Shown here: one piece after another, positions 1 to 64,000 of the stretch
Layout of the letters: every line of letters begins with the position of its first letter
Position numbering within the stretch: position 1 is the first letter of the stretch
NCBI RefSeq assembly: GCF_021295335.1
Contig: NZ_JAIWOT010000001.1
Location: forward strand, 3,452,001 to 3,516,000
DNA from: Komagataeibacter sp. FNDCF1
Lineage (GTDB): Bacteria; Pseudomonadota; Alphaproteobacteria; Acetobacterales; Acetobacteraceae
Direction: 5' to 3'
Length of the DNA stretch: 64,000 bases
Translations under genes and position numbers: made by a program
Notes under the pieces: model-generated
Databases searched by the model: none
What the model was told of the DNA's origin: nothing
Seen by the model: only the letters and a program-made list of their open reading frames with translations

Positions 1-570
1 ATCGCAGATCAGGGCATGCACCGCGTGCGCCGCCAGCCATGCGGATGCAAAATCCGGATAGGCCTGCCCGTTCCATAATGGCTCCGCATTGCCGGAACTG
101 GTGGCAAAGCGGAAATTACGCTGCCCATCCACACCATACAGGATGCAGATACCCTGTGTCGTGGTGGTATCACGACCCAGTACAAGGATATGCCCCCCGT
201 CACCTGCATGCATGTGGCGCTGCAGGGTGAACAGGTCGAACAGGGTCTCGTCATCAGCCGATCGTCCGGTATGGGCCTTTACATAGGTCAGGAAGAGCGG
301 ATTGTGCACGCCGGTCACGCCACGGGGGCAGAAATCAAACCGCCACCAGCGTGACATCTTGACCAGATGGAACGCCAGTGCGTTACGCAGCCGGGTCAGT
401 TCCGGCGGGTGGGTACCCGCTTCGCACAGGGCCTGTACATCACGGAACCGTCCGGCCAATGTGTTGATCTGCCGGGCAAAGGGGCGATTGGGGTCAAGAT
501 AGCCGAGAAACCGGTCGGGGGCGGAATGTTCAAGGTGCCAGTCGGCCGTGCATCCTGTGCTTTCACTCAT
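1..570 (-). CDS. Unknown protein, partial (C-terminus outside window)
   Basis: An open frame of 190 codons runs from ATG at 570 (alternative in-frame ATG at 579) off the left edge with no stop. The product begins MSESTGCTADWHLEHS and is rich in Trp, His and Arg, with no signal peptide or membrane segment visible. I do not recognise the family. It is divergent from dps and shares a 320-bp intergenic region holding a Fur-like palindrome, so it may be metal- or stress-regulated; that is inference. A weak AGGGA lies 11 nt before the 570 start. Confidence 0.6.
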   Translation of the reverse strand, partial: MSESTGCTADWHLEHSAPDRFLGYLDPNRPFARQINTLAGRFRDVQALCEAGTHPPELTRLRNALAFHLVKMSRWWRFDFCPRGVTGVHNPLFLTYVKAHTGRSADDETLFDLFTLQRHMHAGDGGHILVLGRDTTTTQGICILYGVDGQRNFRFATSSGNAEPLWNGQAYPDFASAWLAAHAVHALICD

Positions 571-706
571 GATTGACATGATCCCTGCATGAAAAAAAGA
601 AGTGCGGCATCACCGCATGACGGCGATGCCGCATAAGGTTTCACGGCCTGGTGCTGGGAAATCGACGGTTGGGAAAACTGTCCTGGAATGCCGTGAGTGT
701 TTTTCT

Positions 707-735
707 GATATTGCAAACGAATATCAATTGCAAAT
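707..735. promoter_or_regulatory. Fur-like operator in the dps upstream region
   Basis: GATATT-GCAAACG-AATATC (707-725) is a 19-bp interrupted palindrome of the length and edge sequence of Fur boxes. It is followed by a second TTGCAA core (728-733) that repeats the one at 711-716. It sits in an AT-rich patch of an otherwise GC-rich 320-bp gap between the minus-strand unknown gene and dps. Control by a Fur-family regulator is inference; no other feature is visible in this gap. Confidence 0.4.
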
Positions 736-900
736 AAAAAAATGACATGTCCCGCATGCCCGTATCGTGACGGGCGGGGCACTGGGTGCCGTATGGGAAC
801 CATTCAGGGAACTTGTGGGCAGGCGGGCGCTTAAGGGGGCGCAGCCGGGTGACCGGCGCCTGCGTGCTTTGCAGGTAGATCGCAGAAAGTGGAGATGATG

Positions 901-1440
901 ATGACAACCAAGGCAGCTGAAGCCGGCAAGGCTCATGTCCGGACCTATCTCGGCACTCCGACGGACCTGGAGCACGACGCGGTGCATGAAATCGCAGCCG
1001 GGCTGAAGACGGTGCTGGCAGATGTGTTTGCGCTCTATATCAAGACCAAGAACTTCCACTGGCATATGAGTGGCCGCCATTTTCGTGACTATCACCTGCT
1101 GCTGGATGAACAGGGTGACCAGATCTTTGCCATGACCGACCCCATGGCGGAACGGGCGCGCAAGATTGGTGGCAATACGCTGCATTCCGTGGGCGAGATC
1201 GCACGGCTGACCGGTGTGGCTGACAATGATGCCGACTATGTCACGCCCGAGGACATGCTGGCCGAGCTGCGTGAGGACAACCTTGCCCTGACCGCCCGCA
1301 TGCGCGCGGTCCATGCCGTATGTGATGAAGGCAATGATGTCGCCACCGCAAGCCTGCTGGAAACCTGGATTGACGAGACCGAGCGGCGCACATGGTTCCT
1401 GTTCGAAGCCACCCGTCCGGCCTTTGGCAGTAATAACTGA
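901..1440 (+). CDS. dps: Dps-family DNA-binding ferritin-like protein
   Basis: Dps proteins form dodecamers that oxidise and store iron and protect DNA from peroxide in the cytoplasm. The 179-residue product has the signature NFHWHMSGRHF followed by HLLLDEQ. The intersubunit ferroxidase residues H53, H65, D69, D80 and E84 keep the spacing of the E. coli protein (51/63/67/78/82). The N-terminus is short and Lys-containing. Three consecutive ATGs (895, 898, 901) follow GTGGAG; 901 gives the best ribosome-binding spacing. The gene is monocistronic, with a strong terminator immediately downstream. Family assignment is secure. Confidence 0.95.
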   Translation: MTTKAAEAGKAHVRTYLGTPTDLEHDAVHEIAAGLKTVLADVFALYIKTKNFHWHMSGRHFRDYHLLLDEQGDQIFAMTDPMAERARKIGGNTLHSVGEIARLTGVADNDADYVTPEDMLAELREDNLALTARMRAVHAVCDEGNDVATASLLETWIDETERRTWFLFEATRPAFGSNN

Positions 1441-1463
1441 ACCAGCATTCCCTCCGCAGGGGT

Positions 1464-1489
1464 AAAAGGGCGGCAACCCGCCCTTTTTT
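1464..1489 (+). terminator. Rho-independent terminator of dps
   Basis: A GGGCGG/CCGCCC stem with a CAAC loop, extended by A4/T4 and followed by a T run, starts 23 nt after the dps stop codon. Confidence 0.9.
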
Positions 1490-1703
1490 CATATCCGGGC
1501 CATGCGCAGGGCATCCGTGTCCGCAGGGTCCGGCCGCATGGGCTGCGGAAATATCCGCCCCGCCTGCGGCCCGTCGCGCATAAGCCTGCGCCGCATATGG
1601 CGGGGCGTGCATGGTCATGCCCTGTGCGGGCGGGCGGTCCCTTGCCTCATCCCATATATCCGCTATCGTAACGTTTCCAACCGGGCAGGGACATGACGGG
1701 ACC

Positions 1704-2576
1704 ATGGGAACGAACCGCTGGTTTGTGGACAGTGAAACCGGGGAACTGGCGGACGTGCTGCTGTGCCCGCCGGACCATTATGCCTGGATTCCCAGCAACG
1801 ACATCGCCATCCAGAGCATGGCATCGGGTGCGACCATCGACCGCGCGGCGCTGCGGGCGCAGTTTGACGGGCTGGTCGCCACCCTGCGTGAAGCCGGGGT
1901 CAGCTGCCATTTCCTGACCCCGCATGAAGGCATGCCCTACGAGGTCTATACCCGCGACAGTTCCCAGACCACGCCGTTCGGCACCGTCGTCACCCGCCTG
2001 TCACGCCCCGAACGCCGGGCGGAGATCGGGCCGGTGCATGATTTCTATGGCCGCGACGCGATCTGGAAGACCTGCACGAAGGGGCATATCGAAGGCGGTG
2101 ACATCCACATCATCCGCCCCGGCCTGCTGGCGGTGGGTGTAAGCGGTGGCCGCACGGACGCCGCGGGTGCGGCCGAGTTCATGGGCTGGTTCGAGGATGC
2201 GGGCTGGACATGCCGGATGATCCGTTTTCCCGAACATTTCCTGCATCTCGACGTGATCTTCACCATGGTGGCGGAGAACCTTGCCATCGCGGCGGTGGAC
2301 GTGCTGTCCGATGCGGATCTGGACTGGTTCCGCACGCAGGGCATCCGCCTGCTGCCGGTCAGCTACCGCGAGGCCATGCGCGACATGGGCTGCAACGTGC
2401 TGGCGCTGGGGCGCGGGCGCGTGATCAGCCCGCGGCACTGCACGCGCATCAACCAGATGCTGCGCGCGGAGGGGCTGGACGTGCTGGACCCCGAACTCGA
2501 CCAGTTCTCGCAGGGCGGTGGCAGCATCCACTGCATGACCATGCCCCTGCGCCGCCGCTCGCTCCTGCCGGGATAG
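1704..2576 (+). CDS. Amidinotransferase / dimethylargininase-like hydrolase
   Basis: A guanidine-modifying enzyme of the arginine deiminase/DDAH superfamily, acting on arginine or methylarginine through a Cys-His-acid site. The 290-residue product shows the TRD motif (residues 83-85), HIEGGD (128-133), HLDVIF (181-186, catalytic His) and a C-terminal GGGSIHCMT with the expected nucleophilic Cys. Length fits single-domain dimethylargininases. The start is ATG 1704; an upstream in-frame extension to 1611 lacks family similarity. The hydroxyacid reductase gene follows 104 bp later and could be co-transcribed. The exact substrate cannot be told from sequence. Confidence 0.8.
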   Translation: MGTNRWFVDSETGELADVLLCPPDHYAWIPSNDIAIQSMASGATIDRAALRAQFDGLVATLREAGVSCHFLTPHEGMPYEVYTRDSSQTTPFGTVVTRLSRPERRAEIGPVHDFYGRDAIWKTCTKGHIEGGDIHIIRPGLLAVGVSGGRTDAAGAAEFMGWFEDAGWTCRMIRFPEHFLHLDVIFTMVAENLAIAAVDVLSDADLDWFRTQGIRLLPVSYREAMRDMGCNVLALGRGRVISPRHCTRINQMLRAEGLDVLDPELDQFSQGGGSIHCMTMPLRRRSLLPG

Positions 2577-2680
2577 GCCGCCGGTGGCGGGGGCTCTGGC
2601 TGGGCAGGGACGGGGTCAGCCGGTAGCATGGACCCGGGATGTCCGCGCCGGTGCGCGGGGTGAAGCAGGGAGAAGGTTTG

Positions 2681-3622
2681 ATGGTAAGGCTTGTCATCAG
2701 TTCGGATGGTCCCGCCGCCGTGGGGGGCTGGCGCGCTGCGTTCCGTGCGGTTGCTCCGCATCTGCAGACCTGTTCATGGTACGACCCGGCATACCGGCCG
2801 GGGCCGGATGATTATGCGCTGGTATGGCATCCGTCCTCGGCTGATCTGGCGCGCATGGGGGGATTGCGGGGCATCATATGCACGGGTGCAGGGGTCAATC
2901 AGTTGCTGGGCGACCCGGCATTCCCCCACCACGTGCCACTGGTGCGCATGGGTGGCGCGCAGACGGCGGCGCTGATGGCGGATTACGTGCTGTGGGCGGT
3001 GCTGGGTCTGCTGCGCGATGCACGGACATGGGCCATCCAGCAGGATGCCCGGATATGGCGTGAAAACCATGTCTCACGTACCAGCGCGGAAACGCGGGTG
3101 GGTGTCATGGGCATGGGGCATCTGGGTGCGCATGTGGCGGGACACCTGCGGCATGCCGGTTTCATGGTATCGGGCTGGCGGCGTTCGACGCAGGATGTGC
3201 CGGGCATCAGGGTTTTCGCAGGAAGGGAGGCGCTGCCTGAATTCCTGGCCAACGTGGATATTCTGGTCAATCTGCTGCCCAGTACGCCACAGACACGTGG
3301 CATGATCGATCATGCCCTGCTGGCGCGGCTGCCGCGCGGGGCAGGGCTGGTCAATGTCGGGCGCGGAGATCATGTCGTGCAGGATGACCTGCTGCGCGCG
3401 CTGGATGACGGAATGCTGGGTGGGGCGGTGCTGGATGTCACGACGCCCGAACCCCTGCCACCCGATCACCCGCTATGGCGGCATGAACGGGTAACGCTGA
3501 CCCCGCATGTGGCGTCCTGGGCCTCGCAGGAGGCACAGGCGCGTTACGTGGTGGAGGTGATCGACCAGATGGAACACAATGAGCGCCCCGCCCTGCTTTA
3601 TGAACCGGCGCGCGGCTACTGA
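2681..3622 (+). CDS. ghrA: Glyoxylate/hydroxypyruvate reductase A-type 2-hydroxyacid dehydrogenase
   Basis: Reduces glyoxylate or hydroxypyruvate to glycolate or glycerate with NAD(P)H. The 313-residue length matches GhrA. The nucleotide-binding GMGHLG is at 144-149. Catalytic residues of the D-isomer-specific dehydrogenase family are visible: R228 in NVGRGD, E257 in TPEPLP and H276 in LTPHVAS. ATG 2681 is chosen because AGGGAGAAGG precedes it by 4 nt; the frame is open further upstream to 2639 without a good ribosome-binding site. It is convergent with the PEP-hydrolase-family operon. Confidence 0.9.
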   Translation: MVRLVISSDGPAAVGGWRAAFRAVAPHLQTCSWYDPAYRPGPDDYALVWHPSSADLARMGGLRGIICTGAGVNQLLGDPAFPHHVPLVRMGGAQTAALMADYVLWAVLGLLRDARTWAIQQDARIWRENHVSRTSAETRVGVMGMGHLGAHVAGHLRHAGFMVSGWRRSTQDVPGIRVFAGREALPEFLANVDILVNLLPSTPQTRGMIDHALLARLPRGAGLVNVGRGDHVVQDDLLRALDDGMLGGAVLDVTTPEPLPPDHPLWRHERVTLTPHVASWASQEAQARYVVEVIDQMEHNERPALLYEPARGY

Positions 3623-3789
3623 CGGGAGACCGCGCCGGGCCACGTGCCCGTGCATGGATGGCTGCGCTTTCCGCCATGGCGCGGGCGGTCCGTGCCTGTA
3701 ACATGCGGCACGCACCGTGGCTTACGGGTTCGTGCCCCGGACAGGGCACGCCGTGTCCTGTCTGTGCCCCGTGCGCCAGAATCCTGCCG

Positions 3790-4620
3790 TCAGCGTGTCA
3801 GGGCCTTGAAACTGCGGGTCTGTTCGGTCAGTGCCCCTTCGACAGGCAGGCGCTCCATGCTGGATGCGCCATAGAAGCCATGGCAGTCCGGGCAGGCCGA
3901 GAGTACTTTCTGCGCATCCGCGGGCATGGCGATCGGGCCGCCATGGCACAGGATGATGATATCGGACCGGACAGCGCGCGCCGCCTGTGTAATCTCGTTG
4001 ATGCGTTCAATCGAGTCCTCCAGCGTGAAGGCGGTTTCCGCGCCGATGGCCCCGCCGGTGGTCAGCCCCATATGCGCCACCAGCACGTCCGCTCCCGCCT
4101 TGGCCATGTCCACCGCCTCGGCCGCGTTGAACACATAGGGCGTGGTCAGCAGGTCCTTGTGGCGCGCGCGGGCCACGACATCGACCTCCATGCTGTAGCT
4201 CATGCCGGTTTCCTCAAGGTTCTTGCGGAAGGTGCCGTCAATCAGCCCTACGGTCGGAAAGTTCTGGATACCTGAAAAGCCGACCCGCTTCACATCATCC
4301 AGAAACACGTCAAAATCCACGAACGGGTCCGTGCCGTTCACCCCCGCCAGCACCGGGGTATGTGGCACCACGGGCAGGACTTCACGCGCCATTTCCATCA
4401 CGATCTGGTTGGCGTTGCCATAGGCCAGCAGTCCGGCCAGCGAACCACGCCCCGCCATGCGGTAACGGCCGGAATTGTAGATCACGATCAGGTCGATCCC
4501 GCCCGCCGCCTCGCACTTGGCGGACAGGCCGGTGCCCGCGCCACCACCCACAATGGGCGTGCGTGCTGCGATCATGCTGCGGAACCGGGCAAGGATATCA
4601 CTGCGGGGGATGCTGGGCAT
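3790..4620 (-). CDS. Phosphoenolpyruvate hydrolase family TIM-barrel protein
   Basis: A 276-residue protein of the PEP_hydrolase-like TIM-barrel family, related to the phosphoenolpyruvate mutase/isocitrate lyase fold. Recognisable segments are [63 protein letters not shown] and ILCHGGPI. Last gene of a four-gene operon; its start overlaps the UPF0261 gene by 23 bp, and AAGGAG lies 10 nt before ATG 4620. These two families are regularly neighbours or fused; their shared reaction is not established, so no substrate is proposed. Confidence 0.85.
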
Positions 4621-5830
4621 TATCTGTATTCTCCTTGAATATGCTTGAAAATTCATGCGCCAGCGCATCGGCGAAGGCCGGGTCGTTCAGCGCATGCGGC
4701 AGGCGGATCAGCCTGCGGCGCGGTGTCTGGTCCAGTGTTTCGGACAGGGCCGCCAGGAAGGCTTCATCCGCGTCGGGGTCGTAAAAAGGGGCCCCCGGCT
4801 GGTCGAGCAGGGAAAAACCGCCCTCGGGATAGAGAAAACGCACTTCTCCCGTGCACCGGTTCAACTGGTGGCCGATCATGTGGCCCATGGCCCGGCATTC
4901 CGCCGCGCTGGTACGCATGAGGGTGATCTGCGGATTATGCTCGACAAAGGTGCGGCCGGCATAGCGTTCGGGCACGCTGGCGCGCGCGCCGAAATTGACC
5001 ATGTCCAGGCCGCCGCAACTGCCGACATAGGGCAGCCCGCTGCGGATGACAGCACCAAGCCGGTCGCTGTCGCACGGGAATATGCCCCCTGCCACCCGGT
5101 CACAGAACTCGGTCAGGGTCACGTCGATGAAGCCGCGCAGCATGCCTTCATCCGCCAGCCGTTCCATGGCGCGGCCACCCGTGCCGGTGGCGTGGAAGAC
5201 AAGGCAGTCGAACCGCGTGTCCATCTGCCGCACGATATGGTCCACGCATGGCGTGGTCACGCCAAACATGGTCAGCCCGATGGCAGGACGCGGGTCGGGC
5301 GCGGGCAGGCAGGGCGTGCGCACCATGCCCGCCATGGCATGGGCGGCATTGCACAGGATAAGGCGTGACAGGCGGTTCAGCCCTTCCATGTCGGTCACGG
5401 AATACAGCATCGCGATGTCCGATCCACCGACATAGGGCGCGGTATTGCCCGATGCCACAGTGGAGACAACCAGCTTGGGCAGGCCAAGCGGCAGGGCCTG
5501 CAATGCCGGGGCCACCAGTGCCGTCCCCCCCGAACCGCCAATGGCCAGCACGCCCAGCATGTTCCTGCGCGTGGACAGGTAATGACGCAGCGCCTCCGCC
5601 ATGGCGGCAATGGAGCGCCCCCTGTCGCCACTGAAGACATGGGCTTCACCGCGTGGATGGAAACCGGCCACCGTACGGGCGCTGACATCGGCCTGCCCCG
5701 CGTGGTCACGCGTGCTGACATCCACGATCCGCGCGTCGATCCCGCCTTCGTGCAGGATCTGGCGGATATAGGCCAGTTCGGCCAGCTTGGTGTCGCATGT
5801 GCCGACAATATGGACGTAACCCGCCGTCAT
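4598..5830 (-). CDS. Tm-1-like ATP-binding domain protein (UPF0261)
   Basis: A 410-residue protein starting [15 protein letters not shown], typical of the UPF0261/Tm-1-like family (the tomato Tm-1 N-terminal half belongs here, where it blocks tobamovirus replication). Glycine-rich loops are visible in [28 protein letters not shown] and [14 protein letters not shown]. It starts with a 4-nt overlap (ATGA) with the MFS gene and ends inside the PEP-hydrolase-family gene, so the pair is translationally coupled. The bacterial role is unknown; association with the TIM-barrel partner suggests one pathway. Confidence 0.85.
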
Positions 5831-7020
5831 CCCGCCCGTGCCTCCCTTTTGCGCGCGTTCAGCAGTCCAAGGACGATGCCCACGCCACCCGTGGCGCACA
5901 GGCCGCCCAGCAGGAACACGATGTCATAGCCAAAACGGTCCGCCAGCAGTCCGGCCACCGGGCCGGTCGCGCCATAGGCCAGATCCTGAAAGGCGGCGAA
6001 CCCGCCCAGCGCCGTGCCGCGCATGTTGGGCGGGACCAGGCGCACCACCTCCACCCCGAGGGAGGGATAGACCATGGAGCACCCGGCCCCCGTCAGCACC
6101 GCCCCCGCAAAGGCCAGCAGCGGGGAGGACGCACACCACAGCAGGTACTGCCCCGCCGCCTCGATCATGAGCGAGAACAGCGCAACCTTCAGCCCGCCGA
6201 TGCGGTCGGGCAGGTGCCCGCATGTCAGACGCCCGGCAACGAACGCCACCCCGAAGCATGTCAGCCCCAGCCCGGCATGGGACCAATGCGCATGGATGAA
6301 ACGCAGCGGCAGGAACGCGCCCAGTGCGCCAAAGCCCACGCCCTGCAGCGTTACCCCCATGCCCTGCCAGCGGATGGTGCCCAGAATGCGCCAGAACGGC
6401 GGTCTGGCACCGGCATGCGGGGTGGAAGCGGGTACGCCCTGCACCAGCGCCAGCCCCATCAGTGGCAGCAGGGCCGATACCAGCATGACTGTCGCGATCC
6501 CGCCATGTTCATACAGGCTCAGCCCGATCGGGCCACCTGCGGCAAAGGCGCCGTACATGGCCGCCCCCGTCCAGGCCAGCACGCGGCCCGCGCGTTCATG
6601 CCCCATAAGCCCGATACCCCAGCCGAGCATGCCGACAATGGTCAGGCTCTCGCCTACGCCCAGCAGGAGCCTGCCCGCGATCAGTATGGTGTAACGGGCG
6701 GCAGGGGGGAGCATGGACAGGCCGGCCAGCGCACAGATCAGGCTTGCCGCGGCATACAGCGCCAGGCCCGCGCGCATGCATGGCCGCCCGCCCCGTATGT
6801 CGGCATAGGCGCCGGAGTGGTTGCGGCTGAGGATGGTGGAGAAAAACGCAATGCCCACCGCCAGCCCCGCCAGCCCGTTGCCATAGCCCGGCCAGTGCAG
6901 GACCGCGACCGGCAGGGCCGCCAGCGGCAGCGCCACCGCCATGTAGGACAGGAACAGGGCAATGGCCAGTCTTGCCACCAGCCGGGGGGCCGGATCAGAT
7001 TTCACGCGTGATCCGTACAT
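5827..7020 (-). CDS. Major facilitator superfamily transporter
   Basis: A 397-residue polytopic inner-membrane protein with about 12 hydrophobic segments, beginning near ARLAIALFLSYMAVALPLAAL and ending [15 protein letters not shown]. The cytoplasmic loop RNHSGAYADIRGGR between segments 2 and 3 matches the MFS GxxxDRxGRR-type region in position. The start is taken as ATG 7020, overlapping the end of the monooxygenase gene by 26 bp; GTG 7005 is the alternative. Place in the operon suggests uptake or export of the compound handled by the UPF0261/PEP-hydrolase pair. Substrate unknown. Confidence 0.85.
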   Translation of the reverse strand: MYGSRVKSDPAPRLVARLAIALFLSYMAVALPLAALPVAVLHWPGYGNGLAGLAVGIAFFSTILSRNHSGAYADIRGGRPCMRAGLALYAAASLICALAGLSMLPPAARYTILIAGRLLLGVGESLTIVGMLGWGIGLMGHERAGRVLAWTGAAMYGAFAAGGPIGLSLYEHGGIATVMLVSALLPLMGLALVQGVPASTPHAGARPPFWRILGTIRWQGMGVTLQGVGFGALGAFLPLRFIHAHWSHAGLGLTCFGVAFVAGRLTCGHLPDRIGGLKVALFSLMIEAAGQYLLWCASSPLLAFAGAVLTGAGCSMVYPSLGVEVVRLVPPNMRGTALGGFAAFQDLAYGATGPVAGLLADRFGYDIVFLLGGLCATGGVGIVLGLLNARKREARAG

Positions 7021-7291
7021 GCAGCGGTTCGGCCAGCGCGGTGCGGAATACTTCCGCCATGGCGCGGAAATGTGGCGTGGTTTCATGTTCCGCCAGTGCG
7101 GCGGGACTGGCCCAGCGTTCGACAAACACGAATATGTCCCCATCACCGATGTCGCGGTGGCACTGATAGGAAATATTGGTCTTTTCCAGCCGTGATTGCG
7201 CAACGCAGTGGCGGATGGCGTCCAGCGCCGCCCGTTCATGACCGGGGCGGATGCGGATGGTGGCGATGACCGTAATGGGCTGTTCTGTCAT
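6995..7291 (-). CDS. Antibiotic biosynthesis monooxygenase (ABM) domain protein
   Basis: A 98-residue single-domain protein of the dimeric alpha/beta-barrel ABM/YgiN-like family: ITVIATIRIRPGHERAALD, then FVFVERWASPAALAEHETTPHF with the usual EHxxTPHF segment. These small cytoplasmic enzymes oxidise quinol-like compounds or serve as decarboxylases. First gene of the operon, 75 bp after the MocR-type regulator gene. ATG 7291 is the most family-like start; in-frame ATGs at 7327 and 7345 are possible, and 7345 would lie inside the operator repeats. Confidence 0.85.
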   Translation of the reverse strand: MTEQPITVIATIRIRPGHERAALDAIRHCVAQSRLEKTNISYQCHRDIGDGDIFVFVERWASPAALAEHETTPHFRAMAEVFRTALAEPLHVRITREI

Positions 7292-7338
7292 GGGCGTATC
7301 TACCGGATGCTGTGACTGTGCGGGCATGATAGGCGGCT

Positions 7339-7381
7339 GTGACACTTTTCTGCCATGGGGAAAGTGTCACGTGACACTTTT
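7339..7381. promoter_or_regulatory. Operator: perfect 20-bp palindrome plus a third half-site
   Basis: AAAGTGTCACGTGACACTTT at 7361-7380 is a perfect palindrome, and the half-site GTGACACTTTT recurs at 7339-7349. The array sits between the MocR-type regulator and the operon it precedes, and the regulator's stop codon (7367-7369) lies inside the palindrome. The likely ligand is that regulator; this is inference from position and symmetry. Confidence 0.65.
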
Positions 7382-8728
7382 GCCCTTTCCCGCGCACAAT
7401 GCATGCAGGCGGTGCAGGGCTTCCGTCAGGTCCGGCAGGCTGGCGGGGCCAAGGCACAGGCGTATGCCCGCCCTGCCCGGGGAGTGCGGGCTGGCCATGA
7501 AGGGACGCAGCGGTGTCACTTTTACGTCGTGCAGCGCGGCTTCGGCCTCGAAGCGCATGGCCTGTTCCACCGGCATGGGCATCCAGGCATGGAAGGCGTC
7601 ATACGATGGCGGGACAAGATGCGGGCCAAGGCGCTGCATGGCCAGTTCCCTGCGCCGCCGGGCTTCCGCACGCAGGGCCTGCCGCACGGAAGCCGCGGTG
7701 CCATCCAGCATCCATTGCGCCATCATGGCGTAGGACAGCGGCGCGATCATGAGTGATGAATTGAGCAGCGCCTCCCGCGCCGCCGCCATGAAGCGCTGCG
7801 GGGGCGCCAGCGCGCCGATGCGGAGACCGGGGCTTAATGTCTTGGACAGGCTGCTGACATAAAAAGTCCGCTCCGGCGCCAGCGTGACCAGCGGGGGTAG
7901 CCTGTCATCGGCTGCGCAGTCATACACGTCATCCTCTATGATTAGGGCATCATGGGCGCGGCACAGGCGTACGATGTCCTGCCTGCGGGCACGGTCCATG
8001 GTGGCGGTGGTGGGGTTGTGCATGGTGGGCGTGACGTACAGCACGCACTGTCCCGGCGCGTTGTCGCGCAGCGCGCCTTCCAGGGCCGTGGGCATCAGGC
8101 CGGACTCATCCATCTCCAGCCCGCGTGGGGCCAGTCCCGCCTGGCGCAGCAGGGTCAGCATGCCGGGATAGGTCAGTTCCTCGGTCAGGATGACACGGGC
8201 TTCGCGCGTACTGGCGGCCAGCGCCACGCCCAGCGCCTGCTGTGCGCCACTGGCCAGCAGCAGTCCCTCGGGCGCGATGTCCACACCCAGTTCCGCCAGC
8301 CAATGGCCCATGATCCGGCGGTGTTCGATATGCCCGGCAATGGGGGGATAGACATTGAACAGCGTCGGGTCGACCGTGCGTGCCAGGCGGGAAAGCGTGC
8401 GGGCCAGCGCGCGGTCACTGAACATGGGTGGCGGCATGTTGGCGGACAGGTCGATGACGCAGCCCCTGCCACCGGGGTGCGAGGCCACGAAGGTGCCGCG
8501 GCCACGCACGCTGCGTACCAGCCCGCGGCGTTCAAGCATGCCATAGGCACGTGTGACGCTGCCAATGCCGATATCCAGCCGCCATGCCAGGTCACGATGG
8601 GCGGGCAGGCGGTCGCCCGCGTTCAGTTTTTCGCCCAGTATGTCGCCTGCCAGCGCATCGGCCAGACGTTCGGCAGGGGAGGTATCGCCCGCGGGCAGAT
8701 GGGGATGCCATGGGGAATGCAGGCGCAT
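7367..8728 (-). CDS. MocR-type GntR-family regulator with aminotransferase-like domain
   Basis: A 453-residue fusion of an N-terminal GntR winged helix (SPAERLADAL, LPAHRDLAWRLDIGIGSVTRAY, RRGLVRSVRGRGTFVA) to a PLP-dependent class-I aminotransferase-like domain. PLP-site features include the SSLSKTLSPGLRIG segment, whose Lys would bind PLP, and EDDVYDC. Such MocR proteins sense amines or PLP derivatives. Start ATG 8728 is chosen from the first GntR residue; the frame stays open further upstream. It lies head-to-tail before the ABM-MFS-UPF0261 operon, which it probably controls through the 7339-7381 repeats. Confidence 0.9.
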   Translation of the reverse strand: MRLHSPWHPHLPAGDTSPAERLADALAGDILGEKLNAGDRLPAHRDLAWRLDIGIGSVTRAYGMLERRGLVRSVRGRGTFVASHPGGRGCVIDLSANMPPPMFSDRALARTLSRLARTVDPTLFNVYPPIAGHIEHRRIMGHWLAELGVDIAPEGLLLASGAQQALGVALAASTREARVILTEELTYPGMLTLLRQAGLAPRGLEMDESGLMPTALEGALRDNAPGQCVLYVTPTMHNPTTATMDRARRQDIVRLCRAHDALIIEDDVYDCAADDRLPPLVTLAPERTFYVSSLSKTLSPGLRIGALAPPQRFMAAAREALLNSSLMIAPLSYAMMAQWMLDGTAASVRQALRAEARRRRELAMQRLGPHLVPPSYDAFHAWMPMPVEQAMRFEAEAALHDVKVTPLRPFMASPHSPGRAGIRLCLGPASLPDLTEALHRLHALCAGKGKSVT

Positions 8729-8905
8729 CGGGCCAGCCTGTCCTGTTGAGGGATGCGGCAAGCCATAGCAGGTCGGGGGCCGGGGTGGAATGTGGGGTGA
8801 TGCAACAGGGTGCGGCGCATTGCGGCCATGATCCCTGCATCCGAACGGTCTGTCATTATCGCACGTTTTGTATTTTATATATGGATCGTGCGCATGGTTC
8901 CCGGG

Positions 8906-8954
8906 TCGTACCCCACGGATCTGGCGCTGCCGGCGGCCGATCCGTGGGGTACGA
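8906..8954. repeat. Long perfect inverted repeat (16-bp arms, 17-nt loop)
   Basis: Arms at 8906-8921 and 8939-8954 (TCGTACCCCACGGATC and its exact complement) flank a GC-rich 17-nt loop. It lies in the 338-bp gap between the divergent MocR-type regulator and the GH20 gene. No T run follows on either side, so a simple terminator is unlikely; an operator, cruciform or mobile palindrome are options. An AT-rich tract at 8860-8882 may hold promoters. Confidence 0.8.
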
Positions 8955-9066
8955 ATGGGGCCTGGTCCTGCTCGGGCGGTAGATGATCGGGCCGGTCCGG
9001 ATACGGGCTTGGGGCGGGCGGCATAATGGGGCAGCATGGCTTCCTGTCCCCAGTCATGGAAAACCC

Positions 9067-11223
9067 ATGCCCATGTTTCCTGTCCGCCGCGCCCGCTTTT
9101 GCCTGTCACTGCTATTTACGCTGGGGGTGTTTGGACCCATGGCCCATGGGGCCGCGGCACCAGCCCTCATGCCGCAACCCCTGACCTATCAGCCGCAGGG
9201 TGACGCGCTTGCGCTGGATGGCGGCGTAAGGGTGGAATGGCAGGGCATGCGTTCGGCCATGCTGGACAGGGCGGTGGTGCGTTTTGCGTCGCGGCTGGCA
9301 ATCCTGTCCGGCCGGGATGCGGCGCCGGGCGGGCAGGGCGGTCTGATCCTGCGGATTGATTGCGCCAGTCCTGATCCGGGCCTGCTGTCGGTCCATATGC
9401 GCGAGCATTACCGCCTGCGGACCGGGCCGGAGGGGGCAACGCTGGTGGCGGACGGCCCGGCTGGCGTGCTGCGTGGCCTGAGCACGCTGCTGCAACTGGT
9501 GGAACAGCCTGACACGGGGCCGGTTCTGGACGGCGCCATTATCGATGACGGCCCCCGTTTTGCATGGCGGGGCCTGCTGGTCGATGTCAGCCGCCATTTC
9601 ATGTCGGTTACGGCGCTGGAGCGGCAACTCGACATGATGGAACTGACCCGGCTCAATGTCCTGCACCTGCATCTGTCGGACGGGCAGGGATTCCGGGTGG
9701 AAAGCAGGCTGTTCCCGCGTCTTCAGCAGGTTGCCGGGCCGGGGCGCTACTATACCCGGCAGCAGGTGCGTGCCCTTGTGGACTATGCATCGGACCGGGG
9801 AATCCGCATCGTGCCGGAGTTTGATGCACCGGGTCACAGCTACGCCATGCTGCGTGCCTATCCGCAATATGCCGCCCGGCCCGTGACCACGCCCATGGAC
9901 CCGAAGCGGGTGGTGCGGGCCGCGCTCGATCCGTCCAACCCGCAGGTCTATGTGTTTCTGGCGCAACTCTATCATGAAATGGCCGGACTGTTCCCTGATG
10001 CCTGCTTCCATGTTGGCGGGGACGAGGTCCGGCCGGATGAATGGACGACGAACCCGAAGATAAGCGCCTTCATGAAGCAGCATGGCTATGCTGATGCACC
10101 TGCCCTGCAGGCGGCTTTCACGCAGCGGGTACAGGCCATCCTGGCGCATGAAGGCAAGACCATGATGGGGTGGGATGAACTGATCCAGGCCCCGGTGCCG
10201 GCTTCCATCGTGATCGAACCCTGGCGGGGGTCGCGCTATACGGCGCAGGCCACGGCGGCGGGGCATCCGGTCGTGGTTTCGGCCGGGTACTATCTCGACC
10301 TGCTGCTGCCCGCGGTGGAACATTACCGTGTTGACCCGCTGGACCCGCAGGGCAACGGCCTGCCGCCAGAACAGGTGGCCCAGGCGCATGCGCCCTTCCT
10401 GGAAGCCTTTGCCCTTGATCCCACAGCCCGTATGACTCCGGCGCAGGACCGGCTTGTCATGGGCGCGGAAGCCGCGTTGTGGACGGAAATCGTGACGGAG
10501 GAGATGCTCGATGGCCGCCTGTGGCCACGTGCGGCGGCCCTGGCGGAACGGTTCTGGTCGCCTGCTTCCGTGCGGGATGAAAACAGTCTTGCCGCCCGCC
10601 TGCCCATGATCCAGTCGGAACTGGAGAAACTGGGGAACCGCGCCACGGCCGACCGCCAGCACATGATGGAGCGGCTTGCCCCCCATGGTAAGGCCCCGCT
10701 TGCCACGCTGCTGTCCGTGACCAGTCCCGTGCGCAATTACGCCCTTAACCACGTGTTCGGCCCCGGCCGCGTAACCCCGACCGAGAACCCGCCCCCCTTG
10801 GACCGGGTGGCGGATATTGCAACGCCCGACAGTTTCGTGGCGGCGGCCTTCGTGCGCGATGTGCGGGCCTATCTGGCGGGCCGGCATGATCTGGCCGCAG
10901 GCCTGCGCGCCCGGCTGGAAGACTGGCGCGATAATGACGCCCGCCTGCGGCAGGTGGCGCAGGTCGATGCGGGTGTGAATGATGCATTGCCCGCATCCGC
11001 CCTGCTGGCGCAACTGGCACAGGCGGGGCTGGATACGCTGGATGGCACACGAACCGCATGGCCTGCGGGGGGACCGGCGGCGCTTGCTACGGCACAGAAC
11101 CAGTTTGCGGCCAGCCGTTCCATTCTGGCGGTCAGGAGCACGCCCCAGCCCGCAGGTGACCTGCTGCAGGATATCACACCCGGTATTGTTGCGCTGGTTC
11201 AGGCAGGCAGGGGCGGCAGGTAG
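9067..11223 (+). CDS. Secreted beta-N-acetylhexosaminidase (GH20)
   Basis: A 718-residue family-20 glycosidase that removes terminal GlcNAc/GalNAc by substrate-assisted catalysis. A Sec-type signal peptide is visible (RRAR, then a hydrophobic FCLSLLFTLGVFGP stretch, cut near AHGAAA), so it acts in the periplasm or outside. The N-terminal GH20b-like domain is followed by the barrel: WRGLLVDVSRHF, LNVLHLHLSDGQGF, IVPEFDAPGH and HVGGDEVRPDEW with catalytic D319-E320. The C-terminal 150 residues are less typical. ATG 9067 is preferred because the signal peptide follows directly; no strong ribosome-binding site is seen. Confidence 0.92.
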   Translation: MPMFPVRRARFCLSLLFTLGVFGPMAHGAAAPALMPQPLTYQPQGDALALDGGVRVEWQGMRSAMLDRAVVRFASRLAILSGRDAAPGGQGGLILRIDCASPDPGLLSVHMREHYRLRTGPEGATLVADGPAGVLRGLSTLLQLVEQPDTGPVLDGAIIDDGPRFAWRGLLVDVSRHFMSVTALERQLDMMELTRLNVLHLHLSDGQGFRVESRLFPRLQQVAGPGRYYTRQQVRALVDYASDRGIRIVPEFDAPGHSYAMLRAYPQYAARPVTTPMDPKRVVRAALDPSNPQVYVFLAQLYHEMAGLFPDACFHVGGDEVRPDEWTTNPKISAFMKQHGYADAPALQAAFTQRVQAILAHEGKTMMGWDELIQAPVPASIVIEPWRGSRYTAQATAAGHPVVVSAGYYLDLLLPAVEHYRVDPLDPQGNGLPPEQVAQAHAPFLEAFALDPTARMTPAQDRLVMGAEAALWTEIVTEEMLDGRLWPRAAALAERFWSPASVRDENSLAARLPMIQSELEKLGNRATADRQHMMERLAPHGKAPLATLLSVTSPVRNYALNHVFGPGRVTPTENPPPLDRVADIATPDSFVAAAFVRDVRAYLAGRHDLAAGLRARLEDWRDNDARLRQVAQVDAGVNDALPASALLAQLAQAGLDTLDGTRTAWPAGGPAALATAQNQFAASRSILAVRSTPQPAGDLLQDITPGIVALVQAGRGGR

Positions 11224-11534
11224 TCCGGCCTGTCCACCACCACATACGACTTTGATCCCTGCCTGCGCCTGCCCCGTCATATCCGGTGCGGGGGCTGCTT
11301 TCCGCCATCAGGATCAGGCGTAATGCCCGGCTGTCGGAAATGGTTGCTGTCGGCCCCGTCCTGCGGCCGGAGGCGACACGCAGCGTGGCATGCAGGTCAG
11401 GTGCCGGTGCCCGGATGCCGCCTGTCTCCATTCAGCGATGCGAGTGCTGGCAGGCTGCTGACCGGGGCGGGTGGAAGCCCGTTTGGCCGGTTCCGTGCCG
11501 TCGGGCTGACGAGGCATGCGCATGTCGCGGCCCC
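11224..11534. other. Intergenic region, no gene seen
   Basis: The 311 bp between the convergent GH20 and permease genes contain only short overlapping frames with no family similarity that I recognise. No clear hairpin terminator was found. Confidence 0.5.
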
Positions 11535-12887
11535 TCACGTCTGTCCGCGCTGCCGGGCGGTCAGGAGATAGACCATCGTGGTCACGACCAGCCCCACGAT
11601 CCATGACACGTCCACCCCATGCAGCATGTGCGCGAACATGCCGGTATGGAACCCGTTGTGCATGAAGGGCAATTCAGCCGCTGCCCCGATGGCATAAGCG
11701 CCAAGGGCAGGGATATTGCAATATCCGTACACGCCCCCATCCCGGCGGAAGAAGGACGGCACATCATATATGCCCCGGCGCAGCAGGTAGTAATCCGCCA
11801 GATTGATGGCGGTCCATGGCACCATGACCGCCATGAGCAGATCCAGGAAGGCGGCATAGGATTGCATGAAACTGCCCGCCATGCCCAGCGCCATGACCAG
11901 TGCCACCCCGACCAGCAGCAATGTGGCCAGCATGCGATCGCGCAATGCCGCCCGCCAGTCCGGCACAAAGGTCTGGACCACGGTCATGGCGGACAGCGCG
12001 CCACCATACAGGCTTATGGCATTGCCCAGCGCGATGGAAAGTGTCAGCACGACCAGTACGGGTGTCGCCCACGCGCCTGCCAGATGGGCCAGTACGGTTG
12101 CGACCGATGCGGCGGAAGTCTGCAGGGCAATCATGCTGCCCAGGATCATGGGCAGCACGGTGCCGGTGACCGTACCGATATAGGTGGTCAGGAAAGCCGC
12201 GTGGCTTCCCGCCGCATTGGCCGGAAGATAGCGTGACGAATCCGAAACATAGGGTGCATAGGCAATCTGCCACAGCGCAGCGGCGGTAAACATGCTGCAG
12301 AACCCGGCAGGCGTGCCATGTGTGTCCGCCATCGTACCCGGCGGAAAGGCCCGGTAGCCCAGCCACAGGCAATATACGATCACACCACCTGCCACCCAGC
12401 TGATCAGCCGGGACAATGCGTGAATGGTCCGGTAGCCCATGCAGCACGGGACAAGGGTCAGCAGTACGATCAGCCCGATTGCGCCGGTTCGCCCCATGGC
12501 GGGCAGGGCCGCATGCAGCGCATCACCGCCGACCACGAAGTTGGATGCCACAAAGCCGATATACATCAGCACGACCAGGCAGATGATGGGCATCGCCCCG
12601 AAGGTTCCGAACTGCCCCCGGCTCTGCACCATCTGCGGCACGCCCAGCATCGGCCCCTGTGCCGCATGCAGCGCCATGACAACGGCCCCCACCACATTGC
12701 CCAGCACGATTGCAATGACCGACAGCAAAAAGGACAGCCCGAACAGGCCGGTACCCAGCGCCCCGGTCACAACGGTCAGCAGCGTCAGGTTCGTGCTGAA
12801 CCATACGGCAAACAGGTCACGTATGCGTCCATGCCGCTGGTCATGGGGAATCTGGTAGATGGTATGGTTTTCAACAGCGCCGCTCAT
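11535..12887 (-). CDS. Cytosine/purine permease family (NCS1) transporter
   Basis: A 450-residue integral membrane protein of the nucleobase:cation symporter-1 family with about 12 hydrophobic segments. Typical early features are FAVWFSTNLTLLTVVTGALG and a GPMLGVPQMVQSRGQFG-type loop (PQMxxSRxxFG). NLADYYLLRRGIYDVPSFF near the C-terminus is characteristic of cytosine/purine/thiamine/allantoin permeases. Start taken at ATG 12887; ATG 12917 in the same frame is possible. Substrate within the family is not decidable here. Confidence 0.88.
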   Translation of the reverse strand: MSGAVENHTIYQIPHDQRHGRIRDLFAVWFSTNLTLLTVVTGALGTGLFGLSFLLSVIAIVLGNVVGAVVMALHAAQGPMLGVPQMVQSRGQFGTFGAMPIICLVVLMYIGFVASNFVVGGDALHAALPAMGRTGAIGLIVLLTLVPCCMGYRTIHALSRLISWVAGGVIVYCLWLGYRAFPPGTMADTHGTPAGFCSMFTAAALWQIAYAPYVSDSSRYLPANAAGSHAAFLTTYIGTVTGTVLPMILGSMIALQTSAASVATVLAHLAGAWATPVLVVLTLSIALGNAISLYGGALSAMTVVQTFVPDWRAALRDRMLATLLLVGVALVMALGMAGSFMQSYAAFLDLLMAVMVPWTAINLADYYLLRRGIYDVPSFFRRDGGVYGYCNIPALGAYAIGAAAELPFMHNGFHTGMFAHMLHGVDVSWIVGLVVTTMVYLLTARQRGQT

Positions 12888-13134
12888 CAGGGTTATATGC
12901 CTGATGGCGCGCGGCATGGATATGTTCTTCCGCAGTGCCGGACCCGCCATGTGGCCTGCCACCCTGCACGGGTGGTTACTGGAACGGGCTGGCGGAATAG
13001 GAAGGTGATGTTGTATAGCCCGCCGCCGGTACCGGCATGCTGGGTGCGGGATAGGCGGCAGGACGGCTGGCCGGTGCCGTGTAACCGGGCATGGACAGTT
13101 TCTGCTGTGCTACGGAGGAATGGGCCGTAATGCC

Positions 13135-13194
13135 GCCAGTGCCAGTGCCAGTGCCAGTGCCAGTGCCAGTGCCAGTGCCAGTGCCAGTGCCAGT
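13135..13194. repeat. Hexanucleotide tandem repeat, GCCAGT x10
   Basis: Ten exact copies of GCCAGT lie inside the disrupted lipoprotein gene and encode alternating Thr-Gly on the minus strand. Changes in copy number would keep the reading frame and alter only linker length. Confidence 0.97.
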
Positions 13195-13517
13195 TAGGCC
13201 AGTAATGCCGGTTCTGGTCGTGATGGCGGGCCGGATGCTGCCCGAATCTGGCATGGTTCCCGCCACCGGGGCGGGGCTCGCGCCCTGGACCCGGTCCGGA
13301 TATACCACGCCACTGCTGTCATAATCCGATGCGTTATAGCGGCCCACGCAGTTCTTGCCGCGCTGGGCCGTATGGACCGCTTCCAGCTCACCTTTCATCA
13401 GGCCGGGTGACCTGCCTGCCGCATATCGGGTTCCATCCGTGGAAAGGGCGCGTGTGTCCGTCTCGTCCATCTGGGCCAGTTCGGCGCAGGTCTGGCGCAT
13501 GAGGGGTTCGGGGTTCA

Positions 13518-14447
13518 GAGCCCGATCCGAAAGTTTTTGAACAATACCAGCCTGTTGTGATTCATCCGTCTTTGCAGAGAGATGGAGTGAATGGTGACAT
13601 GGACTGGTATTGCCCGGCGCGAGTATAGCCGGGAAAGATTGCGATATCCATCGGACATGACGGACGGGGAGTGGACTTTGATCATGCCATTTGTGCCCCC
13701 GGCGAAACGGGGCGGTCGTCCGCGCACGACGGATATGCGCGAGGTGGTCAATGCGATGCTCTACATAGCCTCGGCCGGGTGTGCGTGGCGTCTGCTGCCG
13801 AAATGCTTTCCGCCGGTCTCGACCATCAGGCGCTATTTTTACGCCTGGCGTGATGCCGGAGTGTTCGAGGTCATGAATACGGTGCTGGTCATGAGCCTGC
13901 GCGAGATCGAGGGACGTGACGCCTCTCCGAGCGCGGGCGTGATTGACAGCCAGTCGGTGAAAACCACGGAAAGCGGCGGGATTTCGGGCTATGACGCGGG
14001 GAAGAAGGTCAAGGGCCGCAAGCGCCATATCGTGACGGATACCTGCGGCTTCCTGATCTTTCTCCTCGTTCATGCCGCTGATATCCAGGACCGTGATGGG
14101 GCCGTTGATGTTCTGGCAGCGATACGCAGGCGCTTTCCCTGGCTGCGCCACATCTTCGCTGATGGCGGCTATGCTGGCGACAAATTGCGATCCGCGCTCG
14201 CCTCCATGGGAAAATGGACCCTCGAAATCATCAGGCGGTCCGATACGGTGAAGGGTTTTCAGATCCTGCCGCGTCGCTGGGTGGTGGAACGGACATTCGC
14301 ATGGCTGGGACGATGCAGGCGGCTCGCCAAAGATTGGGAACAATCCATTGCTTCCTCAACCGCATGGACATTGATCGCCTCAATCCGAATGCTCACACGA
14401 CGGACAGCAAGGCATTGTCAGGGTTGAAAAACTTTCGGATCGGGCTC
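13518..14447 (+). mobile_element. IS1031-type insertion sequence, copy 1 (IS5 family)
   Basis: 930 bp, bounded by inverted repeats of about 25 bp beginning GAGCCCGATCCGAAAGTTTT, with a TCA target duplication at 13515-13517 and 14448-14450. It carries one transposase gene on the plus strand. It interrupts the minus-strand lipoprotein gene. Length, TNA target and ends match the IS1031 group. Confidence 0.96.
13591..14427 (+). CDS. IS5-family transposase (IS1031 group), copy 1
   Basis: A 278-residue DDE transposase. The N-terminal DUF4096-like segment (YPSDMTDGEWTLIMPFVPPA, GRPRTTDMREVVNAMLYI) is followed by the catalytic core: GVIDSQSVKTTESGG with the first Asp, HIFADGGYAGDKL with the second, and WVVERTFAWLGRCRRLAKDWE with the YREK-like glutamate region. 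Identical in all three copies in the window, so transposition was recent. Confidence 0.95.
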   Translation: MVTWTGIARREYSRERLRYPSDMTDGEWTLIMPFVPPAKRGGRPRTTDMREVVNAMLYIASAGCAWRLLPKCFPPVSTIRRYFYAWRDAGVFEVMNTVLVMSLREIEGRDASPSAGVIDSQSVKTTESGGISGYDAGKKVKGRKRHIVTDTCGFLIFLLVHAADIQDRDGAVDVLAAIRRRFPWLRHIFADGGYAGDKLRSALASMGKWTLEIIRRSDTVKGFQILPRRWVVERTFAWLGRCRRLAKDWEQSIASSTAWTLIASIRMLTRRTARHCQG

Positions 14448-14532
14448 TCACATATCGCGCATTTGTTTCCGAAGGGTGCGCGGCACAACCCGCCATGCCC
14501 AGCATACCCAGGCACAGGATCATCTTCTTCAT

Positions 14533-15179
14533 GGTCTTCCTGTCATGTGATCAATGTCACGTTGCTGTATTGAATAACGGACGGAATGCATGGATATATT
14601 GTAAGGGTAGGGTGTTTTAATATTCATTAACGACAGGAAGCAGAAATATAATTCATAAAAATTATGGATTATATGGATGATACATCTGTTCATGAAGAAA
14701 TCACGAACAGGAACTTTCCATTTTCCTGTCTTCATGACAGTCCCCTGGCATTCCCGATTGCAGGGACATAACGTATCTGCACAAGACCGGTTGCGCAGCG
14801 GAAGCGGGGAGCGGGCCGGAAGAACACGGTTGGATACGGCAGCGTGTCATCCGGACAGGGATGGAAACCGCCCTGATTCCCTGTGGCGTTGCCACCCGTC
14901 TTCCCGCCCGCAGCAGGGCGGCCGGGATAGCCGGCCGGTCAGGCATCCACCGGTCTGGCCGGCGGACAGTTTCTTGATTCCGTCAGTCGGGAGGGGGGTG
15001 GATGACTCCCGCCGCAGTGGTTGTTCTGCGCGACGCTGCGGGATCGATGGACGCGCCACACGTCCCGCAATCCTGCCCATGGCATGAGCAGGTCATTCCT
15101 GGTGCCAGGGTGACCGGAATGCTTTATCCCGCCCTGCTGACAGGACAGGGCAGAGAATAAAGCATATCGTGTCTGGTCA
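14533..15179. other. Intergenic region with an interrupted hairpin
   Basis: No convincing gene in this 647-bp stretch; a 136-codon plus-strand frame (14677-15087) has low-complexity Arg/Ser/Pro composition and no ribosome-binding site. AT-rich DNA at 14560-14740 would suit the lipoprotein promoter. At 15119-15165, ATGCTTTAT/ATAAAGCAT outer arms enclose GCCCTG/CAGGGC inner arms. The left end of the Mu-like prophage may lie in or just right of this stretch. Confidence 0.45.
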
Positions 15180-15503
15180 TCAGATCGGCGTTTTTTGCCA
15201 GAACAGCTTGAATTTTCTTTTTCTGGTTTGTTCCGTTCTGGTTTGTTCCAGGGGCTGCCAGTATGATTGGGGGATGGGAATGCCAAGACGGTCAAGGGCA
15301 TTCAGTTCATCTTCGACGAAGGGCCGGGCCGCTTCAACAAGGTTTTGCGGAATATTGATCACCGGCCCCTGGTTGACGACGGAAGTCAGCATGTCCGGTT
15401 CGTAATTGAAATTATAAATTCCAAGAAAATCTTCTACTTTCATTAAAGATTTGTGCGGATTTTCACGATGTAGCGCGCCAACAGGTTTGGAACTGCGGGA
15501 CAC
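15180..15503 (-). CDS. Hypothetical protein at the late end of the prophage
   Basis: A 107-residue frame with an acidic middle (NQGPVINIPQNLVEAARPFV) and a basic tail that includes a TEQT-type repeat. ATG 15443 is an alternative start; neither has a clear ribosome-binding site. Composition is lower in GC than its neighbours. It lies beyond a two-way hairpin, in the position where Mu carries mom-like accessory genes. Family not recognised; whether it is phage or host is unsure. Confidence 0.45.
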   Translation of the reverse strand: MSRSSKPVGALHRENPHKSLMKVEDFLGIYNFNYEPDMLTSVVNQGPVINIPQNLVEAARPFVEDELNALDRLGIPIPQSYWQPLEQTRTEQTRKRKFKLFWQKTPI

Positions 15504-15526
15504 ATGATTTGGAACCCCACAGAATG

Positions 15527-15547
15527 CTCTTAGAGGGGTATAAGAGG
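15527..15547. repeat. TAAGAGGG-type repeats, left copy pair
   Basis: TTAGAGGGGT (15530-15539) and TAAGAGGTC (15541-15549) resemble repeats in the only sizeable gap of the late operon (32,349-32,377) and at the right edge (51,217-51,224 and across IS copy 2). Role unknown; see findings. Confidence 0.4.
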
Positions 15548-15567
15548 TCGATCAGACCTCTTTTTTT
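15542..15567 (+). terminator. Hairpin terminator at the end of the late operon
   Basis: AAGAGGTC/GACCTCTT stem, GATCA loop, and a run of seven T on the plus strand. The minus-strand gene at 15552 stops inside the loop. As read, it best blocks plus-strand transcripts entering the phage late genes from the left. Confidence 0.75.
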
Positions 15568-15959
15568 ATGCCCTGTGGGTCAGGCATAGGGGCCACAGGT
15601 TCGACTGGCGGGGCAGGATAGGATGGGAGCGGTTCAAACTGCCGTGGCGGCCGTCCTTCGCTGGCATCCAGTTCATGCACCAGCAGTCGGGCCGCGATAG
15701 CCTGGGCATAGACTTCCTGTATCACGTCATCACGCGCCCATAGCTGGCGCGTCAGCACGTCGATGCGCCGGATGTAGTCTGCAAGCATCTCGCGGGTCTG
15801 TGCCACCAGCGCCAGCGCCTGCTGTCCGGCTGATAGCTGTTCCTGCTTCTGGGCCAGCCTGTTCTTGGCCACGTTGCCATACCAGCCACCGACCAGACCC
15901 AGCGCAGGCTCGATCAGGCCGGACCAGGCATTCGCCACCTCGAACACATGCCCGATCAT
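15552..15959 (-). CDS. Hypothetical prophage protein, tail-fibre end
   Basis: 135 residues starting MIGHVFEVANAWSGLIEP; a helical Gln/Ala-rich middle (AKNRLAQKQEQLSAGQQALA) and a Pro-rich acidic tail. Overlaps the preceding gene by 4 nt (ATGA), so it belongs to the late operon. The position suggests a fibre-associated or chaperone role but no family is recognised. Confidence 0.65.
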   Translation of the reverse strand: MIGHVFEVANAWSGLIEPALGLVGGWYGNVAKNRLAQKQEQLSAGQQALALVAQTREMLADYIRRIDVLTRQLWARDDVIQEVYAQAIAARLLVHELDASEGRPPRQFEPLPSYPAPPVEPVAPMPDPQGIKKEV

Positions 15960-16225
15960 GGAGCGGAAACCGTGCCGACCTGCCTGCCATTGGCCAGCAG
16001 GTTGCCGTTGGCATCCACCACGACCAGGGCAACACCACCGAAGGCCGCCGCGATCTGCTGGGCACACGGCACCGGCTCCAGGACCGTGCCATCGGACAGG
16101 GTGACGGTCAGGTTGCCCACGCCATCAAACGCCACGGACGTGATCGACAGCGGTCTGGTCGCGGCATTGCCGGGCGCGATCTCGACCACCTGCGGCTGGT
16201 TGGTCAGGGGCATGAGGGTGGTCAT
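15956..16225 (-). CDS. Hypothetical prophage protein
   Basis: 89 residues, MTTLMPLTNQPQVVEIAPGN; beta-rich with repeated VxVxxxxG patterns (LTVTLSDGTVLEPVP, ALVVVDANGNLLANG). Overlaps both neighbours by 4 nt. Likely a small tail-fibre or baseplate-edge structural protein; not recognised. Confidence 0.65.
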   Translation of the reverse strand: MTTLMPLTNQPQVVEIAPGNAATRPLSITSVAFDGVGNLTVTLSDGTVLEPVPCAQQIAAAFGGVALVVVDANGNLLANGRQVGTVSAP

Positions 16226-16560
16226 GCGGCATTCTCCGTGGCAGGCAGCGTCACGCCCGCGACGACGGTAACGGCAAACGTATTGCTGGACTGGACGGTG
16301 CCATCGGGCCAGACGGTGCGCAGATCGCCCCGGTAGCGCCCGACCGGCCATGCGCCGGTATTGCCGTCATAGGTGACCTGGATGATTCCCGTCCGGCCGG
16401 GAACGGCCTGGACAGAAAGATCAGCCAGACTGTTGCCCAGCACGTCGCGCAGCTGGCTGGTGAATGTGCAGCCGGTCAGGTCCAGCGGCCTGCCGTCAAA
16501 CGTACGGATCAGGGCAGCCAGTCGAAACGTGTTGCCCTGCTTGATGACAAAGCCACTCAC
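16222..16560 (-). CDS. Hypothetical prophage structural protein
   Basis: 112 residues beginning at GTG 16560 (overlapping the upstream stop as GTGA) with SGFVIKQGNTFRLAALIRTF. It contains LDLTGCTFTSQLRDVLGN and YRGDLRTVWPDGTVQSSNTF, a pattern seen in small phage proteins encoded beside tail fibres. A longer frame to 16731 exists, but GTG 16560 gives the coupled start. Confidence 0.65.
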   Translation of the reverse strand: MSGFVIKQGNTFRLAALIRTFDGRPLDLTGCTFTSQLRDVLGNSLADLSVQAVPGRTGIIQVTYDGNTGAWPVGRYRGDLRTVWPDGTVQSSNTFAVTVVAGVTLPATENAA

Positions 16561-16787
16561 GATACCGCTGCGGCCGTATCTGTCGTGGTCGCGCTCACGG
16601 TCGGCGTATAGATGCTGCCCGCAGGGTATTTCCCCGCCGTATCCAGCGCATAGGCAAAGCCCGTTGCAGCCCCGGTCGCCTGTTCCGCCGTCAGCTGCAT
16701 GGCGGCGATTACATAGCCGACCGCCTGCCACCCGGATGCGGCCGTCCGGTACAGGATGTAATTCTGGATGGTGTCAGATGTGGACAT
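16557..16787 (-). CDS. Small hypothetical prophage protein
   Basis: 76 residues, MSTSDTIQNYILYRTAAS, hydrophobic and Thr/Ala-rich, ending TVSATTTDTAAAVS. It starts 9 nt after the tail-fibre gene and overlaps the next gene by 4 nt. No family recognised. Confidence 0.6.
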   Translation of the reverse strand: MSTSDTIQNYILYRTAASGWQAVGYVIAAMQLTAEQATGAATGFAYALDTAGKYPAGSIYTPTVSATTTDTAAAVS

Positions 16788-16796
16788 GTCTTAGCC

Positions 16797-18035
16797 TCAT
16801 TCGGTCGGGATGAAGAAGTAGGACAGTTTGGCGCGCTGGCTCACCCAGCCCGTCGTGGCCGTGTTGGCCGTGTATCGAAGGGTGATGGTATGCGTGCCAG
16901 CCCCGACCAGCTGGGGGACGTCCTCATGCGTGGCGCTGCGCACGTTGTCGTCATACACGCTGGTGCCGTCCAGGATCAGGTTGACATCCGATCCCGTATT
17001 TGTGGAACTGCCGTTGCTGGGCTGCGCGCTGAACGGGTAGACGCCAGCCGACATCATCAGCAGGCCGCCGGATGCGCAGGTGAACGTCAGGGTAAGGTCC
17101 GTGGTGGTGCTGGCGGAAGGCGTCCACACATCCCACGTCTGGCCATACTGCACCCCACCCTTCGGGACATAACCGGAGAGATCGTTATAGGTGGCCAGCC
17201 CGATGACCTGCTGGCTGTTGCTGGCATCGTTGTAGAAGACCTGCGGGCGCGCACCGCCGCCGAAAGTCAGGTTGTAGGTCATGCCCAGAACCTGTCCGGC
17301 GCCTGTACCGTTGGCCCATACGCCGGATACAAGCTGGGCATCGGCGTTCGCACGTGCCGTCGCTTCGGCGCTATCGCCACTGGCACGTGCCGACTGCTCC
17401 GCCGTCACGTCGGAATACAGGGGCAGCGTGCCGCCGGAATACTGGTTGCCGCTATCGTCCTGATAGAAGAACTGCGGGCGGGCTGCACTGATCAGGTAGG
17501 TCAGGCCGGTGACCTGATAGGCGGTCGTTCCTTTTGCCCAGATACCGGAAACAAGAACTGCATCCGCATTTGCGCGGGCTGTTGCCTCGGCCGTGTCTCC
17601 ACTCACACGGGCCGACTGCTCCACTGTGACATCGGAATACAGGGCCAGCGTGCCGCCCGGCTGCTGCGCGCCCGTTGCATCCTGATAGAAATACTGCGGC
17701 CGCTGTGCGCTGATCAGGTAGGTCATGCCCAGCACCCGTAACGCCGCCGTGCCCAGTTCCCACTCGCCACTTACCGGGGCAAAGTCCAGCGATCCGTCGA
17801 CGCCGGGCAGCGCCGCCCTGATCATGGCTTCAACCGCTGCCCAGACCTGACTGTCATCGTTCGGGTTGGGCACGATCTGAACGGCCTGGATCAGATACAT
17901 CAGCCCGTTCAGGATCGCATTGCGATCCGCGGCCACCAGCGATGTGCCCTTGACCCCATTCAGCAGGTCACGATCCTGATACTGCCTGCGGCCCTGCGCA
18001 TCAGTGACGTATCCGGTGGCGCTTGTGTAATCCAT
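16797..18035 (-). CDS. Tail fibre protein with three internal repeats
   Basis: 412 residues starting MDYTSATGYVTDAQGRRQY, a phage tail-fibre N-terminal pattern that docks to the baseplate. Three repeats of about 70 residues follow, each with MTYLISAxRPQxFYQD or a variant, GGTLxLYSDVT, EQSARxSGDxAEATARANAD and LVSGxWAxGT. The last third is a beta-rich C-terminal domain, probably receptor-binding. Its ATG overlaps the stop of the gp48-like gene by 1 nt. It determines host recognition. Confidence 0.85.
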   Translation of the reverse strand: MDYTSATGYVTDAQGRRQYQDRDLLNGVKGTSLVAADRNAILNGLMYLIQAVQIVPNPNDDSQVWAAVEAMIRAALPGVDGSLDFAPVSGEWELGTAALRVLGMTYLISAQRPQYFYQDATGAQQPGGTLALYSDVTVEQSARVSGDTAEATARANADAVLVSGIWAKGTTAYQVTGLTYLISAARPQFFYQDDSGNQYSGGTLPLYSDVTAEQSARASGDSAEATARANADAQLVSGVWANGTGAGQVLGMTYNLTFGGGARPQVFYNDASNSQQVIGLATYNDLSGYVPKGGVQYGQTWDVWTPSASTTTDLTLTFTCASGGLLMMSAGVYPFSAQPSNGSSTNTGSDVNLILDGTSVYDDNVRSATHEDVPQLVGAGTHTITLRYTANTATTGWVSQRAKLSYFFIPTE

Positions 18036-18580
18036 CAGGCAGCATCCGTATAATTGAAGACCAGCGCCGTATCCGGCGGACAGAACCGCTGGATGGGGCA
18101 TTCAAGCCCGGTGTTTTTATTGGGCAGGTTGATGATCCAGATCAGGCGATCCGTGTCCTGGCTGCACACATCCACGCCGCAGACCGCTTCACCGCAGATT
18201 GCGGGTTCGGGGTAGTCGATGGTGATGGTCACGCCAGCCGCCTGGGCAAGGTCGATGAAGAACTGCTCGGACTGACCACCGCCGCCAACCCAGCGCGAAT
18301 TCAGCAGCGCCTGCATCTCGGCCGTGGTCAGGTCCAGCAGGTCGCGGCCACATGGGTCAGGCCCCAGCACTTGCGCGTAATCCGCCAGAAGCAGGGTCGA
18401 TTTCGCCGGGCTGATCTCATTGCGCAGGGCGTCGATATCCGCCTCGAACTGCGCCGCCATGATGGCGAACGGTGTCAGTAGCGCGGCCATGTTGGCCTGC
18501 GTGCTTTTCGGCCATGCCCAGCCGCTGGGCATCAACTGGATCAGCAGTTCATCGCGTATTTCGGCAGCCGTGCGGCTCAT
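18035..18580 (-). CDS. Mu gp48-like baseplate/tail protein (YmfQ/DUF2313)
   Basis: 181 residues, MSRTAAEIRDELLIQLMPSG, with the family's LLPxGxAW-like start and a Cys-rich C-terminal part (AICGEAVCGVDVCS, LECPIQRFCPP). In Mu this protein follows gp47 and joins the baseplate to the fibres. ATG 18580 overlaps the gp47-like stop by 4 nt. Confidence 0.85.
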   Translation of the reverse strand: MSRTAAEIRDELLIQLMPSGWAWPKSTQANMAALLTPFAIMAAQFEADIDALRNEISPAKSTLLLADYAQVLGPDPCGRDLLDLTTAEMQALLNSRWVGGGGQSEQFFIDLAQAAGVTITIDYPEPAICGEAVCGVDVCSQDTDRLIWIINLPNKNTGLECPIQRFCPPDTALVFNYTDAA

Positions 18581-19659
18581 GATGACGCCTGCCATGTGAT
18601 GGTGCCCAGTGTGGCAATCTGGTTGCTGGCCAACTGCACATCCGCCGTGGGGGCTGACAGGATGTAGCTGGTCACGGACGTGACGGATGCTATGGCCGCG
18701 TCAATCCGCGCCACCAACAGCTTCGCCGCAATGCTGGTGGTCGCGTAATAGGCGGCAATCGCGGTCTGCACCTGGTCGCGGTTCTGCTGGGTATCGGGCG
18801 TGATCGAAAGCGTCAGGTTTTGCGGCGCGAGCTGCGCGGGCACGACATACGCATTCGCCCGCACGGGCCTGCGGGTCGGATCATCAATGTATGACTGGAT
18901 CGCCGCGACCTCGGCCGATGTCGGCACGCTGGGGCCAGTCATGGCCACGATGATGCCGACGGTGCCCAGACCGACCCAGTCGCGCACGATATTGACGTAC
19001 GCAGCCCCGGCATCCTCGGCCCATCCCTCGTAATCACTCACGCTGCCGCCTGCGGGCGGATTGCGGATTTTCTCGATGATGCGTGCGCGCCAGCTTTCCT
19101 GCCCCTCAATGGCGGCACCACCGGCCAGCCCGTCGCTGTCGGTCACAACGGACGTGACGCCCGCAATGGGCGATACCAGCGTCAGCGTGATGCCACCGCC
19201 CACATTGCCGGTGGTGCCGGTGGCCGTCGCCTGCACGGGAATGGACCCGGATGCGCCTGCGGCGATATTGCCTTCGGCCGTGGTCGCCCACTGGATGGAC
19301 CCGTCCACCGTCAGTAGCGTGCCAATGGGAATGACCTCGGCCTGTGAACAGGTCACCACCACGTTGCCGATGGCAGCCGTGGCCGGATTGCGCGGGACAC
19401 CCCATTCCGTTCCGTGGTCGGGCAGCAGGCCATCCACCGTGGCCGTGGTGACCATCAGTTCCAGCAGCCAGTCGCGCATGTAGCGATACTGTTCAGCGCC
19501 CGCCAGACCCGCCACGATGGACAGGACCTGTTCCAGGCTGCCCGGCGCATTGGCGTCCAGCACCACCTGCGTCCCGTCGCTGGCGGTAAAGCTGATCGTA
19601 GCCAGGCCGGACGCAAAACGCTGGGCAAGCTGTGCCGGTGTCGGGATCGCGGCGGGCAT
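18577..19659 (-). CDS. Baseplate protein J-like (Mu gp47)
   Basis: 360-residue baseplate wedge protein of contractile tails. Typical segments are LEQVLSIVAGLAGAEQY, LLPDHGTEWGVPRNPATAA, GGAAIEGQESWRARIIEKI and YVNIVRDWVGLGTVGIIVAM. The start overlaps the gp46-like stop by 1 nt. Its place between gp46- and gp48-like genes matches Mu exactly. Confidence 0.9.
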   Translation of the reverse strand: MPAAIPTPAQLAQRFASGLATISFTASDGTQVVLDANAPGSLEQVLSIVAGLAGAEQYRYMRDWLLELMVTTATVDGLLPDHGTEWGVPRNPATAAIGNVVVTCSQAEVIPIGTLLTVDGSIQWATTAEGNIAAGASGSIPVQATATGTTGNVGGGITLTLVSPIAGVTSVVTDSDGLAGGAAIEGQESWRARIIEKIRNPPAGGSVSDYEGWAEDAGAAYVNIVRDWVGLGTVGIIVAMTGPSVPTSAEVAAIQSYIDDPTRRPVRANAYVVPAQLAPQNLTLSITPDTQQNRDQVQTAIAAYYATTSIAAKLLVARIDAAIASVTSVTSYILSAPTADVQLASNQIATLGTITWQASS

Positions 19660-20144
19660 CAGCTACCCACCACGGTGGCGACGGACGTGGCGCTTTCCTG
19701 CGCGGTGATCTGGATGGTGTCATCCGTCAGCCACGCGGCCCCGGTCGTGATGTCGGTGCCATGGTAATCAGCAATCGGCTCCACGCTTTCCGCCGTGTAT
19801 CCGGCCAGACGGGCGCGGGTTTCTTCCGTGGCCTTGCCGCGTGCTTCCAGCCACGCCCGCGTGCCCAGCCGCTGGCCTTCAGGCAGGCAGACATCGCCCA
19901 CCCAGCCACGCATCGCCAGCAGCCCGGCCGACTGCGCGGGCAGGCCCGTCACATCATCGGGCAGTGTGTCGTCAGGTTCCGCGCGGCGATCCGTGCCCAG
20001 CGCGATCAGCAGCGCCGTGGCCGCCGTGCCGTCAATGGCAATGCGGCCACGACCGTTGCCGGTGGGCTGGATTACCAGATCGCAGGCCATGACACGGGGT
20101 GACCAGGCCATGGCGATCTGGGAAAAGGGGATGACTGCTGGCAT
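19659..20144 (-). CDS. Mu gp46-like baseplate protein
   Basis: 161 residues with DLVIQPTGNGRGRIAIDG and GWVGDVCLPEGQRLGTRAWL, characteristic of the GP46 family of baseplate wedge components (gp25-like role). Located between the spike (gp45) and gp47 genes as in Mu. Confidence 0.88.
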   Translation of the reverse strand: MPAVIPFSQIAMAWSPRVMACDLVIQPTGNGRGRIAIDGTAATALLIALGTDRRAEPDDTLPDDVTGLPAQSAGLLAMRGWVGDVCLPEGQRLGTRAWLEARGKATEETRARLAGYTAESVEPIADYHGTDITTGAAWLTDDTIQITAQESATSVATVVGS

Positions 20145-20211
20145 GCGCGCAGTATCCGCGCGCGCGTGGCATCATATCACGGACGACTTGTCGCCCGTCA
20201 CTGGAACCCGG

Positions 20212-20775
20212 TCATTGGGGTTTGCCGGTCGTGCCCGGCGCATCCGTCACCGGATGGTCATGGTTGGTCAGGCTGATGCTACCCGCCTTCACATCGCCCC
20301 GGGCTGCAATGTCGCCCGTGGCGGTGATCCCGCCCTTGACCGCCAGCGGCACATTCAGCGTGGCCTGCCTGGCCGTCAGGTCAAGGATCGGGCTGCCGCC
20401 TATTGTCACCAGCATTTCCGATGTGCAGTCAAGGCGGACAATCCTGCCATTCTGGATATAGATACGCTGGCCACAGGCGTCATACAGCACGCTGTCGCCT
20501 TCACCCAGCTTGCCAAACCGCGCCCTGGACGGATTGGCGGGCGGCAGCGCCATCAGGTCGGCATGGTCGCCACCTACCGCCACAACCGGGGCCACGGCAC
20601 CATCCAGAGGGGCGTGGGATGCGAAGCCGAAAGGCTGGTGTACCGGCACGCGTGAGCGCACGCGCCCGTAATGGGGCTGGACCGTCAGCATCTGCTCGCC
20701 CCCCGTGTCGTCAATGGATCGCACCACGGCACGGACAAACAGGCCACGCACGGCCATGAACAGCCGGTCGATCAT
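20212..20775 (-). CDS. Baseplate spike protein V (Mu gp45-like)
   Basis: 187 residues. The N-terminal OB-like part (FVRAVVRSIDDTGGEQML) is followed by beta-helical repeats and a C-terminal NHDHPVTDAPGTTGKP, whose H-x-H is the iron-binding tip motif of membrane-piercing spikes. It sits on the end of the tail tube and punctures the outer membrane. Overlaps the gp44-like stop by 4 nt. Confidence 0.88.
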   Translation of the reverse strand: MIDRLFMAVRGLFVRAVVRSIDDTGGEQMLTVQPHYGRVRSRVPVHQPFGFASHAPLDGAVAPVVAVGGDHADLMALPPANPSRARFGKLGEGDSVLYDACGQRIYIQNGRIVRLDCTSEMLVTIGGSPILDLTARQATLNVPLAVKGGITATGDIAARGDVKAGSISLTNHDHPVTDAPGTTGKPQ

Positions 20776-22136
20776 CGCGCCATCCCGTCACGGGCCACGA
20801 TGCGCCCGGCACGCCGCGCGCCATTATGGCCGTGATCCATGTCGCCCGTCAGGTCATAGGCGTCGCGTTCCACCACGGATATGCGGGTCACCTCGCCATC
20901 GGGCGCGTCCACATAGGTCACGGCCCCGATCAGCATGTCGCGGTCAATGCCCGCATACAGGTCACGGACATACACCAGGGCGTTGGGCAGCCACATATCC
21001 CCCGTTTCACCCCGGTATCCCGGCACGGTATAGACCCGTGCCGTGGCCTGTGCCTTTGTCGAGCGCATGCGCCAGTCGGCCTGGTCCTGCAATCCCCATG
21101 GGCTGCCATCCGTGCGCGGCTTCGTGCGCTGGCGTCTCGACCGCCGGGTGCCCGCATGATACGCGGCCGGTGCTGGTCCAGGGTCTGCGGTCAGACCGCT
21201 GGCGGCGCTGTCCAGCGGCGGGTTCGTCGTGGCCTGCGTGGAAACTGACCCACCACTCTGGGTGGCGGACAGCCAGACACGGGGCCTGTAGCGCCCGACG
21301 CCCGGGTCAACACTGTGCCCATACCGCACGATGGCAGCGGCTTCCGTCTCCGTGGCGCTGGGTGCGCTGGGGGCATCTTCCGGCGTTTCCGAAAGCGGCT
21401 CCGCGTCCATGCTCAGGGTGGCATTAGCGGGTCGTAAGAGGCTTCTGAACTGCCCCTTGACCCACACATCCGAATACCGGCCGCGTGCGGATACCCGTGA
21501 TTCCATGCGGTACACGTTGCCCGGCAATGTCAGCTTCCCCGGCGCGCGCGTGCTGCCCGCCTGCGTCAGGACAATCCCGCCCACGCCATCAGACGTGACC
21601 AGAACCCCGCGCTGGCGCGACAGCTTTTCGATGCTGGACATGGCGGGTTCGGCCGGATCGACCGCGACCAGGGTAAATGGATCACCCGTATCCACGTCGG
21701 CCGACACTGCCAGCCCGAACGGGCCGGTAAGGTTTCCGATGACATCCACAAGATGAACGGCACGATATTCTCCCGGTCCTGTCGGGTTGGCGGAACAGTC
21801 CACCAGATCGCCGGTCCTGTCCCGGCCGGAAATGGTGGCGCGGATTTCGCCGTCCGCCATTTCAAGCTGAATGTCATCCACATGCCCCAGCAGGCGGGTG
21901 ACGCCATGGATGCGGATTTCCACCGGGTCGTTCTCGCGGATCATGGCCCATTCCGGCAGGTCGCCACCCAGCGCCTGATTGGCCCGCACCACGTCCAGGT
22001 ATTCGACATGGAACGCCCCGCAGATGTCCGCCAGATCACGCCCGCATTCCGCCATGGTGTAGGTCTTCAGGGTGCGGCCATTCACGATCACGGTCATGCC
22101 GCGCGCGGTGACCGTGGCGCTGGTGGTGCCGCTCAT
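20772..22136 (-). CDS. Baseplate hub / tail protein P (Mu gp44-like)
   Basis: 454 residues of the phage late control D/gpP family: MTVIVNGRTLKTYTMAECGRD, ENDPVEIRIHGVTRLLGHVDD, ISGRDRTGDLVDCSANPTGP, and a long Ser/Pro/Ala-rich insertion around residue 240-320 before the conserved end (ALVYVRDLYAGIDRDMLIGA). It forms the hub holding the spike. Overlaps both neighbours by 4 nt. Confidence 0.88.
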   Translation of the reverse strand: MSGTTSATVTARGMTVIVNGRTLKTYTMAECGRDLADICGAFHVEYLDVVRANQALGGDLPEWAMIRENDPVEIRIHGVTRLLGHVDDIQLEMADGEIRATISGRDRTGDLVDCSANPTGPGEYRAVHLVDVIGNLTGPFGLAVSADVDTGDPFTLVAVDPAEPAMSSIEKLSRQRGVLVTSDGVGGIVLTQAGSTRAPGKLTLPGNVYRMESRVSARGRYSDVWVKGQFRSLLRPANATLSMDAEPLSETPEDAPSAPSATETEAAAIVRYGHSVDPGVGRYRPRVWLSATQSGGSVSTQATTNPPLDSAASGLTADPGPAPAAYHAGTRRSRRQRTKPRTDGSPWGLQDQADWRMRSTKAQATARVYTVPGYRGETGDMWLPNALVYVRDLYAGIDRDMLIGAVTYVDAPDGEVTRISVVERDAYDLTGDMDHGHNGARRAGRIVARDGMAR

Positions 22137-23512
22137 GACGATGTTTCCAGAACGTCCACGCTGCCGGGGCCTGCCAGCGCGGGGTGGGTCAGGCCATTGC
22201 GGCTGACCAGATCATCCCACACGGCCGCCACGTTCGCGGGTGTGTCCCCCGCCACGGCATAGGCCACCAGCCAGGCACTGATCTGGCGTGGCACCGGCAC
22301 CGCGACCGCCCTGGGCAAGCGTCCCAGGCGTGACGAAATATCCGCCACCACAGCCGCGCGGGCATCGCGGATCGCGCCCGACATGGCCGCTGTCGGGACT
22401 TCCGCCCCGGCAAGGATCACATTGGTCAGGTCGCTGGCCAGCGCATCCAGCGCCGCCGTCATGGCGTCACGGGACGCAATGGCGTCCGACTGGCTGACAT
22501 GGGTAATGGCCGACTGCGCCGCCATGGCCTGCGCCACGGTCCCGGCACGCGCCACCAGCCCGATCACCAGTACATCAGCCGGGGCAAGCGATTTGACAGA
22601 CAGCGCCTGTGCCTGCGCGCCGATCTGCGTGGCACCATCCAGCAGCAGCGTCGTCGCCTGCGCCGGGTCCACGGTGGTCTGGCTGCCGTCCGCCACCTGC
22701 GTCGCGGGCGCAATGGCGGATGTCGTGCCGGTCGATACCACGCCCGCGATGGCGGCCGGGACATTGACCAGCAGGTCCGTCACCCCGTCGGCATAGGTGG
22801 TGTCCGTGTTGCTTGCCGGTGCCACGATGCCGGTCTGCAACGCCGCCAGCGATGCCTGTGTGGCGGACTGGACGGGTTCCGGGGCCGATGCCGTGGCGGC
22901 ACTCCACACATTGCCTGCCACCGTGACCGTGCTGCTGACGGCACTCGCCAGGGCAAGCGGGATCACGGCAGGCGACAGCAGGCCGCGCATGGCCAGAACG
23001 CCCTGGTCAACCAGCGCATCGCCACATTCCAGTACATTGGTCAGGGTGTCGGTGATGTTCGAGAACAGGCCGCTGGACACCGATGCGGGCGGCTTGCGGA
23101 CAAACGTGGCCTCGAAGCGGGCCAGACGGATTTCATTGTCCGAAAACTCGATCTGCCCGGCCTGCAACAGGTAGCACCGCAGCGCACCCCACCACGGATG
23201 CACCAGCGTTGCCGGTCCCTTGGCCAGCAGGGCTGCACGCATCCGGTCGGCGCGCAGGACGTAATCATCGCCCACCAGAATGCCGCGCACCTGTATCGGG
23301 CCGTCGAACTGCCCGAAATCCTGCACGCGGAAATCGTCGCGGCCGGGGAAATACATCTGCATGACCCGACGCCCCGCAGCCTCGCGGGAATTGGGCATGT
23401 AGAAATTGACGCCGCGCCAGCTTGCCACCGACAGGATGGATGACAGCGGCGATGCCGCAAGCCCACCTGTCAGGCCAAGCTGGCTGCCAAGGAATCCCGC
23501 TCCGATGCTCAT
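22133..23512 (-). CDS. DNA circularisation N-domain tail protein (Mu gp43/N)
   Basis: 459 residues. The N-terminal 130 residues show the family pattern SWRGVNFYMPNSREAAGRR, RGILVGDDYVLRADRMRAAL, GPATLVHPWWGALRCYL and RLARFEATFVR. The rest is Ala/Thr/Val-rich. In Mu this protein belongs to the baseplate/tail assembly despite the domain name. Located between the tape measure and hub genes, with 4-nt overlaps. Confidence 0.88.
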   Translation of the reverse strand: MSIGAGFLGSQLGLTGGLAASPLSSILSVASWRGVNFYMPNSREAAGRRVMQMYFPGRDDFRVQDFGQFDGPIQVRGILVGDDYVLRADRMRAALLAKGPATLVHPWWGALRCYLLQAGQIEFSDNEIRLARFEATFVRKPPASVSSGLFSNITDTLTNVLECGDALVDQGVLAMRGLLSPAVIPLALASAVSSTVTVAGNVWSAATASAPEPVQSATQASLAALQTGIVAPASNTDTTYADGVTDLLVNVPAAIAGVVSTGTTSAIAPATQVADGSQTTVDPAQATTLLLDGATQIGAQAQALSVKSLAPADVLVIGLVARAGTVAQAMAAQSAITHVSQSDAIASRDAMTAALDALASDLTNVILAGAEVPTAAMSGAIRDARAAVVADISSRLGRLPRAVAVPVPRQISAWLVAYAVAGDTPANVAAVWDDLVSRNGLTHPALAGPGSVDVLETSS

Positions 23513-25767
23513 GGCTGCGCCACCATCCTTCCGCGATCCGGCGTGATGCGCACGGCTCCGCGCGGTCCCGCCGTCTGGCGCGCCTTCAGGGCGGGGTCAT
23601 GCGTGATATGGACCACGGCCGCGCCGCCATCCTGCGCGGGACGTGCAGGCGGGGCCGCCGGAATCGCGGGCGCGGGTTGTACGCCACGGCCCATCAGCGA
23701 TTCCACATGCCGCCCCACCCACGAATTGCTGAATGCCTGATCCAGGGCAGCGAACTGCGCCCTGACGTACTGGAACATGGCGACAAGCGGGACACTGAAT
23801 ATCCGCGCCAGCCCCGTGACGATGTTGTGCAGCTTGGTACCGATCCCGCCGCCCCAGCTATCCAGCCATGTGGTGAAGTCGTTGAACACCATCTTCGCCA
23901 CGTTCCATGTGCCTTTCAGTGCCCCGGTGATCCCGCTGCCGCCCGCATCAAAAGCATGGGAAATCCGCGTCAGGTTGCGCGAGACATACAGCGCCGCCGC
24001 CACGACACCGACCGTCAGCGCCGCAAGACCGGCCACCACGCCCAGCGTTGCCAGACTGACGCCGCCCAGCAACGCCCCGACAGGTGCAAGAACAGCCCGG
24101 AACAGGGCAAATCCAGCCTTTAACGGCCCCGCCACAGCACCAACCGCGCCCATTGCAGTCGCCAGAGCCAGCATTGCGCCTACAGTGCCGATGATGGCCG
24201 TAGTGGCCCCCGGCACATGCTGGTCCAGCCAGTCGAAGCGGGTAGTCAGCCCATGCAGTCCGATAGTGGCAGCCTTCAGGATTGGCACGAACCCATGCCC
24301 GATGCGGCGCTCAAGCTGGGACAGGGCCTCCTCAAATGCCTGCAATACGATCTTGGTGGACTCAAGGCCCGTGGTGAAATCCTCATCCACCATGGCGGGA
24401 TCGGCACCGCCCACCTTTTTCCGGATGGCGAAATAGCCCTGCTGGCCATCAAGGTGATGCAGCAGGGCATTTACGAAGCCACGATCCTGTTCGTTGTTGA
24501 ACAGCGTTCCTACAGCCCGCAGGTCATTTCCGCCGCGCGTAATCCGGTTGACCTGCTGAAGGACCGCCATCATCGGGTCCACACCGCTGGCGCGGGCGTT
24601 TTTGAGCACTCCAAACAGGTCAACACCATATTGCCGGAACCGCTTGGCTGTATGACTGGACGTGATGGTTTGCAGGAAGGCGCGCATATCAGTTACGGCC
24701 TCGCCTTCCGTGCCGGTGTTCTTGCGCATGACCGCCAGCGCGGCTGCCATGTCGTTCAGGCCATCACGCCCGTGCACGCCCAGCGCGCCCGCCTGGGCCG
24801 CAACCTGCGGGAACAGCGGGGCCAGCTTCTCGAATGGCAGGTCAGCCGACTTCCCGGCTAGCGCCATGGCCGACAGCGCGCCGGGCATCTCTGCGGCAGA
24901 AATGCCCAGGTTCTCCTGCATGGCGAATGTGGTTTTCGCCACGCCATCCGGTGCTGCGTTGTAGGCCGTGCCAATACGCGCCACGGTCGGCATGACCGCC
25001 CTGATCTGGTCAAGCGTGTAGCCTTCGCGCGAGAAATACCCCGCCGCTGCGGCAAGGTCTGTCCCGCGCTGTCCGGTGTCACGCGCCAGCCGGTCGATGT
25101 CGCGGCCGAACGTCGCGGCAAACCGGGTATTGTCCGCGCCATGCAGGTTCAGCCCGATCCCGATATGGGTCAGGTCGTTGTCATATTCCGCCGCCGCCCT
25201 GACCGGCATCACGATCCCGAAGCCGGTAGCGGCCGCCCCGAAGGCACTTCCGACACCTTCCTGAATGGACTGCCCGAACCCGCGCACCGCGCCACCGACG
25301 TTGCGCGCGTATCCCAGACCACCACTGCCCAGCGCCGACGCCGCCGTCCGGATGCGCCCCAGCGCGGATACGCTGCGCTCGGCGGCTTCCTCAGCTTCGG
25401 TGCCGATGCGGTTCATGCCGCCTGCCGCCTCGGCCGCAGCGCCCCTGGTTGCCCCCAGCACATCATCCAGCCCGGTCACGGCAGCGGTCGCGGCCTCGAT
25501 GCCTGCGGCGGCTTCGCCAATGGTGCCGACAGCTTCCGCCGCTTCCGCACCGACCGCGCCGGTCTCGGACAGGACTTCGTTCAGCCCGGTCACACCCTCG
25601 GTCGCGCGGGCGACGGGCTGCTGCATTTCATCGAATGGATTGGCCGCGCGGGCCAGTTCCTTCAGTGATCCATTGACCTCTGAAAGGATCGTGCGCAGCG
25701 CCTCAAGCGGCTCTGAACCGACCGTAAAATCGAGACGGAAGGCCGCCGTCATGTTGTTACCGGACAA
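23509..25767 (-). CDS. Tail tape measure protein
   Basis: 752 residues, the longest tail gene, as expected for the ruler that sets tail length. The N-terminal 180 residues are Ala/Glu-rich coiled coil. The core shows TP901-type segments (GTDLAAAAGYFSREGYTLDQ, MALAGKSADLPFEKLAPLFP, GLNDMAAALAVMRKNTGTEG), followed by hydrophobic helices near residues 530-610. ATG 25752 is an alternative start. Confidence 0.92.
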   Translation of the reverse strand: MSGNNMTAAFRLDFTVGSEPLEALRTILSEVNGSLKELARAANPFDEMQQPVARATEGVTGLNEVLSETGAVGAEAAEAVGTIGEAAAGIEAATAAVTGLDDVLGATRGAAAEAAGGMNRIGTEAEEAAERSVSALGRIRTAASALGSGGLGYARNVGGAVRGFGQSIQEGVGSAFGAAATGFGIVMPVRAAAEYDNDLTHIGIGLNLHGADNTRFAATFGRDIDRLARDTGQRGTDLAAAAGYFSREGYTLDQIRAVMPTVARIGTAYNAAPDGVAKTTFAMQENLGISAAEMPGALSAMALAGKSADLPFEKLAPLFPQVAAQAGALGVHGRDGLNDMAAALAVMRKNTGTEGEAVTDMRAFLQTITSSHTAKRFRQYGVDLFGVLKNARASGVDPMMAVLQQVNRITRGGNDLRAVGTLFNNEQDRGFVNALLHHLDGQQGYFAIRKKVGGADPAMVDEDFTTGLESTKIVLQAFEEALSQLERRIGHGFVPILKAATIGLHGLTTRFDWLDQHVPGATTAIIGTVGAMLALATAMGAVGAVAGPLKAGFALFRAVLAPVGALLGGVSLATLGVVAGLAALTVGVVAAALYVSRNLTRISHAFDAGGSGITGALKGTWNVAKMVFNDFTTWLDSWGGGIGTKLHNIVTGLARIFSVPLVAMFQYVRAQFAALDQAFSNSWVGRHVESLMGRGVQPAPAIPAAPPARPAQDGGAAVVHITHDPALKARQTAGPRGAVRITPDRGRMVAQP

Positions 25768-25788
25768 CGGGGCCTCCCTGTCAGTCCA

Positions 25789-25964
25789 TCAGGTCATCTG
25801 CTGCTCGATTGCCGCGCGCCGCCGTTCGGCCAGTTGCCCCAGGGCTGCGGACCAGAAGCGGATGCGGTGCAGCGGCATGTCCAGCAGTTCAGCTTCGGAA
25901 AAGCTGGTCTCGTGGGCGAGCGCGGCCAGGATTACCGGCCAGTCTTCGCCCCACTCTTCAAAAA
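25789..25964 (-). CDS. Minus-one frameshift extension of the tail assembly chaperone
   Basis: The upstream chaperone frame contains T TTT TTG (minus strand; the T run is A6 at 25960-25965). A -1 shift there reads on through EEWGEDWPVILAALAHETS to a stop at 25789, adding about 57 residues in a well-formed, Trp/Leu-rich frame lacking its own start. Paired short and extended tail chaperones made by -1 slippage are known for long-tailed phages including Mu. Seen: slippery heptamer and open second frame. Inferred: programmed use. Confidence 0.7.
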
Positions 25965-26345
25965 AGTGCTGGCGACCTGCGACAGGGTAAGGAAGTCCTC
26001 CCCATCCATTTCGCCCAGCAGGGCATCGGCCTTCGGGCCGGTCATGCCTGCGGATGCTTCCAGCATGGCGAGGATGCGGTTGCCTTCGCCCTCGGCATTC
26101 AGCATCTCGGTGATGCCGCGCCCCTTCAGCCGGTTAAGCACGATGGTGCTCACCAGATCGGTCTGCACCGTGCCATTGACGCTGGACTTCTGTTCCACCG
26201 GATACAGCAACGTCACCTTGACCGACCCATCAGCCTGATATTCCGCACCTTCGGGCAGTTTGGGCCGGTCGGGACGCACAACCGGCGCGCTGGTGGCCGG
26301 AGTGGTTGCGGGGGTAGTGGCGCCGTTCACGACGGGAGCGTTCAT
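25932..26345 (-). CDS. Tail assembly chaperone (Mu gp41-like), short form
   Basis: 137 residues: Ala/Thr/Pro-rich start, then RPKLPEGAEYQADGSVKVTL and a Gly/Met-rich helical segment ending FLKSGAKTGR. The position between the tail tube and tape measure genes and the slippery site near its end identify it as the tail assembly protein that coats the tape measure. The start overlaps the tail-tube stop (TAATG). Confidence 0.82.
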   Translation of the reverse strand: MNAPVVNGATTPATTPATSAPVVRPDRPKLPEGAEYQADGSVKVTLLYPVEQKSSVNGTVQTDLVSTIVLNRLKGRGITEMLNAEGEGNRILAMLEASAGMTGPKADALLGEMDGEDFLTLSQVASTFLKSGAKTGR

Positions 26346-26704
26346 TACAGCAGTTCCTTGCAGGTGTTCATGTTGAAGGTCAGCGGCATATTGCCGCCGC
26401 TATCGGCCAGTTCCGGCGCGTCCATGATGTAGGCGTCGGGGAAAACCCACTGCTGGCCGGTATCAGCCATGACCTGAAGCTCCCCTTCATCGCCCGGCTG
26501 GAAGGCTGCAAGGCTCGCGCCACGCGGCAGCACGGGCGTGCAGCGGAACTGCCCGACCTGATACTGCTGGTAGCGAAAGCCGGTGCCGCCCGCTTCCTCG
26601 GTCTTGTTCTGGTTTCCGGGCAGGCGCAGCGACGCCCCCGGCTTGATCTCGATCTTCTGGCCCTTCCACCAGGCCCTGAAGATACCAACGGTTGAACCTG
26701 CCAT
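26345..26704 (-). CDS. M: Tail tube protein (Mu gpM-like)
   Basis: 119 residues, MAGSTVGIFRAWWKGQKIEI, with RYQQYQVGQFRCTPVLPRG and GQQWVFPDAYIMDAPELAD, matching the phage tail tube (gpM/FII-like) family. It polymerises inside the sheath, whose gene ends 6 bp upstream. Confidence 0.88.
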   Translation of the reverse strand: MAGSTVGIFRAWWKGQKIEIKPGASLRLPGNQNKTEEAGGTGFRYQQYQVGQFRCTPVLPRGASLAAFQPGDEGELQVMADTGQQWVFPDAYIMDAPELADSGGNMPLTFNMNTCKELL

Positions 26705-26710
26705 GTGCCC

Positions 26711-28195
26711 TTACGCCTGTAGCTGGATGGAATTGGCCATGACGATCAGCGATCCCATCACACGGATGGGCAGGGCCGCGTCACAGCGGTTACGGTCGGT
26801 CGGGTTGATGGTGAACGCCGCCTGCTGCGCCAGCGCGTCGGTGTCCGTAAGCCAGCCCTCGACCGTCTCATACAGTTCGGACTGCGCGGCCCAGCTTCCC
26901 TTCAGCGCGCCCGGCGTCACCACGCCTGTTGCGATCCCGACCATGCGCGACGCATCATCGGCCAGCTTGGCGCGGGGATAGGTCGCGCTGATATAAGTGT
27001 TCCACTCATAGCGCACGCGGCTGACGGTCTTGGGCACCATGATGTTGCGCCATGCCGTGGTGGGATTTTCTTCCGCGTCGGTCTGGTTGTTCGTCACCAT
27101 GCGCTCGATGCGCACGGTGCCGTCCTGGTCAACGGTGAAGGTGGACAGGCCCGATTGCAGCAGCACGTTGCGCATCGCATCCGTGAACAGGTCGGCATCA
27201 TCTGGGGCCAGACCAGTCAGGCCGGTCAGTTCCAGCGCGCGCAGCTGCCGCGACGGGTCATTGTTCAGCGCCTGTGCCGCGATGGCACCGGCAATGCCCG
27301 CCATGATCCACGGTGCCCAGCGCGGGTTCTGTGCCGGAACACAGGTCATGAACCGGCTGTTTAGCGTCTCCGCCAGCGCCAGCGCCTGCCCGTAGGTGCC
27401 CCGGTAGCCGTAATAGACATGCGTGTCTTTCTTGACCATCGCGCCATACCGGCGTTCGGCTTCCGTCGCCAGCGCGGTCAGGTTGGCCGCGTCATTCAGG
27501 CAGGACACGATATCGGTGAACCAGACGTTGGACACCAGCGCGAGTGCTGCCGACAGGTCCACCGTGCCCGCGCCGCCGGTCATGGCCGTAACGGCCACGC
27601 TCATGCCCGGCACCAGGTCGGCCGTAAGCGAACTCATGCGCACGTCGATGTCGTTCACGAAGCTGCCGGTTTCCGCACTGGTCAGCGTCAGCACGCCCAG
27701 GGCCACCGTGGCGTTAAGGCCGGTCTGTACCGACACGTCAGCGGTGAATGCGGCAGCGGCAGCAGCGGCCATGTCGGTCGCGGCCATGCCGCTGGTCACC
27801 ACGAACGGCACCCGCACGCCATTGGCTTCAATCGCCGCCGTGCCGTTGGCCGTGGCCGGGCCGGTGAATGTCAGGGTAGCGGCCCCGGCGGTGCCCCCGG
27901 TCGGGGCATCCACCATTACCATGTCCACCGCAACATACGGGGCGGCTGCAACCACGGCGGCCACGGTGGCCGCCAGCGCGGATGCAGGGCCCGCCAGGGC
28001 AGCCGCCTGCGCGGGCGAGATATTCTGGTAGCGCACCAGCGACGTGCCCGTGCCGCCGCCCCGCTGGCCCAGCACCAGCAGGCGCAGCGGCATGTCGGTC
28101 ACATCGTTACCGCTGGGGACGGTCGTGACCTCGCCATAGCTGCCCGGAACGGCCCAGCCTGCGGGGATTTCACTGAAGGAGATGGTCTCGCTCAC
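26711..28195 (-). CDS. L: Contractile tail sheath protein (Mu gpL-like)
   Basis: 494 residues beginning MSETISFSEIPAGWAVPGSY, with PLRLLVLGQRGGGTGTSL, NVWFTDIVSCLNDAANLTAL, DTHVYYGYRGTYGQALALAE and the C-terminal sheath core (RNIMVPKTVSRVRYEWNTYI). It contracts to drive the tube through the envelope. The central 200 residues are Ala/Val/Thr-rich. Overlaps the DUF2635 gene by 4 nt. Confidence 0.93.
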   Translation of the reverse strand: MSETISFSEIPAGWAVPGSYGEVTTVPSGNDVTDMPLRLLVLGQRGGGTGTSLVRYQNISPAQAAALAGPASALAATVAAVVAAAPYVAVDMVMVDAPTGGTAGAATLTFTGPATANGTAAIEANGVRVPFVVTSGMAATDMAAAAAAAFTADVSVQTGLNATVALGVLTLTSAETGSFVNDIDVRMSSLTADLVPGMSVAVTAMTGGAGTVDLSAALALVSNVWFTDIVSCLNDAANLTALATEAERRYGAMVKKDTHVYYGYRGTYGQALALAETLNSRFMTCVPAQNPRWAPWIMAGIAGAIAAQALNNDPSRQLRALELTGLTGLAPDDADLFTDAMRNVLLQSGLSTFTVDQDGTVRIERMVTNNQTDAEENPTTAWRNIMVPKTVSRVRYEWNTYISATYPRAKLADDASRMVGIATGVVTPGALKGSWAAQSELYETVEGWLTDTDALAQQAAFTINPTDRNRCDAALPIRVMGSLIVMANSIQLQA

Positions 28196-28446
28196 TTCGT
28201 GGCACTCCCGCTGGCGGCCTGTGTCGTGGCCGGGGTTGCGGCGGTGGTCGCCTTTGCCGGGGTGGCGGATGCGGCGGCAGCCTGCGCGGGCACGTCACCT
28301 GCCGTCAGGTCACCATTGCGCAGCAGCGCGGCCCAGAACGGATCTCGTTCGTTCACGTTAAAGCCCGTATCGGGCAGCCTGCGCGTCCTGTTTCCGGCCG
28401 GGATTTTCACCACCCGGCCGGGCGTCACATGCACCAGCGTGGTCAT
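28192..28446 (-). CDS. DUF2635 protein (Mu gp38-like)
   Basis: 84 residues: MTTLVHVTPGRVVKIPAGNR, RLPDTGFNVNERDPFWAALL, DGDL-type end and an Ala/Thr tail. This small family is always found just before the sheath gene in Mu-like phages; role unknown, probably tail assembly. 4-nt overlaps at both ends. Confidence 0.85.
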   Translation of the reverse strand: MTTLVHVTPGRVVKIPAGNRTRRLPDTGFNVNERDPFWAALLRNGDLTAGDVPAQAAAASATPAKATTAATPATTQAASGSATK

Positions 28447-29060
28447 GCGGTTTCTCCTGTTTGGGGTGGGGGCGCGACCAGCGTGTCGCCCTCGGCGTCC
28501 TGCCACGTCTCACGCAGGCCCTTGAAGTCATCAAGCTGCTGAGCCAACGCCGAACCATCGAACGACACGTTGGGAACGGTCACTTCCAGCGATATCAGGC
28601 CAACATCATCCGCAAGCCAGTCCGCTGTGGGCGGCAGCGCGACCAGGCGAACCATGGGGGTGCCCAGTTCACCTGGCAGCGGGCGTGAATGCAGGAAGGC
28701 AGCCGCCGCTCCGGCAGCACCCATCGCCCCCATGCCGCGCAGACTTCCGGGAACACCGACATATAGCCGACCGGGGTCCGTGTGCTGGACGGCGATGAAC
28801 ACGGCAAAAACCAGATCGCCCCGGAATGTTGCGCCACAATCGCCATGCGGCTTCCATGCATTCCATGCCAGCCCGATGGCAGGCTTTGTGGTCAGGAGCC
28901 TTTCCCACGTTGCGCGCTTGGCATTGGGCGGCACGATTATGTGCCGGAAAATGTCTGGCGGGAACGCTTCATGCAGGCGCTGGCGCAGCGCCATGAATGC
29001 CTCCACGATCGGTCCGCCATGCAGCAGCAGGCGCGGATACTGGTTTTCAGGCAGTTCCAT
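28443..29060 (-). CDS. Mu gp37-like protein (DUF1834)
   Basis: 205 residues: MELPENQYPRLLLHGGPIVEA, WERLLTTKPAIGLAWNAWKP, RGDLVFAVFIAVQHTDPGRL and MVRLVALPPTADWLADDVGL. A conserved neck/tail-completion-type protein of Mu-like phages, located between gp36- and gp38-like genes. The N-terminal extension relative to the shortest homologues may be real because it overlaps the previous stop by 1 nt. Confidence 0.82.
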   Translation of the reverse strand: MELPENQYPRLLLHGGPIVEAFMALRQRLHEAFPPDIFRHIIVPPNAKRATWERLLTTKPAIGLAWNAWKPHGDCGATFRGDLVFAVFIAVQHTDPGRLYVGVPGSLRGMGAMGAAGAAAAFLHSRPLPGELGTPMVRLVALPPTADWLADDVGLISLEVTVPNVSFDGSALAQQLDDFKGLRETWQDAEGDTLVAPPPQTGETA

Positions 29061-29482
29061 CAGTACAGCTTTCCGGGATAGAAGCTTGGGGCACGCATCT
29101 GGATGCGCGAAAAGGTCTCGGTCGTGTTGGCCGGGATCGCGCCATCCAGCGTGGCGTGCTCGTTATTGATGTCCTTCAGCCACGCAATCGCGTCCTTGTA
29201 ATCGGCACGCATCTGGTCACTGGGATTGCTGTTGCCGCCCGAATGCAGAAGGTAGCGGGCAACCGCGCAGCAATACTGGGTCAGCACCGGCGGCGGATTG
29301 GCCACCGGCACCAGGTAACGGCGGCGCAGGTAGCTGTCCATCCGGCTTGATGCCTGATCCAGTGCCGCCTGCACCTTGCCCTGGTCAATCGTGTCCAGTG
29401 GCGTGTCCAGGTCGGTGGTGGCGGCGATCAGTTCGGCGTTGCCATACTTCGTCAGCATGTCAGCCAGGGCGGCGTAAGCCAT
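29060..29482 (-). CDS. DUF1320 protein (Mu gp36-like)
   Basis: 140 residues, MAYAALADMLTKYGNAELIA with SSRMDSYLRRRYLVPVANPP and CCAVARYLLHSGG, the hallmark of DUF1320 head-tail connector-like proteins. The start overlaps the preceding stop by 1 nt. Confidence 0.9.
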   Translation of the reverse strand: MAYAALADMLTKYGNAELIAATTDLDTPLDTIDQGKVQAALDQASSRMDSYLRRRYLVPVANPPPVLTQYCCAVARYLLHSGGNSNPSDQMRADYKDAIAWLKDINNEHATLDGAIPANTTETFSRIQMRAPSFYPGKLY

Positions 29483-29781
29483 CAGCCGACCCCGATCACT
29501 TCCAGCGCGGGTTCACCCGCCATGGCGCGAAGCTGGCCATCGTCCAGTTCGCCCGGCGCGTAGACATGCAGCGGGGGGTGGTTGATGCCGCCGCGTCGCA
29601 GGCCGGGGTCACGGCACACCACAATGACGTGACCGGGGGCAACTTCCAGCGGGCCATCCTTTTGAAGAATGAAAGTGCTGCGGGTAAAAGCAGCGCGGGC
29701 ATCCGCCCTGTCCTTCAGCGCAAGGGTGGTATCGGCACCGCCCTGGTCGGGTTCTTCCGGTTTTTCAGACTTGCGGGTCAT
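29482..29781 (-). CDS. Mu gp35-like head completion-region protein
   Basis: 99 residues; acidic N-terminus, then AARAAFTRSTFILQ-like helix and a C-terminal PLHVYAPGELDDGQLRAMAG. Matches the HI1506/gp35 type encoded between the capsid and gp36 genes of Mu-like phages. Confidence 0.7.
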   Translation of the reverse strand: MTRKSEKPEEPDQGGADTTLALKDRADARAAFTRSTFILQKDGPLEVAPGHVIVVCRDPGLRRGGINHPPLHVYAPGELDDGQLRAMAGEPALEVIGVG

Positions 29782-29784
29782 TCA

Positions 29785-30735
29785 TCAGCCTCCATTGCTC
29801 TGGGACAGGCGCGGGCAGACCATCAGCTTCGCGTCGTTCTTGTAGGGGTTGGACGTGGAGGCCGCTGCCGTGGACCCGGAAATCAGCGTCGGCACAAAAT
29901 CCGCGTTCAGCAGGTATTTCCCCTGCGTTTCCAGGTTGGACGGCACCAGCAGGTGCGTGGGCACCAGGCCGTAGGGCGCGCCGTCCTTCCGGCGCAGGCT
30001 GGCGAACGACGCCTTGACCGCAGCCCAGGTATCCACGTTCAGCGGACGGGTGGAGCGGATGGCGAGCTGCCACAGCCCAAGCCCGGCATTGCACCGCCCG
30101 TCCACGCCCCACATGAAGCGGTTCTTGACGAACACGACACCATCCTGAAGCGACGTCTTCGCGGTGATCACGAAGGGGCGGCGCGTCTGGAAAATCATCG
30201 GCTTGAGCGGGCGGTCGCATACCAGCGCATACCACGCCGGTCCCGCGCTCTCGCCCTGCTGCGGCGTGTGCAGGTTGGAATAGGACGTGAGCTTCCCGCC
30301 CTCGTCATAGTTCCGGTGTTCGGGATCGAAGTAATACTGGTTGTCCCAGCCCTTTTTCGTGGTTCCCGCCTGGAAGGTGTCGAACACCAGTTCATCGGGC
30401 AGCGTCGCGGCGTTGTAGCCAAGCTGCTGGATGGCGGGGGTCAGCACATGGAACTGATCGTCCTCAAGGTCTTCGCGCCGGACGGAGAAGGTCTCCTCGA
30501 ACGTGCGGTTGCGGATTTCAAAGCCGTTGGCTTCGAGTTCATGCACCACACGGTCGCCCACCCATTCCCGGATGCCGGGGATTTCCGCCATGCGGGGATA
30601 GACGTTCGAGCCAGCCGACGATGGCACGATGATGGAGAATTCCTGATACATGGGCGGGGCCACGGTCAGAAACTTGTTGAAGGCGGTATTCACGCGCGCG
30701 GTCAGCGCGTTCATGTTGCCGATATTGATTTCCAT
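29785..30735 (-). CDS. T: Major head protein (Mu gpT-like)
   Basis: 316 residues starting MEINIGNMNALTARVNTAFN, with YQEFSIIVPSSAGSNVYPRM, IREWVGDRVVHELEANGFEI, FSVRREDLEDDQFHVLTP and PDELVFDTFQAGTTKKGWD, characteristic of the Mu capsid. Forms the icosahedral shell around the protease/scaffold products encoded just upstream. Confidence 0.95.
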   Translation of the reverse strand: MEINIGNMNALTARVNTAFNKFLTVAPPMYQEFSIIVPSSAGSNVYPRMAEIPGIREWVGDRVVHELEANGFEIRNRTFEETFSVRREDLEDDQFHVLTPAIQQLGYNAATLPDELVFDTFQAGTTKKGWDNQYYFDPEHRNYDEGGKLTSYSNLHTPQQGESAGPAWYALVCDRPLKPMIFQTRRPFVITAKTSLQDGVVFVKNRFMWGVDGRCNAGLGLWQLAIRSTRPLNVDTWAAVKASFASLRRKDGAPYGLVPTHLLVPSNLETQGKYLLNADFVPTLISGSTAAASTSNPYKNDAKLMVCPRLSQSNGG

Positions 30736-30744
30736 GGGTCTGCC

Positions 30745-31200
30745 TTACGGGATCAGGACATAGGGGGTGCCGTCGGCCTCAAGGCCCGCCAGCGTGCCAA
30801 CCTGGAGCCGGTTGACGGGGGCCGCTTCGGTTCCGGCATTTTCGGTCAGGGTCACGGTCTCATCATCGACCGCGTAGACAGGCGCGTTCACGTTCGCCCA
30901 TGTCGGGGCCACGTCGAACGGCAGCGCCCAGCAGCCTTTCCTGATCCACACGTCGGGCGCGGTATCAATGTCAGGCACCAGTCCTGCCGCGCCGGTATTG
31001 TCGTACTGCGCGGTGGCCATGCCGACGATGGCCACCAGTGGCGATGGCGTGTTGGCGCTGCCAGCGGGCACGACCGTGCCATCGGCGCACACGGCGGTGA
31101 TGGAATTGCGGAACAGGCGGAAGCCCGCCGCCACCATGTGCGGAAACTCCGGCCCCGGCGCGATCTTGCGTTCGGGGATGACGCGATCAGCGGCGAGCAT
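30745..31200 (-). CDS. Capsid decoration/cement-type protein
   Basis: 151 residues, MLAADRVIPERKIAPGPEFP, beta-rich, with VPAGSANTPSPLVAIVGMAT and VNRLQVGTLAGLEADGTPYV. Located between the protease/scaffold and capsid genes, where cement or DUF2190-like proteins are found. The start overlaps the protease gene by 14 bp. Family call is tentative. Confidence 0.6.
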   Translation of the reverse strand: MLAADRVIPERKIAPGPEFPHMVAAGFRLFRNSITAVCADGTVVPAGSANTPSPLVAIVGMATAQYDNTGAAGLVPDIDTAPDVWIRKGCWALPFDVAPTWANVNAPVYAVDDETVTLTENAGTEAAPVNRLQVGTLAGLEADGTPYVLIP

Positions 31201-31729
31201 TGGACGCCTCCCACTTCTTCACTTCGTCTTCCGTGACGCCGAGGTCTGCGTCCATGGCGGTGATTTCAGCGGCATTTCCGCCAGCACTGGGCACCGTGCG
31301 CGTATGCAGGTTCAGTCCGCTGGTCGGCACATCCTGCAAGCCGGTGATGATGCGCTCGGCCGCCTGCGGGCTGGTCGTGTGCAGCGTGATCAGATCGGCC
31401 TTCGTCTCGGCGGAAATGACCTTGGTGCGCGCGGCCTGCTCAATGGCGTGGGTGGACGCCGCCAGCGCACCAGCCGCCTTCAGTTCCGCGATCTGGCCGG
31501 TCAGCGCCTCGATCTGCTGCCGGGAATGGGTGCTGACATCGGACAGTTTCGCGCGCAGGCCCGTTACCAGGGCTTCGGGGGAAACGCTGGCGTCCAGTCC
31601 CGCCAGCGGGGCAAGCTGGGAGTGCATGCTCATGCACCCCTTCATTTCCTTCAGATGCGCAATGACCTGTTCCTTCGTCGTCGTGGCCGGAAGGCCAAGC
31701 GCCTTCAGGACATCTTCAAGCGGCAGCAT
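31187..31729 (-). CDS. Nested scaffold protein from internal start (Mu gpZ-like)
   Basis: An in-frame ATG at 31729 inside the protease gene is preceded by AAGGAA at about 7 nt and begins MLPLEDVLKALGLPATTTKE, exactly at the protease-scaffold boundary. In Mu, gene Z is nested in the 3' part of gene I and encodes the free scaffold. The product would be 180 residues. Inferred from position and ribosome-binding site. Confidence 0.6.
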   Translation of the reverse strand: MLPLEDVLKALGLPATTTKEQVIAHLKEMKGCMSMHSQLAPLAGLDASVSPEALVTGLRAKLSDVSTHSRQQIEALTGQIAELKAAGALAASTHAIEQAARTKVISAETKADLITLHTTSPQAAERIITGLQDVPTSGLNLHTRTVPSAGGNAAEITAMDADLGVTEDEVKKWEASNARR

Positions 31730-32191
31730 GGCCGGTTCCTTCTGCGTGGTGTGGAGGGTGTTGATTTTCAGGTTGGGCGCATTGGTCAGGGACGCGCGCG
31801 CAATCCGGGTCACGACGCCGCCGGGGGTGGCAAAGGCGGGGGAAATCCCGCGATAGGCGTGGTCGGCAACCATGGCGCGGCCGGATTTGGTCCAGTCCAC
31901 GCGCCCCCAGATGCCATCCGCACGCGCCTGTAGTTCGATGATCCAGCCCACTGCGGGGGCCGGACCGCCGGATATCAGGGCACGGTCGGTGGCATGGTTT
32001 TCGTCGATGGGCAGCTTGCCGCCCTCGGCTTCCATGGAATGGGTGATCAGCGCCGCAGCATCTTCCACCCGGTACGGGCCGCGCCCGTCCACGCCGGAGA
32101 ACGCACCGACCGGCAGCAGGTGGACCCAGTCCGGCACCTTGCCATTATCTGTCGTCGGCAGTGCGGTGTGGTAATGGAGCGTCGTGTTCAT
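31187..32191 (-). CDS. I: Head maturation protease with scaffold domain (Mu gpI-like)
   Basis: 334 residues. The N-terminal protease half shows WVHLLPVGAFSGVDGRGPYR, LPIDENHATDRALISGGPAP, GRAMVADHAYRGISPAFATP and RIARASLTNAPNLKI. The C-terminal half is a Gln/Ala/Glu-rich helical scaffold. ATG 32191 follows the 207-bp gap after the gpG-like gene, the site of the PI late promoter in Mu. It processes itself and the scaffold during capsid maturation. Confidence 0.9.
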   Translation of the reverse strand: MNTTLHYHTALPTTDNGKVPDWVHLLPVGAFSGVDGRGPYRVEDAAALITHSMEAEGGKLPIDENHATDRALISGGPAPAVGWIIELQARADGIWGRVDWTKSGRAMVADHAYRGISPAFATPGGVVTRIARASLTNAPNLKINTLHTTQKEPAMLPLEDVLKALGLPATTTKEQVIAHLKEMKGCMSMHSQLAPLAGLDASVSPEALVTGLRAKLSDVSTHSRQQIEALTGQIAELKAAGALAASTHAIEQAARTKVISAETKADLITLHTTSPQAAERIITGLQDVPTSGLNLHTRTVPSAGGNAAEITAMDADLGVTEDEVKKWEASNARR

Positions 32192-32348
32192 TGCCCGCAG
32201 CATGACGGGCTTTCGAACGGGCCGTCACGGACGCCAAGTCGCCCCTATGGCGGGGCAAATGGGGCGATGCGGATTTTTCGCCCTACAGGCGCGTGCGACG
32301 ATGATGGACGCTCAATCGGACGCGGGACACGCAAAAACGCATCCTACC

Positions 32349-32377
32349 CCCTCTTAAACCCTCTTACGGGTCTCTTA
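32349..32377. repeat. Triplicated TAAGAGGG-type repeats in the late-gene gap
   Basis: CCCTCTTA at 32349-32356 and 32359-32366 and TCTCTTA at 32371-32377 form a 10-12 bp phased array in the 207-bp gap upstream of the protease gene, the largest gap among the late genes. In Mu, a C-dependent late promoter (PI) lies at this location. Related repeats occur at both prophage edges. Confidence 0.55.
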
Positions 32378-32398
32378 AAACCAAAAGGCCGATGCGCA

Positions 32399-32908
32399 CT
32401 AGCGCCCGCGCATCGCAATGGACAGGAATTCGTCCAGCCGGTCGATGATGACGGCCTCGTCGCCCACGCCCAGACCAAGGTAGGGGCGCGCGGGTATATG
32501 CACGTTATCGACGTGGAACAGTTCGCCGCCCATGACGAAGGATAGCTGCAAGGCGCTCCGGGGCTGGATGATGCCACCAAACTGGTGGATGGCACCGTAA
32601 ATCAGGTTCGTTCCGACCAGTAGGGCATTCCCCTCGACTTCGGGATGGATGCTGTCCCGCAGGTCGCCACTCTCGATCAGGATGTGGTCAGTCTTCTTGT
32701 CCAGCTCATAGAGCGGATTAAGCGCCGCGTAACTCTCCCATCGAATGCCATCGGGATCGACACCCTGTTCCATCCGCCGCACGGTTCTGTCGCGCAATTC
32801 GCCCCCGATGGCGTCCAGCACGGCCTGCGGGCGCGTGCCGATGGCGGCAATGGCGTCCAGCGCAGACTGGATGGGATCGGTGTTACCGGAGATGGAAATG
32901 AACGCCAT
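32399..32908 (-). CDS. G: Virion morphogenesis protein (Mu gpG-like)
   Basis: 169 residues, MAFISISGNTDPIQSALDAI, with LRDRTVRRMEQGVDPDGIRW, ESGDLRDSIHPEVEGNALLV and GAIHQFGGIIQPRSAL, the phage_tail_S/gpG signature. In Mu it is a head-tail joining or tail completion protein. Confidence 0.9.
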   Translation of the reverse strand: MAFISISGNTDPIQSALDAIAAIGTRPQAVLDAIGGELRDRTVRRMEQGVDPDGIRWESYAALNPLYELDKKTDHILIESGDLRDSIHPEVEGNALLVGTNLIYGAIHQFGGIIQPRSALQLSFVMGGELFHVDNVHIPARPYLGLGVGDEAVIIDRLDEFLSIAMRGR

Positions 32909-33044
32909 GGTGGAAATCTTCCTTCAACGCAGCTATATTCAGTCTGCGGCGCGCAGGGACACGGTGTAATTCAGCCTGCCGTAGGGCGGCCTTTCGGGGT
33001 CGTACCGCTTGTGGGGTTTGTGGCTGGCCCCATGCTGCGCGCCG

Positions 33045-34337
33045 TTACTTCTCCTCCACATCCTCGATCCGGCCATGCAGGATATCCAGCTTGAGCAGCG
33101 CCTTGTGCGCGGCTTCGGGGTTGGTGCGGTGGAAGGACATCACGTAATTTTCGCTGCCATCCAGCGTGGTCTTGATTGCCGCGCGATACAGCCTGCCCAT
33201 CCAGTGGAACAGCAGGATGCGCCGGTCGGCCTGGCGCGCCACGACGGTCGGGTTGGCCAGCACTTCGGGCAGAGCAAGGTAATCCTGTGCTGTCAGGTCC
33301 GGGTGATGGCTGCGCTGCTTCTCCACCGTCTCGCCAGACAGCAGCACGCCATCTTCCCTGCCACCCAGTTCCAGGCGCACATGATCGGGCAGCGTTCCGG
33401 CTTCCACGCTGCCGACCGGTTTGTGCAGCAGCTGTACCACGGCATCCTGCTGCGCCTTCTGGCGCTTCGGAACATCGGGCACGGGTTCGGGTGCAACAGG
33501 TTTGGGTGCTGGCGCAACGCCCGGCAGTTCGGGCACCACGACAGGTGCAACGGGGCGCGCCGGGACAGGACGCGCCGGTCCCGCATCCTGCGCGGGCGGC
33601 AGCATGGGGCGCAGCTTTGGCGTGGGTTCGGTCACCACCCGCGCGCCTTCGTTCATCAGCCACGCCTTGCCGGGGTTGTAGGCAAAGCCGGGGTCGATGC
33701 CGACGGGGACATGCAGGATTTCGCCCGTGTGCGGGTTGCGCCATGGGCGCGTCTCGATCACCGGACTGTCAGATACTTCCCACCCGTTGCGGTCCAGCAT
33801 GCGCTGCGACACCACTTCCACCGTGCAGTGGCAGCGCCAGCCATTGGGCGGGTAATGGGTGTTCCAGAACGGGTCATCAGCACGCAGGATCATGCCATCC
33901 CACGCCACATGCTGCGGGCGCGGATGCTGGCAGGTGTGGTGCCGGTAGCGCCAGTAGGGATATAGCGCCAGTGATTCCGGCGTGGTCATGCGCCGGTAGC
34001 GCCCCGCCGCATAGGCCGTGGTGACGTTGGTGTCGTAGATGATGGACGCGCGCCAGCCCGGCGTGCCGGTATGCTCCCAGCCATACCGCTTTACGATGGG
34101 ATCGAATTCCTTGAGGAACTCGCGCCGCGTGCCGCCCGCCTCCATCGTGCGGATCACGGCATTCTGGAAATCCTGCGCGATGGCTTTTGACGTGGCCCCA
34201 GCCACAGCGAACGACACGTCATGCGCCTCATGCCACAAATCGGTCCAGGTCGCAGCGGGCACGGGCACCTTCTGGCGCAGGAAGGCCAGCGCATCACGGG
34301 GCGGCAGCTTGGCGGCGCTGACGGCCGTGTCAGCCAT
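33045..34337 (-). CDS. F: MuF-like minor head protein with C-terminal nuclease-type domain
   Basis: 430 residues. The N-terminal SPP1 gp7/MuF portion (residues about 1-240) includes GWRASIIYDTNVTTAYAAGR, YRHHTCQHPRPQHVAWDG and THYPPNGWRCHCTVEVVSQ with its conserved Cys/His. After a Pro/Ala linker, the last 120 residues (LSGETVEKQRSHHPDLTAQD, ALPEVLANPTVVARQ, LFHWMGRLYRAAIKTTLDG, YVMSFHRTNPEAA) resemble the Barnase/EndoU/ColicinE5-D/RelE-like nuclease domains often fused to MuF. ATG 34337 overlaps the portal gene by 8 nt. Confidence 0.85.
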   Translation of the reverse strand: MADTAVSAAKLPPRDALAFLRQKVPVPAATWTDLWHEAHDVSFAVAGATSKAIAQDFQNAVIRTMEAGGTRREFLKEFDPIVKRYGWEHTGTPGWRASIIYDTNVTTAYAAGRYRRMTTPESLALYPYWRYRHHTCQHPRPQHVAWDGMILRADDPFWNTHYPPNGWRCHCTVEVVSQRMLDRNGWEVSDSPVIETRPWRNPHTGEILHVPVGIDPGFAYNPGKAWLMNEGARVVTEPTPKLRPMLPPAQDAGPARPVPARPVAPVVVPELPGVAPAPKPVAPEPVPDVPKRQKAQQDAVVQLLHKPVGSVEAGTLPDHVRLELGGREDGVLLSGETVEKQRSHHPDLTAQDYLALPEVLANPTVVARQADRRILLFHWMGRLYRAAIKTTLDGSENYVMSFHRTNPEAAHKALLKLDILHGRIEDVEEK

Positions 34338-36030
34338 TGGCCGCCATTTCGTCCAGCACCATAGCCTCACCAGCCAGTTCCGACACCATCAGCGCCACCT
34401 GCATGGCCTGCTGGAACTGGTCATGGGGCAGGTCCATCCCCGCCAGCGTCTTTTCCAGCCCGGCCATGGTGCCCGCCTTTTCCACCTCGGCCCGCACCGC
34501 GTCCGTCATCTGCGCAAGGCCCGCTTCCGCATCGCGCGCCAGGCGCTGGGTCATGAGGTTGATGATATGCGTGCCATCGGCGCGCACATGTCGGCTCAAC
34601 AGCTTTCCCAGCCGGGTATGCAGGGTGATTTCCTGCTGGTCCGCCGCCTGCGGGCTGGCGGGCGTGGGGTTGGGGTCACGCGGGGGCATGACCTGCGCGG
34701 GCCTGTCCTGGGCAGGCAGGACGTGCGCGGGCTGCACCGGCTGCGCCTGGGCAACCATGCCGAACACGCTGTCGCCTTCCTGCGGGGCTTCCATGCCCAT
34801 CCGGTCATAGAAAGGCTGCGCCGGGAACTTCAGGCCCTGCGGCCCCGCAAACTGCACGACCTTGATCAGGGTATCGAGCGGCACCTCGTCCGGCCTGCCG
34901 ATGCGCAGTTTTGGGTATTCGTCCTGCGGGCCAAAGCTGAAGGCCACCATGCGCGCCACGATCTGCTGGCTTATGGTGGCCGATAGCAGGCTGGCGTCGG
35001 CGCGCTCAATGTCTTCCTGCACCTCGCGGTGGATCGCGCCGGATGCGTGGGCACCCTGCTTGCTGTCCGTCGTGCCGGTCTGCCCCAGCACGGCCTTGCT
35101 GATCTCGCTGTTCAGGAACTCCGCGCGCAGCATGTGCAGTTCATGGCCGCCCGATGATTTCGGTTCCACCAGTTCGAAATCCATACCCTTGGGCATCATC
35201 GCCGCCAACGCGCCGCCAAAGTCGGTCAGCGCCTGGAACATCACGTTGCGGTCTTCTTCGGATGCATCGGGTCCATACCGGCCGATCCGGGCGGGCAGGC
35301 CGTAATTCTGCACGAACACGCCCCAGTCGCGCATGGTAAACATCTTGGCCAGCAGTGCCCAGCACACCGCCCGCGTCAGCCCCGCGCGCAGGGTCAGGCC
35401 CGACCATGACGGATGGCGGTGGATCACGAACGCATTCGGGTCCAGCGCGGTATAGCCTTCCTGAAGGATGCCGCCAGGTGCTGATGGCGGGGCCGTGCAG
35501 CCGGGATCGTCGCGCAGCATGATTGTCTCGCCATCCTGATAGGACACTTCAAAGAACCGGGGCGGACGGAAGGCCAGTTCCTCGGGGTAATAGTTCCCGG
35601 CCTCGGCATGCCAGACGATTTCATGGACCGACCAGCCCTTGCCCACCGCGTCCATCATGTCGAACAGGGATTTTTCCAGCACGCCACGGTCCAGCCAGGC
35701 GCTGACGAAATCCGCATGCTTCTTGTGCGCATCATCATCGCTGGCCGGGGTTACGGTAATCGGCAACTGTGCAATGGTGCGCTTGCGGGTGTTCAGCACG
35801 CCCAGGTAATGCAGATCACGCCGCTCAAGCTCTTCCGCGCATTCCAGCCACGCCAGGCTGTCGCCCGTATCGGCGGCGTTCAGCAGGGCCGCAAGGGTCG
35901 CAGGCGTCAGGCCGCCAATGGGCGTGGTGATGATGGCGGGGCGCTGCCCCAGCATCGTCGGCCCGGAAACCTGCCGTGTCAGGTCCGATGTGCGGACCGG
36001 CTTCCCATACTGGTCAAGTAGCTGCGCCAT
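34330..36030 (-). CDS. Portal protein (Mu gp29-like, DUF935)
   Basis: 566 residues, MAQLLDQYGKPVRTSDLTRQ, with ALLNAADTGDSLAWLECAEE, ERRDLHYLGVLNTRKRTI, PKGMDFELVEPKSSGGHELH and LGQTGTTDSKQGAHASGAIH. It forms the dodecameric DNA entry ring. A Pro/Gln-rich linker separates the last 120 residues. The start overlaps the ACP-like gene's stop (TAATG). Confidence 0.93.
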   Translation of the reverse strand: MAQLLDQYGKPVRTSDLTRQVSGPTMLGQRPAIITTPIGGLTPATLAALLNAADTGDSLAWLECAEELERRDLHYLGVLNTRKRTIAQLPITVTPASDDDAHKKHADFVSAWLDRGVLEKSLFDMMDAVGKGWSVHEIVWHAEAGNYYPEELAFRPPRFFEVSYQDGETIMLRDDPGCTAPPSAPGGILQEGYTALDPNAFVIHRHPSWSGLTLRAGLTRAVCWALLAKMFTMRDWGVFVQNYGLPARIGRYGPDASEEDRNVMFQALTDFGGALAAMMPKGMDFELVEPKSSGGHELHMLRAEFLNSEISKAVLGQTGTTDSKQGAHASGAIHREVQEDIERADASLLSATISQQIVARMVAFSFGPQDEYPKLRIGRPDEVPLDTLIKVVQFAGPQGLKFPAQPFYDRMGMEAPQEGDSVFGMVAQAQPVQPAHVLPAQDRPAQVMPPRDPNPTPASPQAADQQEITLHTRLGKLLSRHVRADGTHIINLMTQRLARDAEAGLAQMTDAVRAEVEKAGTMAGLEKTLAGMDLPHDQFQQAMQVALMVSELAGEAMVLDEMAANG

Positions 36031-36275
36031 TACCGGCACTCCCCATAGATCACGGCATTACGGCAGGCGTCGATTACGTCGCCTACTGTCCGCCAGTCCC
36101 CTTCACCTTCCACGAAAGCGCCGGTGGCGTTCTGGCACGCCACCACGATTTCCAGACGGTCCAGCATGTCCAGGCCAAGCCCGTCGTCCAGCAGCACATG
36201 CCGCAGCACGGTCTGGCGCGGGCGCATGGCAACCGCCGCCACGATGCGCCGCACCTTGCGTGATGTGCGGCTCAT
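36030..36275 (-). CDS. ACP-like small protein lacking the phosphopantetheine serine
   Basis: 81 residues with acyl-carrier-protein-like layout: helix VRRIVAAV, then DDGLGLDMLDRLEIVVACQN and ending WRTVGDVIDACRNAV. ACPs have DSL at the helix-II start; here Met37 replaces the Ser that carries the prosthetic group, so it cannot be charged conventionally. It sits between the lysis-type and portal genes with 4-nt and 1-nt overlaps. The similarity is motif-level only and needs a profile or structure check. Confidence 0.6.
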   Translation of the reverse strand: MSRTSRKVRRIVAAVAMRPRQTVLRHVLLDDGLGLDMLDRLEIVVACQNATGAFVEGEGDWRTVGDVIDACRNAVIYGECR

Positions 36276-36625
36276 GGCCCGACAGGGGCCGTGCGTGCCT
36301 TTGCGAGACATGCCCGGTCCTCATCACGCATGCCCAGCCAGTTACGGACAACATCATGCGTGACCGGCATGTCGGGATGCGCCTTCAGTTCGGCTTCAAG
36401 AGCCTTCTCATCACCCGCTGAGTAGGCTTTCAGAGGGATGCAGACCGGGCGCATCGCAGGGTGCGCGCAGCCCGCCAGAGCCAGAACAGCCAGGGCAGAA
36501 ATCGTAATGGCCAGTATTGCCGCGCCAAGGCGCGGATCACGAGGCGGGCGAGGCTTCTGGAGGCGTGCCAGATCATTGAGCACCAGGTCCGACAGTCTGG
36601 GGTAATGGGGCTGGGGATCGGTCAT
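36272..36625 (-). CDS. Membrane/lipoprotein-like protein, probable lysis accessory
   Basis: 117 residues: a 30-residue basic/proline N-terminal part, one hydrophobic segment ILAITISALAVLALAGCAHP ending in a lipobox-like LALAGC, then a Cys-containing, helical tail (VCIPLKAYSAGDEKALEAEL, WLGMRDEDRACLA). Such proteins next to a small single-TM protein resemble spanin subunits or their Mu-like equivalents. The long N-terminus before the lipobox is unusual; a shorter internal start is possible. Confidence 0.6.
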   Translation of the reverse strand: MTDPQPHYPRLSDLVLNDLARLQKPRPPRDPRLGAAILAITISALAVLALAGCAHPAMRPVCIPLKAYSAGDEKALEAELKAHPDMPVTHDVVRNWLGMRDEDRACLAKARTAPVGP

Positions 36626-36852
36626 GCCGTCCCCGCATCCAGCCGGGCGTCCAGCGCCCTGTCGGTGGTGGGCGCGTCCGCACCGGCCTGCGCCATGGCG
36701 GCCACAACGGTGGTCGTATCCTGCGCGGTGGCGACGGCGCTGCTTTCGTCCGTGCCTTTCTGGGCTTTCTTCGCGTCATTGCGGATCAGCAGGAAGCTGA
36801 TGAAGGCGATGATGGCAATCACGCCTGCCGCAATCCATGGGGCGTAGGTCAT
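36622..36852 (-). CDS. Single-TM small protein, probable spanin-like or lysis protein
   Basis: 76 residues with an N-terminal membrane segment (WIAAGVIAIIAFISFLLI) followed by a polar Ala/Thr/Asp-rich periplasmic-type tail. Paired with the lipobox protein and placed directly after terminase, 4-nt overlap on each side. Inner-membrane spanin is the best guess; not recognised by family. Confidence 0.55.
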   Translation of the reverse strand: MTYAPWIAAGVIAIIAFISFLLIRNDAKKAQKGTDESSAVATAQDTTTVVAAMAQAGADAPTTDRALDARLDAGTA

Positions 36853-38423
36853 AGCTGCACGCTTCCTCTCAAACCAAAATTGGCCATGCGGATACCGCCG
36901 CGATCTGCCGCGATCTCGTCCTCAATGGGCCAGCGGTCGGGGTCAGAAGACAGGCCGCCTGGCGCAAAAGGGGACGGGACGGCGCGGTAGCCGTATTCCT
37001 CGGGTTCGGCGCGGCTGGCGGCATAGGCCAGCGCACCGGCCACGGCGGCGTCGCCATGGCGCTTGCTGCCATCCTTGCTGGTCGCACGCTGGTCAGGCAC
37101 GCGGATCACGCCGCGCACCACCTTCAGGGCGCGGATGTCATCATGGATTTCCCGATCAGCCGGAACGGTAATGCGCGCGTCCTCGAACGCCGCCTTGAAG
37201 GCGGGCATGTTGTCGCGGTACCAGCCCTCGGACATCTTCACGGCCTCAATCCGGCTGCCGTATCGCTGGACCGTCACTTCGCCCAGCCACTGTCCATTGC
37301 CGGTCGCGTCCATCTTGCCCGCGCGCAGGCGCGGCAGGCGGTCAAGGATGAACCACAGGATCTGTTTCTGCTGCTCGAACGGCACGTTGCGCAGTTCCAC
37401 GATGAAGGGCGTGCGGCGCAGCAGGGAACGTTCCACCGCCATGGGCCAGATCACCGTCAGGTCACCAGAACGGGCGAAATCCTCGCCAAAGACATGCGGC
37501 GTCTTCGGGTCCAGTGCAGCCAGCAGGGGCAGCAGTTCGCTTTCGCAGAACCGCTGGGTTTCACTGGCGCGCACCGCATCGGGGGCAAGGGCAAATTCCG
37601 CCTTGCACGACCAGCGGACCACGGGGATGTTCTCCACCGTCCGCGCCTCGATCAGCGCAAGCGGGATGGCGCTGCCGGTGCTGGGTGACGGGATGCAGAA
37701 CAGTTCTTCCTCGGCGTCATCGCCGTAATACTGGACAATCTCCTGCCGCCACGCCGCCTCTTTCTCCGCGCTCCATTCCTCCCCGGATTTCTGGCATATC
37801 TTGCGATACAGGCCGTCGCGCAGGGCGTCATCGAACGTAATGCGCAGCAGGCGGTAAGGATTGCGGCCAGCACGGATGCCCTGGACCAGCGTGTTGAACG
37901 GGTTGGTATCGCCGTCATGCGTGCTGATGATCAGCACCTTGCCGCCCCACATCAGCAGCGCCAGGGCGGCCTTCAGCAGTTCGTCCAGGTCATCATGGAA
38001 GGCTGCTTCATCAATAATGACCAGCCCCTGCATGCCACGCAGGGCGCGCGGCACGGATGGCAGGGCCAGTATCTTGCTGCCCGATCCCATATCCATGCGG
38101 AAAACCTTGATGTCCTTTTCAGGGTTTCCCGGATCACGGAAGAACGATTCATTGACCGAATTGGCGACGACCTGAAGCATCGTCGCGTGCTCCGCGCAGT
38201 AATCAATGAACTCGCGGGCCATTTCCAGATTATAGCCCATGTAGAACACATCCATGCCGCCAGCGGCAGGGTCCATGCCCGCCACAAGGTCGGCAATGAA
38301 CGACGCAGCCCACGACAGGCCGGTGCGGCGGGACTTTTCCACCACCACCACGCGGTTGTTCATGACCGCCTCCATGGTGGCGGACTGGTATTGCAGGAAG
38401 ATCGGGCTGGTGGTTGCGGTCAT
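36849..38423 (-). CDS. Terminase large subunit (Mu gp28-like)
   Basis: 524 residues. Walker-A-like VVVVEKSRRTGLSWAASFIA, Walker B LVIIDEAAFHDDL, the coupling motif LIISTHDGDTN, and a C-terminal nuclease with acidic residues (GEDFARSGDLTVIW, GKMDATGNGQWLGE, HGDAAVAGALAYA). It translocates DNA into the head and cuts host DNA after headful packaging. The start overlaps the small-terminase gene by 4 nt. Confidence 0.93.
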   Translation of the reverse strand: MTATTSPIFLQYQSATMEAVMNNRVVVVEKSRRTGLSWAASFIADLVAGMDPAAGGMDVFYMGYNLEMAREFIDYCAEHATMLQVVANSVNESFFRDPGNPEKDIKVFRMDMGSGSKILALPSVPRALRGMQGLVIIDEAAFHDDLDELLKAALALLMWGGKVLIISTHDGDTNPFNTLVQGIRAGRNPYRLLRITFDDALRDGLYRKICQKSGEEWSAEKEAAWRQEIVQYYGDDAEEELFCIPSPSTGSAIPLALIEARTVENIPVVRWSCKAEFALAPDAVRASETQRFCESELLPLLAALDPKTPHVFGEDFARSGDLTVIWPMAVERSLLRRTPFIVELRNVPFEQQKQILWFILDRLPRLRAGKMDATGNGQWLGEVTVQRYGSRIEAVKMSEGWYRDNMPAFKAAFEDARITVPADREIHDDIRALKVVRGVIRVPDQRATSKDGSKRHGDAAVAGALAYAASRAEPEEYGYRAVPSPFAPGGLSSDPDRWPIEDEIAADRGGIRMANFGLRGSVQL

Positions 38424-38995
38424 TTCTTTACCCCGAATGCACCATCCAGCATCGCGGCCACGCTTTCGGCGGACAGGCCCTGGCGTCTGGCGTTGGCAGT
38501 GACGGTCTGTTCCACCTGCCTGCGCAGGCGCGCTTCGTGCTGTTCCTCGATTTTCGCCACGAATTCCGTGTCCGTCTTGCTGGCCTTGGCCAGGTGGTCC
38601 AGCGTCTTGGCAAGGAACATCAGCCCTTCGGGATCACCATTCAGGGCTTCGGCACCCTTCTTGCTGGCGGTCCCGTCCGGGCTTTCCGCTGCCAAAAACA
38701 GGTTGAGCATGACGCCATGCAGCATCTCGACATTGGCCCGCATGTGGCGCGATACGTTTGCGTCGCCCATCTGGCGCGCAAGGGCTTCGGCCACCATGCG
38801 CGACTGGCGCGCCTTGGCACCCAGCTTATCCAGCTTCTGGCAATGGCGGCCCATGGCGGACCGGCTGAAATCCTTGCCGTAGCCTTCACGCAGAAGGGCA
38901 AGGATTTCGTCGATCGTCATGCCGTGCGCGCGGGCCTTCGCGATTTCCTCGCGGATTTCCTCGTCTTCGCGCTCGATGGATGAAGGACGCGCCAT
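38420..38995 (-). CDS. Terminase small subunit-like (Mu gp27, DUF3486)
   Basis: 191 residues, MARPSSIEREDEEIREEIAK, with HGMTIDEILALLREGYGKDF, SRSAMGRHCQKLDKLGAKAR and a Gln/Glu-rich C-terminal half. DUF3486 proteins of Mu-like phages precede the large terminase and contain an N-terminal helix-turn-helix for DNA recognition. Confidence 0.9.
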   Translation of the reverse strand: MARPSSIEREDEEIREEIAKARAHGMTIDEILALLREGYGKDFSRSAMGRHCQKLDKLGAKARQSRMVAEALARQMGDANVSRHMRANVEMLHGVMLNLFLAAESPDGTASKKGAEALNGDPEGLMFLAKTLDHLAKASKTDTEFVAKIEEQHEARLRRQVEQTVTANARRQGLSAESVAAMLDGAFGVKK

Positions 38996-38998
38996 GGG

Positions 38999-39304
38999 TC
39001 AGAACATCAGGTTGCGGGCGACACCATGCAGGCGCTGCACGCCAGATGCCACGCGCGCGCCCTTGTCGGTCATGTTCACCACCCACAGGTCGCCATGCAT
39101 GCGGGGCAGCTTCTCGATGGCGACGCAGCCCTGATGCTGAAGGAATGTCAGGTCGGCACGCAGGGTGTCGATGTCGATGGACTGGCCGCTTGCGGCAATC
39201 ATGCGCACAAGCACGTCCTCGTTCAGGCGGCGGTCCTGCATTTCCTCAAGGGATTTCAGGATGCGCAGGCGGCGGTCTTCAATCAGGGCTTCGGCGGCGC
39301 TCAT
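38999..39304 (-). CDS. Mu gp26-like protein (VpaChn25_0724 family)
   Basis: 101 residues, MSAAEALIEDRRLRILKSLE, with VLVRMIAASGQSIDIDTLRA, DLTFLQHQGCVAIEK and LWVVNMTDKGARVA. It looks like a winged-helix protein and is always encoded just before DUF3486 in Mu-like phages; likely a packaging accessory. Confidence 0.85.
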   Translation of the reverse strand: MSAAEALIEDRRLRILKSLEEMQDRRLNEDVLVRMIAASGQSIDIDTLRADLTFLQHQGCVAIEKLPRMHGDLWVVNMTDKGARVASGVQRLHGVARNLMF

Positions 39305-39306
39305 GG

Positions 39307-39588
39307 TTATTTCCTGCTGGCGGACTCAATGGTTCCGCGAATGATGGTGCGGAGCAATTCCGCGTTGTGTTTCCCGTCCTGGCTGATTTCCAGCAGTTGG
39401 GCGGATACCGTGGTCATGGTGGCCTTGAGCGTGCCGACATCCTGCGCCAGCGCCTCGTGGCGGATGGCAAGGTTGCGGTGGCGTGACATGACCAGGACAA
39501 AGCCAAGGGTGATGATGACCCCGACCAGCATCAGGACGATCAGCACAGCGGGCGTTACGCCTGGCGCGGCCGGGGTCATCATCTGCAC
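39307..39588 (-). CDS. DUF2730 membrane protein (Mu gp25-like)
   Basis: 93 residues: one N-terminal membrane segment (AVLIVLMLVGVIITLGFVLV) followed by a coiled coil (EALAQDVGTLKATMTTVSAQ). Matches DUF2730 in length and layout and in position between the lysis and packaging genes. Confidence 0.82.
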   Translation of the reverse strand: MQMMTPAAPGVTPAVLIVLMLVGVIITLGFVLVMSRHRNLAIRHEALAQDVGTLKATMTTVSAQLLEISQDGKHNAELLRTIIRGTIESASRK

Positions 39589-39591
39589 GGA

Positions 39592-39966
39592 TCAGGCCGC
39601 AGCGGTGGGGGCTACGGTGGTGGCCTGTGCCGGGGTGTCCTGCGGCACCAGAATGCCGGACAGGTCGGCCACGGCGGCCTTGACGTGCGTGGTCACGACA
39701 TCGAGGTCAGGGACCGTGACGCCAAGGCCGCGCAGCAGGCTGACGGTGCCCTTGATGGCTTCCTGCGCCACCGGGTTCGCGTCTTCCCACTTGGTGAACG
39801 CGGCCTGAAGGTGGTCAACGCCACCATCCACCTTGGTCACGGCGGACTTGACCGCCGTAACGGCGGCAGCGTTGTAGGTAGCCAGCTTGTTGCCAGCCGC
39901 CGCACTGCCGATATTGCCCAGGACCGAAAACAGGCCCGGCAGGATCGCACTCCATTTGATGGACAT
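39592..39966 (-). CDS. Hypothetical prophage protein in the lysis region
   Basis: 124 residues starting MSIKWSAILPGLFSVLGNIG; a short hydrophobic N-terminus and Ala/Val-rich amphipathic helices (AAVTAVKSAVTKVDGGVDHL). Between the lysozyme and DUF2730 genes, so possibly a holin- or antiholin-like component; no family recognised. ATG 39966 is the start with the N-terminal hydrophobic segment. Confidence 0.6.
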   Translation of the reverse strand: MSIKWSAILPGLFSVLGNIGSAAAGNKLATYNAAAVTAVKSAVTKVDGGVDHLQAAFTKWEDANPVAQEAIKGTVSLLRGLGVTVPDLDVVTTHVKAAVADLSGILVPQDTPAQATTVAPTAAA

Positions 39967-40040
39967 GGATTTTCCCGAAATTGGCGCTGCGTCCTCGCCG
40001 GAATGAAAACGGCCATGCGCGCCCGCATGACCGTATCGGA

Positions 40041-40643
40041 TCATGCGGCGGCGGTGCGCGCGGCTTTTTGCGCCAGCGCATTGGCCAGCGCCTCGCGACC
40101 GATGGTGCGGTCCAGCCATGCTTCGCCACACACGTTGAACAGGCGGCAGTTCCGGTAATACGCGGCCTGCATGTCGGTCAGCGTGCCGATCATGCGCGGG
40201 CCAGCGGGGCCAGCCATGGCATCCAGCACAGCGGACAGGGTGCGCGGGCCGATATCGCCATCCACATCCGCGCCTTTCAGCCCGGCGGCGGCCTGCAACT
40301 GGCGCGCGGCCACGCGGATGCCTGCATTGAAGCCAAAGTCGAACACCATGGCGTCCAGACCTGCGGGCAGCAGGTCGCAGTTCAGCGGACGCCAGTAAAA
40401 GGCGCGGGCAATGGCGCGGAAGGTCGGCACGTCAATGGACTGCATGACCTTGGCCGTGATGTTCCCCGGCTTTGCGCCCGTCCAGCGCAGCATGGTGGGC
40501 GCTGAAATGCCCCGCATGGTGCCGACAAGGAACCCGTGCCCTACCGCGCCGCCGGTCCAGTTACCGCCGTCGTCCCTGCGACATTGGTACAGACCCTCTT
40601 CGCCAAGGGTAAATTCTGTGATTGTGAGGAAGTTGGTCTGCAT
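40041..40643 (-). CDS. Endolysin, GH108 N-acetylmuramidase
   Basis: 200 residues of the GH108 family: catalytic Glu near the N-terminus in FTLGEEGLYQCRRDDGGNWT, then GHGFLVGTMRGISAPTML, MVFDFGFNAGIRVAARQLQA and a C-terminal peptidoglycan-binding-3 part (DVDGDIGPRTLSAVL). Cuts the glycan backbone for host lysis. The family motif is usually EGG; here it is EEG. Confidence 0.9.
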   Translation of the reverse strand: MQTNFLTITEFTLGEEGLYQCRRDDGGNWTGGAVGHGFLVGTMRGISAPTMLRWTGAKPGNITAKVMQSIDVPTFRAIARAFYWRPLNCDLLPAGLDAMVFDFGFNAGIRVAARQLQAAAGLKGADVDGDIGPRTLSAVLDAMAGPAGPRMIGTLTDMQAAYYRNCRLFNVCGEAWLDRTIGREALANALAQKAARTAAA

Positions 40644-40700
40644 GCCGCCACGTTACGCGCGACAGGCAGGGGGCATCACGTTCGACTAGACGGACACACC

Positions 40701-41087
40701 CTAAAGCAGGGGAATCTGCGCCGGGTCATTGCGCCAGTTCTGGCGGGGCGGCGGCGGAATATAGGGGCCGCGGCTCAACACCTTGCTGACCCATGACCGG
40801 TCCGCACCCGCGCGGTTGGCAATATCATCAACACACAGGCCCATCATCCGATACATCTGGATGCGCCACGCGCGGCAGATCGGTATTTTTATGTATTCGC
40901 CGCCAAAATGGTTGGCCAGGCAGCGGGCGATATCGTCACCATATGTCATGGCAAGGTCGGAGCCTTCCCATTTCCGGGGCACCCACAGACGCCGCCCGCA
41001 TGCGCTTTCAACAAAAGACAGCGCCATGTCTTCCCCGACATCGGCAACAATCCAGTCAATCTGTGCGGGTGGGCGAATATTGGTCAT
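40701..41087 (-). CDS. mor: Mor-like transcriptional activator of middle/late genes
   Basis: 128 residues of the Mor/C family: ARCLANHFGGEYIKIPICRA, followed by the helix-turn-helix MGLCVDDIANRAGADRSWVS and a basic/proline tail. In Mu, Mor turns on the middle promoter and C the late promoters; only one such gene is present here, so it may do both. It is the second gene after the early terminator, overlapping the 66-residue gene by 4 nt. Confidence 0.88.
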   Translation of the reverse strand: MTNIRPPAQIDWIVADVGEDMALSFVESACGRRLWVPRKWEGSDLAMTYGDDIARCLANHFGGEYIKIPICRAWRIQMYRMMGLCVDDIANRAGADRSWVSKVLSRGPYIPPPPRQNWRNDPAQIPLL

Positions 41088-41284
41088 GTCACCTCTTTAC
41101 CATCATGCTTTGCCAGAAGGGCGACAATATCCAGCATTATCGTGCTTTCACTTGCCGCGACCATCTGGTCCTGAATGCGCGCCGCGTCCTCGCCACTGGT
41201 GGCGTGCCGCCCGGCAATTACGGACTGACGGACAACGGAGCGGATTTTGTCGCGCAGGGCGTTCAGATCATCATCAGTAATCAT
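41084..41284 (-). CDS. Small hypothetical protein upstream of mor
   Basis: 66 residues, MITDDDLNALRDKIRSVVRQ, helical, with a central ARIQDQMVAASESTIMLDIV. First gene after the early-region terminator and coupled to mor by an ATGA overlap. Function unknown. Confidence 0.7.
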   Translation of the reverse strand: MITDDDLNALRDKIRSVVRQSVIAGRHATSGEDAARIQDQMVAASESTIMLDIVALLAKHDGKEVT

Positions 41285-41336
41285 TAAGCGAAATCGTCCC
41301 TTTTATAAACAGGCATCCAGTATTGTCTGTAAACGA

Positions 41337-41364
41337 AAAAACCGCCCCAGATAGGGGCGGCTTC
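41337..41364 (-). terminator. Terminator of the early operon
   Basis: CCGCCCC/GGGGCGG stem with a 5-nt loop; on the minus strand it is followed by six T. It lies 22 bp past the zinc-finger gene and before the mor operon, separating early from middle transcription. Confidence 0.88.
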
Positions 41365-41385
41365 ATGTAATGCGTGCGTGGATTG

Positions 41386-41616
41386 CTATGTTCGTCTCGG
41401 CCTCAAGCATCGTCCGATCCGGTTGCGCCACCGGATGACAGTGGTAGCGATCCGCCGTGACAGGCTTTCTATGCTTCTATCGTCCAATATATCCGTGCAA
41501 AGGTGAATGCATTCATCGCAGATATATACCTTCGGCCCAGCGATTATCATCTTCACCTCATGCTGCGATTTTCCACAGAACGAACAGTATACCGTCGGTT
41601 TTTCTGTCTTGCTCAT
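41386..41616 (-). CDS. Stand-alone ClpX-type C4 zinc-binding domain protein
   Basis: 76 residues. Residues 10-42 ([20 protein letters not shown], then [11 protein letters not shown]) are nearly the N-terminal zinc-binding domain of bacterial ClpX, with ligands C11, C14, C33 and C36. There is no AAA+ domain; a basic tail ([13 protein letters not shown]) follows. In ClpX this domain dimerises and docks adaptors and substrates such as MuB and lambda O. Last early gene, starting 2 nt after gemA with AAGGG upstream. It could tune host ClpX during transposition or induction; that is inference. Confidence 0.9.
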
Positions 41617-41618
41617 CG

Positions 41619-42077
41619 CTATTTCAAACCCTTCTCAAGCCGCGCTTTCCACCGTTTCAGACCCTCAATCACCTTCCGTCCCTGCACGCCATCAAGGAAT
41701 TCGGGCGCGGTGATGCCACCGGGATGGTCTGCCGTCATGGTCTGGCGCTGGACGTAGGCGCGCAGGGCTTCGCGCGTGCCGCCGCTGTCCAGCATTGGGC
41801 CCATGTCCTTCCAGATCGCATAGATCATGCGGACATGCGGCTTGTCGCTGGTGGACAGGCTGCCTTTCTTCGGCTTCCAGCCCAGCGTGCGGAAATGGGC
41901 CAGCACCTTTTCCAGTGCCGATGTGGTGGCGTCCTTCGCGCTGGTATGGCCGGTCATGCGGTGCAGGATGTCGCGGTAGGCTTCATCCGGCAGTGCCAGT
42001 TCCTTGCGGGCGATGTGCAGCTTGGCGTAGATCGCGCCGCGTGCCGGGCTGGCCCTACGGGCCTGCGTGGTGGTCAT
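41619..42077 (-). CDS. gemA: GemA-like protein (Mu gp16, DUF1018)
   Basis: 152 residues: [59 protein letters not shown] and the repeated-core [20 protein letters not shown]. This is the gp16/GemA family, which in Mu affects host gene expression and DNA topology. ATG 42077 is chosen because the upstream part of the long frame is the reading shadow of the membrane-peptide gene. Confidence 0.9.
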
Positions 42078-42081
42078 GTCG

Positions 42082-42261
42082 CTATTTCCCTGTGCCGAGG
42101 ATGTGCATCTTGCAGTCGTATCGGGCGTGCCCGCGCCTGATGCAGGCGGCGTAGCCGGGGTTATCGAAATCGGGGTCGCGGGGCAGGCCGAAATACAGCA
42201 GGCCCGCGAACGAAAGGACCAGGATGGCCAGCATGCCGACCATGGCCCACGCATCCCTCAT
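42082..42261 (-). CDS. Small single-TM early protein
   Basis: 59 residues, MRDAWAMVGMLAILVLSFAG with one membrane segment and a Cys-containing tail (YAACIRRGHARYDCKMHIL). Its ATG overlaps the DUF3164 stop (ATGA). Function unknown; possibly a superinfection or membrane factor. Confidence 0.6.
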   Translation of the reverse strand: MRDAWAMVGMLAILVLSFAGLLYFGLPRDPDFDNPGYAACIRRGHARYDCKMHILGTGK

Positions 42262-42923
42262 AGTGCCGAGAATTGCAGGCTGATCGCGCGCCATTTTTCA
42301 TCCGGCCTGTCGCGCTCGTAAAACCGAAGGTAGGACTGCGACCCCGTGACGCGGACACTATCCTCAATCGCCGCGCAGGCATCGGGCCATTTGGGATGGG
42401 GGATATCGACCTTCTTCAGCTTTTGCAGGTTCTCCACATTAATTTTTCCGGTCTTCTCGTCCCGGTTGAAGGCGCTATCCAGCAGGTCACGTATCCACGG
42501 ATCAATCTGCCCCATCAGATCGTTCAGTACTTCGGCCACCAGTGCCTGGGCTGCAACAATCGCACCATCAACGGCACGGTAATCACTGACGGAAAACTCG
42601 GCCTTCATCAGGTCGTCATACGATGTGATGGTAAAGCCGCCCCTGCGCCCGGTCGGATTGGCGTTATAGATCGCCATCATGGACCGGACATACAGTTCGC
42701 CATCCGCTGCAAGCTGGCGTTTCTGTTCCGCGATCAGGTCGCGCAGGGCGCGTGCGCCTTCAACCATCTTCACCGTAATGTCGTTCTGCAGAAGGCAGCG
42801 CACCTGCACATGCTGACGCAGGTTTTCGCCGCCGCGTGCATTGCGGATCGTGCCTTCGCGGGGCGGCTGATACACGTCCTGTCCTGCTTCAAGAGCAGCA
42901 GCAATGCGTGTGGTGGCGTTCAT
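42258..42923 (-). CDS. DUF3164 early protein
   Basis: 221 residues: MVEGARALRDLIAEQKRQLA, LYVRSMMAIYNANPTGRRGG, FNRDEKTGKINVENLQKLKK and IPHPKWPDACAAIEDSVRVT, the DUF3164 pattern found in the early operons of Mu-like phages next to gemA. Role unknown. 4-nt overlaps with both neighbours. Confidence 0.9.
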   Translation of the reverse strand: MNATTRIAAALEAGQDVYQPPREGTIRNARGGENLRQHVQVRCLLQNDITVKMVEGARALRDLIAEQKRQLAADGELYVRSMMAIYNANPTGRRGGFTITSYDDLMKAEFSVSDYRAVDGAIVAAQALVAEVLNDLMGQIDPWIRDLLDSAFNRDEKTGKINVENLQKLKKVDIPHPKWPDACAAIEDSVRVTGSQSYLRFYERDRPDEKWRAISLQFSAL

Positions 42924-43216
42924 GAGCGGGTTCCTTTCGGGGATTTCATCGGCCAGCGGCGCAGGCTGGCGTTGCGGGTGAGGACTGTGGCGGTGAAGTG
43001 CATGAGCGCGGAAAATGCTTCATGGTCGCTGGTGGCTTCGGGGATGCCGGGCACCAACAGACGTTTGCCTTTGCGGGAATGACGGGCGAGGACTTCCACT
43101 ACGCCCCGGATCACGCCAGGCTTGCCGTAGGCGATGGGCAGTGTGCCGTCGGGGAAATGGAGACCATCGGCAAAGCCGATGATCCCGTTCCTGTCGCAAT
43201 GTGCGGTGCAGGTCAT
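42920..43216 (-). CDS. Hypothetical early protein
   Basis: 98 residues, MTCTAHCDRNGIIGFADGLH, with an N-terminal Cys pair and FPDGTLPIAYGKPGVIRGVV; the C-terminus is basic (SLRRWPMKSPKGTRS). Typical length of Mu early operon proteins. Not recognised. Confidence 0.65.
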   Translation of the reverse strand: MTCTAHCDRNGIIGFADGLHFPDGTLPIAYGKPGVIRGVVEVLARHSRKGKRLLVPGIPEATSDHEAFSALMHFTATVLTRNASLRRWPMKSPKGTRS

Positions 43217-43217
43217 A

Positions 43218-43502
43218 TCAATGAACTCCCGGCACGATGGGGTGCATGCGGGTTGCAAGCACGCGCAGTCCTGCTGACAGCACGAGTGCAGCCGCCACTG
43301 CGCGCTCTGCCTGATTGGCTGCCTCCCATATGTTTCCGGCATGAGCCGCATCGACAGAGCAGTTCAGGGCATCAACGACCGATTTGGTGAGTTCATTCGG
43401 CCCCTTGTTGACCCATGCCGCATGCTCCCGCTCAAGCAGATCAATGGCTCTTGCTGCCACCTCGACCAAGAGGCGGGCATTGACGGTCATGGGCTCCGTC
43501 AT
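43218..43502 (-). CDS. Hypothetical early protein
   Basis: 94 residues, MTEPMTVNARLLVEVAARAI; helical, Ala-rich. ATG 43502 overlaps the preceding stop as ATGA. Not recognised. Confidence 0.65.
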   Translation of the reverse strand: MTEPMTVNARLLVEVAARAIDLLEREHAAWVNKGPNELTKSVVDALNCSVDAAHAGNIWEAANQAERAVAAALVLSAGLRVLATRMHPIVPGVH

Positions 43503-43747
43503 GCCCCGATCTCCCGGCATTCGCCCTCGATCACGACGCTGCCCAGATGCGGCAGGTGTCCGGCAAGGGCTGCGGCGCCGATGGCCCCGTCAATCTCGAT
43601 GCACTGGCGCATGAGCCAGTCGCCAAGATCATGCAGGTCAGCAGCGGTCAGGGTGCGGTCGCCTTTAATTTCGCGCATGCGGATTGCGGTTTCCCGCATG
43701 CTGCCTGTGCTGTGGCGCAGCTGCGCCAGCGGGGTCATATGGGTCAT
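43499..43747 (-). CDS. Hypothetical early protein
   Basis: 82 residues, MTHMTPLAQLRHSTGSMRET, with two helices around LTAADLHDLGDWLMRQCIEI. Coupled to both neighbours by 4-nt overlaps. Not recognised. Confidence 0.65.
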   Translation of the reverse strand: MTHMTPLAQLRHSTGSMRETAIRMREIKGDRTLTAADLHDLGDWLMRQCIEIDGAIGAAALAGHLPHLGSVVIEGECREIGA

Positions 43748-44085
43748 GCGCGTGTCTCCAGGCCGGTCAGGATTTCACCGGCGGTCAGGTGGGTGGGGAT
43801 CAGCAGTTCAAAGAAGCGGATCATCACGTCGCGGCGTTCTTCGCGGCCCGCGATTTGGTTCATGGGGTGCCCCACCACCATCAGGCATTCATAAATGCCC
43901 GCATCGGGGTGGAAGCCATCCAGAAGGTCCATAAGATCGCGGTAAAGCGCATCGAACCGGTCGGGCTGGTCCAGCGGCGTACCTGCCGTAACATCGTGCA
44001 GGGCATCCATGACGGCAGTGGGAGCAATGATTGTGCCAACGCCCCGGACGTGTCTCTGGATGGGAATTACGGAGTGCATGTTCAT
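43744..44085 (-). CDS. Hypothetical early protein
   Basis: 113 residues, MNMHSVIPIQRHVRGVGTII, helical, with RFDALYRDLMDLLDGFHPDA and VMIRFFELLIPTHLTAGEIL. Coupled by 4-nt overlaps. Not recognised. Confidence 0.65.
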   Translation of the reverse strand: MNMHSVIPIQRHVRGVGTIIAPTAVMDALHDVTAGTPLDQPDRFDALYRDLMDLLDGFHPDAGIYECLMVVGHPMNQIAGREERRDVMIRFFELLIPTHLTAGEILTGLETRA

Positions 44086-44579
44086 GCCTTTTCCTCTCCT
44101 TCACGCAGGGCCGCACGCGCAATCGCGCGGAAATTGCGGGCGTCATAAATTGATGGTGGGGCGTTGATGATGTGCGACAGCGCATCGGTCAGGCGGTCGA
44201 TGGTCCGATACAGGGCGTGCTGATGGCGCTCCAGTTCCCGGATCACCACTGCGTCACTGTCACGAATAGCGTCCAGATCGCTGCGGCGGACCACATCAGT
44301 CCATTCGCCGTCAGGAAGGAGTGCCGTATTAAGCATCCCGCAATCCGGCGCGCCGTCGATGGATCGAATGTGCGCAGCCGTTTCCACATCCTTGATCACA
44401 CGAACGGGCCGCCCCAACGCAATGATGATGCTCTCAATCATGCATTCCGGCTTTTCGCCCTGCGCCACAACCATCACGCTGTAGCCGTTGGCTGCGCAGG
44501 CGCGCTTGATCTTCTCTGCTGTAATGGTGGCCGGGATCAGGTATCCGGCCACGGTTTTCGTGTTGTCTGACATAATCAT
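44082..44579 (-). CDS. Hypothetical early protein after B
   Basis: 165 residues with IKRACAANGYSVMVVAQGEK and a long C-terminal helix (VVIRELERHQHALYRTIDRL). The start at 44579 overlaps the B stop as ATGA; ATG 44573 is the alternative. Not recognised. Confidence 0.65.
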   Translation of the reverse strand: MIMSDNTKTVAGYLIPATITAEKIKRACAANGYSVMVVAQGEKPECMIESIIIALGRPVRVIKDVETAAHIRSIDGAPDCGMLNTALLPDGEWTDVVRRSDLDAIRDSDAVVIRELERHQHALYRTIDRLTDALSHIINAPPSIYDARNFRAIARAALREGEEKA

Positions 44580-45559
44580 CCCCCAACCCGACTGAAGATC
44601 GGCATCTTCCCGGTCATATGCTCTGCCCAGGCATGTTTCAGGTCATCGCCCGTGATGTGGCTGTTCCCGCTGATGCGGGCGATACGCATGGCGCTGCGCA
44701 GCACCTTGGTCATGGAGCGCAGGCCGCCCGGCTTCTGGGCAATGCCCTTGGCGCGGTTCTTCACCTCATCATCCTGAATGTTCCATTCGGCCAGAATGGC
44801 GCACATATCGCGCTCCATCGGGCACTGGATGTAACGGCGCAGGCCGATGCGACTGAATAGCTGCGCATGCTCCTTGCTGCGGCCAAGCCCATCAATCTTG
44901 TTGTTCAGCGGCGCATTACCCGCGATCACGACGCCAATTTCCGCCAGATCATGCAGGGAGCGGATTTCTTCCAGCGCCTGAATGCTCAGGTGATGGGCTT
45001 CGTCCACAATCAGCAGGCCGCCCGTATCCGCCATCCGCTCAATGATGGCCTCGTCCAGGCCGGAGCCGCGCTCGCGCACCCCCAACTCCTTGGCGATGCG
45101 CGTCAGGATCGCAGTGGGTGACTTCATGGCCGGGCGGGCCGTCACCATCCACACGTTGTTGTTGCGGCGCTGGTAGGCTTTCAGCGCTACCGTCTTGCCT
45201 ACACCAGCATCTCCCGCGATCATGGCCATGTCCGGGCCAAACTTCGCGCCATCAAGCATGGCGAAAATGCGCGTTGCCGTCGCGGTCATGATGAACCCCG
45301 GAACCGTCGGGGTCATGTCGCGCTCTTTCTTCCGCGCATCCAGAGATTTCAGCCATTTTTCCACGGCGTCATCAATCTTGGCGTTGTTGCCCGCGTAACT
45401 GTTGTTCAGCCACGCGCTGTAGGTGGAATAGGCAACGCCCATCGTATCGGCTGCCTGTCGGTTAGAAAGTCCATGCTGTTCCTGCGCCAGGCGGGCATGG
45501 TTGCGCAGGCTGTCCGTATCAACGGGCACAGGGGTAGCGTTCGCGGTTTCTTTAACCAT
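44576..45559 (-). CDS. B: Transposition ATPase B (MuB-like AAA+)
   Basis: 327 residues. An N-terminal helix-turn-helix (LSNRQAADTMGVAYSTYSAW) is followed by a P-loop ATPase: Walker A MIAGDAGVGKTVALKAYQ, Walker B GLLIVDEAHHLS, sensor VVIAGNAPL, and a C-terminal helical domain. MuB coats target DNA, delivers it to the transpososome and gives target immunity. Located directly after A with a 49-bp gap. Confidence 0.95.
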   Translation of the reverse strand: MVKETANATPVPVDTDSLRNHARLAQEQHGLSNRQAADTMGVAYSTYSAWLNNSYAGNNAKIDDAVEKWLKSLDARKKERDMTPTVPGFIMTATATRIFAMLDGAKFGPDMAMIAGDAGVGKTVALKAYQRRNNNVWMVTARPAMKSPTAILTRIAKELGVRERGSGLDEAIIERMADTGGLLIVDEAHHLSIQALEEIRSLHDLAEIGVVIAGNAPLNNKIDGLGRSKEHAQLFSRIGLRRYIQCPMERDMCAILAEWNIQDDEVKNRAKGIAQKPGGLRSMTKVLRSAMRIARISGNSHITGDDLKHAWAEHMTGKMPIFSRVGG

Positions 45560-45608
45560 CGTTCCGTGTTCTTTTCTGTTGTGTAAAGGCAGTATTTAGT
45601 GCGGACGC

Positions 45609-47603
45609 TCAGTATTCGTCCGGGTCAACAAGCCGTAATTCAGCCCGTTCGGCACGTTCCATTTCCATGGCCCGCACCATGTAGTCTTCCGCGTCTTCAT
45701 CCTGATGGTGCTGGATAGCCAGCGCGGCATTGCCGGATGTCAGTGCGGCGGGGCGGAACGGGCGCACCACCTTGGCCTCCATGGGCGTTTCTTCCGCCGC
45801 ATCGGGATCGGGGGCGTAAATGTCCTGCAATTCCGCGATGGACATGCGGTTCTGCGCTTTTTCCATATCCTTCTGCGCCTTGATCCACGCCTTGCGTGCC
45901 CGGTTATGGGACTGGGCAGCGCCCTTGTCGGCAAAGCCCGCCGCTGCAAGGCACGGCGCTTCACACACGAAAGTGCCGTCCAGACGGTAAACGAACACCG
46001 ATCCCTGCAACGCCTGCGGGTCAAACCGCACCACAAGCTGCTGCCCGCGCAACGCGGTCAGTTCCTCAGCCCAGAAGCGGTTGCCTTCCAGCTTGAATTC
46101 ACCCGTGGTCTTGTCCGCCCGGATGGCTTCCGCCGCCAGCAGCCACAGCCGACGCTGCTCCGGCGTGGCCTTGGTGATGGGAGCGGTAGCATAAGATGCC
46201 TCGAAAGCCTGTTTGAAGCTAAGTTTTCCACCGCATACCTTGCTGCGCCGCCCTATGCGCTCGTTGTGCTCCTGAATGCCTTCCGCCACCACCTTGATGA
46301 ACAACTCCAGGGGCACGGACTGGCTGCCGTAGTTCTCTGGCTTGTTCATCGGGTTATTCCCGGCATACGCCCCCTCGAACAGCGGATGCTTGGCCAGCCC
46401 CTGCGCCAGATCGCGCCAGGCGCGCTCAATCGGCTTCGACTGCCCGCTATAGGGATTAACAAACCGCACATCCACCCCAAGCTGGGGCATGATCCCCTGC
46501 GGTTCATCATCCTTCAACTTGAAGCGGTAGCGGTTTTCGACCCCGCCGGTCAGCCACTTGCTGGCGAAGGCGCGCCCGTTATCCAGATAGCATTTCTGCG
46601 GGATACCATAGCGCTCCACCATGTCACCAAACGCCAGACGGACCATCTCCTTATTTTCGGAAATATCCAGACGCCATGACAGGATCATGCCGGTAAACAG
46701 ATCCTGAAAGGCCACTAAAACAGGTCTTACAGGCTTCTGAATGCCCGGATAATCAACGAACACGTCAAAGACATGGCCATCGACATTCACTGCCTCCATG
46801 GCGTGGAAGATGGACCGGTCACGTTCCTGCGCGGGGAACATGCGGCGCAGGGCGTCGTTACCTTCCCGGCACAGGGTCAGCAGCGCCGGTCCCAGTGCGT
46901 CCATGCGCCGCTTGAGCGTCTTTGCTGATGGCAACTTCCATCCCTCCTTTTTGGCTTGCCCCTGCAAGCGCCGGTAGCAGTCATTGAAGGTCGGGCCAGA
47001 CAGGCGCAGGTAATCGGCCTTCAGGATTTCCCATGCCTCACGCGGACACTCCGCGCGCGACTTGGCCGTGGCGTAATGCGGTGCCAGGGCGGCCAGCCAG
47101 TCGCATCGGTTCAACCCACGCACGTCCCGATACCAGTTGTATATCGTGGTCGTTCCTACGCCGCGCAGGGCCGCAATCTGTATGATCGCGCAATTCTTGC
47201 GCACCCCGTGCTGGATCAGCGTCTCGACTGCATCCAGTATCTGGTACGCCCGGCGGGCTTCCGCCTTTCTATTCTCCGGCATGGCATCAAAGCGCCACCA
47301 CAAGTCTTCACGTTCGCGCCTCGTGCGGTCTGCGTCCGGCTTCTGTGCTGCCGGATTGGCGGCCTGCATCCGCATGACCAGGGCGGCCTGTGCTGGAAGC
47401 GGGAGGGAATACATGGTGAATTCGTATCCACCACCCCGGCCGCTGCGTTCACGCCATGTCTGACCCTTAAGTTCAGGGTTCAACCATCCTTCCGCGTTGC
47501 ATCTTTCACGCATATTTCGTTCGGTAGCAGGGAGAGCGGGAAGCGCCATTGCCGCCAGTTCGGTTAGCGAAAACCACTGCTGCTGTGCAATTCCCGCCAT
47601 CAC
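45609..47603 (-). CDS. A: DDE transposase A (MuA-like)
   Basis: 664 residues, the size of MuA (663). The N-terminal Mu DNA-binding domain (QQWFSLTELAAMALPALPAT) is followed by end-binding helices (ILDAVETLIQHGVRKNCAII) and the catalytic core with D275 (VNVDGHVFD), D341 (YLDNGRAFAS) and E393 (KPIERAWRDL), spaced as D269/D336/E392 in MuA. The C-terminal part carries the nonspecific DNA- and B/ClpX-contact region. Catalyses integration and replicative transposition of the prophage. Confidence 0.97.
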   Translation of the reverse strand: MMAGIAQQQWFSLTELAAMALPALPATERNMRERCNAEGWLNPELKGQTWRERSGRGGGYEFTMYSLPLPAQAALVMRMQAANPAAQKPDADRTRREREDLWWRFDAMPENRKAEARRAYQILDAVETLIQHGVRKNCAIIQIAALRGVGTTTIYNWYRDVRGLNRCDWLAALAPHYATAKSRAECPREAWEILKADYLRLSGPTFNDCYRRLQGQAKKEGWKLPSAKTLKRRMDALGPALLTLCREGNDALRRMFPAQERDRSIFHAMEAVNVDGHVFDVFVDYPGIQKPVRPVLVAFQDLFTGMILSWRLDISENKEMVRLAFGDMVERYGIPQKCYLDNGRAFASKWLTGGVENRYRFKLKDDEPQGIMPQLGVDVRFVNPYSGQSKPIERAWRDLAQGLAKHPLFEGAYAGNNPMNKPENYGSQSVPLELFIKVVAEGIQEHNERIGRRSKVCGGKLSFKQAFEASYATAPITKATPEQRRLWLLAAEAIRADKTTGEFKLEGNRFWAEELTALRGQQLVVRFDPQALQGSVFVYRLDGTFVCEAPCLAAAGFADKGAAQSHNRARKAWIKAQKDMEKAQNRMSIAELQDIYAPDPDAAEETPMEAKVVRPFRPAALTSGNAALAIQHHQDEDAEDYMVRAMEMERAERAELRLVDPDEY

Positions 47604-47935
47604 TTCGTCTCGCTACCCGATGAAGAATTCGCATAGCGCATAGTCCGGACGCGCGAAGCTGCCGCCCGATAACCTTCCAGCCAGGAATTGACCTCATGCG
47701 GGGCGGCTGCATCCTTGCCCGGTGCCTGCAAGGCAAACAACGCGAGCTGTGCAAGAAAGCTGAATTCTTCCCCGCCAATGGTAATGGTTCCATCCTTTTC
47801 CAGGGCGGCCCCGGCAATGTAAGGGTCATTCCGCCCATGAACGATGGCAATCGAACCGATTTCCAATGTCCGTTCAGGACGCTCTATGGTTCCGGTGTTT
47901 TTATAAACCACCTTAAATGGCCGCTTGCTCATCAC
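47600..47935 (-). CDS. Hypothetical early protein upstream of A
   Basis: 111 residues, KRPFKVVYKNTGTIERPERT, beta-rich start and an Ala-rich helix. ATGATG start overlaps the previous stop and its stop overlaps A, so all are coupled. Not recognised. Confidence 0.65.
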   Translation of the reverse strand: MMSKRPFKVVYKNTGTIERPERTLEIGSIAIVHGRNDPYIAGAALEKDGTITIGGEEFSFLAQLALFALQAPGKDAAAPHEVNSWLEGYRAAASRVRTMRYANSSSGSETK

Positions 47936-48390
47936 CAGCTACCCCCACGCATGGCCTGCCGCCGCAGGGCATTTTCCCGCCGCGTAAGCTCCTTTTTGTG
48001 TTCAGAAACCGCCGCCAGTTCGATGGCGGGCAGGTAACGCCGCTCGATCACCGCCCACCCAAATGGTTCCGCCATGAATTCCAGCAGCCGCCGGTCCCGC
48101 GTGGCAGAAATCAGCGCATCAAACCGGGGCACGCTGATCTGGTGGCCCTCACGCTGCACGCTCGCGTAGGCATTCAGCATGTTGATGCTGATGGGCCGTT
48201 CCAGCATCGCAGACATTTCTTCCGCGATCTGCTCCCGCGACCGTCCGCACGTCTCCAGCGATACGGAAATGGCGCGCGAAAGGCGGGATGTGAACTGATT
48301 GGCGCGGATCAGGCGCGGGTCAAACCGCACCACCGGATTGGGCGGAACCCAGTCCAGCAGGGAAAGCTGCTCGGGTGCATTCCGGGTCAT
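47932..48390 (-). CDS. Hypothetical early DNA-binding-type protein
   Basis: 152 residues. EQIAEEMSAMLERPISINML followed by VPRFDALISATRDRRLLEFM suggests a helix-turn-helix-like helical domain; the tail is strongly basic (KKELTRRENALRRQAMRGG). Located between ParB-like and A genes in Mu-like phages of alphaproteobacteria. Role unknown. Confidence 0.65.
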   Translation of the reverse strand: MTRNAPEQLSLLDWVPPNPVVRFDPRLIRANQFTSRLSRAISVSLETCGRSREQIAEEMSAMLERPISINMLNAYASVQREGHQISVPRFDALISATRDRRLLEFMAEPFGWAVIERRYLPAIELAAVSEHKKELTRRENALRRQAMRGGSW

Positions 48391-49199
48391 GCTGCTGCCC
48401 TTTCTTCTGGCTGATAACCGGGAAGGTGCGGCGCGAAGAACTCAATGATCTGCTTGCGCTCTGCAGGGGACGCCTTGCGCCAGATACCCGCAACCTTCTC
48501 AATCACACCCGGCGGCGTGGGCTTGGGGCGACCGGCAAGCTGACGCACAATCTCGGACACCTTCCGCACGCCCGGCCATTGGGACACGAAATCCGCGATC
48601 TGGCGCTGCATGTCCGGCTCCTGCTTGGCCAGTTCATCAAGCTGTGCGCCGCTATCGGCCAGCCAGGTGCCCGTGATTTTTTCGCGGACATCCGGCATGA
48701 TGTGAGTGTAACGGGCAATGGACCGGCGGATGGTGCTGGCATCAATGCCCAGCTTTTCGCCCGTGCTTTTAGTGAAGGAAGGGATCAAGTGTGCAAGGTT
48801 GCACTCTTGATCTGACTTCCGGTCGCCACCGTGCTTCGTTCCCGGGTGCAGTTCCTCATAAACCGCCTTGCGTTCGGCCAGAAACGTGGCCTTGTCCAAC
48901 GGGCTCAACTCCCGGCGGCACAGGTTTTCATCAATTTCCAGCAGCTTCGCTTCCAGATCGGAAGCCTTCACGATGATGGCAGCGGCATGGTCAATGCCCG
49001 CCAGCTTCATCGCAGCCAGACGGTGGCCGCCAGAAATCAGCGCATACTTGCCAGACCGGCCAAGCTTGCGGACCTCAATGGGTGCCCGCTGGCCGTTCTC
49101 CTGCATGGAGGCGGCAATTAGTGCCGACCAGTCTGGATCAACCGCCCGCAGGCGCTCGCCAACCTCGATGTCAGCTACAGGTATCTGTTCGATGTTCAT
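48387..49199 (-). CDS. ParB/Spo0J-like partition-domain protein
   Basis: 270 residues. The N-terminal ParB domain includes VGERLRAVDPDWSALIAASM, GQRAPIEVRKLG, YALISGGHRLAAMKLAG (the GxxRxxA CTP-binding box) and the helix-turn-helix around GEKLGIDASTIRRSIARYT. Phage copies like this act as regulators or DNA-organising factors rather than in plasmid partition. Coupled to ner by a 4-nt overlap. Confidence 0.88.
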   Translation of the reverse strand: MNIEQIPVADIEVGERLRAVDPDWSALIAASMQENGQRAPIEVRKLGRSGKYALISGGHRLAAMKLAGIDHAAAIIVKASDLEAKLLEIDENLCRRELSPLDKATFLAERKAVYEELHPGTKHGGDRKSDQECNLAHLIPSFTKSTGEKLGIDASTIRRSIARYTHIMPDVREKITGTWLADSGAQLDELAKQEPDMQRQIADFVSQWPGVRKVSEIVRQLAGRPKPTPPGVIEKVAGIWRKASPAERKQIIEFFAPHLPGYQPEERAAA

Positions 49200-49501
49200 G
49201 CCGCCACTCCGTTTTGACGGTGCGCGTCATGCGGCAGGGCGGTAGGTGTCCTGATAACGGTCATGGAAACAGGAGACCCGTCATTATGGTAGCGACCCGG
49301 CCAGATATTCTGCGGCTCACGCCCCAGCACCCTGGCAATCTCGCGCTCGATCGGAACCGAATACCCCACGGTTCCGATGGTCTTGCTCACAGCACGGCTG
49401 TCGCGGCCAATCAGGGTGGAAAACTTCGCAAGCGAGCCGTATCGCTTCCGAAGCTCCGCCTTGATGTCCTCGGCGTGCATTCCTCTAGGCTTCTGTGCCA
49501 T
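49196..49501 (-). CDS. ner: Ner-like negative regulator of early transcription
   Basis: 101 residues of the Ner/SfsB (Nlp) family: MHAEDIKAELRKRYGSLAKF, the helix-turn-helix SLAKFSTLIGRDSRAVSKTI, then VPIEREIARVLGREPQNIWP. In Mu, Ner shuts down the repressor and early promoters during lytic growth. First gene of the early operon, divergent from the repressor. The last 35 residues exceed the usual length. Confidence 0.9.
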   Translation of the reverse strand: MAQKPRGMHAEDIKAELRKRYGSLAKFSTLIGRDSRAVSKTIGTVGYSVPIEREIARVLGREPQNIWPGRYHNDGSPVSMTVIRTPTALPHDAHRQNGVAA

Positions 49502-49558
49502 ATATATAGCTCCTGAGATTCGGGGCGGTGCCAGCCGCCCCTTTCTTCAACCCCGTCA

Positions 49559-49577
49559 CAGCGACTTTACGTCGCTG
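49559..49577. promoter_or_regulatory. Inverted repeat downstream of the early promoter
   Basis: CAGCGAC-TTTAC-GTCGCTG is a perfect 7-bp-arm inverted repeat between the early promoter and ner. A second GC-rich hairpin lies at 49522-49541. Candidate Ner operator or leader structure. Confidence 0.45.
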
Positions 49578-49601
49578 TCCTTCGTCGCGAGGTGTGCCGT
49601 G

Positions 49602-49629
49602 ATATTACCGCTTCCGAGTTTGCCTTCAA
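49602..49629 (-). promoter_or_regulatory. Early promoter with repressor half-site in the spacer
   Basis: Minus-strand TTGAAG (49629-49624) and TAATAT (49607-49602) are separated by 16 bp, and the spacer contains the operator core AACTCGGA (49613-49620 on the complementary strand). It is placed about 100 bp upstream of ner. Confidence 0.6.
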
Positions 49630-49768
49630 GCTCTAAAAAGGCACATCCGAGTTGTTTTATGTGGAAAACCTGTGCGTAAGCACCGGAAGTGATTGAAATG
49701 ACTACAAAAAATAACTCTAATACGGTTGATGAGCACAACATCCGAGTTCCGAGTGTAAACTCGGATGT
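49613..49768. promoter_or_regulatory. Repressor operator array (CCGAGTT half-sites)
   Basis: TCCGAGTT occurs at 49613-49620. ACATCCGAGTT is at 49643-49653 and 49738-49748, and its complement AACTCGGATGT at 49758-49768. CCGAGTGTAAACTCGG (49749-49764) is a perfect interrupted palindrome. The sites flank the divergent early and repressor promoters and run into the first codons of the repressor gene, as expected for autoregulated phage immunity. Confidence 0.7.
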
Positions 49769-50462
49769 GACTTCCTCTGATCCGGTGGTTGAAAAACTGC
49801 GTGAAGCGATAAGAAGCGCTGGAGGCAATAAGCGGGTATCGGCGCTATCAGGGGTGCCTCTCGGATCTCTTACAAACTATCTTGGTGGTCGCCAGATGCC
49901 TTTCGGTGCCGCCTTAAAGATCGCCCGCGCCTGCGCCGTGTCTCTTGAGTGGCTGGCTGGTCGTGAGGATACGCCAAGGCAGGAAGCCCGCGTTCTGTCT
50001 GCACCGATGCAGGACGACGACGATCTAACCTACATCGACTATTACAATATCGCTGCGTCCGCAGGCTTCGGCCTGTGCGCCGATGAGGCAGAAAAACCGG
50101 AGAAAGTAGCCATTTCGAAGCGCTTCCTGCGGCAAGACCTTGGCCTGGAACCAAACCGCGCCCTCATGCTGGAAACCCGTGGTGACAGCATGGAGCCTGC
50201 ATTGCACGCGGGGGACCGGCTGGTAGTCGATACCCGCCAGCAGCACATCCTTGATGGCATCCACGTTCTGGTCGTGAATGGCGGCCTGCTGGTCAAACGC
50301 CTGTCAGCGGAACTGGATGGCAAGGTGCGGATCGCATCTGATAACCCCCTCTACCCGCCACTTTTTGCAGATATGGCCCGCGTGCGCTGGGGAAAGCCAG
50401 ATGGAGACAGCACAATCACCGTAATCGGTCGCGTCGCCTACAGACTACAGGCAATGTCATGA
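49698..50462 (+). CDS. Phage repressor, XRE helix-turn-helix plus S24 peptidase
   Basis: 254 residues. The DNA-binding part (GGNKRVSALSGVPLGSLTNY) is followed by a LexA/CI-type self-cleaving domain: candidate Ala-Gly cleavage site at 122-123 (ASAGFG), Ser164 in RGDSMEPALHAGDRLVVDT and Lys200 in VLVVNGGLLVKRL. It maintains lysogeny and should be inactivated by RecA-stimulated cleavage. Mu itself uses a non-cleaving repressor, so induction control differs here. ATG 49698 has GGAAG 8 nt upstream; GTG 49689 is the alternative. Confidence 0.93.
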   Translation: MTTKNNSNTVDEHNIRVPSVNSDVTSSDPVVEKLREAIRSAGGNKRVSALSGVPLGSLTNYLGGRQMPFGAALKIARACAVSLEWLAGREDTPRQEARVLSAPMQDDDDLTYIDYYNIAASAGFGLCADEAEKPEKVAISKRFLRQDLGLEPNRALMLETRGDSMEPALHAGDRLVVDTRQQHILDGIHVLVVNGGLLVKRLSAELDGKVRIASDNPLYPPLFADMARVRWGKPDGDSTITVIGRVAYRLQAMS

Positions 50463-50977
50463 TGGGCGAAAGCACTGAACTGCAATCGTTTTATTTGGCG
50501 CTGGGTAGGTTTGTATATCAGTTTTCTGTTGCTGAAGATGCCTTGCGCCTTCTGTATCTGAAAGACGCCTATTATCGAGAAGGAAAAGTATCAGAAAAAC
50601 TTGATAAAACGCCACTAAGCGCCCTTATACGCGAACTGATTGAAGAACGGGGCAATGATTATAGTGGCAGGGTGTTGCCCCATTTCCTAACGATCATAGA
50701 ACTTAGAAACGAAGTCCTCCATAAGCCGGTAAAAATGCATAAAAATGGGGATTTTATATCCGGTTTATCATCTGTATCTGGCGCGGATTCCGTCGATATA
50801 CCATGTTCCCCTGATGATCTGCTTGCGGCAACGGTAGATATTCAGATCATACTTGCCTACTTGGCATCGCAATTTCACGCGGTCACTGCTGGCTCAAGAC
50901 TTCGCAGCCCTGAAATGGATCGGATGATGTCCCTAGCTGCCGCTTTTACGGACCTTCCCTGGCAGTACAATCGTTGA
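50459..50977 (+). CDS. Repressor-coupled protein with HEPN-like R-x4-H motif
   Basis: 172 residues, all helical, with ELRNEVLHKP (R83-x4-H88), the motif of HEPN ribonucleases. The ATGATG start overlaps the repressor stop, so it is co-expressed in the lysogen. GC content is visibly lower than in the surrounding phage genes. This is the position of Mu-type immunity or superinfection-exclusion morons. Family not recognised by name; HEPN similarity rests on motif and helicity only. Confidence 0.7.
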   Translation: MMGESTELQSFYLALGRFVYQFSVAEDALRLLYLKDAYYREGKVSEKLDKTPLSALIRELIEERGNDYSGRVLPHFLTIIELRNEVLHKPVKMHKNGDFISGLSSVSGADSVDIPCSPDDLLAATVDIQIILAYLASQFHAVTAGSRLRSPEMDRMMSLAAAFTDLPWQYNR

Positions 50978-51169
50978 CCCGCCCACCTCACGCTGATTGT
51001 GGGCTTTTACCTCTGGGTCAAGCTCGGCACGCCTGACACGTTCCATGGCGGCATATATCCCCGCCATGCGGCCTCCCATACTCCAATCTGGATATTTGCC
51101 CTCTGCCAGAAAGCCTGCCACCCACATTGCGGGCGTCACCACGATAGGCTCGTCATCCTTGCTCTGCAT
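50933..51169 (-). CDS. Small hypothetical protein at the prophage right edge
   Basis: 78 residues, MQSKDDEPIVVTPAMWVAGF, with YPDWSMGGRMAGIYAAMERV. AGGGAAG precedes the ATG by about 8 nt and a promoter lies just upstream, so it is probably real. It overlaps the end of the HEPN-like gene tail-to-tail by 45 bp. Not recognised. Confidence 0.6.
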   Translation of the reverse strand: MQSKDDEPIVVTPAMWVAGFLAEGKYPDWSMGGRMAGIYAAMERVRRAELDPEVKAHNQREVGGSTIVLPGKVRKSGS

Positions 51170-51198
51170 GCCTGTATCTTCCCTTGGTATTCCGGCTC

Positions 51199-51228
51199 AT
51201 TATAGCCTGCGCCAGAAAGAGGGTACAA
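51199..51228 (-). promoter_or_regulatory. Sigma-70-like promoter of the 78-residue gene
   Basis: Minus-strand TTGTAC (51228-51223) and perfect TATAAT (51204-51199) with an 18-bp spacer, ending 30 bp before the ATG at 51169. IS copy 2 is inserted 10 bp upstream of the -35 element. Confidence 0.65.
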
Positions 51229-51237
51229 GGTCTTTAA

Positions 51238-52167
51238 GAGCCCGATCCGAAAGTTTTTGAACAATACCAGCCTGTTGTGATTCATCCGTCTTTGCAGAGA
51301 GATGGAGTGAATGGTGACATGGACTGGTATTGCCCGGCGCGAGTATAGCCGGGAAAGATTGCGATATCCATCGGACATGACGGACGGGGAGTGGACTTTG
51401 ATCATGCCATTTGTGCCCCCGGCGAAACGGGGCGGTCGTCCGCGCACGACGGATATGCGCGAGGTGGTCAATGCGATGCTCTACATAGCCTCGGCCGGGT
51501 GTGCGTGGCGTCTGCTGCCGAAATGCTTTCCGCCGGTCTCGACCATCAGGCGCTATTTTTACGCCTGGCGTGATGCCGGAGTGTTCGAGGTCATGAATAC
51601 GGTGCTGGTCATGAGCCTGCGCGAGATCGAGGGACGTGACGCCTCTCCGAGCGCGGGCGTGATTGACAGCCAGTCGGTGAAAACCACGGAAAGCGGCGGG
51701 ATTTCGGGCTATGACGCGGGGAAGAAGGTCAAGGGCCGCAAGCGCCATATCGTGACGGATACCTGCGGCTTCCTGATCTTTCTCCTCGTTCATGCCGCTG
51801 ATATCCAGGACCGTGATGGGGCCGTTGATGTTCTGGCAGCGATACGCAGGCGCTTTCCCTGGCTGCGCCACATCTTCGCTGATGGCGGCTATGCTGGCGA
51901 CAAATTGCGATCCGCGCTCGCCTCCATGGGAAAATGGACCCTCGAAATCATCAGGCGGTCCGATACGGTGAAGGGTTTTCAGATCCTGCCGCGTCGCTGG
52001 GTGGTGGAACGGACATTCGCATGGCTGGGACGATGCAGGCGGCTCGCCAAAGATTGGGAACAATCCATTGCTTCCTCAACCGCATGGACATTGATCGCCT
52101 CAATCCGAATGCTCACACGACGGACAGCAAGGCATTGTCAGGGTTGAAAAACTTTCGGATCGGGCTC
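51238..52167 (+). mobile_element. IS1031-type insertion sequence, copy 2
   Basis: 930 bp, same sequence and orientation as copy 1, with a TAA duplication at 51235-51237 and 52168-52170. Inserted at the right edge of the prophage, splitting a TAAGAGGGT repeat. Confidence 0.96.
51311..52147 (+). CDS. IS5-family transposase (IS1031 group), copy 2
   Basis: 278 residues, identical to copies 1 and 3; intact, with the same DDE core segments (GVIDSQSVKT, HIFADGGYAGDK, WVVERTFAWLGR). Confidence 0.95.
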   Translation: MVTWTGIARREYSRERLRYPSDMTDGEWTLIMPFVPPAKRGGRPRTTDMREVVNAMLYIASAGCAWRLLPKCFPPVSTIRRYFYAWRDAGVFEVMNTVLVMSLREIEGRDASPSAGVIDSQSVKTTESGGISGYDAGKKVKGRKRHIVTDTCGFLIFLLVHAADIQDRDGAVDVLAAIRRRFPWLRHIFADGGYAGDKLRSALASMGKWTLEIIRRSDTVKGFQILPRRWVVERTFAWLGRCRRLAKDWEQSIASSTAWTLIASIRMLTRRTARHCQG

Positions 52168-52290
52168 TAAGAGGGTCATAAGATTGTTCAGAGCATCCCG
52201 GCGGCTGAACATGCCGAAGTTCCAAAGGGTATGTCCCATATGCCCGAAACGCCATTTGCTTCCAGACATTCCCAGATGGCGATTTCGTCT

Positions 52291-52299
52291 TGTGGATAA
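52291..52299 (-). promoter_or_regulatory. Perfect DnaA box
   Basis: TTATCCACA on the minus strand, isolated, in the short gap between IS copy 2 and the sulfotransferase gene. A single site is weak evidence of function. Confidence 0.35.
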
Positions 52300-52342
52300 C
52301 TCCCCACCAGACTAACCTACGCCTACAGCAACCGGCATTTCC

Positions 52343-53083
52343 TCATCCCTCGAAATCCCCGTCTGGCCCACATAATCCCGCCATTCCTTCACTTCCATTC
52401 CCCCTGTCCCCTTTCACACGAAAATCCTCAAACCGCATGACACAGAATTCATCCGGATCGAGATTTTTTTTCGCATCTTCTATAAAAGAAGAATAATTAC
52501 CATGCTTCCAGAAGTCATCGCTCAAAATGATGCGTTTGTATTCTTCTGTTGTTAATGTTTTTAAATCCAAATTATGATCAAAAAGACTGTAGTGGAACTT
52601 CATATGGCTCCAGTAACGGTATAAAGGGTTTCTTATTGTATATAAAACCCTGACATGATTGGAAACCTCCGCAACACGTTTCCACTCATCCCCGCGGATC
52701 AGCGATGTCAGATTGCTGAACTCACTACAGTAGACATCATTTTTTCGGTTTCTGAACAGATTTGCGAACCATTGGGGGCCGTCAACATCCATGAGGAAGT
52801 CAGCAAACCAGCGCATGTTCTTTTCGATATAGCTATGGTTCTGGTCATTGATGATCCAGCCAAGATGTTCACGCATGCGCCTCAGACGTTCTTCTCGGCC
52901 CAGAACATCCCAATGCACGAGATCACGCGCAAAGTAATGAATTTCCTTGATCGGGGTGCCAAGGATCTGCGGGTGGCAATCCATTATTCTATAGAGCCAC
53001 GTAGTGCCAGCCTTTGCGGCGCCAGCACTCAGGAAGAGCTTTTCTATAGGGGCGTCAGGACGCGTATGGAAATGTTTCATCAA
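52343..53083 (-). CDS. Sulfotransferase family protein, probably C-terminally shortened
   Basis: 246 residues. The PAPS-binding loop LFLSAGAAKAGTTWLYRIMD (5' phosphosulfate) and YTIRNPLYRYWSHMKF (3' phosphate, RNPxxRxxS) are both present, plus CVMRFEDFR. The last 20 residues (KGDRGNGSEGMAGLCGPDGD) are unlike the family, which usually continues for 50 or more residues, so the end looks truncated or frameshifted. AT-rich compared with the host genes, suggesting transfer. A TATAAT at about 53115 with TTGAAT upstream could serve as promoter. Confidence 0.75.
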   Translation of the reverse strand: MMKHFHTRPDAPIEKLFLSAGAAKAGTTWLYRIMDCHPQILGTPIKEIHYFARDLVHWDVLGREERLRRMREHLGWIINDQNHSYIEKNMRWFADFLMDVDGPQWFANLFRNRKNDVYCSEFSNLTSLIRGDEWKRVAEVSNHVRVLYTIRNPLYRYWSHMKFHYSLFDHNLDLKTLTTEEYKRIILSDDFWKHGNYSSFIEDAKKNLDPDEFCVMRFEDFRVKGDRGNGSEGMAGLCGPDGDFEG

Positions 53084-53613
53084 AAATATACTGCCAATGT
53101 TTTGTTAAAAAAAATATTATATGTCTGGCAGGTTTCATTCAAGAATATGTTGCCGCAGCACGATTTTTTATGCAGGGCGCGTCATTACCGCAGCGCATCG
53201 TTGTCCGCTGCCGGAATGACCGGACCGGCGCATGTATTGCCGCCTACGGTCATGGCCTCCATCCGGATCGGGAATGTATTTCCTTTTGGCAATCAGGCGG
53301 ACATCATTGTTGTGGATTCGCAAACCCGCATCATGCCCGGATAGCCGTTCGCTTCGTCATTGGTCAGGGAGGGCAGGGGGATATGGGCAGGCTGGCCGTT
53401 CGTGCATATCCGGCAGGGCTCATAGCCCAGGATCTGGCAGTTCGACGCCGGATGCCAGGGTGTCATCCATCAGCATCGATACCCCCACGGATACCCCCAT
53501 CATGCCTGTCATTAGACGTCTCTCCCTGTCATTTGCTGTCATAGCCAGAGAGAAGAAAACGGCAGATTTTCGCGGATTGTGTCAATCATTGTCCTCCCCT
53601 GTCAGGGGTGGAC
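53084..53613. other. Gene-free region holding the old tRNA-Cys 3' flank
   Basis: No supported gene in this 530-bp stretch. The first 80 bp are AT-rich and probably hold the sulfotransferase promoter. CCCCTGTCAGGGG (53596-53608) is a hairpin next to the attachment repeat and is probably the original tRNA-Cys terminator, left behind when the element integrated. Two direct GATACCCCCA-type repeats lie near 53480-53500. Confidence 0.5.
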
Positions 53614-53628
53614 TGGAGGTCTGGGCGG
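53614..53628. repeat. Attachment-site repeat, left copy
   Basis: TGGAGGTCTGGGCGG, identical to the 3' terminal 15 bp (CCA end, acceptor strand and adjoining T-stem) of the tRNA-Cys gene at 63955-63969. Confidence 0.9.
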
Positions 53629-53746
53629 CCACTTACCGGTCCTAGCTGAGGCATGCTCAAACAGTCTTAAGTTAATTGATTTCAAAAGGAAAATTATTTT
53701 CTGGCTGTCGAGTCCTATCTCAAGCTATCTAGGGAAAGCGTAATTT

Positions 53747-53767
53747 AAGAGGGGCGGCAAGATGGGC
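53747..53767. repeat. Candidate integrase arm site, left
   Basis: AAGAGGGGCGGCAAGATGGGC; matches 63878-63898 at 19 of 21 positions. Both lie just inside the element ends (119 and 56 bp from the att repeats) in the same orientation. Confidence 0.55.
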
Positions 53768-53778
53768 AAGATAGGTTA

Positions 53779-54978
53779 ATGAAGGTAGCACCACATAGGC
53801 TAAAAGCACGGCAGGTTGACGCGCTTAAGGAAGGCTCACTGTCAGACGGGGGTAATCTCTGGGTCGTGGCGAGGGGCGGTTCCAAAGCATGGTCCTTCCG
53901 GTTTAAGTCCCCTGTCACCGGAAAGCGTCGGGAGATGGGTTTTGGCCCGACCCACGATATCTCTCTTGCTGAGGCTCGTGAGCTTGCCTCTGCTGCTAGA
54001 ATATTGCTGCGGGAGGGAATCGACCCGATAGACAACCGGAGCGATGAGAAAGCCCAGCGTAAGCGGGAACGTGGCATCAGCTTTGAAGAACTGGCGGGGC
54101 GCTATATCACCGAACAGAGCGCAGGATGGCGTGATGAGCGGTGGCCCGCTCTCTGGCGCTCATCATTAGAAAAGCACGCCTACCCAATCCTGCGTCAGAA
54201 ACCTGTATCGGCCATAGATACGGATGATGTGCTGGCCGTTCTACGTCCCATTTGGACCGAAAAGACTGAGACCGCCAGCCGTGTTCGAAGTCGCATCGAA
54301 AGAATATTGGATTATGCAAAAACACAGAACTGGCGGGAGGGTGAGAATCCGGCCCGTTGGCGCGGCCACCTGTCCAACATTCTGCCAGCTCCCGGTAAGG
54401 TGGCTCAGGCAGGCCATTTTGCAGCCCTTGATCGGAAGGACGTTCCTCGGGTTATGGCAGCACTTACCACATCGGAGGGTATTGCAGCCAAGGTAACGCG
54501 ATTTATCTGCCTAACAGCGGCTCGGTCGGGAGAAGCACGTGGGGCGGTTTGGTCCGAAATCGATCTTGAAAATCACGTCTGGACCATTCCAAAAGAGCGG
54601 ATGAAAGCAGCGAAGGAGCACCGTGTGCCGCTCTGCGATACCGCGATGGCAATCCTCCAGGAAGTCATGGCGCTCCGGGATCAGCGACACGGTGATTTTA
54701 TCTTCCCGGGACAGAAAGCGGGCAAGCCCCTATCCGACGTCGCCGTTTCAAAAGCGCTCCATATTGCAGCCGGGACTAAGGACGTAACTGTGCATGGCCT
54801 CCGGTCGACCTTCAGGGACTGGGCTGCCGAGGAGACTGATTACCCCCGCGAGGTGGCTGAGATGGCACTGGCTCATGCTATCGGCGACAAGGTTGAGGCC
54901 GCCTACCGGAGAGGTGACCTGTTCGCCAAGCGGCGACAGATGATGGATGACTGGGAGAGGTGGTGTAGCGGGCCATGA
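53779..54978 (+). CDS. int: Tyrosine integrase, P4/DUF4102 type
   Basis: 399 residues. The N-terminal arm-binding DUF4102 domain (LSDGGNLWVVARGGSKAWSF, REMGFGPTHDISLAEARELA) is followed by the SAM-like core-binding part and the catalytic domain with R249 (TAARSGEARG), H339-x2-R342 (VHGLRSTFRDW), H366 and nucleophile Y376 (VEAAYRRGD). Complete and in frame. It catalyses integration at tRNA-Cys; its gene begins 150 bp inside the left att copy. Confidence 0.95.
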   Translation: MKVAPHRLKARQVDALKEGSLSDGGNLWVVARGGSKAWSFRFKSPVTGKRREMGFGPTHDISLAEARELASAARILLREGIDPIDNRSDEKAQRKRERGISFEELAGRYITEQSAGWRDERWPALWRSSLEKHAYPILRQKPVSAIDTDDVLAVLRPIWTEKTETASRVRSRIERILDYAKTQNWREGENPARWRGHLSNILPAPGKVAQAGHFAALDRKDVPRVMAALTTSEGIAAKVTRFICLTAARSGEARGAVWSEIDLENHVWTIPKERMKAAKEHRVPLCDTAMAILQEVMALRDQRHGDFIFPGQKAGKPLSDVAVSKALHIAAGTKDVTVHGLRSTFRDWAAEETDYPREVAEMALAHAIGDKVEAAYRRGDLFAKRRQMMDDWERWCSGP

Positions 54979-54981
54979 CAA

Positions 54982-55043
54982 CGCCGGTGGAATGGGGGGC
55001 GTAAGTCTAATTTTCTTATAATAGTAACACCGGTTAGCCCCTC
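54982..55043. repeat. Duplicated satellite element, copy A
   Basis: 54982-55036 matches 59967-60021 at 50 of 55 positions, including AAGTCTAATT and TATAATAGTAAC. It is flanked by GGGGGGC (54994-55000) and GCCCCTC (55037-55043), which pair through 7 bp with one G-T. It begins 3 bp after the integrase stop. The same reading frame as in copy B would encode a similar peptide (RRWNGGRKSN...) but has no start, so it may be a gene remnant or a DNA/RNA signal. Confidence 0.8.
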
Positions 55044-55089
55044 CGATCACTCGATAGCTTGTGTCATGTTAGCGACGTTGAGGGAGTAG

Positions 55090-55374
55090 TCAGATATTTT
55101 TTACTCTATGTCGATAATAAAAAACGGGGGTTTTCGTCGTTCCTTGGTCTTTAATTTCCGCTACCAAGATTTTATCTATTCCGTCGTCGCCGCACTTATT
55201 GAAGTACACTTCATATAAATCCCCGTCAGCAGCCCACTCCTGACCAATAATATGTCTTACTTTTACACCAACCTGATCAATACGAGTTGCGTCTGGGTAT
55301 GACAACCATCCCGACCATTTCATAGTAGCCAAATCATCCAACGGCGTGTCTATGCTAATCTCCGTTTTCTTCAT
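55090..55374 (-). CDS. Hypothetical satellite protein
   Basis: 94 residues, MKKTEISIDTPLDDLATMKW, acidic, beta-rich with KILVAEIKDQGTTKTPVFYY. AT-rich; it is transcribed opposite to the integrase and converges on it. Not recognised. Confidence 0.6.
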   Translation of the reverse strand: MKKTEISIDTPLDDLATMKWSGWLSYPDATRIDQVGVKVRHIIGQEWAADGDLYEVYFNKCGDDGIDKILVAEIKDQGTTKTPVFYYRHRVKNI

Positions 55375-55680
55375 CGTCTTCGTTCCTTCCTCAATAATTA
55401 TACTGCCAGCGCCATTCTCAGGCTAGCGCGTGTCAGCATTTCACACCCGACAGACGGCTTTCCAGACCGCTGGTGTCCTTTTGGACACAACTGGGGCATA
55501 AGCCCTCGGCCGCCGCCCTACCGATCCCAGTGGTCTGCTATGACGCCCGCTTACTTCATTTAGGCATTGCGTGATCGTGCAAAGTAATTGACCGTGTAAA
55601 ACAATGTAAAAATGAATGGCATGTCACTGACCATCCGAATTATACTAGCTACAGAGTGATAATATCGATGGAGATGTGAT
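55375..55680. other. Control region upstream of the AlpA-like gene
   Basis: No gene in this 306 bp. TATACT near 55640 and TAATAT at about 55663 are possible -10 elements, and GGAG precedes the AlpA-like ATG. AT-rich tracts suit divergent promoters for the two flanking genes. Confidence 0.4.
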
Positions 55681-55911
55681 ATGATCGAGCAGGCTGGGAG
55701 GCCTGTCTATGCTTCTATCCCCGGCATCATGGCAGCTTTTTCTATCAGCGAGGCCACCGTGCATCGGTTGCTGAACGCCGGGGCCTTCGGGTCGTGCAAG
55801 ATTGGCCGAGCACGACGGATCAAGATTGCCGAGGTTGAGGCTTATTTTGAATCACGCAGGGATCAGCCTGATGCGACCGGCACCCGGATCGCTCGTCGGT
55901 CTGTTAAGTAA
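55681..55911 (+). CDS. AlpA/excisionase-type helix-turn-helix protein
   Basis: 76 residues with the HTH_17-type pattern: VYASIPGIMAAFSISEATVH, RLLNAGAFGSCKIGRARRIK, IAEVEAYFESRR. Such small proteins activate or direct excision of P4-like elements. GGAG lies 9 nt before the ATG; a strong terminator follows 51 bp after the stop, so it is monocistronic. Confidence 0.85.
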   Translation: MIEQAGRPVYASIPGIMAAFSISEATVHRLLNAGAFGSCKIGRARRIKIAEVEAYFESRRDQPDATGTRIARRSVK

Positions 55912-55962
55912 TAATGAGATATTTTCGTATATCTGATAACATAAGTCTATGACATCAAAAAC

Positions 55963-55994
55963 AAAACCCCTCCTGCTACAACAAGAGGGGTTTT
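55963..55994 (+). terminator. Terminator after the AlpA-like gene
   Basis: AAAACCCCTC/GAGGGGTTTT, a 10-bp stem with a 12-nt loop, 30 bp before the primase-helicase start. Confidence 0.85.
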
Positions 55995-58313
55995 AAATTC
56001 AGTACAAATAGAGAATAGTCAAGAATGAATATACTTTATACAGCCCAAGAGCACAAGCCAAATCTTAGTGATGCTGAGCGGATGTTCCGTCTGTTCGTTG
56101 GCAATGATGCTGGACACGGTACCTATATGGCGGCGGCCTCCGAGCCAACTCCTATCGGGCAGAAAGTCGAGATCAAGGGCACCGCCCGGACTATTACGAC
56201 ATCTGGTCCGACAGCCGATCTCTGGCAGCAGCATCTCAATGGAACAAGGCCCTTGGGCGTCATCCCTGTTACGCAGACAGGTACCTGTCATTGGGCCGGT
56301 ATCGATATCGACAAATACGATATGATCCACGCGGATATCGTAAAGGTGCTGGCACAAAGGAACCTCCCCGGGATTGTTTGCCGGTCAAAGTCCGGTGGCG
56401 CACATATCCTCTTCTTTTTCAGTGAGCCGATAAATGCCGGAAAGGTAATGGCCAAACTAAAAGGTATGGTCTCTGATTTAGGCTGGCCCATCGAAACAGA
56501 GGTATTTCCCAAGCAAGCTGTCCCCAATATCGGCAACTGGCTCAATATGCCTTATTTCAATGCCGAGCACGGGACACGCTATGCTGTTGGACAGAACGGT
56601 CGTGGATTATCACTCTACCAGTTCCTCAAAACGGCCGAAGCGGGGCGTATCACAGAAGCGCAGTTCGATACTCTGCACACAGCAGAGGCAGCCCCGGCCC
56701 CTCAACGGGAAGTAATGCCCCTCCGTGAACTGAGCGATGCAGAGAAGGCCCTTGTCGAACGGACCGGAGCAACAGAAGTGGCACTTCAAGAACTCGACGC
56801 GGCGGTTGCCCGCATCACGGATACCGCTGAAGGAGGACGCAACAACCGGGTGTTTGCCTGTTCCGCAGGTATCGGCGAACTTGTCGGTGGCAAAGAGATC
56901 AACCGCGCCTTTGCCGAGGAAAAGCTGATTGCAGCGGGAATTGCGACCGGGTTGCCTTTGGGAGAGACCATACAAGCCGTCCGCAACGGGTTGGATACGG
57001 GCATTAAGAAGCCCCGCAACGCAGTGATCGTTGATTGGAAAAAGGCCGGTATGTTGTCCCGACGGGTTCCTTTCCTTGCAGACATAGATAGTGCCGCGCA
57101 AGGCAGTCCTGTGGCGCGAACGTGGGTCGGAAAGCTTGTGGCCGAGCGTAAGGCGTTCATCCTCAGCACCATGAGCATTCCGCCTGAAGCGCAGAAGAAA
57201 CATCATTACGAAGAACGGGCGACTTTACCCAATCTGACTGGGGAGGATTACCGGGGCGTCATTATTTTGCGTGCGCCCATGGGGTTGGGCAAAACCAAGG
57301 TCGTAGGCCGACGGTTCGCTGACTGGGTAAAGAGTCGGCCTCCGCTTGAAATGCCCGATCCTCTGGGCGACGGGATACGGACACAGAAGCCGGGATTCAT
57401 TGCTCTATGCCATAGGGTCACGCTCACCGGAAGCCTGTCCGGTGTTCTTGACGTCGCCTACTATAAAGATGCGGATGGACAAGAGAGCAATCTGGCAACA
57501 TGCCTCCCGTCATTAAAAAAGTCGCGGTTTTCCGGAGTAAGGAATGCCTGCGAGTATATTTTTATAGACGAAGTGTCACAGGTTCTTCGGTTTCTTGCCT
57601 CAGATATCAATGACCGGGCTATTTACAATGCTCTGAAGGATGTGGTCCGGCAGGCAAAGTGCGTGGTTGCAGCAGATGCGGGTGCAGATGCCCGGACAGT
57701 GCGATTTCTTGAAGAGTGTAGGCCAGGAGAAACCTTCCGTATCATTGATGTAGTTCCGGAAAAGCGGCCTGAACTGGACGTCGAATATCTCGTGCATAAT
57801 GGTCAAGGTGCCGCATCAGCCATTTGGGGCCGAATAGATGCTGAGTTGGACGCGGGCGAACGAATTTGGGTCTCGTGCGAGAGCGTAAAAGAAGCCAAAG
57901 CCCTGACAGAACATCTTGCAAATCGAGGGCAAAAAGTATTGGGAATCTGGGCAGAAAATAAATTCAACCGGAATCAGGAATCTTTTCTCCTTTCTCCGGA
58001 GAACGAAAGCCGGGAATATGATGTAGTTGTACACTCTCCGGTGATTAGTTCTGGAATTTCCATTGAACATGGAGAGAATGAACATTTCACTCTTGGGGTA
58101 TTTATTGGGGCAGGTTACACCGTAACCCCAGCAGATGCAGCACAGATGATGCGGCGAGTCCGCTATCTGAAAAAACTGGTCGTATCGCTTCCGGAGATCA
58201 ATAATCTCAGACAGCGCGATGACCTTGAAGGCATCATGAAAGGACAGCGGGAAGCGGCACTACTAGCTGGGGTAACTGTTCTTTCTTATGACACGTTCCG
58301 GTCGGAGGTCTCA

Positions 58314-59243
58314 GAGCCCGATCCGAAAGTTTTTGAACAATACCAGCCTGTTGTGATTCATCCGTCTTTGCAGAGAGATGGAGTGAATGGTGACATGGAC
58401 TGGTATTGCCCGGCGCGAGTATAGCCGGGAAAGATTGCGATATCCATCGGACATGACGGACGGGGAGTGGACTTTGATCATGCCATTTGTGCCCCCGGCG
58501 AAACGGGGCGGTCGTCCGCGCACGACGGATATGCGCGAGGTGGTCAATGCGATGCTCTACATAGCCTCGGCCGGGTGTGCGTGGCGTCTGCTGCCGAAAT
58601 GCTTTCCGCCGGTCTCGACCATCAGGCGCTATTTTTACGCCTGGCGTGATGCCGGAGTGTTCGAGGTCATGAATACGGTGCTGGTCATGAGCCTGCGCGA
58701 GATCGAGGGACGTGACGCCTCTCCGAGCGCGGGCGTGATTGACAGCCAGTCGGTGAAAACCACGGAAAGCGGCGGGATTTCGGGCTATGACGCGGGGAAG
58801 AAGGTCAAGGGCCGCAAGCGCCATATCGTGACGGATACCTGCGGCTTCCTGATCTTTCTCCTCGTTCATGCCGCTGATATCCAGGACCGTGATGGGGCCG
58901 TTGATGTTCTGGCAGCGATACGCAGGCGCTTTCCCTGGCTGCGCCACATCTTCGCTGATGGCGGCTATGCTGGCGACAAATTGCGATCCGCGCTCGCCTC
59001 CATGGGAAAATGGACCCTCGAAATCATCAGGCGGTCCGATACGGTGAAGGGTTTTCAGATCCTGCCGCGTCGCTGGGTGGTGGAACGGACATTCGCATGG
59101 CTGGGACGATGCAGGCGGCTCGCCAAAGATTGGGAACAATCCATTGCTTCCTCAACCGCATGGACATTGATCGCCTCAATCCGAATGCTCACACGACGGA
59201 CAGCAAGGCATTGTCAGGGTTGAAAAACTTTCGGATCGGGCTC
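58314..59243 (+). mobile_element. IS1031-type insertion sequence, copy 3
   Basis: 930 bp, identical to copies 1 and 2 and in the same orientation, with a TCA duplication at 58311-58313 and 59244-59246. Inserted in the primase-helicase gene; read-through from the host gene would add 37 residues before a stop at 58424. Confidence 0.96.
58387..59223 (+). CDS. IS5-family transposase (IS1031 group), copy 3
   Basis: 278 residues, identical to the other copies and intact. Co-oriented with the gene it interrupts, so it could be transcribed from the satellite promoter. Confidence 0.95.
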   Translation: MVTWTGIARREYSRERLRYPSDMTDGEWTLIMPFVPPAKRGGRPRTTDMREVVNAMLYIASAGCAWRLLPKCFPPVSTIRRYFYAWRDAGVFEVMNTVLVMSLREIEGRDASPSAGVIDSQSVKTTESGGISGYDAGKKVKGRKRHIVTDTCGFLIFLLVHAADIQDRDGAVDVLAAIRRRFPWLRHIFADGGYAGDKLRSALASMGKWTLEIIRRSDTVKGFQILPRRWVVERTFAWLGRCRRLAKDWEQSIASSTAWTLIASIRMLTRRTARHCQG

Positions 59244-59966
59244 TCAGTTGATGACGCCAACAGTAAGGCAGACTTCGGCAACGGCCTTCTCTGGATATTA
59301 GAAGAGATGGGCGCTTCCATCCGGAAGGGTGATGCCGGGACGAATGCAGTGCTGGCGCACGAACGCAAGGCCCTCCGGCTGGAGAGTGAGGCAGCCTATA
59401 TTCGCGGGGTGCGCAATGCAGCAATCATCGGGGAAAGCCGCTTCAATGAGTTGAAGCAAACGGAAGGACTGACTGAAGAGCAACGCTATGAGATTGAGGC
59501 ATTTCGCATTCGACAAGAGCTTAATGTCGCCGATCTTGATGACACAACCATTGCGCTGTGGGACCATGGCCGAGGGACAAGTGTGCTGGACTGCATGGCG
59601 TCGGTCATGGGAAAAGAGGTGCCGGATCGCGGGGAGATGACTATTTTGAAGCGAAAGCTGTGGAGCCAGACACGGGAAGCCTACCGACGTATTCTTGCCG
59701 GGATGGACCTGAAAGAAGGGATGCGGCTCAGTAAGAAAGATGCACAGGATATCACGGACCGGGCTTGGGATGAACGATTCCTGATGGCGCATCTTGGGAT
59801 CGTGTCAGTGAGATGGCGGGTAGATGCGAAGCGTCGACGGCTTGGCGATGAATTGAAGGACATTTTTGAGCGGCTTGGGCTGACGGTTAAGGTAAGGGAC
59901 AATGGGAAGTCAGGAGCAAAACCCTACACAGTGACAGGGATTAGTTTCCTGCAAGAAGCCGCAGCT

Positions 59967-60029
59967 CGCCGGTGGGATGGGGTGCGGAAGTCTAATTCTC
60001 TTATAATAGTAACCCCGGTTACGCACCCC
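59967..60029. repeat. Duplicated satellite element, copy B
   Basis: Second copy of the 54982-55036 element, here inside the 3' part of the primase-helicase frame (encoding RRWDGVRKSNSLIIVTPV). Flanked by GGGGTGCG (59979-59986) and CGCACCCC (60022-60029), a perfect 8-bp inverted pair enclosing 35 nt. The arms differ from those of copy A but still pair. An inner GTAACC/GGTTAC hairpin lies at 60009-60022. Confidence 0.8.
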
Positions 60030-60285
60030 AAGCAGCCTTCGATGCCATCCTTTCCGGTCTATCTGGAACCATCCCCGGCTGACTCGCCCAATGATAACCC
60101 GGCCTCTTGGCCTGAGTTCGCCGAAAAACCTGACGCACCGTTCCCGTGGATGGAGCTAAACCCCGCAGATCTCCCGGATTTTATCCGGCATGACCCCGAA
60201 TTTTGGGACATAGCCGCCTAATAGCGATCATTTCGTTATGGTAGCTCTCGTAGTAAAATACTCTGTGGCAAGAGGAGAGCATTAA

Positions 60286-60645
60286 ATGCCTTGGACCACC
60301 ACCAGTGGCCCGCACCCGATGCGGATGTATGAATTCACAGCCGAAGAAATAATGATCTTGGACGCAGCAGGTTATGTGTTCGAAAATCCGGAGATATGGG
60401 ATCATGATCCCTACCGTGCTGAAGATGCTCTCATGGAAGCAATTCCGATTTATTACCGGCTACTTGGGGAGACCATCGGCAACCTGACGGCTCGGGGAGC
60501 CACCTTTTTTTCAGTTATCCGGGACTTCTTGGCTGAGGCAGTTCCCCACCAGTATCGCTATCCCGGCCCCATTCCAACTGAGGCGGAAAACAAGGCTATG
60601 GCCCGCATCGTCAAAACGGTCCGACATAAGGTATCTCTGCAATAG
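60286..60645 (+). CDS. Hypothetical satellite protein
   Basis: 119 residues, MPWTTTSGPHPMRMYEFTAE, acidic N-terminal half (FENPEIWDHDPYRAEDALME), then helices ending in a basic tail. AGGAGAG lies 7 nt before the ATG. Not recognised; follows the replication gene by 64 bp and may be co-transcribed. Confidence 0.65.
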   Translation: MPWTTTSGPHPMRMYEFTAEEIMILDAAGYVFENPEIWDHDPYRAEDALMEAIPIYYRLLGETIGNLTARGATFFSVIRDFLAEAVPHQYRYPGPIPTEAENKAMARIVKTVRHKVSLQ

Positions 60646-60737
60646 ACTCATGTATCGCCTTTGGCATCCTTTTGCTCCAGGCGTCGGTAAGGGGTAGCGC
60701 CTTATGGCGCATGTCCTTCCTGTGTCTGCTGTGGAGC

Positions 60738-61379
60738 TTAAGGTGTCTGTATGGCCGCAAAGTATGCTCTCAAGTGCTCTCGGTCTGCCCTGCTTATTCT
60801 GGAACCGCTCAGATGAACTGTTCCAATCGCTTCACAGTCCCATAAGGTGCCTTTACGTGTCAGCACCCGGCCCTTCTCTCCATATAGGGACGGCTGACCT
60901 TCAGTCAGCCAATCGAATGTTCCGAGACCAATGACAATTAAACACTTCGGTCGGAGTGTCCGCACTATTTGCTCGGCATGCTGTCGACTAAAATTCTCAA
61001 GTTGCTGCCGAAGAGGCTTGGCTATTTTATTCCATGCGGTAACACTGGGTGCACGGAAAAAGATTACGTTGAGCCCGGTGCAGCGTTCAACAATATCAAG
61101 GCCCCAAATAGAACGAACTTGTTTGGCGAGAGGCCAATTTTGGATCACATAGTCGCTGACCTCTGGCCATGTATCGTGGTGTTCCGCACAGTCAATCCCT
61201 CGGCCACCCGGTTGATATCCGATGAACAAAAATGGAGCATCAATTACAGGCGGCCCATACAGGATACGAAAACCGAGGGCGTGTTCACCAAGCGTTCCAG
61301 TAATTTCAGAATAGTATTTGCGAGTTTCTTCGTAGATGTTCTGACAAATATTTTTTGCTTCTTCAGATAAATCTTGCAT
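60738..61379 (-). CDS. Uracil-DNA-glycosylase-superfamily-like protein
   Basis: 213 residues, complete. FLFIGYQPGGRG (residues 50-61) matches the GxxPGxxE-type motif A region and VHLSGSRIS (H189) the HPSxxxR-type motif B region of UDG-fold enzymes; LRPKCLIVIGLGTFDWL in between is the usual core strand and helix. The catalytic acid of families 4/5 is not obvious. It lies alone on the minus strand amid plus-strand satellite genes, with lower GC, as cargo genes do. Base excision or sensing of modified phage DNA is a possibility, not shown. Confidence 0.65.
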   Translation of the reverse strand: MQDLSEEAKNICQNIYEETRKYYSEITGTLGEHALGFRILYGPPVIDAPFLFIGYQPGGRGIDCAEHHDTWPEVSDYVIQNWPLAKQVRSIWGLDIVERCTGLNVIFFRAPSVTAWNKIAKPLRQQLENFSRQHAEQIVRTLRPKCLIVIGLGTFDWLTEGQPSLYGEKGRVLTRKGTLWDCEAIGTVHLSGSRISRADREHLRAYFAAIQTP

Positions 61380-61700
61380 CGCTGTTGCCCTTCTTTGGGC
61401 AAGTAACGAGCATTTTGTTTTGGGGCGGTCAAGCTTGACATGGCGAATTATAGCCTCAACCCCTTGGCCGCCATTCCTAGACCAAAGAAACCCATTTTTC
61501 GGTAATACTTACGCCAACTCTTTCCGTGCGGCCTACTAAAATGTCAAAATGATTGGCATAAATGGAAAGAAAATATATCATTACCGAATAATAGAACTAT
61601 TAAATGAAAACAATAAACCGCTAAAATACACCCTAGTTAAGCCCCTGTTGCCGACAGGTTAGGGGGCTTTCATTATTTCTGTATTTGTGGAGAAAAGAAA
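61380..61700. other. Gene-free region with leader hairpin
   Basis: No gene seen. AAGCCCC (61639-61645) and GGGGCTT (61663-61669) enclose an inner CCTGT/ACAGG pair and are followed by T-rich DNA, giving a plus-strand terminator or attenuator 32 bp before the next operon. The upstream part is AT-rich and likely promoter DNA for the UDG-like gene on the minus strand. Confidence 0.55.
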
Positions 61701-62027
61701 ATGACCACCGATGTGGTGGGACCATACACAAAAAGCGATGCCCGTTTGATCGCTGATGGCCGAAGTGCCCCGGCCCGTAAGTACCGCCGTTACGTCAAGG
61801 AACTGACGGACGACCATGGGGGCGTGCTTGTCGTAGGCCAGCGCTTGCTAATCGAGCGTACGGCCATGCTTCTGACCCGGCTGCATTATCTCGATAACTT
61901 GGTCCTGCGAGATGCCGAGTTCACCCAGCACGATAACAACCAGTATATCGCGTGGCAGAACGCTGTCCGCCGCAACCTTGTAGCCCTTGAGGGTGGCCGT
62001 CGGTCCTTCCTTGATGGGTTCGTTTAA
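61701..62027 (+). CDS. Hypothetical satellite operon protein 1
   Basis: 108 residues, MTTDVVGPYTKSDARLIADG, mixed helical, with basic ARKYRRYVKELTDD and VGQRLLIERTAMLLTRLHYL. GGAG is placed 10 nt upstream. First of four closely spaced genes (gaps 10, 4 and -4 bp). Layout recalls small terminase-like or capsid-modifying satellite genes, but no family is recognised. Confidence 0.65.
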   Translation: MTTDVVGPYTKSDARLIADGRSAPARKYRRYVKELTDDHGGVLVVGQRLLIERTAMLLTRLHYLDNLVLRDAEFTQHDNNQYIAWQNAVRRNLVALEGGRRSFLDGFV

Positions 62028-62037
62028 GGGGGCAGAA

Positions 62038-62268
62038 ATGACCGTCCCAGTACGAGGCCGGCGAGGGCGCTTCTGGGGCGACCTTTTCCAGTGGGCACTA
62101 CGCCACCGCCGACGCCGTCAGAGGCTGCACAGGCGCAAGAAACTCATCCCCAGCCCGATTGTAGCTGCCCCGCCTCCTGTTGAACCCCCCGACCCGGAAT
62201 GGCTCACGAGGGTCATTCTTGAGGGGCATCTAGTTACCGGCCCATTCAGCACACCGCCCAAAGGATAA
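62038..62268 (+). CDS. Hypothetical satellite operon protein 2
   Basis: 76 residues, very basic N-terminal half (RRGRFWGDLFQWALRHRRRR) and a Pro-rich C-terminus (VAAPPPVEPPDPEWLTRVIL). Could bind nucleic acid or act as an assembly factor. Not recognised. Confidence 0.6.
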   Translation: MTVPVRGRRGRFWGDLFQWALRHRRRRQRLHRRKKLIPSPIVAAPPPVEPPDPEWLTRVILEGHLVTGPFSTPPKG

Positions 62269-62272
62269 CCCC

Positions 62273-62617
62273 ATGGCATTCAAATCCCCCCGGTCGGGTG
62301 GCAGGAGCTTTGCCAAGCCCCGTCCTCGGCCTGTCCCTCGGCCTCGTGCCCGAACCAAGGATAAGCCGATACGGATGCTCCTGGCTGATCCCCGCGCCTC
62401 TGTCCGGCCGCCCAGCGATCGGGCTGGCCTTCCCCCGGTAGGGCTGGTCCAAAAGAAACAGCAGGACCGCGCGGCCGAGATTAATGCACCCCCTGCGGAC
62501 GAAGGCGCAGACCGGGAAGCCCTCTTGAGAGACGCCCTCCGCCGCAAGGCCGAAGCCGATGCAAACCGGCTGCAGGACATGATTCGACGCAATAAAGAAT
62601 ATTGGAATAAAACATGA
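62273..62617 (+). CDS. Hypothetical satellite operon protein 3
   Basis: 114 residues: Arg/Pro/Lys-rich, probably disordered N-terminal half (FAKPRPRPVPRPRARTKDK) and an acidic-basic C-terminal helix (ALLRDALRRKAEADANRLQD). Overlaps the next gene by 4 nt. Not recognised. Confidence 0.6.
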   Translation: MAFKSPRSGGRSFAKPRPRPVPRPRARTKDKPIRMLLADPRASVRPPSDRAGLPPVGLVQKKQQDRAAEINAPPADEGADREALLRDALRRKAEADANRLQDMIRRNKEYWNKT

Positions 62618-63243
62618 ACGATCTAGAAATTAAGCTGGCTGCGGCCAAGAACCTCCGCCATGACGTCCTAAAGGCACTGGACGAAGTAGGCGTTAAGCAG
62701 CGCAAGGCCGGGGTGCTCCTTGAGCGGCTCAAGGCTGAAAAGGAATCCCTCTCCGGGGTCCAGGAGCAGGTGAATAACATCCGTCTGGACGCCATGGAGG
62801 CCGGGGAGACAGCGATATACCTTCCGGCTGCGCTATCGAGGCAGTACGAGCGGGTTCAGGAAATTGATGCCCTACTGGCGGCGGCAACCAAGCGGGCGCA
62901 GTCCCTGAGCGCTGAGCGGGCAGTTACAGATGCGGCCATGCAGGACGCGGACGAAGCTATCCGTAAGGAAGCAGGGGCTATCCTGTCGGCCGAGCAGGCG
63001 GACGCATGGGAGCGGGCTCAGTCGCTGTGGGCTGAATACCTCGAAGCCGTGCGGGAGGCTGTCGCCCTTGGTACAACCGGTCGGGCAGCGATCCCGTGGA
63101 ACGCAATTTCAGGCGACCTTAGCCAGCTCACGCCCTCTGCCTTTGAGGCGCTAAACGGTGCGGGGAAACTAAAGACGGACAAGGCCCGGGAGCAGGTGCG
63201 GCAGCGGTTTGCCGACCTGATTGCCCCGGTCGGTCCAGCGTAG
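62614..63243 (+). CDS. Hypothetical satellite operon protein 4, coiled coil
   Basis: 209 residues, Ala/Glu-rich with long coiled-coil stretches (GVLLERLKAEKESLSGVQEQ, LLAAATKRAQSLSAERAVTD). The scaffold-like composition suggests a structural or assembly helper, as some satellites encode. No family recognised. Confidence 0.65.
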   Translation: MNDLEIKLAAAKNLRHDVLKALDEVGVKQRKAGVLLERLKAEKESLSGVQEQVNNIRLDAMEAGETAIYLPAALSRQYERVQEIDALLAAATKRAQSLSAERAVTDAAMQDADEAIRKEAGAILSAEQADAWERAQSLWAEYLEAVREAVALGTTGRAAIPWNAISGDLSQLTPSAFEALNGAGKLKTDKAREQVRQRFADLIAPVGPA

Positions 63244-63256
63244 CCCCGATATAAAA

Positions 63257-63287
63257 ACCCCTCCGCCGGGTTGAGCAGCGGAGGGGT
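63257..63287 (-). terminator. Terminator between convergent satellite genes
   Basis: ACCCCTCCGC/GCGGAGGGGT 10-bp stem with an 11-nt loop; five T follow on the minus strand, so it best terminates the 101-residue minus gene, and may also slow plus transcription. A second small hairpin (CACCTCTTACGAGGTG) lies at 63295-63310. Confidence 0.75.
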
Positions 63288-63445
63288 AGGTAACCACCTC
63301 TTACGAGGTGACACAGACGTATCCGGCCATGGCTAACCGTCAACCTAAATAATATAATGCTGTTTTTATATTTATACTAATTCTTATTTAACTCTAATTA
63401 CCTATAGAAGTTATTTTTTATTTCATAGGGAATACTTTTTTGTTT

Positions 63446-63751
63446 CTATAGTTTGTTCCAAAAGAGGCCATTTTTGACTAATGTAACACTCCATGGAGCG
63501 TAATATACCAGCAATTCTGTCGCTAATTTTTCGAGAGGAATTATGGTTGCCCCTCCCTTATGAGGACCGTGCCGTCCGGATATGTGCCGGATAAATTGCC
63601 CGAGTCGCCGATTTAACTTTTTTGCACGCCTGATATAGACGCCTGATGTCTTTTCTGTGATCGCCTCTTTCTTCCATGAGAAAGGGCCATGTCCCAGCAA
63701 TGCAGCCCATTCAAATAAATCGTACGAATCTATGTCAGGCAGGACATTCAT
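63446..63751 (-). CDS. Hypothetical satellite protein near the right end
   Basis: 101 residues, MNVLPDIDSYDLFEWAALLG, basic middle (VYIRRAKKLNRRLGQFIRHI) and hydrophobic end (ELLVYYAPWSVTLVKNGLFW). AT-rich upstream and downstream DNA. Not recognised; position near the attachment site is typical of cargo or excision-control genes. Confidence 0.55.
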   Translation of the reverse strand: MNVLPDIDSYDLFEWAALLGHGPFSWKKEAITEKTSGVYIRRAKKLNRRLGQFIRHISGRHGPHKGGATIIPLEKLATELLVYYAPWSVTLVKNGLFWNKL

Positions 63752-63877
63752 GCGAATCCTGCTGGGGTTTGCATTCTTGGAATCGCTTGCATGGATAATT
63801 GACAGGGATGTAAGGCGGGCTAACGACTCCCGCTCTTATGCTCTACGGGATTAAACTACTCGGGGAGTGCGGTTAGG

Positions 63878-63898
63878 AAGAGGGGCCGCAAGAGGGGC
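63878..63898. repeat. Candidate integrase arm site, right
   Basis: AAGAGGGGCCGCAAGAGGGGC; 19 of 21 positions as in 53747-53767, with a further AAGAGGGGC starting at 63890. Confidence 0.55.
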
Positions 63899-63954
63899 GG
63901 AGCTTGTAGCGCCTACCCTAACCTTTTGGAATTTCTGTCAATTTATAGAAATAT

Positions 63955-63969
63955 TGGAGGTCTGGGCGG
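63955..63969. repeat. Attachment-site repeat, right copy (in tRNA-Cys)
   Basis: Identical 15-bp repeat forming the 3' end of the tRNA-Cys gene; marks the right border of the element. Confidence 0.9.
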
Positions 63970-64000
63970 GAATCGAACCCACGTACGCGGATTTGCAGTC
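63955..64000 (-). tRNA. tRNA-Cys (GCA anticodon), 3' half only
   Basis: Reading the minus strand: anticodon loop CTGCAAA (anticodon GCA), 4-nt variable loop, T-arm GTGGG-TTCGATT-CCCGC, acceptor strand CCAGACC, discriminator T (typical of tRNA-Cys) and encoded CCA. The 5' half lies beyond position 64000. Its 3' end is the integration site of the element to the left. Confidence 0.93.

Follow-up and report, generated by a model that had tools for sequence, protein, structure and literature searches.

A predicted free-standing ClpX zinc-binding domain as optional cargo behind gemA in a Mu-like prophage of Komagataeibacter

Why would a prophage carry the zinc-binding domain of ClpX as a small protein of its own? 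The question is raised by a 64,000-nucleotide stretch of the Komagataeibacter sp. FNDCF1 genome (hereafter the window, whose numbering is used throughout), in which an open reading frame on the minus strand, running from an ATG at 41616 to the end of its stop codon at 41386, encodes a free-standing protein of 76 aa. Its C4 zinc domain (residues 10–45; 41482..41589, minus strand) scores 69.3 bits (2.4e-19) with the Pfam family zf-C4_ClpX (PF06689), whose cut-off is 27, and the protein also matches two chains of the E. coli ClpX zinc domain, 1ovx (2.4e-17) and 2ds5 (3.3e-17), with phrog_6797 and phrog_12435 as its best phage families in PHROGs. All four zinc-ligand cysteines of the CxxC...CxxC pattern are kept (C11, C14, C33 and C36). 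The predicted monomer model is modest overall (mean pLDDT 68.8, pTM 0.46) and reaches pLDDT 82–88 over residues 11–40; Foldseek ranks 1–8 for this model are all ClpX or ClpX zinc domains, five of them at E <= 0.001.

Judged from its sequence, the 76-aa protein is a short phage-encoded ClpX zinc domain without the ATPase, separate from the host clpX. The frame ends after 76 aa with no AAA+ ATPase domain, as a first-pass annotation of this DNA had also read it, and the host's own full clpX is a separate open frame of 464 aa (G000:C1:1278734). The full-length ClpX model TIGR00382 gives 53.2 bits, far under its cut-off of 370.75, and the protein is therefore not a ClpX. The same annotation held that it reproduces the ClpX C4 domain almost exactly; this is too strong, since 26 of 39 residues of the domain are identical to host ClpX, and the tail that follows is unlike ClpX.

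The genes around it are those of a transposable phage. On the minus strand lie a MuA-like transposase (45609..47603; PF02914, PF09039; phrog_310), a MuB-like target-capture ATPase (44576..45559; PF09077, PF13401; phrog_296), a DUF3164 early gene (42258..42923; PF11363) and gemA (41619..42077; PF06252 with 86.6 bits on the enclosing ORF, 93% identical to that of a sister prophage in the same genome), as well as a Mor-like late activator (40701..41087; phrog_836 at 1.1e-15, with Pfam Mor at 21.8 bits where 24.9 is the cut-off), and from these neighbors we conclude that the prophage is Mu-like. A putative repressor with an S24 (LexA-like) peptidase domain is encoded on the plus strand (49689..50462; PF00717, 4.2e-15), and an HTH_35 gene (49196–49501) lies on the strand opposite to it. 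The zinc-domain gene starts after a gap of 2 nt from the gemA stop, and is followed by an intrinsic terminator-like hairpin (41338..41364, minus strand), whose core sequence is common to the ten loci compared. The hairpin folds with z = -3.76 (0 of 200 shuffles equally stable; terminator-like sites numbered 3 where 1.1 were expected), and the zinc-domain gene is therefore the last before this terminator-like hairpin, in keeping with its earlier description as the final gene of the early operon, 2 nt after gemA. From this position we infer early expression. Beyond the hairpin comes a 66-aa gene (41084..41284, minus strand) that is conserved in the sister prophage.

Among relatives, the zinc-domain gene is optional accessory cargo, and not a core Mu-like early gene. 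The interval from the gemA stop to the terminator (41365..41618, minus strand) is a variable slot, which is either empty, or encodes a hydrophobic protein, or encodes the zinc domain. The distance from the gemA stop to the terminator is 270 nt in the window prophage and 48 nt in two loci with an empty slot (L053 and L218); it is 194 nt in L213 (a Komagataeibacter xylinus prophage), L214 (a K. rhaeticus prophage), L216, L217, L219, L240 and L241, in all of which it encodes a hydrophobic protein of 52–53 aa. By their coordinates, L240 and L241 duplicate L213 and L214, and the slot protein of L217 is that of L214; counted as seven distinct close relatives, window included, one has the zinc domain, two are empty and four have the hydrophobic protein. 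One of the empty slots is that of the sister Mu-like prophage (L053), in which the gene order around gemA matches, the same terminator follows the gemA stop with no intervening gene, and the flanks align with those of the window prophage on either side of the gap. The hydrophobic protein has two likely membrane helices by eye, and in L214 it had no match in Pfam, PHROG or PADLOC.

The more distant L215 and L220 likewise showed no zinc domain. Of 299 family genomes sampled, 26 have gemA, at 29 places in all. At the 28 places outside the window we found no zinc domain near gemA (flanks of up to 1.5 kb, several loci being cut by contig ends), and no second copy of the gene turned up in 19 congeneric genomes, 3 of which carry this gemA lineage. 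Conservation beside gemA, which the first-pass annotation had proposed as a check, thus failed to appear, with the gene at one of 29 gemA places in family genomes and in one of seven distinct close relatives. Upstream of gemA, the sister prophage encodes a Lar-like restriction-alleviation protein (L053 921–1205, G000:C1 ~794,500; 29.3 bits for PF14354, whose cut-off is 28.6; phrog_599, labeled “moron, auxiliary metabolic gene and host takeover”), and no such ORF was seen by eye at the equivalent place in the window prophage. Together with the changing content of the slot, this gene suggests that the stretch carries swappable accessory genes, which fits the trans-acting role considered below but does not prove it. 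Base composition adds little here: the GC content of the zinc-domain gene is 0.50, compared with 0.636 for gemA, 0.578 for DUF3164, 0.605 for MuB, 0.603 for MuA and 0.557 for the next gene, but the slot lies at 0.45–0.50 in all ten loci compared, whatever its content, so that GC is no mark of foreign origin and we dropped that argument.

Evolutionarily, the domain and host clpX differ at 40 of 117 bases, distributed 9/7/24 over codon positions 1/2/3, and none of 20,000 runs of a random-substitution simulation kept 26 of 39 residues (mean 14.7). The divergence from host clpX is, on this comparison, constrained, and part of the constraint may predate capture. For the domain, the codon-position bias and the simulation rule out a decaying fragment of host clpX, again with the proviso that some constraint may be older than the capture; the decaying copy with failing ligands that the first-pass annotation had named as the refuting outcome was not what we found. 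The closest segments compared were ClpX of other Alphaproteobacteria (72%), followed by the nearest free-standing protein at 68%. A tree of 90 short segments was poorly resolved and placed the 76-aa protein outside the ClpX group of the host family, and an AU test on ~40 columns did not reject a joint clade with that group (p 0.357; long-branch rows L088, L086, L087, L243, L237 and L244, all free-standing, and L166, a ClpX, were dropped beforehand).

What could such a domain bind? According to PMC7804408, trigger factor, SspB and RssB all dock on the dimer formed by the ClpX zinc-binding domain (ZBD), to which the substrates lambda-O and MuA also bind. In the same account, F16 and I46 of E. 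coli ClpX lie in the hydrophobic pocket of the dimer, overlapping the lambda-O site, and mutants at these residues lose the trigger-factor enhancement of lambda-O degradation while retaining lambda-O degradation, so that the pocket is not the whole of docking (PMC7804408). These residues correspond to F13 and I43 of the 76-aa protein. The first is F in all 48 other free-standing segments and all 41 ClpX segments, under a segment-picking pattern that allowed only F or Y there, and the second is I, V or L in 45 of the 48, at a position free of pattern selection. Since the pattern also fixed the cysteines, the I46 figure is the only unselected one; the comparison excludes L149, L070 and L236, whose rows are cut off. 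The host encodes an SspB-family protein (142.7 bits), the C-terminal part of which carries VVSLAAFRRK. The ClpX zinc-domain dimer is described as very stable, and pairing with host ClpX may therefore be slow.

The setting also invites a role specific to Mu. In the model phages, ClpXP handles lambda-O and remodels the MuA transpososome (PMC7804408, PMC3562280), and the C-terminal part of MuA is given as the place of both ClpX and MuB contacts (PMC3562280, PMC3362531). The first-pass annotation had ClpX contacting MuB through the zinc domain; the relevant sections of PMC7804408 name MuA, and not MuB, as a ZBD-binding substrate, and a search of open-access PMC found no paper on MuB binding by this domain. 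Its argument from the Mu c repressor has no direct carry-over either, because the putative repressor here is S24/LexA-like. The MuA of the window prophage ends in LRLVDPDEY, which is different from the basic C-terminal tag of Mu MuA, RRKKAI. A role in Mu transposition or its timing is possible, if weakly supported. The broader proposal of a free, phage-made ClpX domain keeps its intact ligands and docking residues, and loses conservation beside gemA, the MuB contact and the direct repressor argument. The nearest phage case that we found in the literature is the Rac protein encoded by phiKMV-like phages of Pseudomonas, whose presumed targets are ClpX and HslU, although cleavage persisted without them (PMC7552054).

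Behind the domain, residues 47–76 (41389..41478, minus strand) form a basic tail with a net charge of ~+9 and a low-confidence predicted helix, which runs from the domain into the tail at a pLDDT of ~50. An ungapped comparison with the next stretch of host ClpX gives 1 of 28 residues identical, and the tail, having no ClpX counterpart, may give the 76-aa protein a different job. Its amphipathic moment of 0.73 is borderline, being reached by 4.9% of shuffles. Two other proteins combine a zinc domain with a basic and hydrophobic tail of ~30 residues, namely L084 (from a family genome) and L109 (from an IMG/VR contig); they differ from the window protein in lying near tyrosine integrases, in not being Mu-like by a Mu-protein search, and in sequence (43% identity each). 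Tail similarity rests on short stretches; among pairs involving the window, window/L109 is the standout (p ~0.0005) and window/L084 is weak (p ~0.05), both uncorrected for the 21 pairs tried. Viral scans found no relative for L084, and for L109 they returned 17 loci, comprising 12 ClpX, 4 free-standing proteins (one of which is L109 itself) and 1 cut by a contig end. L109 (6001–6234) also has a gene order in common with L169 (~8650–8931), in which a small conserved protein and a tailed zinc-domain protein are accompanied, farther on, by a tyrosine integrase.

Is the protein a peculiarity of this prophage? Among the best 80 of 159 IMG/VR stretches, 62 have a free-standing domain with four ligands, including many near-copies that are not independent; the rest are 16 full ClpX, 1 domain cut by a contig end (L149) and 1 without the first cysteine pair (L163). 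L153 and L155 were left out of the 62 as full ClpX with a variant Walker A motif, and L002, from the first viral scan, was rejected by eye as an antisense chance match within a scaffold-like gene. At least 8 of the 299 family genomes, window genome included, have a free-standing copy (the genomes checked being those with two matches). A Mu-protein search of 102 loci returned, besides the sister prophage (L170), L151 as the sole match, a Mu-like phage in which a 108-aa zinc-domain protein (5989–6315) lies between DUF3164 and gemA, after an HU-like gene. Other architectures include, in a family genome, a Glyoxalase_8 domain with a free ClpX zinc domain fused after it (L171, 3952–4626) and, in two phage contigs, free zinc-domain proteins (L001, 4974–5282; L165, 5995–6285) whose C-terminal ~50 residues are conserved between them (alignment score 179).

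Phage records matching the zinc-domain protein numbered 51, and in the eight examined the annotation indicates short zinc-domain proteins for PhiR44_2, D6, PP9W2, Cr30, PACT201 and EM, and full ClpX for Phosso and phage G. We take P88 and PhiR44_2 to be P2-like phages, D6 to be P1-like and Cr30 to be T4-like. The PhiR44_2 gene matches 218 of 5426 complete E. coli genomes, and in 109 of these the match covers at least 80% of its length; half of 220 matching records are at 60–80% identity. Across 22 distinct genes of the P88/D6 type, pooled dN/dS is ~0.39 for the zinc domain and 0.47 for the remainder (pairs not independent). All E. coli matches listed bear the RefSeq name “ClpX C4-type zinc finger protein”, as does the annotation of an E. 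fergusonii gene from a plasmid collection, and the kind has therefore already been named. PHROGs labels the free-standing families as unknown or “protease”, and PADLOC gave no match. A similarly named C4-type zinc finger of phage KS10 was set aside as DksA/TraR-like and not ClpX-type, as far as its description goes. The kind of protein is thus known and named. Among the papers listed in searches of open-access PMC, none was, by title and abstract, about phage-encoded or free-standing ClpX zinc domains or their function, and no paper was found on Komagataeibacter with a Mu-like prophage.

Compared with known proteins, that of the window resembles the ClpX N-terminal zinc domain (PF06689; 1ovx, 2ds5–2ds8) in its fold, its four cysteines and the F16/I46 residues, and differs in having no AAA+ ATPase and a 30-residue basic tail of its own. 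The phrog_6797 proteins of the E. coli phages P88, PhiR44_2 and D6 are likewise small ClpX zinc domains without ATPase, but with ~60 extra N-terminal residues and a short C-terminus, and in other phage types with other gene neighbors. The 65-aa protein of Pseudomonas phage PP9W2 is an almost bare zinc domain (phrog_12435, 65 positions, “protease”), which is without the basic tail and lies outside a Mu-like early cluster, in a cluster of replication and recombination genes.

We favor, at a probability of roughly 0.45, a reading in which the protein acts in trans as a competitor or partner-swapper at the docking site of host ClpX. An accessory gene at the end of the early cluster would make a free ClpX-type zinc domain, presumably in the early phase, and the product would most likely fold as the usual zinc-domain dimer. 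It could then bind in trans the usual docking partners of the ClpX zinc domain (SspB as adaptor, trigger factor and ZBD-dependent substrates) or, alternatively, pair with the zinc domains of host ClpX; either way, the choice of proteins taken by ClpXP would change, with a possible effect on the phage cycle. The domain and its fold, the intact ligands, F13 and I43, the host SspB, the constraint (that of the P88/D6-type genes included), the cargo slot, the free homologs and the replication and recombination setting of the PP9W2 gene all point toward this trans-acting role; against it stand the single copy in 19 congeneric genomes and closest sequences that are ClpX, ahead of any free-standing protein, as well as the lambda-O degradation retained by the pocket mutants, the stability of the zinc-domain dimer and a tail unlike ClpX.

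Some of the same observations can be read as those of a recent passenger with little or no function, for instance a segment acquired from clpX or a different phage that has yet to be lost. The one copy in the lineage, the slot that is empty or otherwise filled in relatives, and the ClpX nature of the closest sequences would all suit such a history, and so would a gene GC below that of the core neighbors, to which we give little weight given the equally low slots elsewhere. Yet start, domain and ligands are intact, differences from host clpX are biased by codon position, and free-standing relatives are widespread, which together make a passenger quite unlikely.

The tail, for its part, would suit a phage adaptor, in which the zinc domain is paired with ClpX or placed next to it and the basic tail grips a cargo (protein, DNA or membrane). 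A host or phage protein would in this way be brought to ClpXP, or ClpX be anchored at a particular site. The amphipathic pattern of the tail, the comparable tails of L109 and, less clearly, of L084, and the varied extra parts joined to zinc domains in other proteins are in favor; however, a similarity made of short stretches from 21 uncorrected pairs, a borderline amphipathic score, a tail pLDDT of ~50 and the lack of a cargo candidate leave an adaptor rather unlikely. We consider it improbable, too, that the zinc domain has been re-used away from ClpX as a small DNA-, RNA- or protein-binding phage regulator. The basic tail and a location within a cluster of DNA-acting proteins are compatible with re-use, as is the variation in free-standing copies of K19, V24 and L27, which are invariant in the 41 ClpX segments; the ligands and F16/I46 residues, needless in such a new role, are nonetheless retained here.

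It is tempting, if more speculative than the trans-acting role itself, to extend that role beyond this prophage. Unrelated temperate phages may on repeated occasions have detached the docking domain from ClpX to serve as a soluble decoy or handle, in many cases joined to an extra segment of the phage's own, so that host ClpXP is re-aimed or blunted in early infection, with the Mu-like phage as one case and its slot serving swappable host-takeover genes; we hold this wider picture as a tentative one, which we would sooner doubt than assume. The E. coli version, with matches in the 218 complete genomes above, makes free zinc-domain proteins testable in E. coli. The zinc domain of ClpX is a docking hub, and a phage copy of that hub alone would be a simple means of re-tuning proteolysis.
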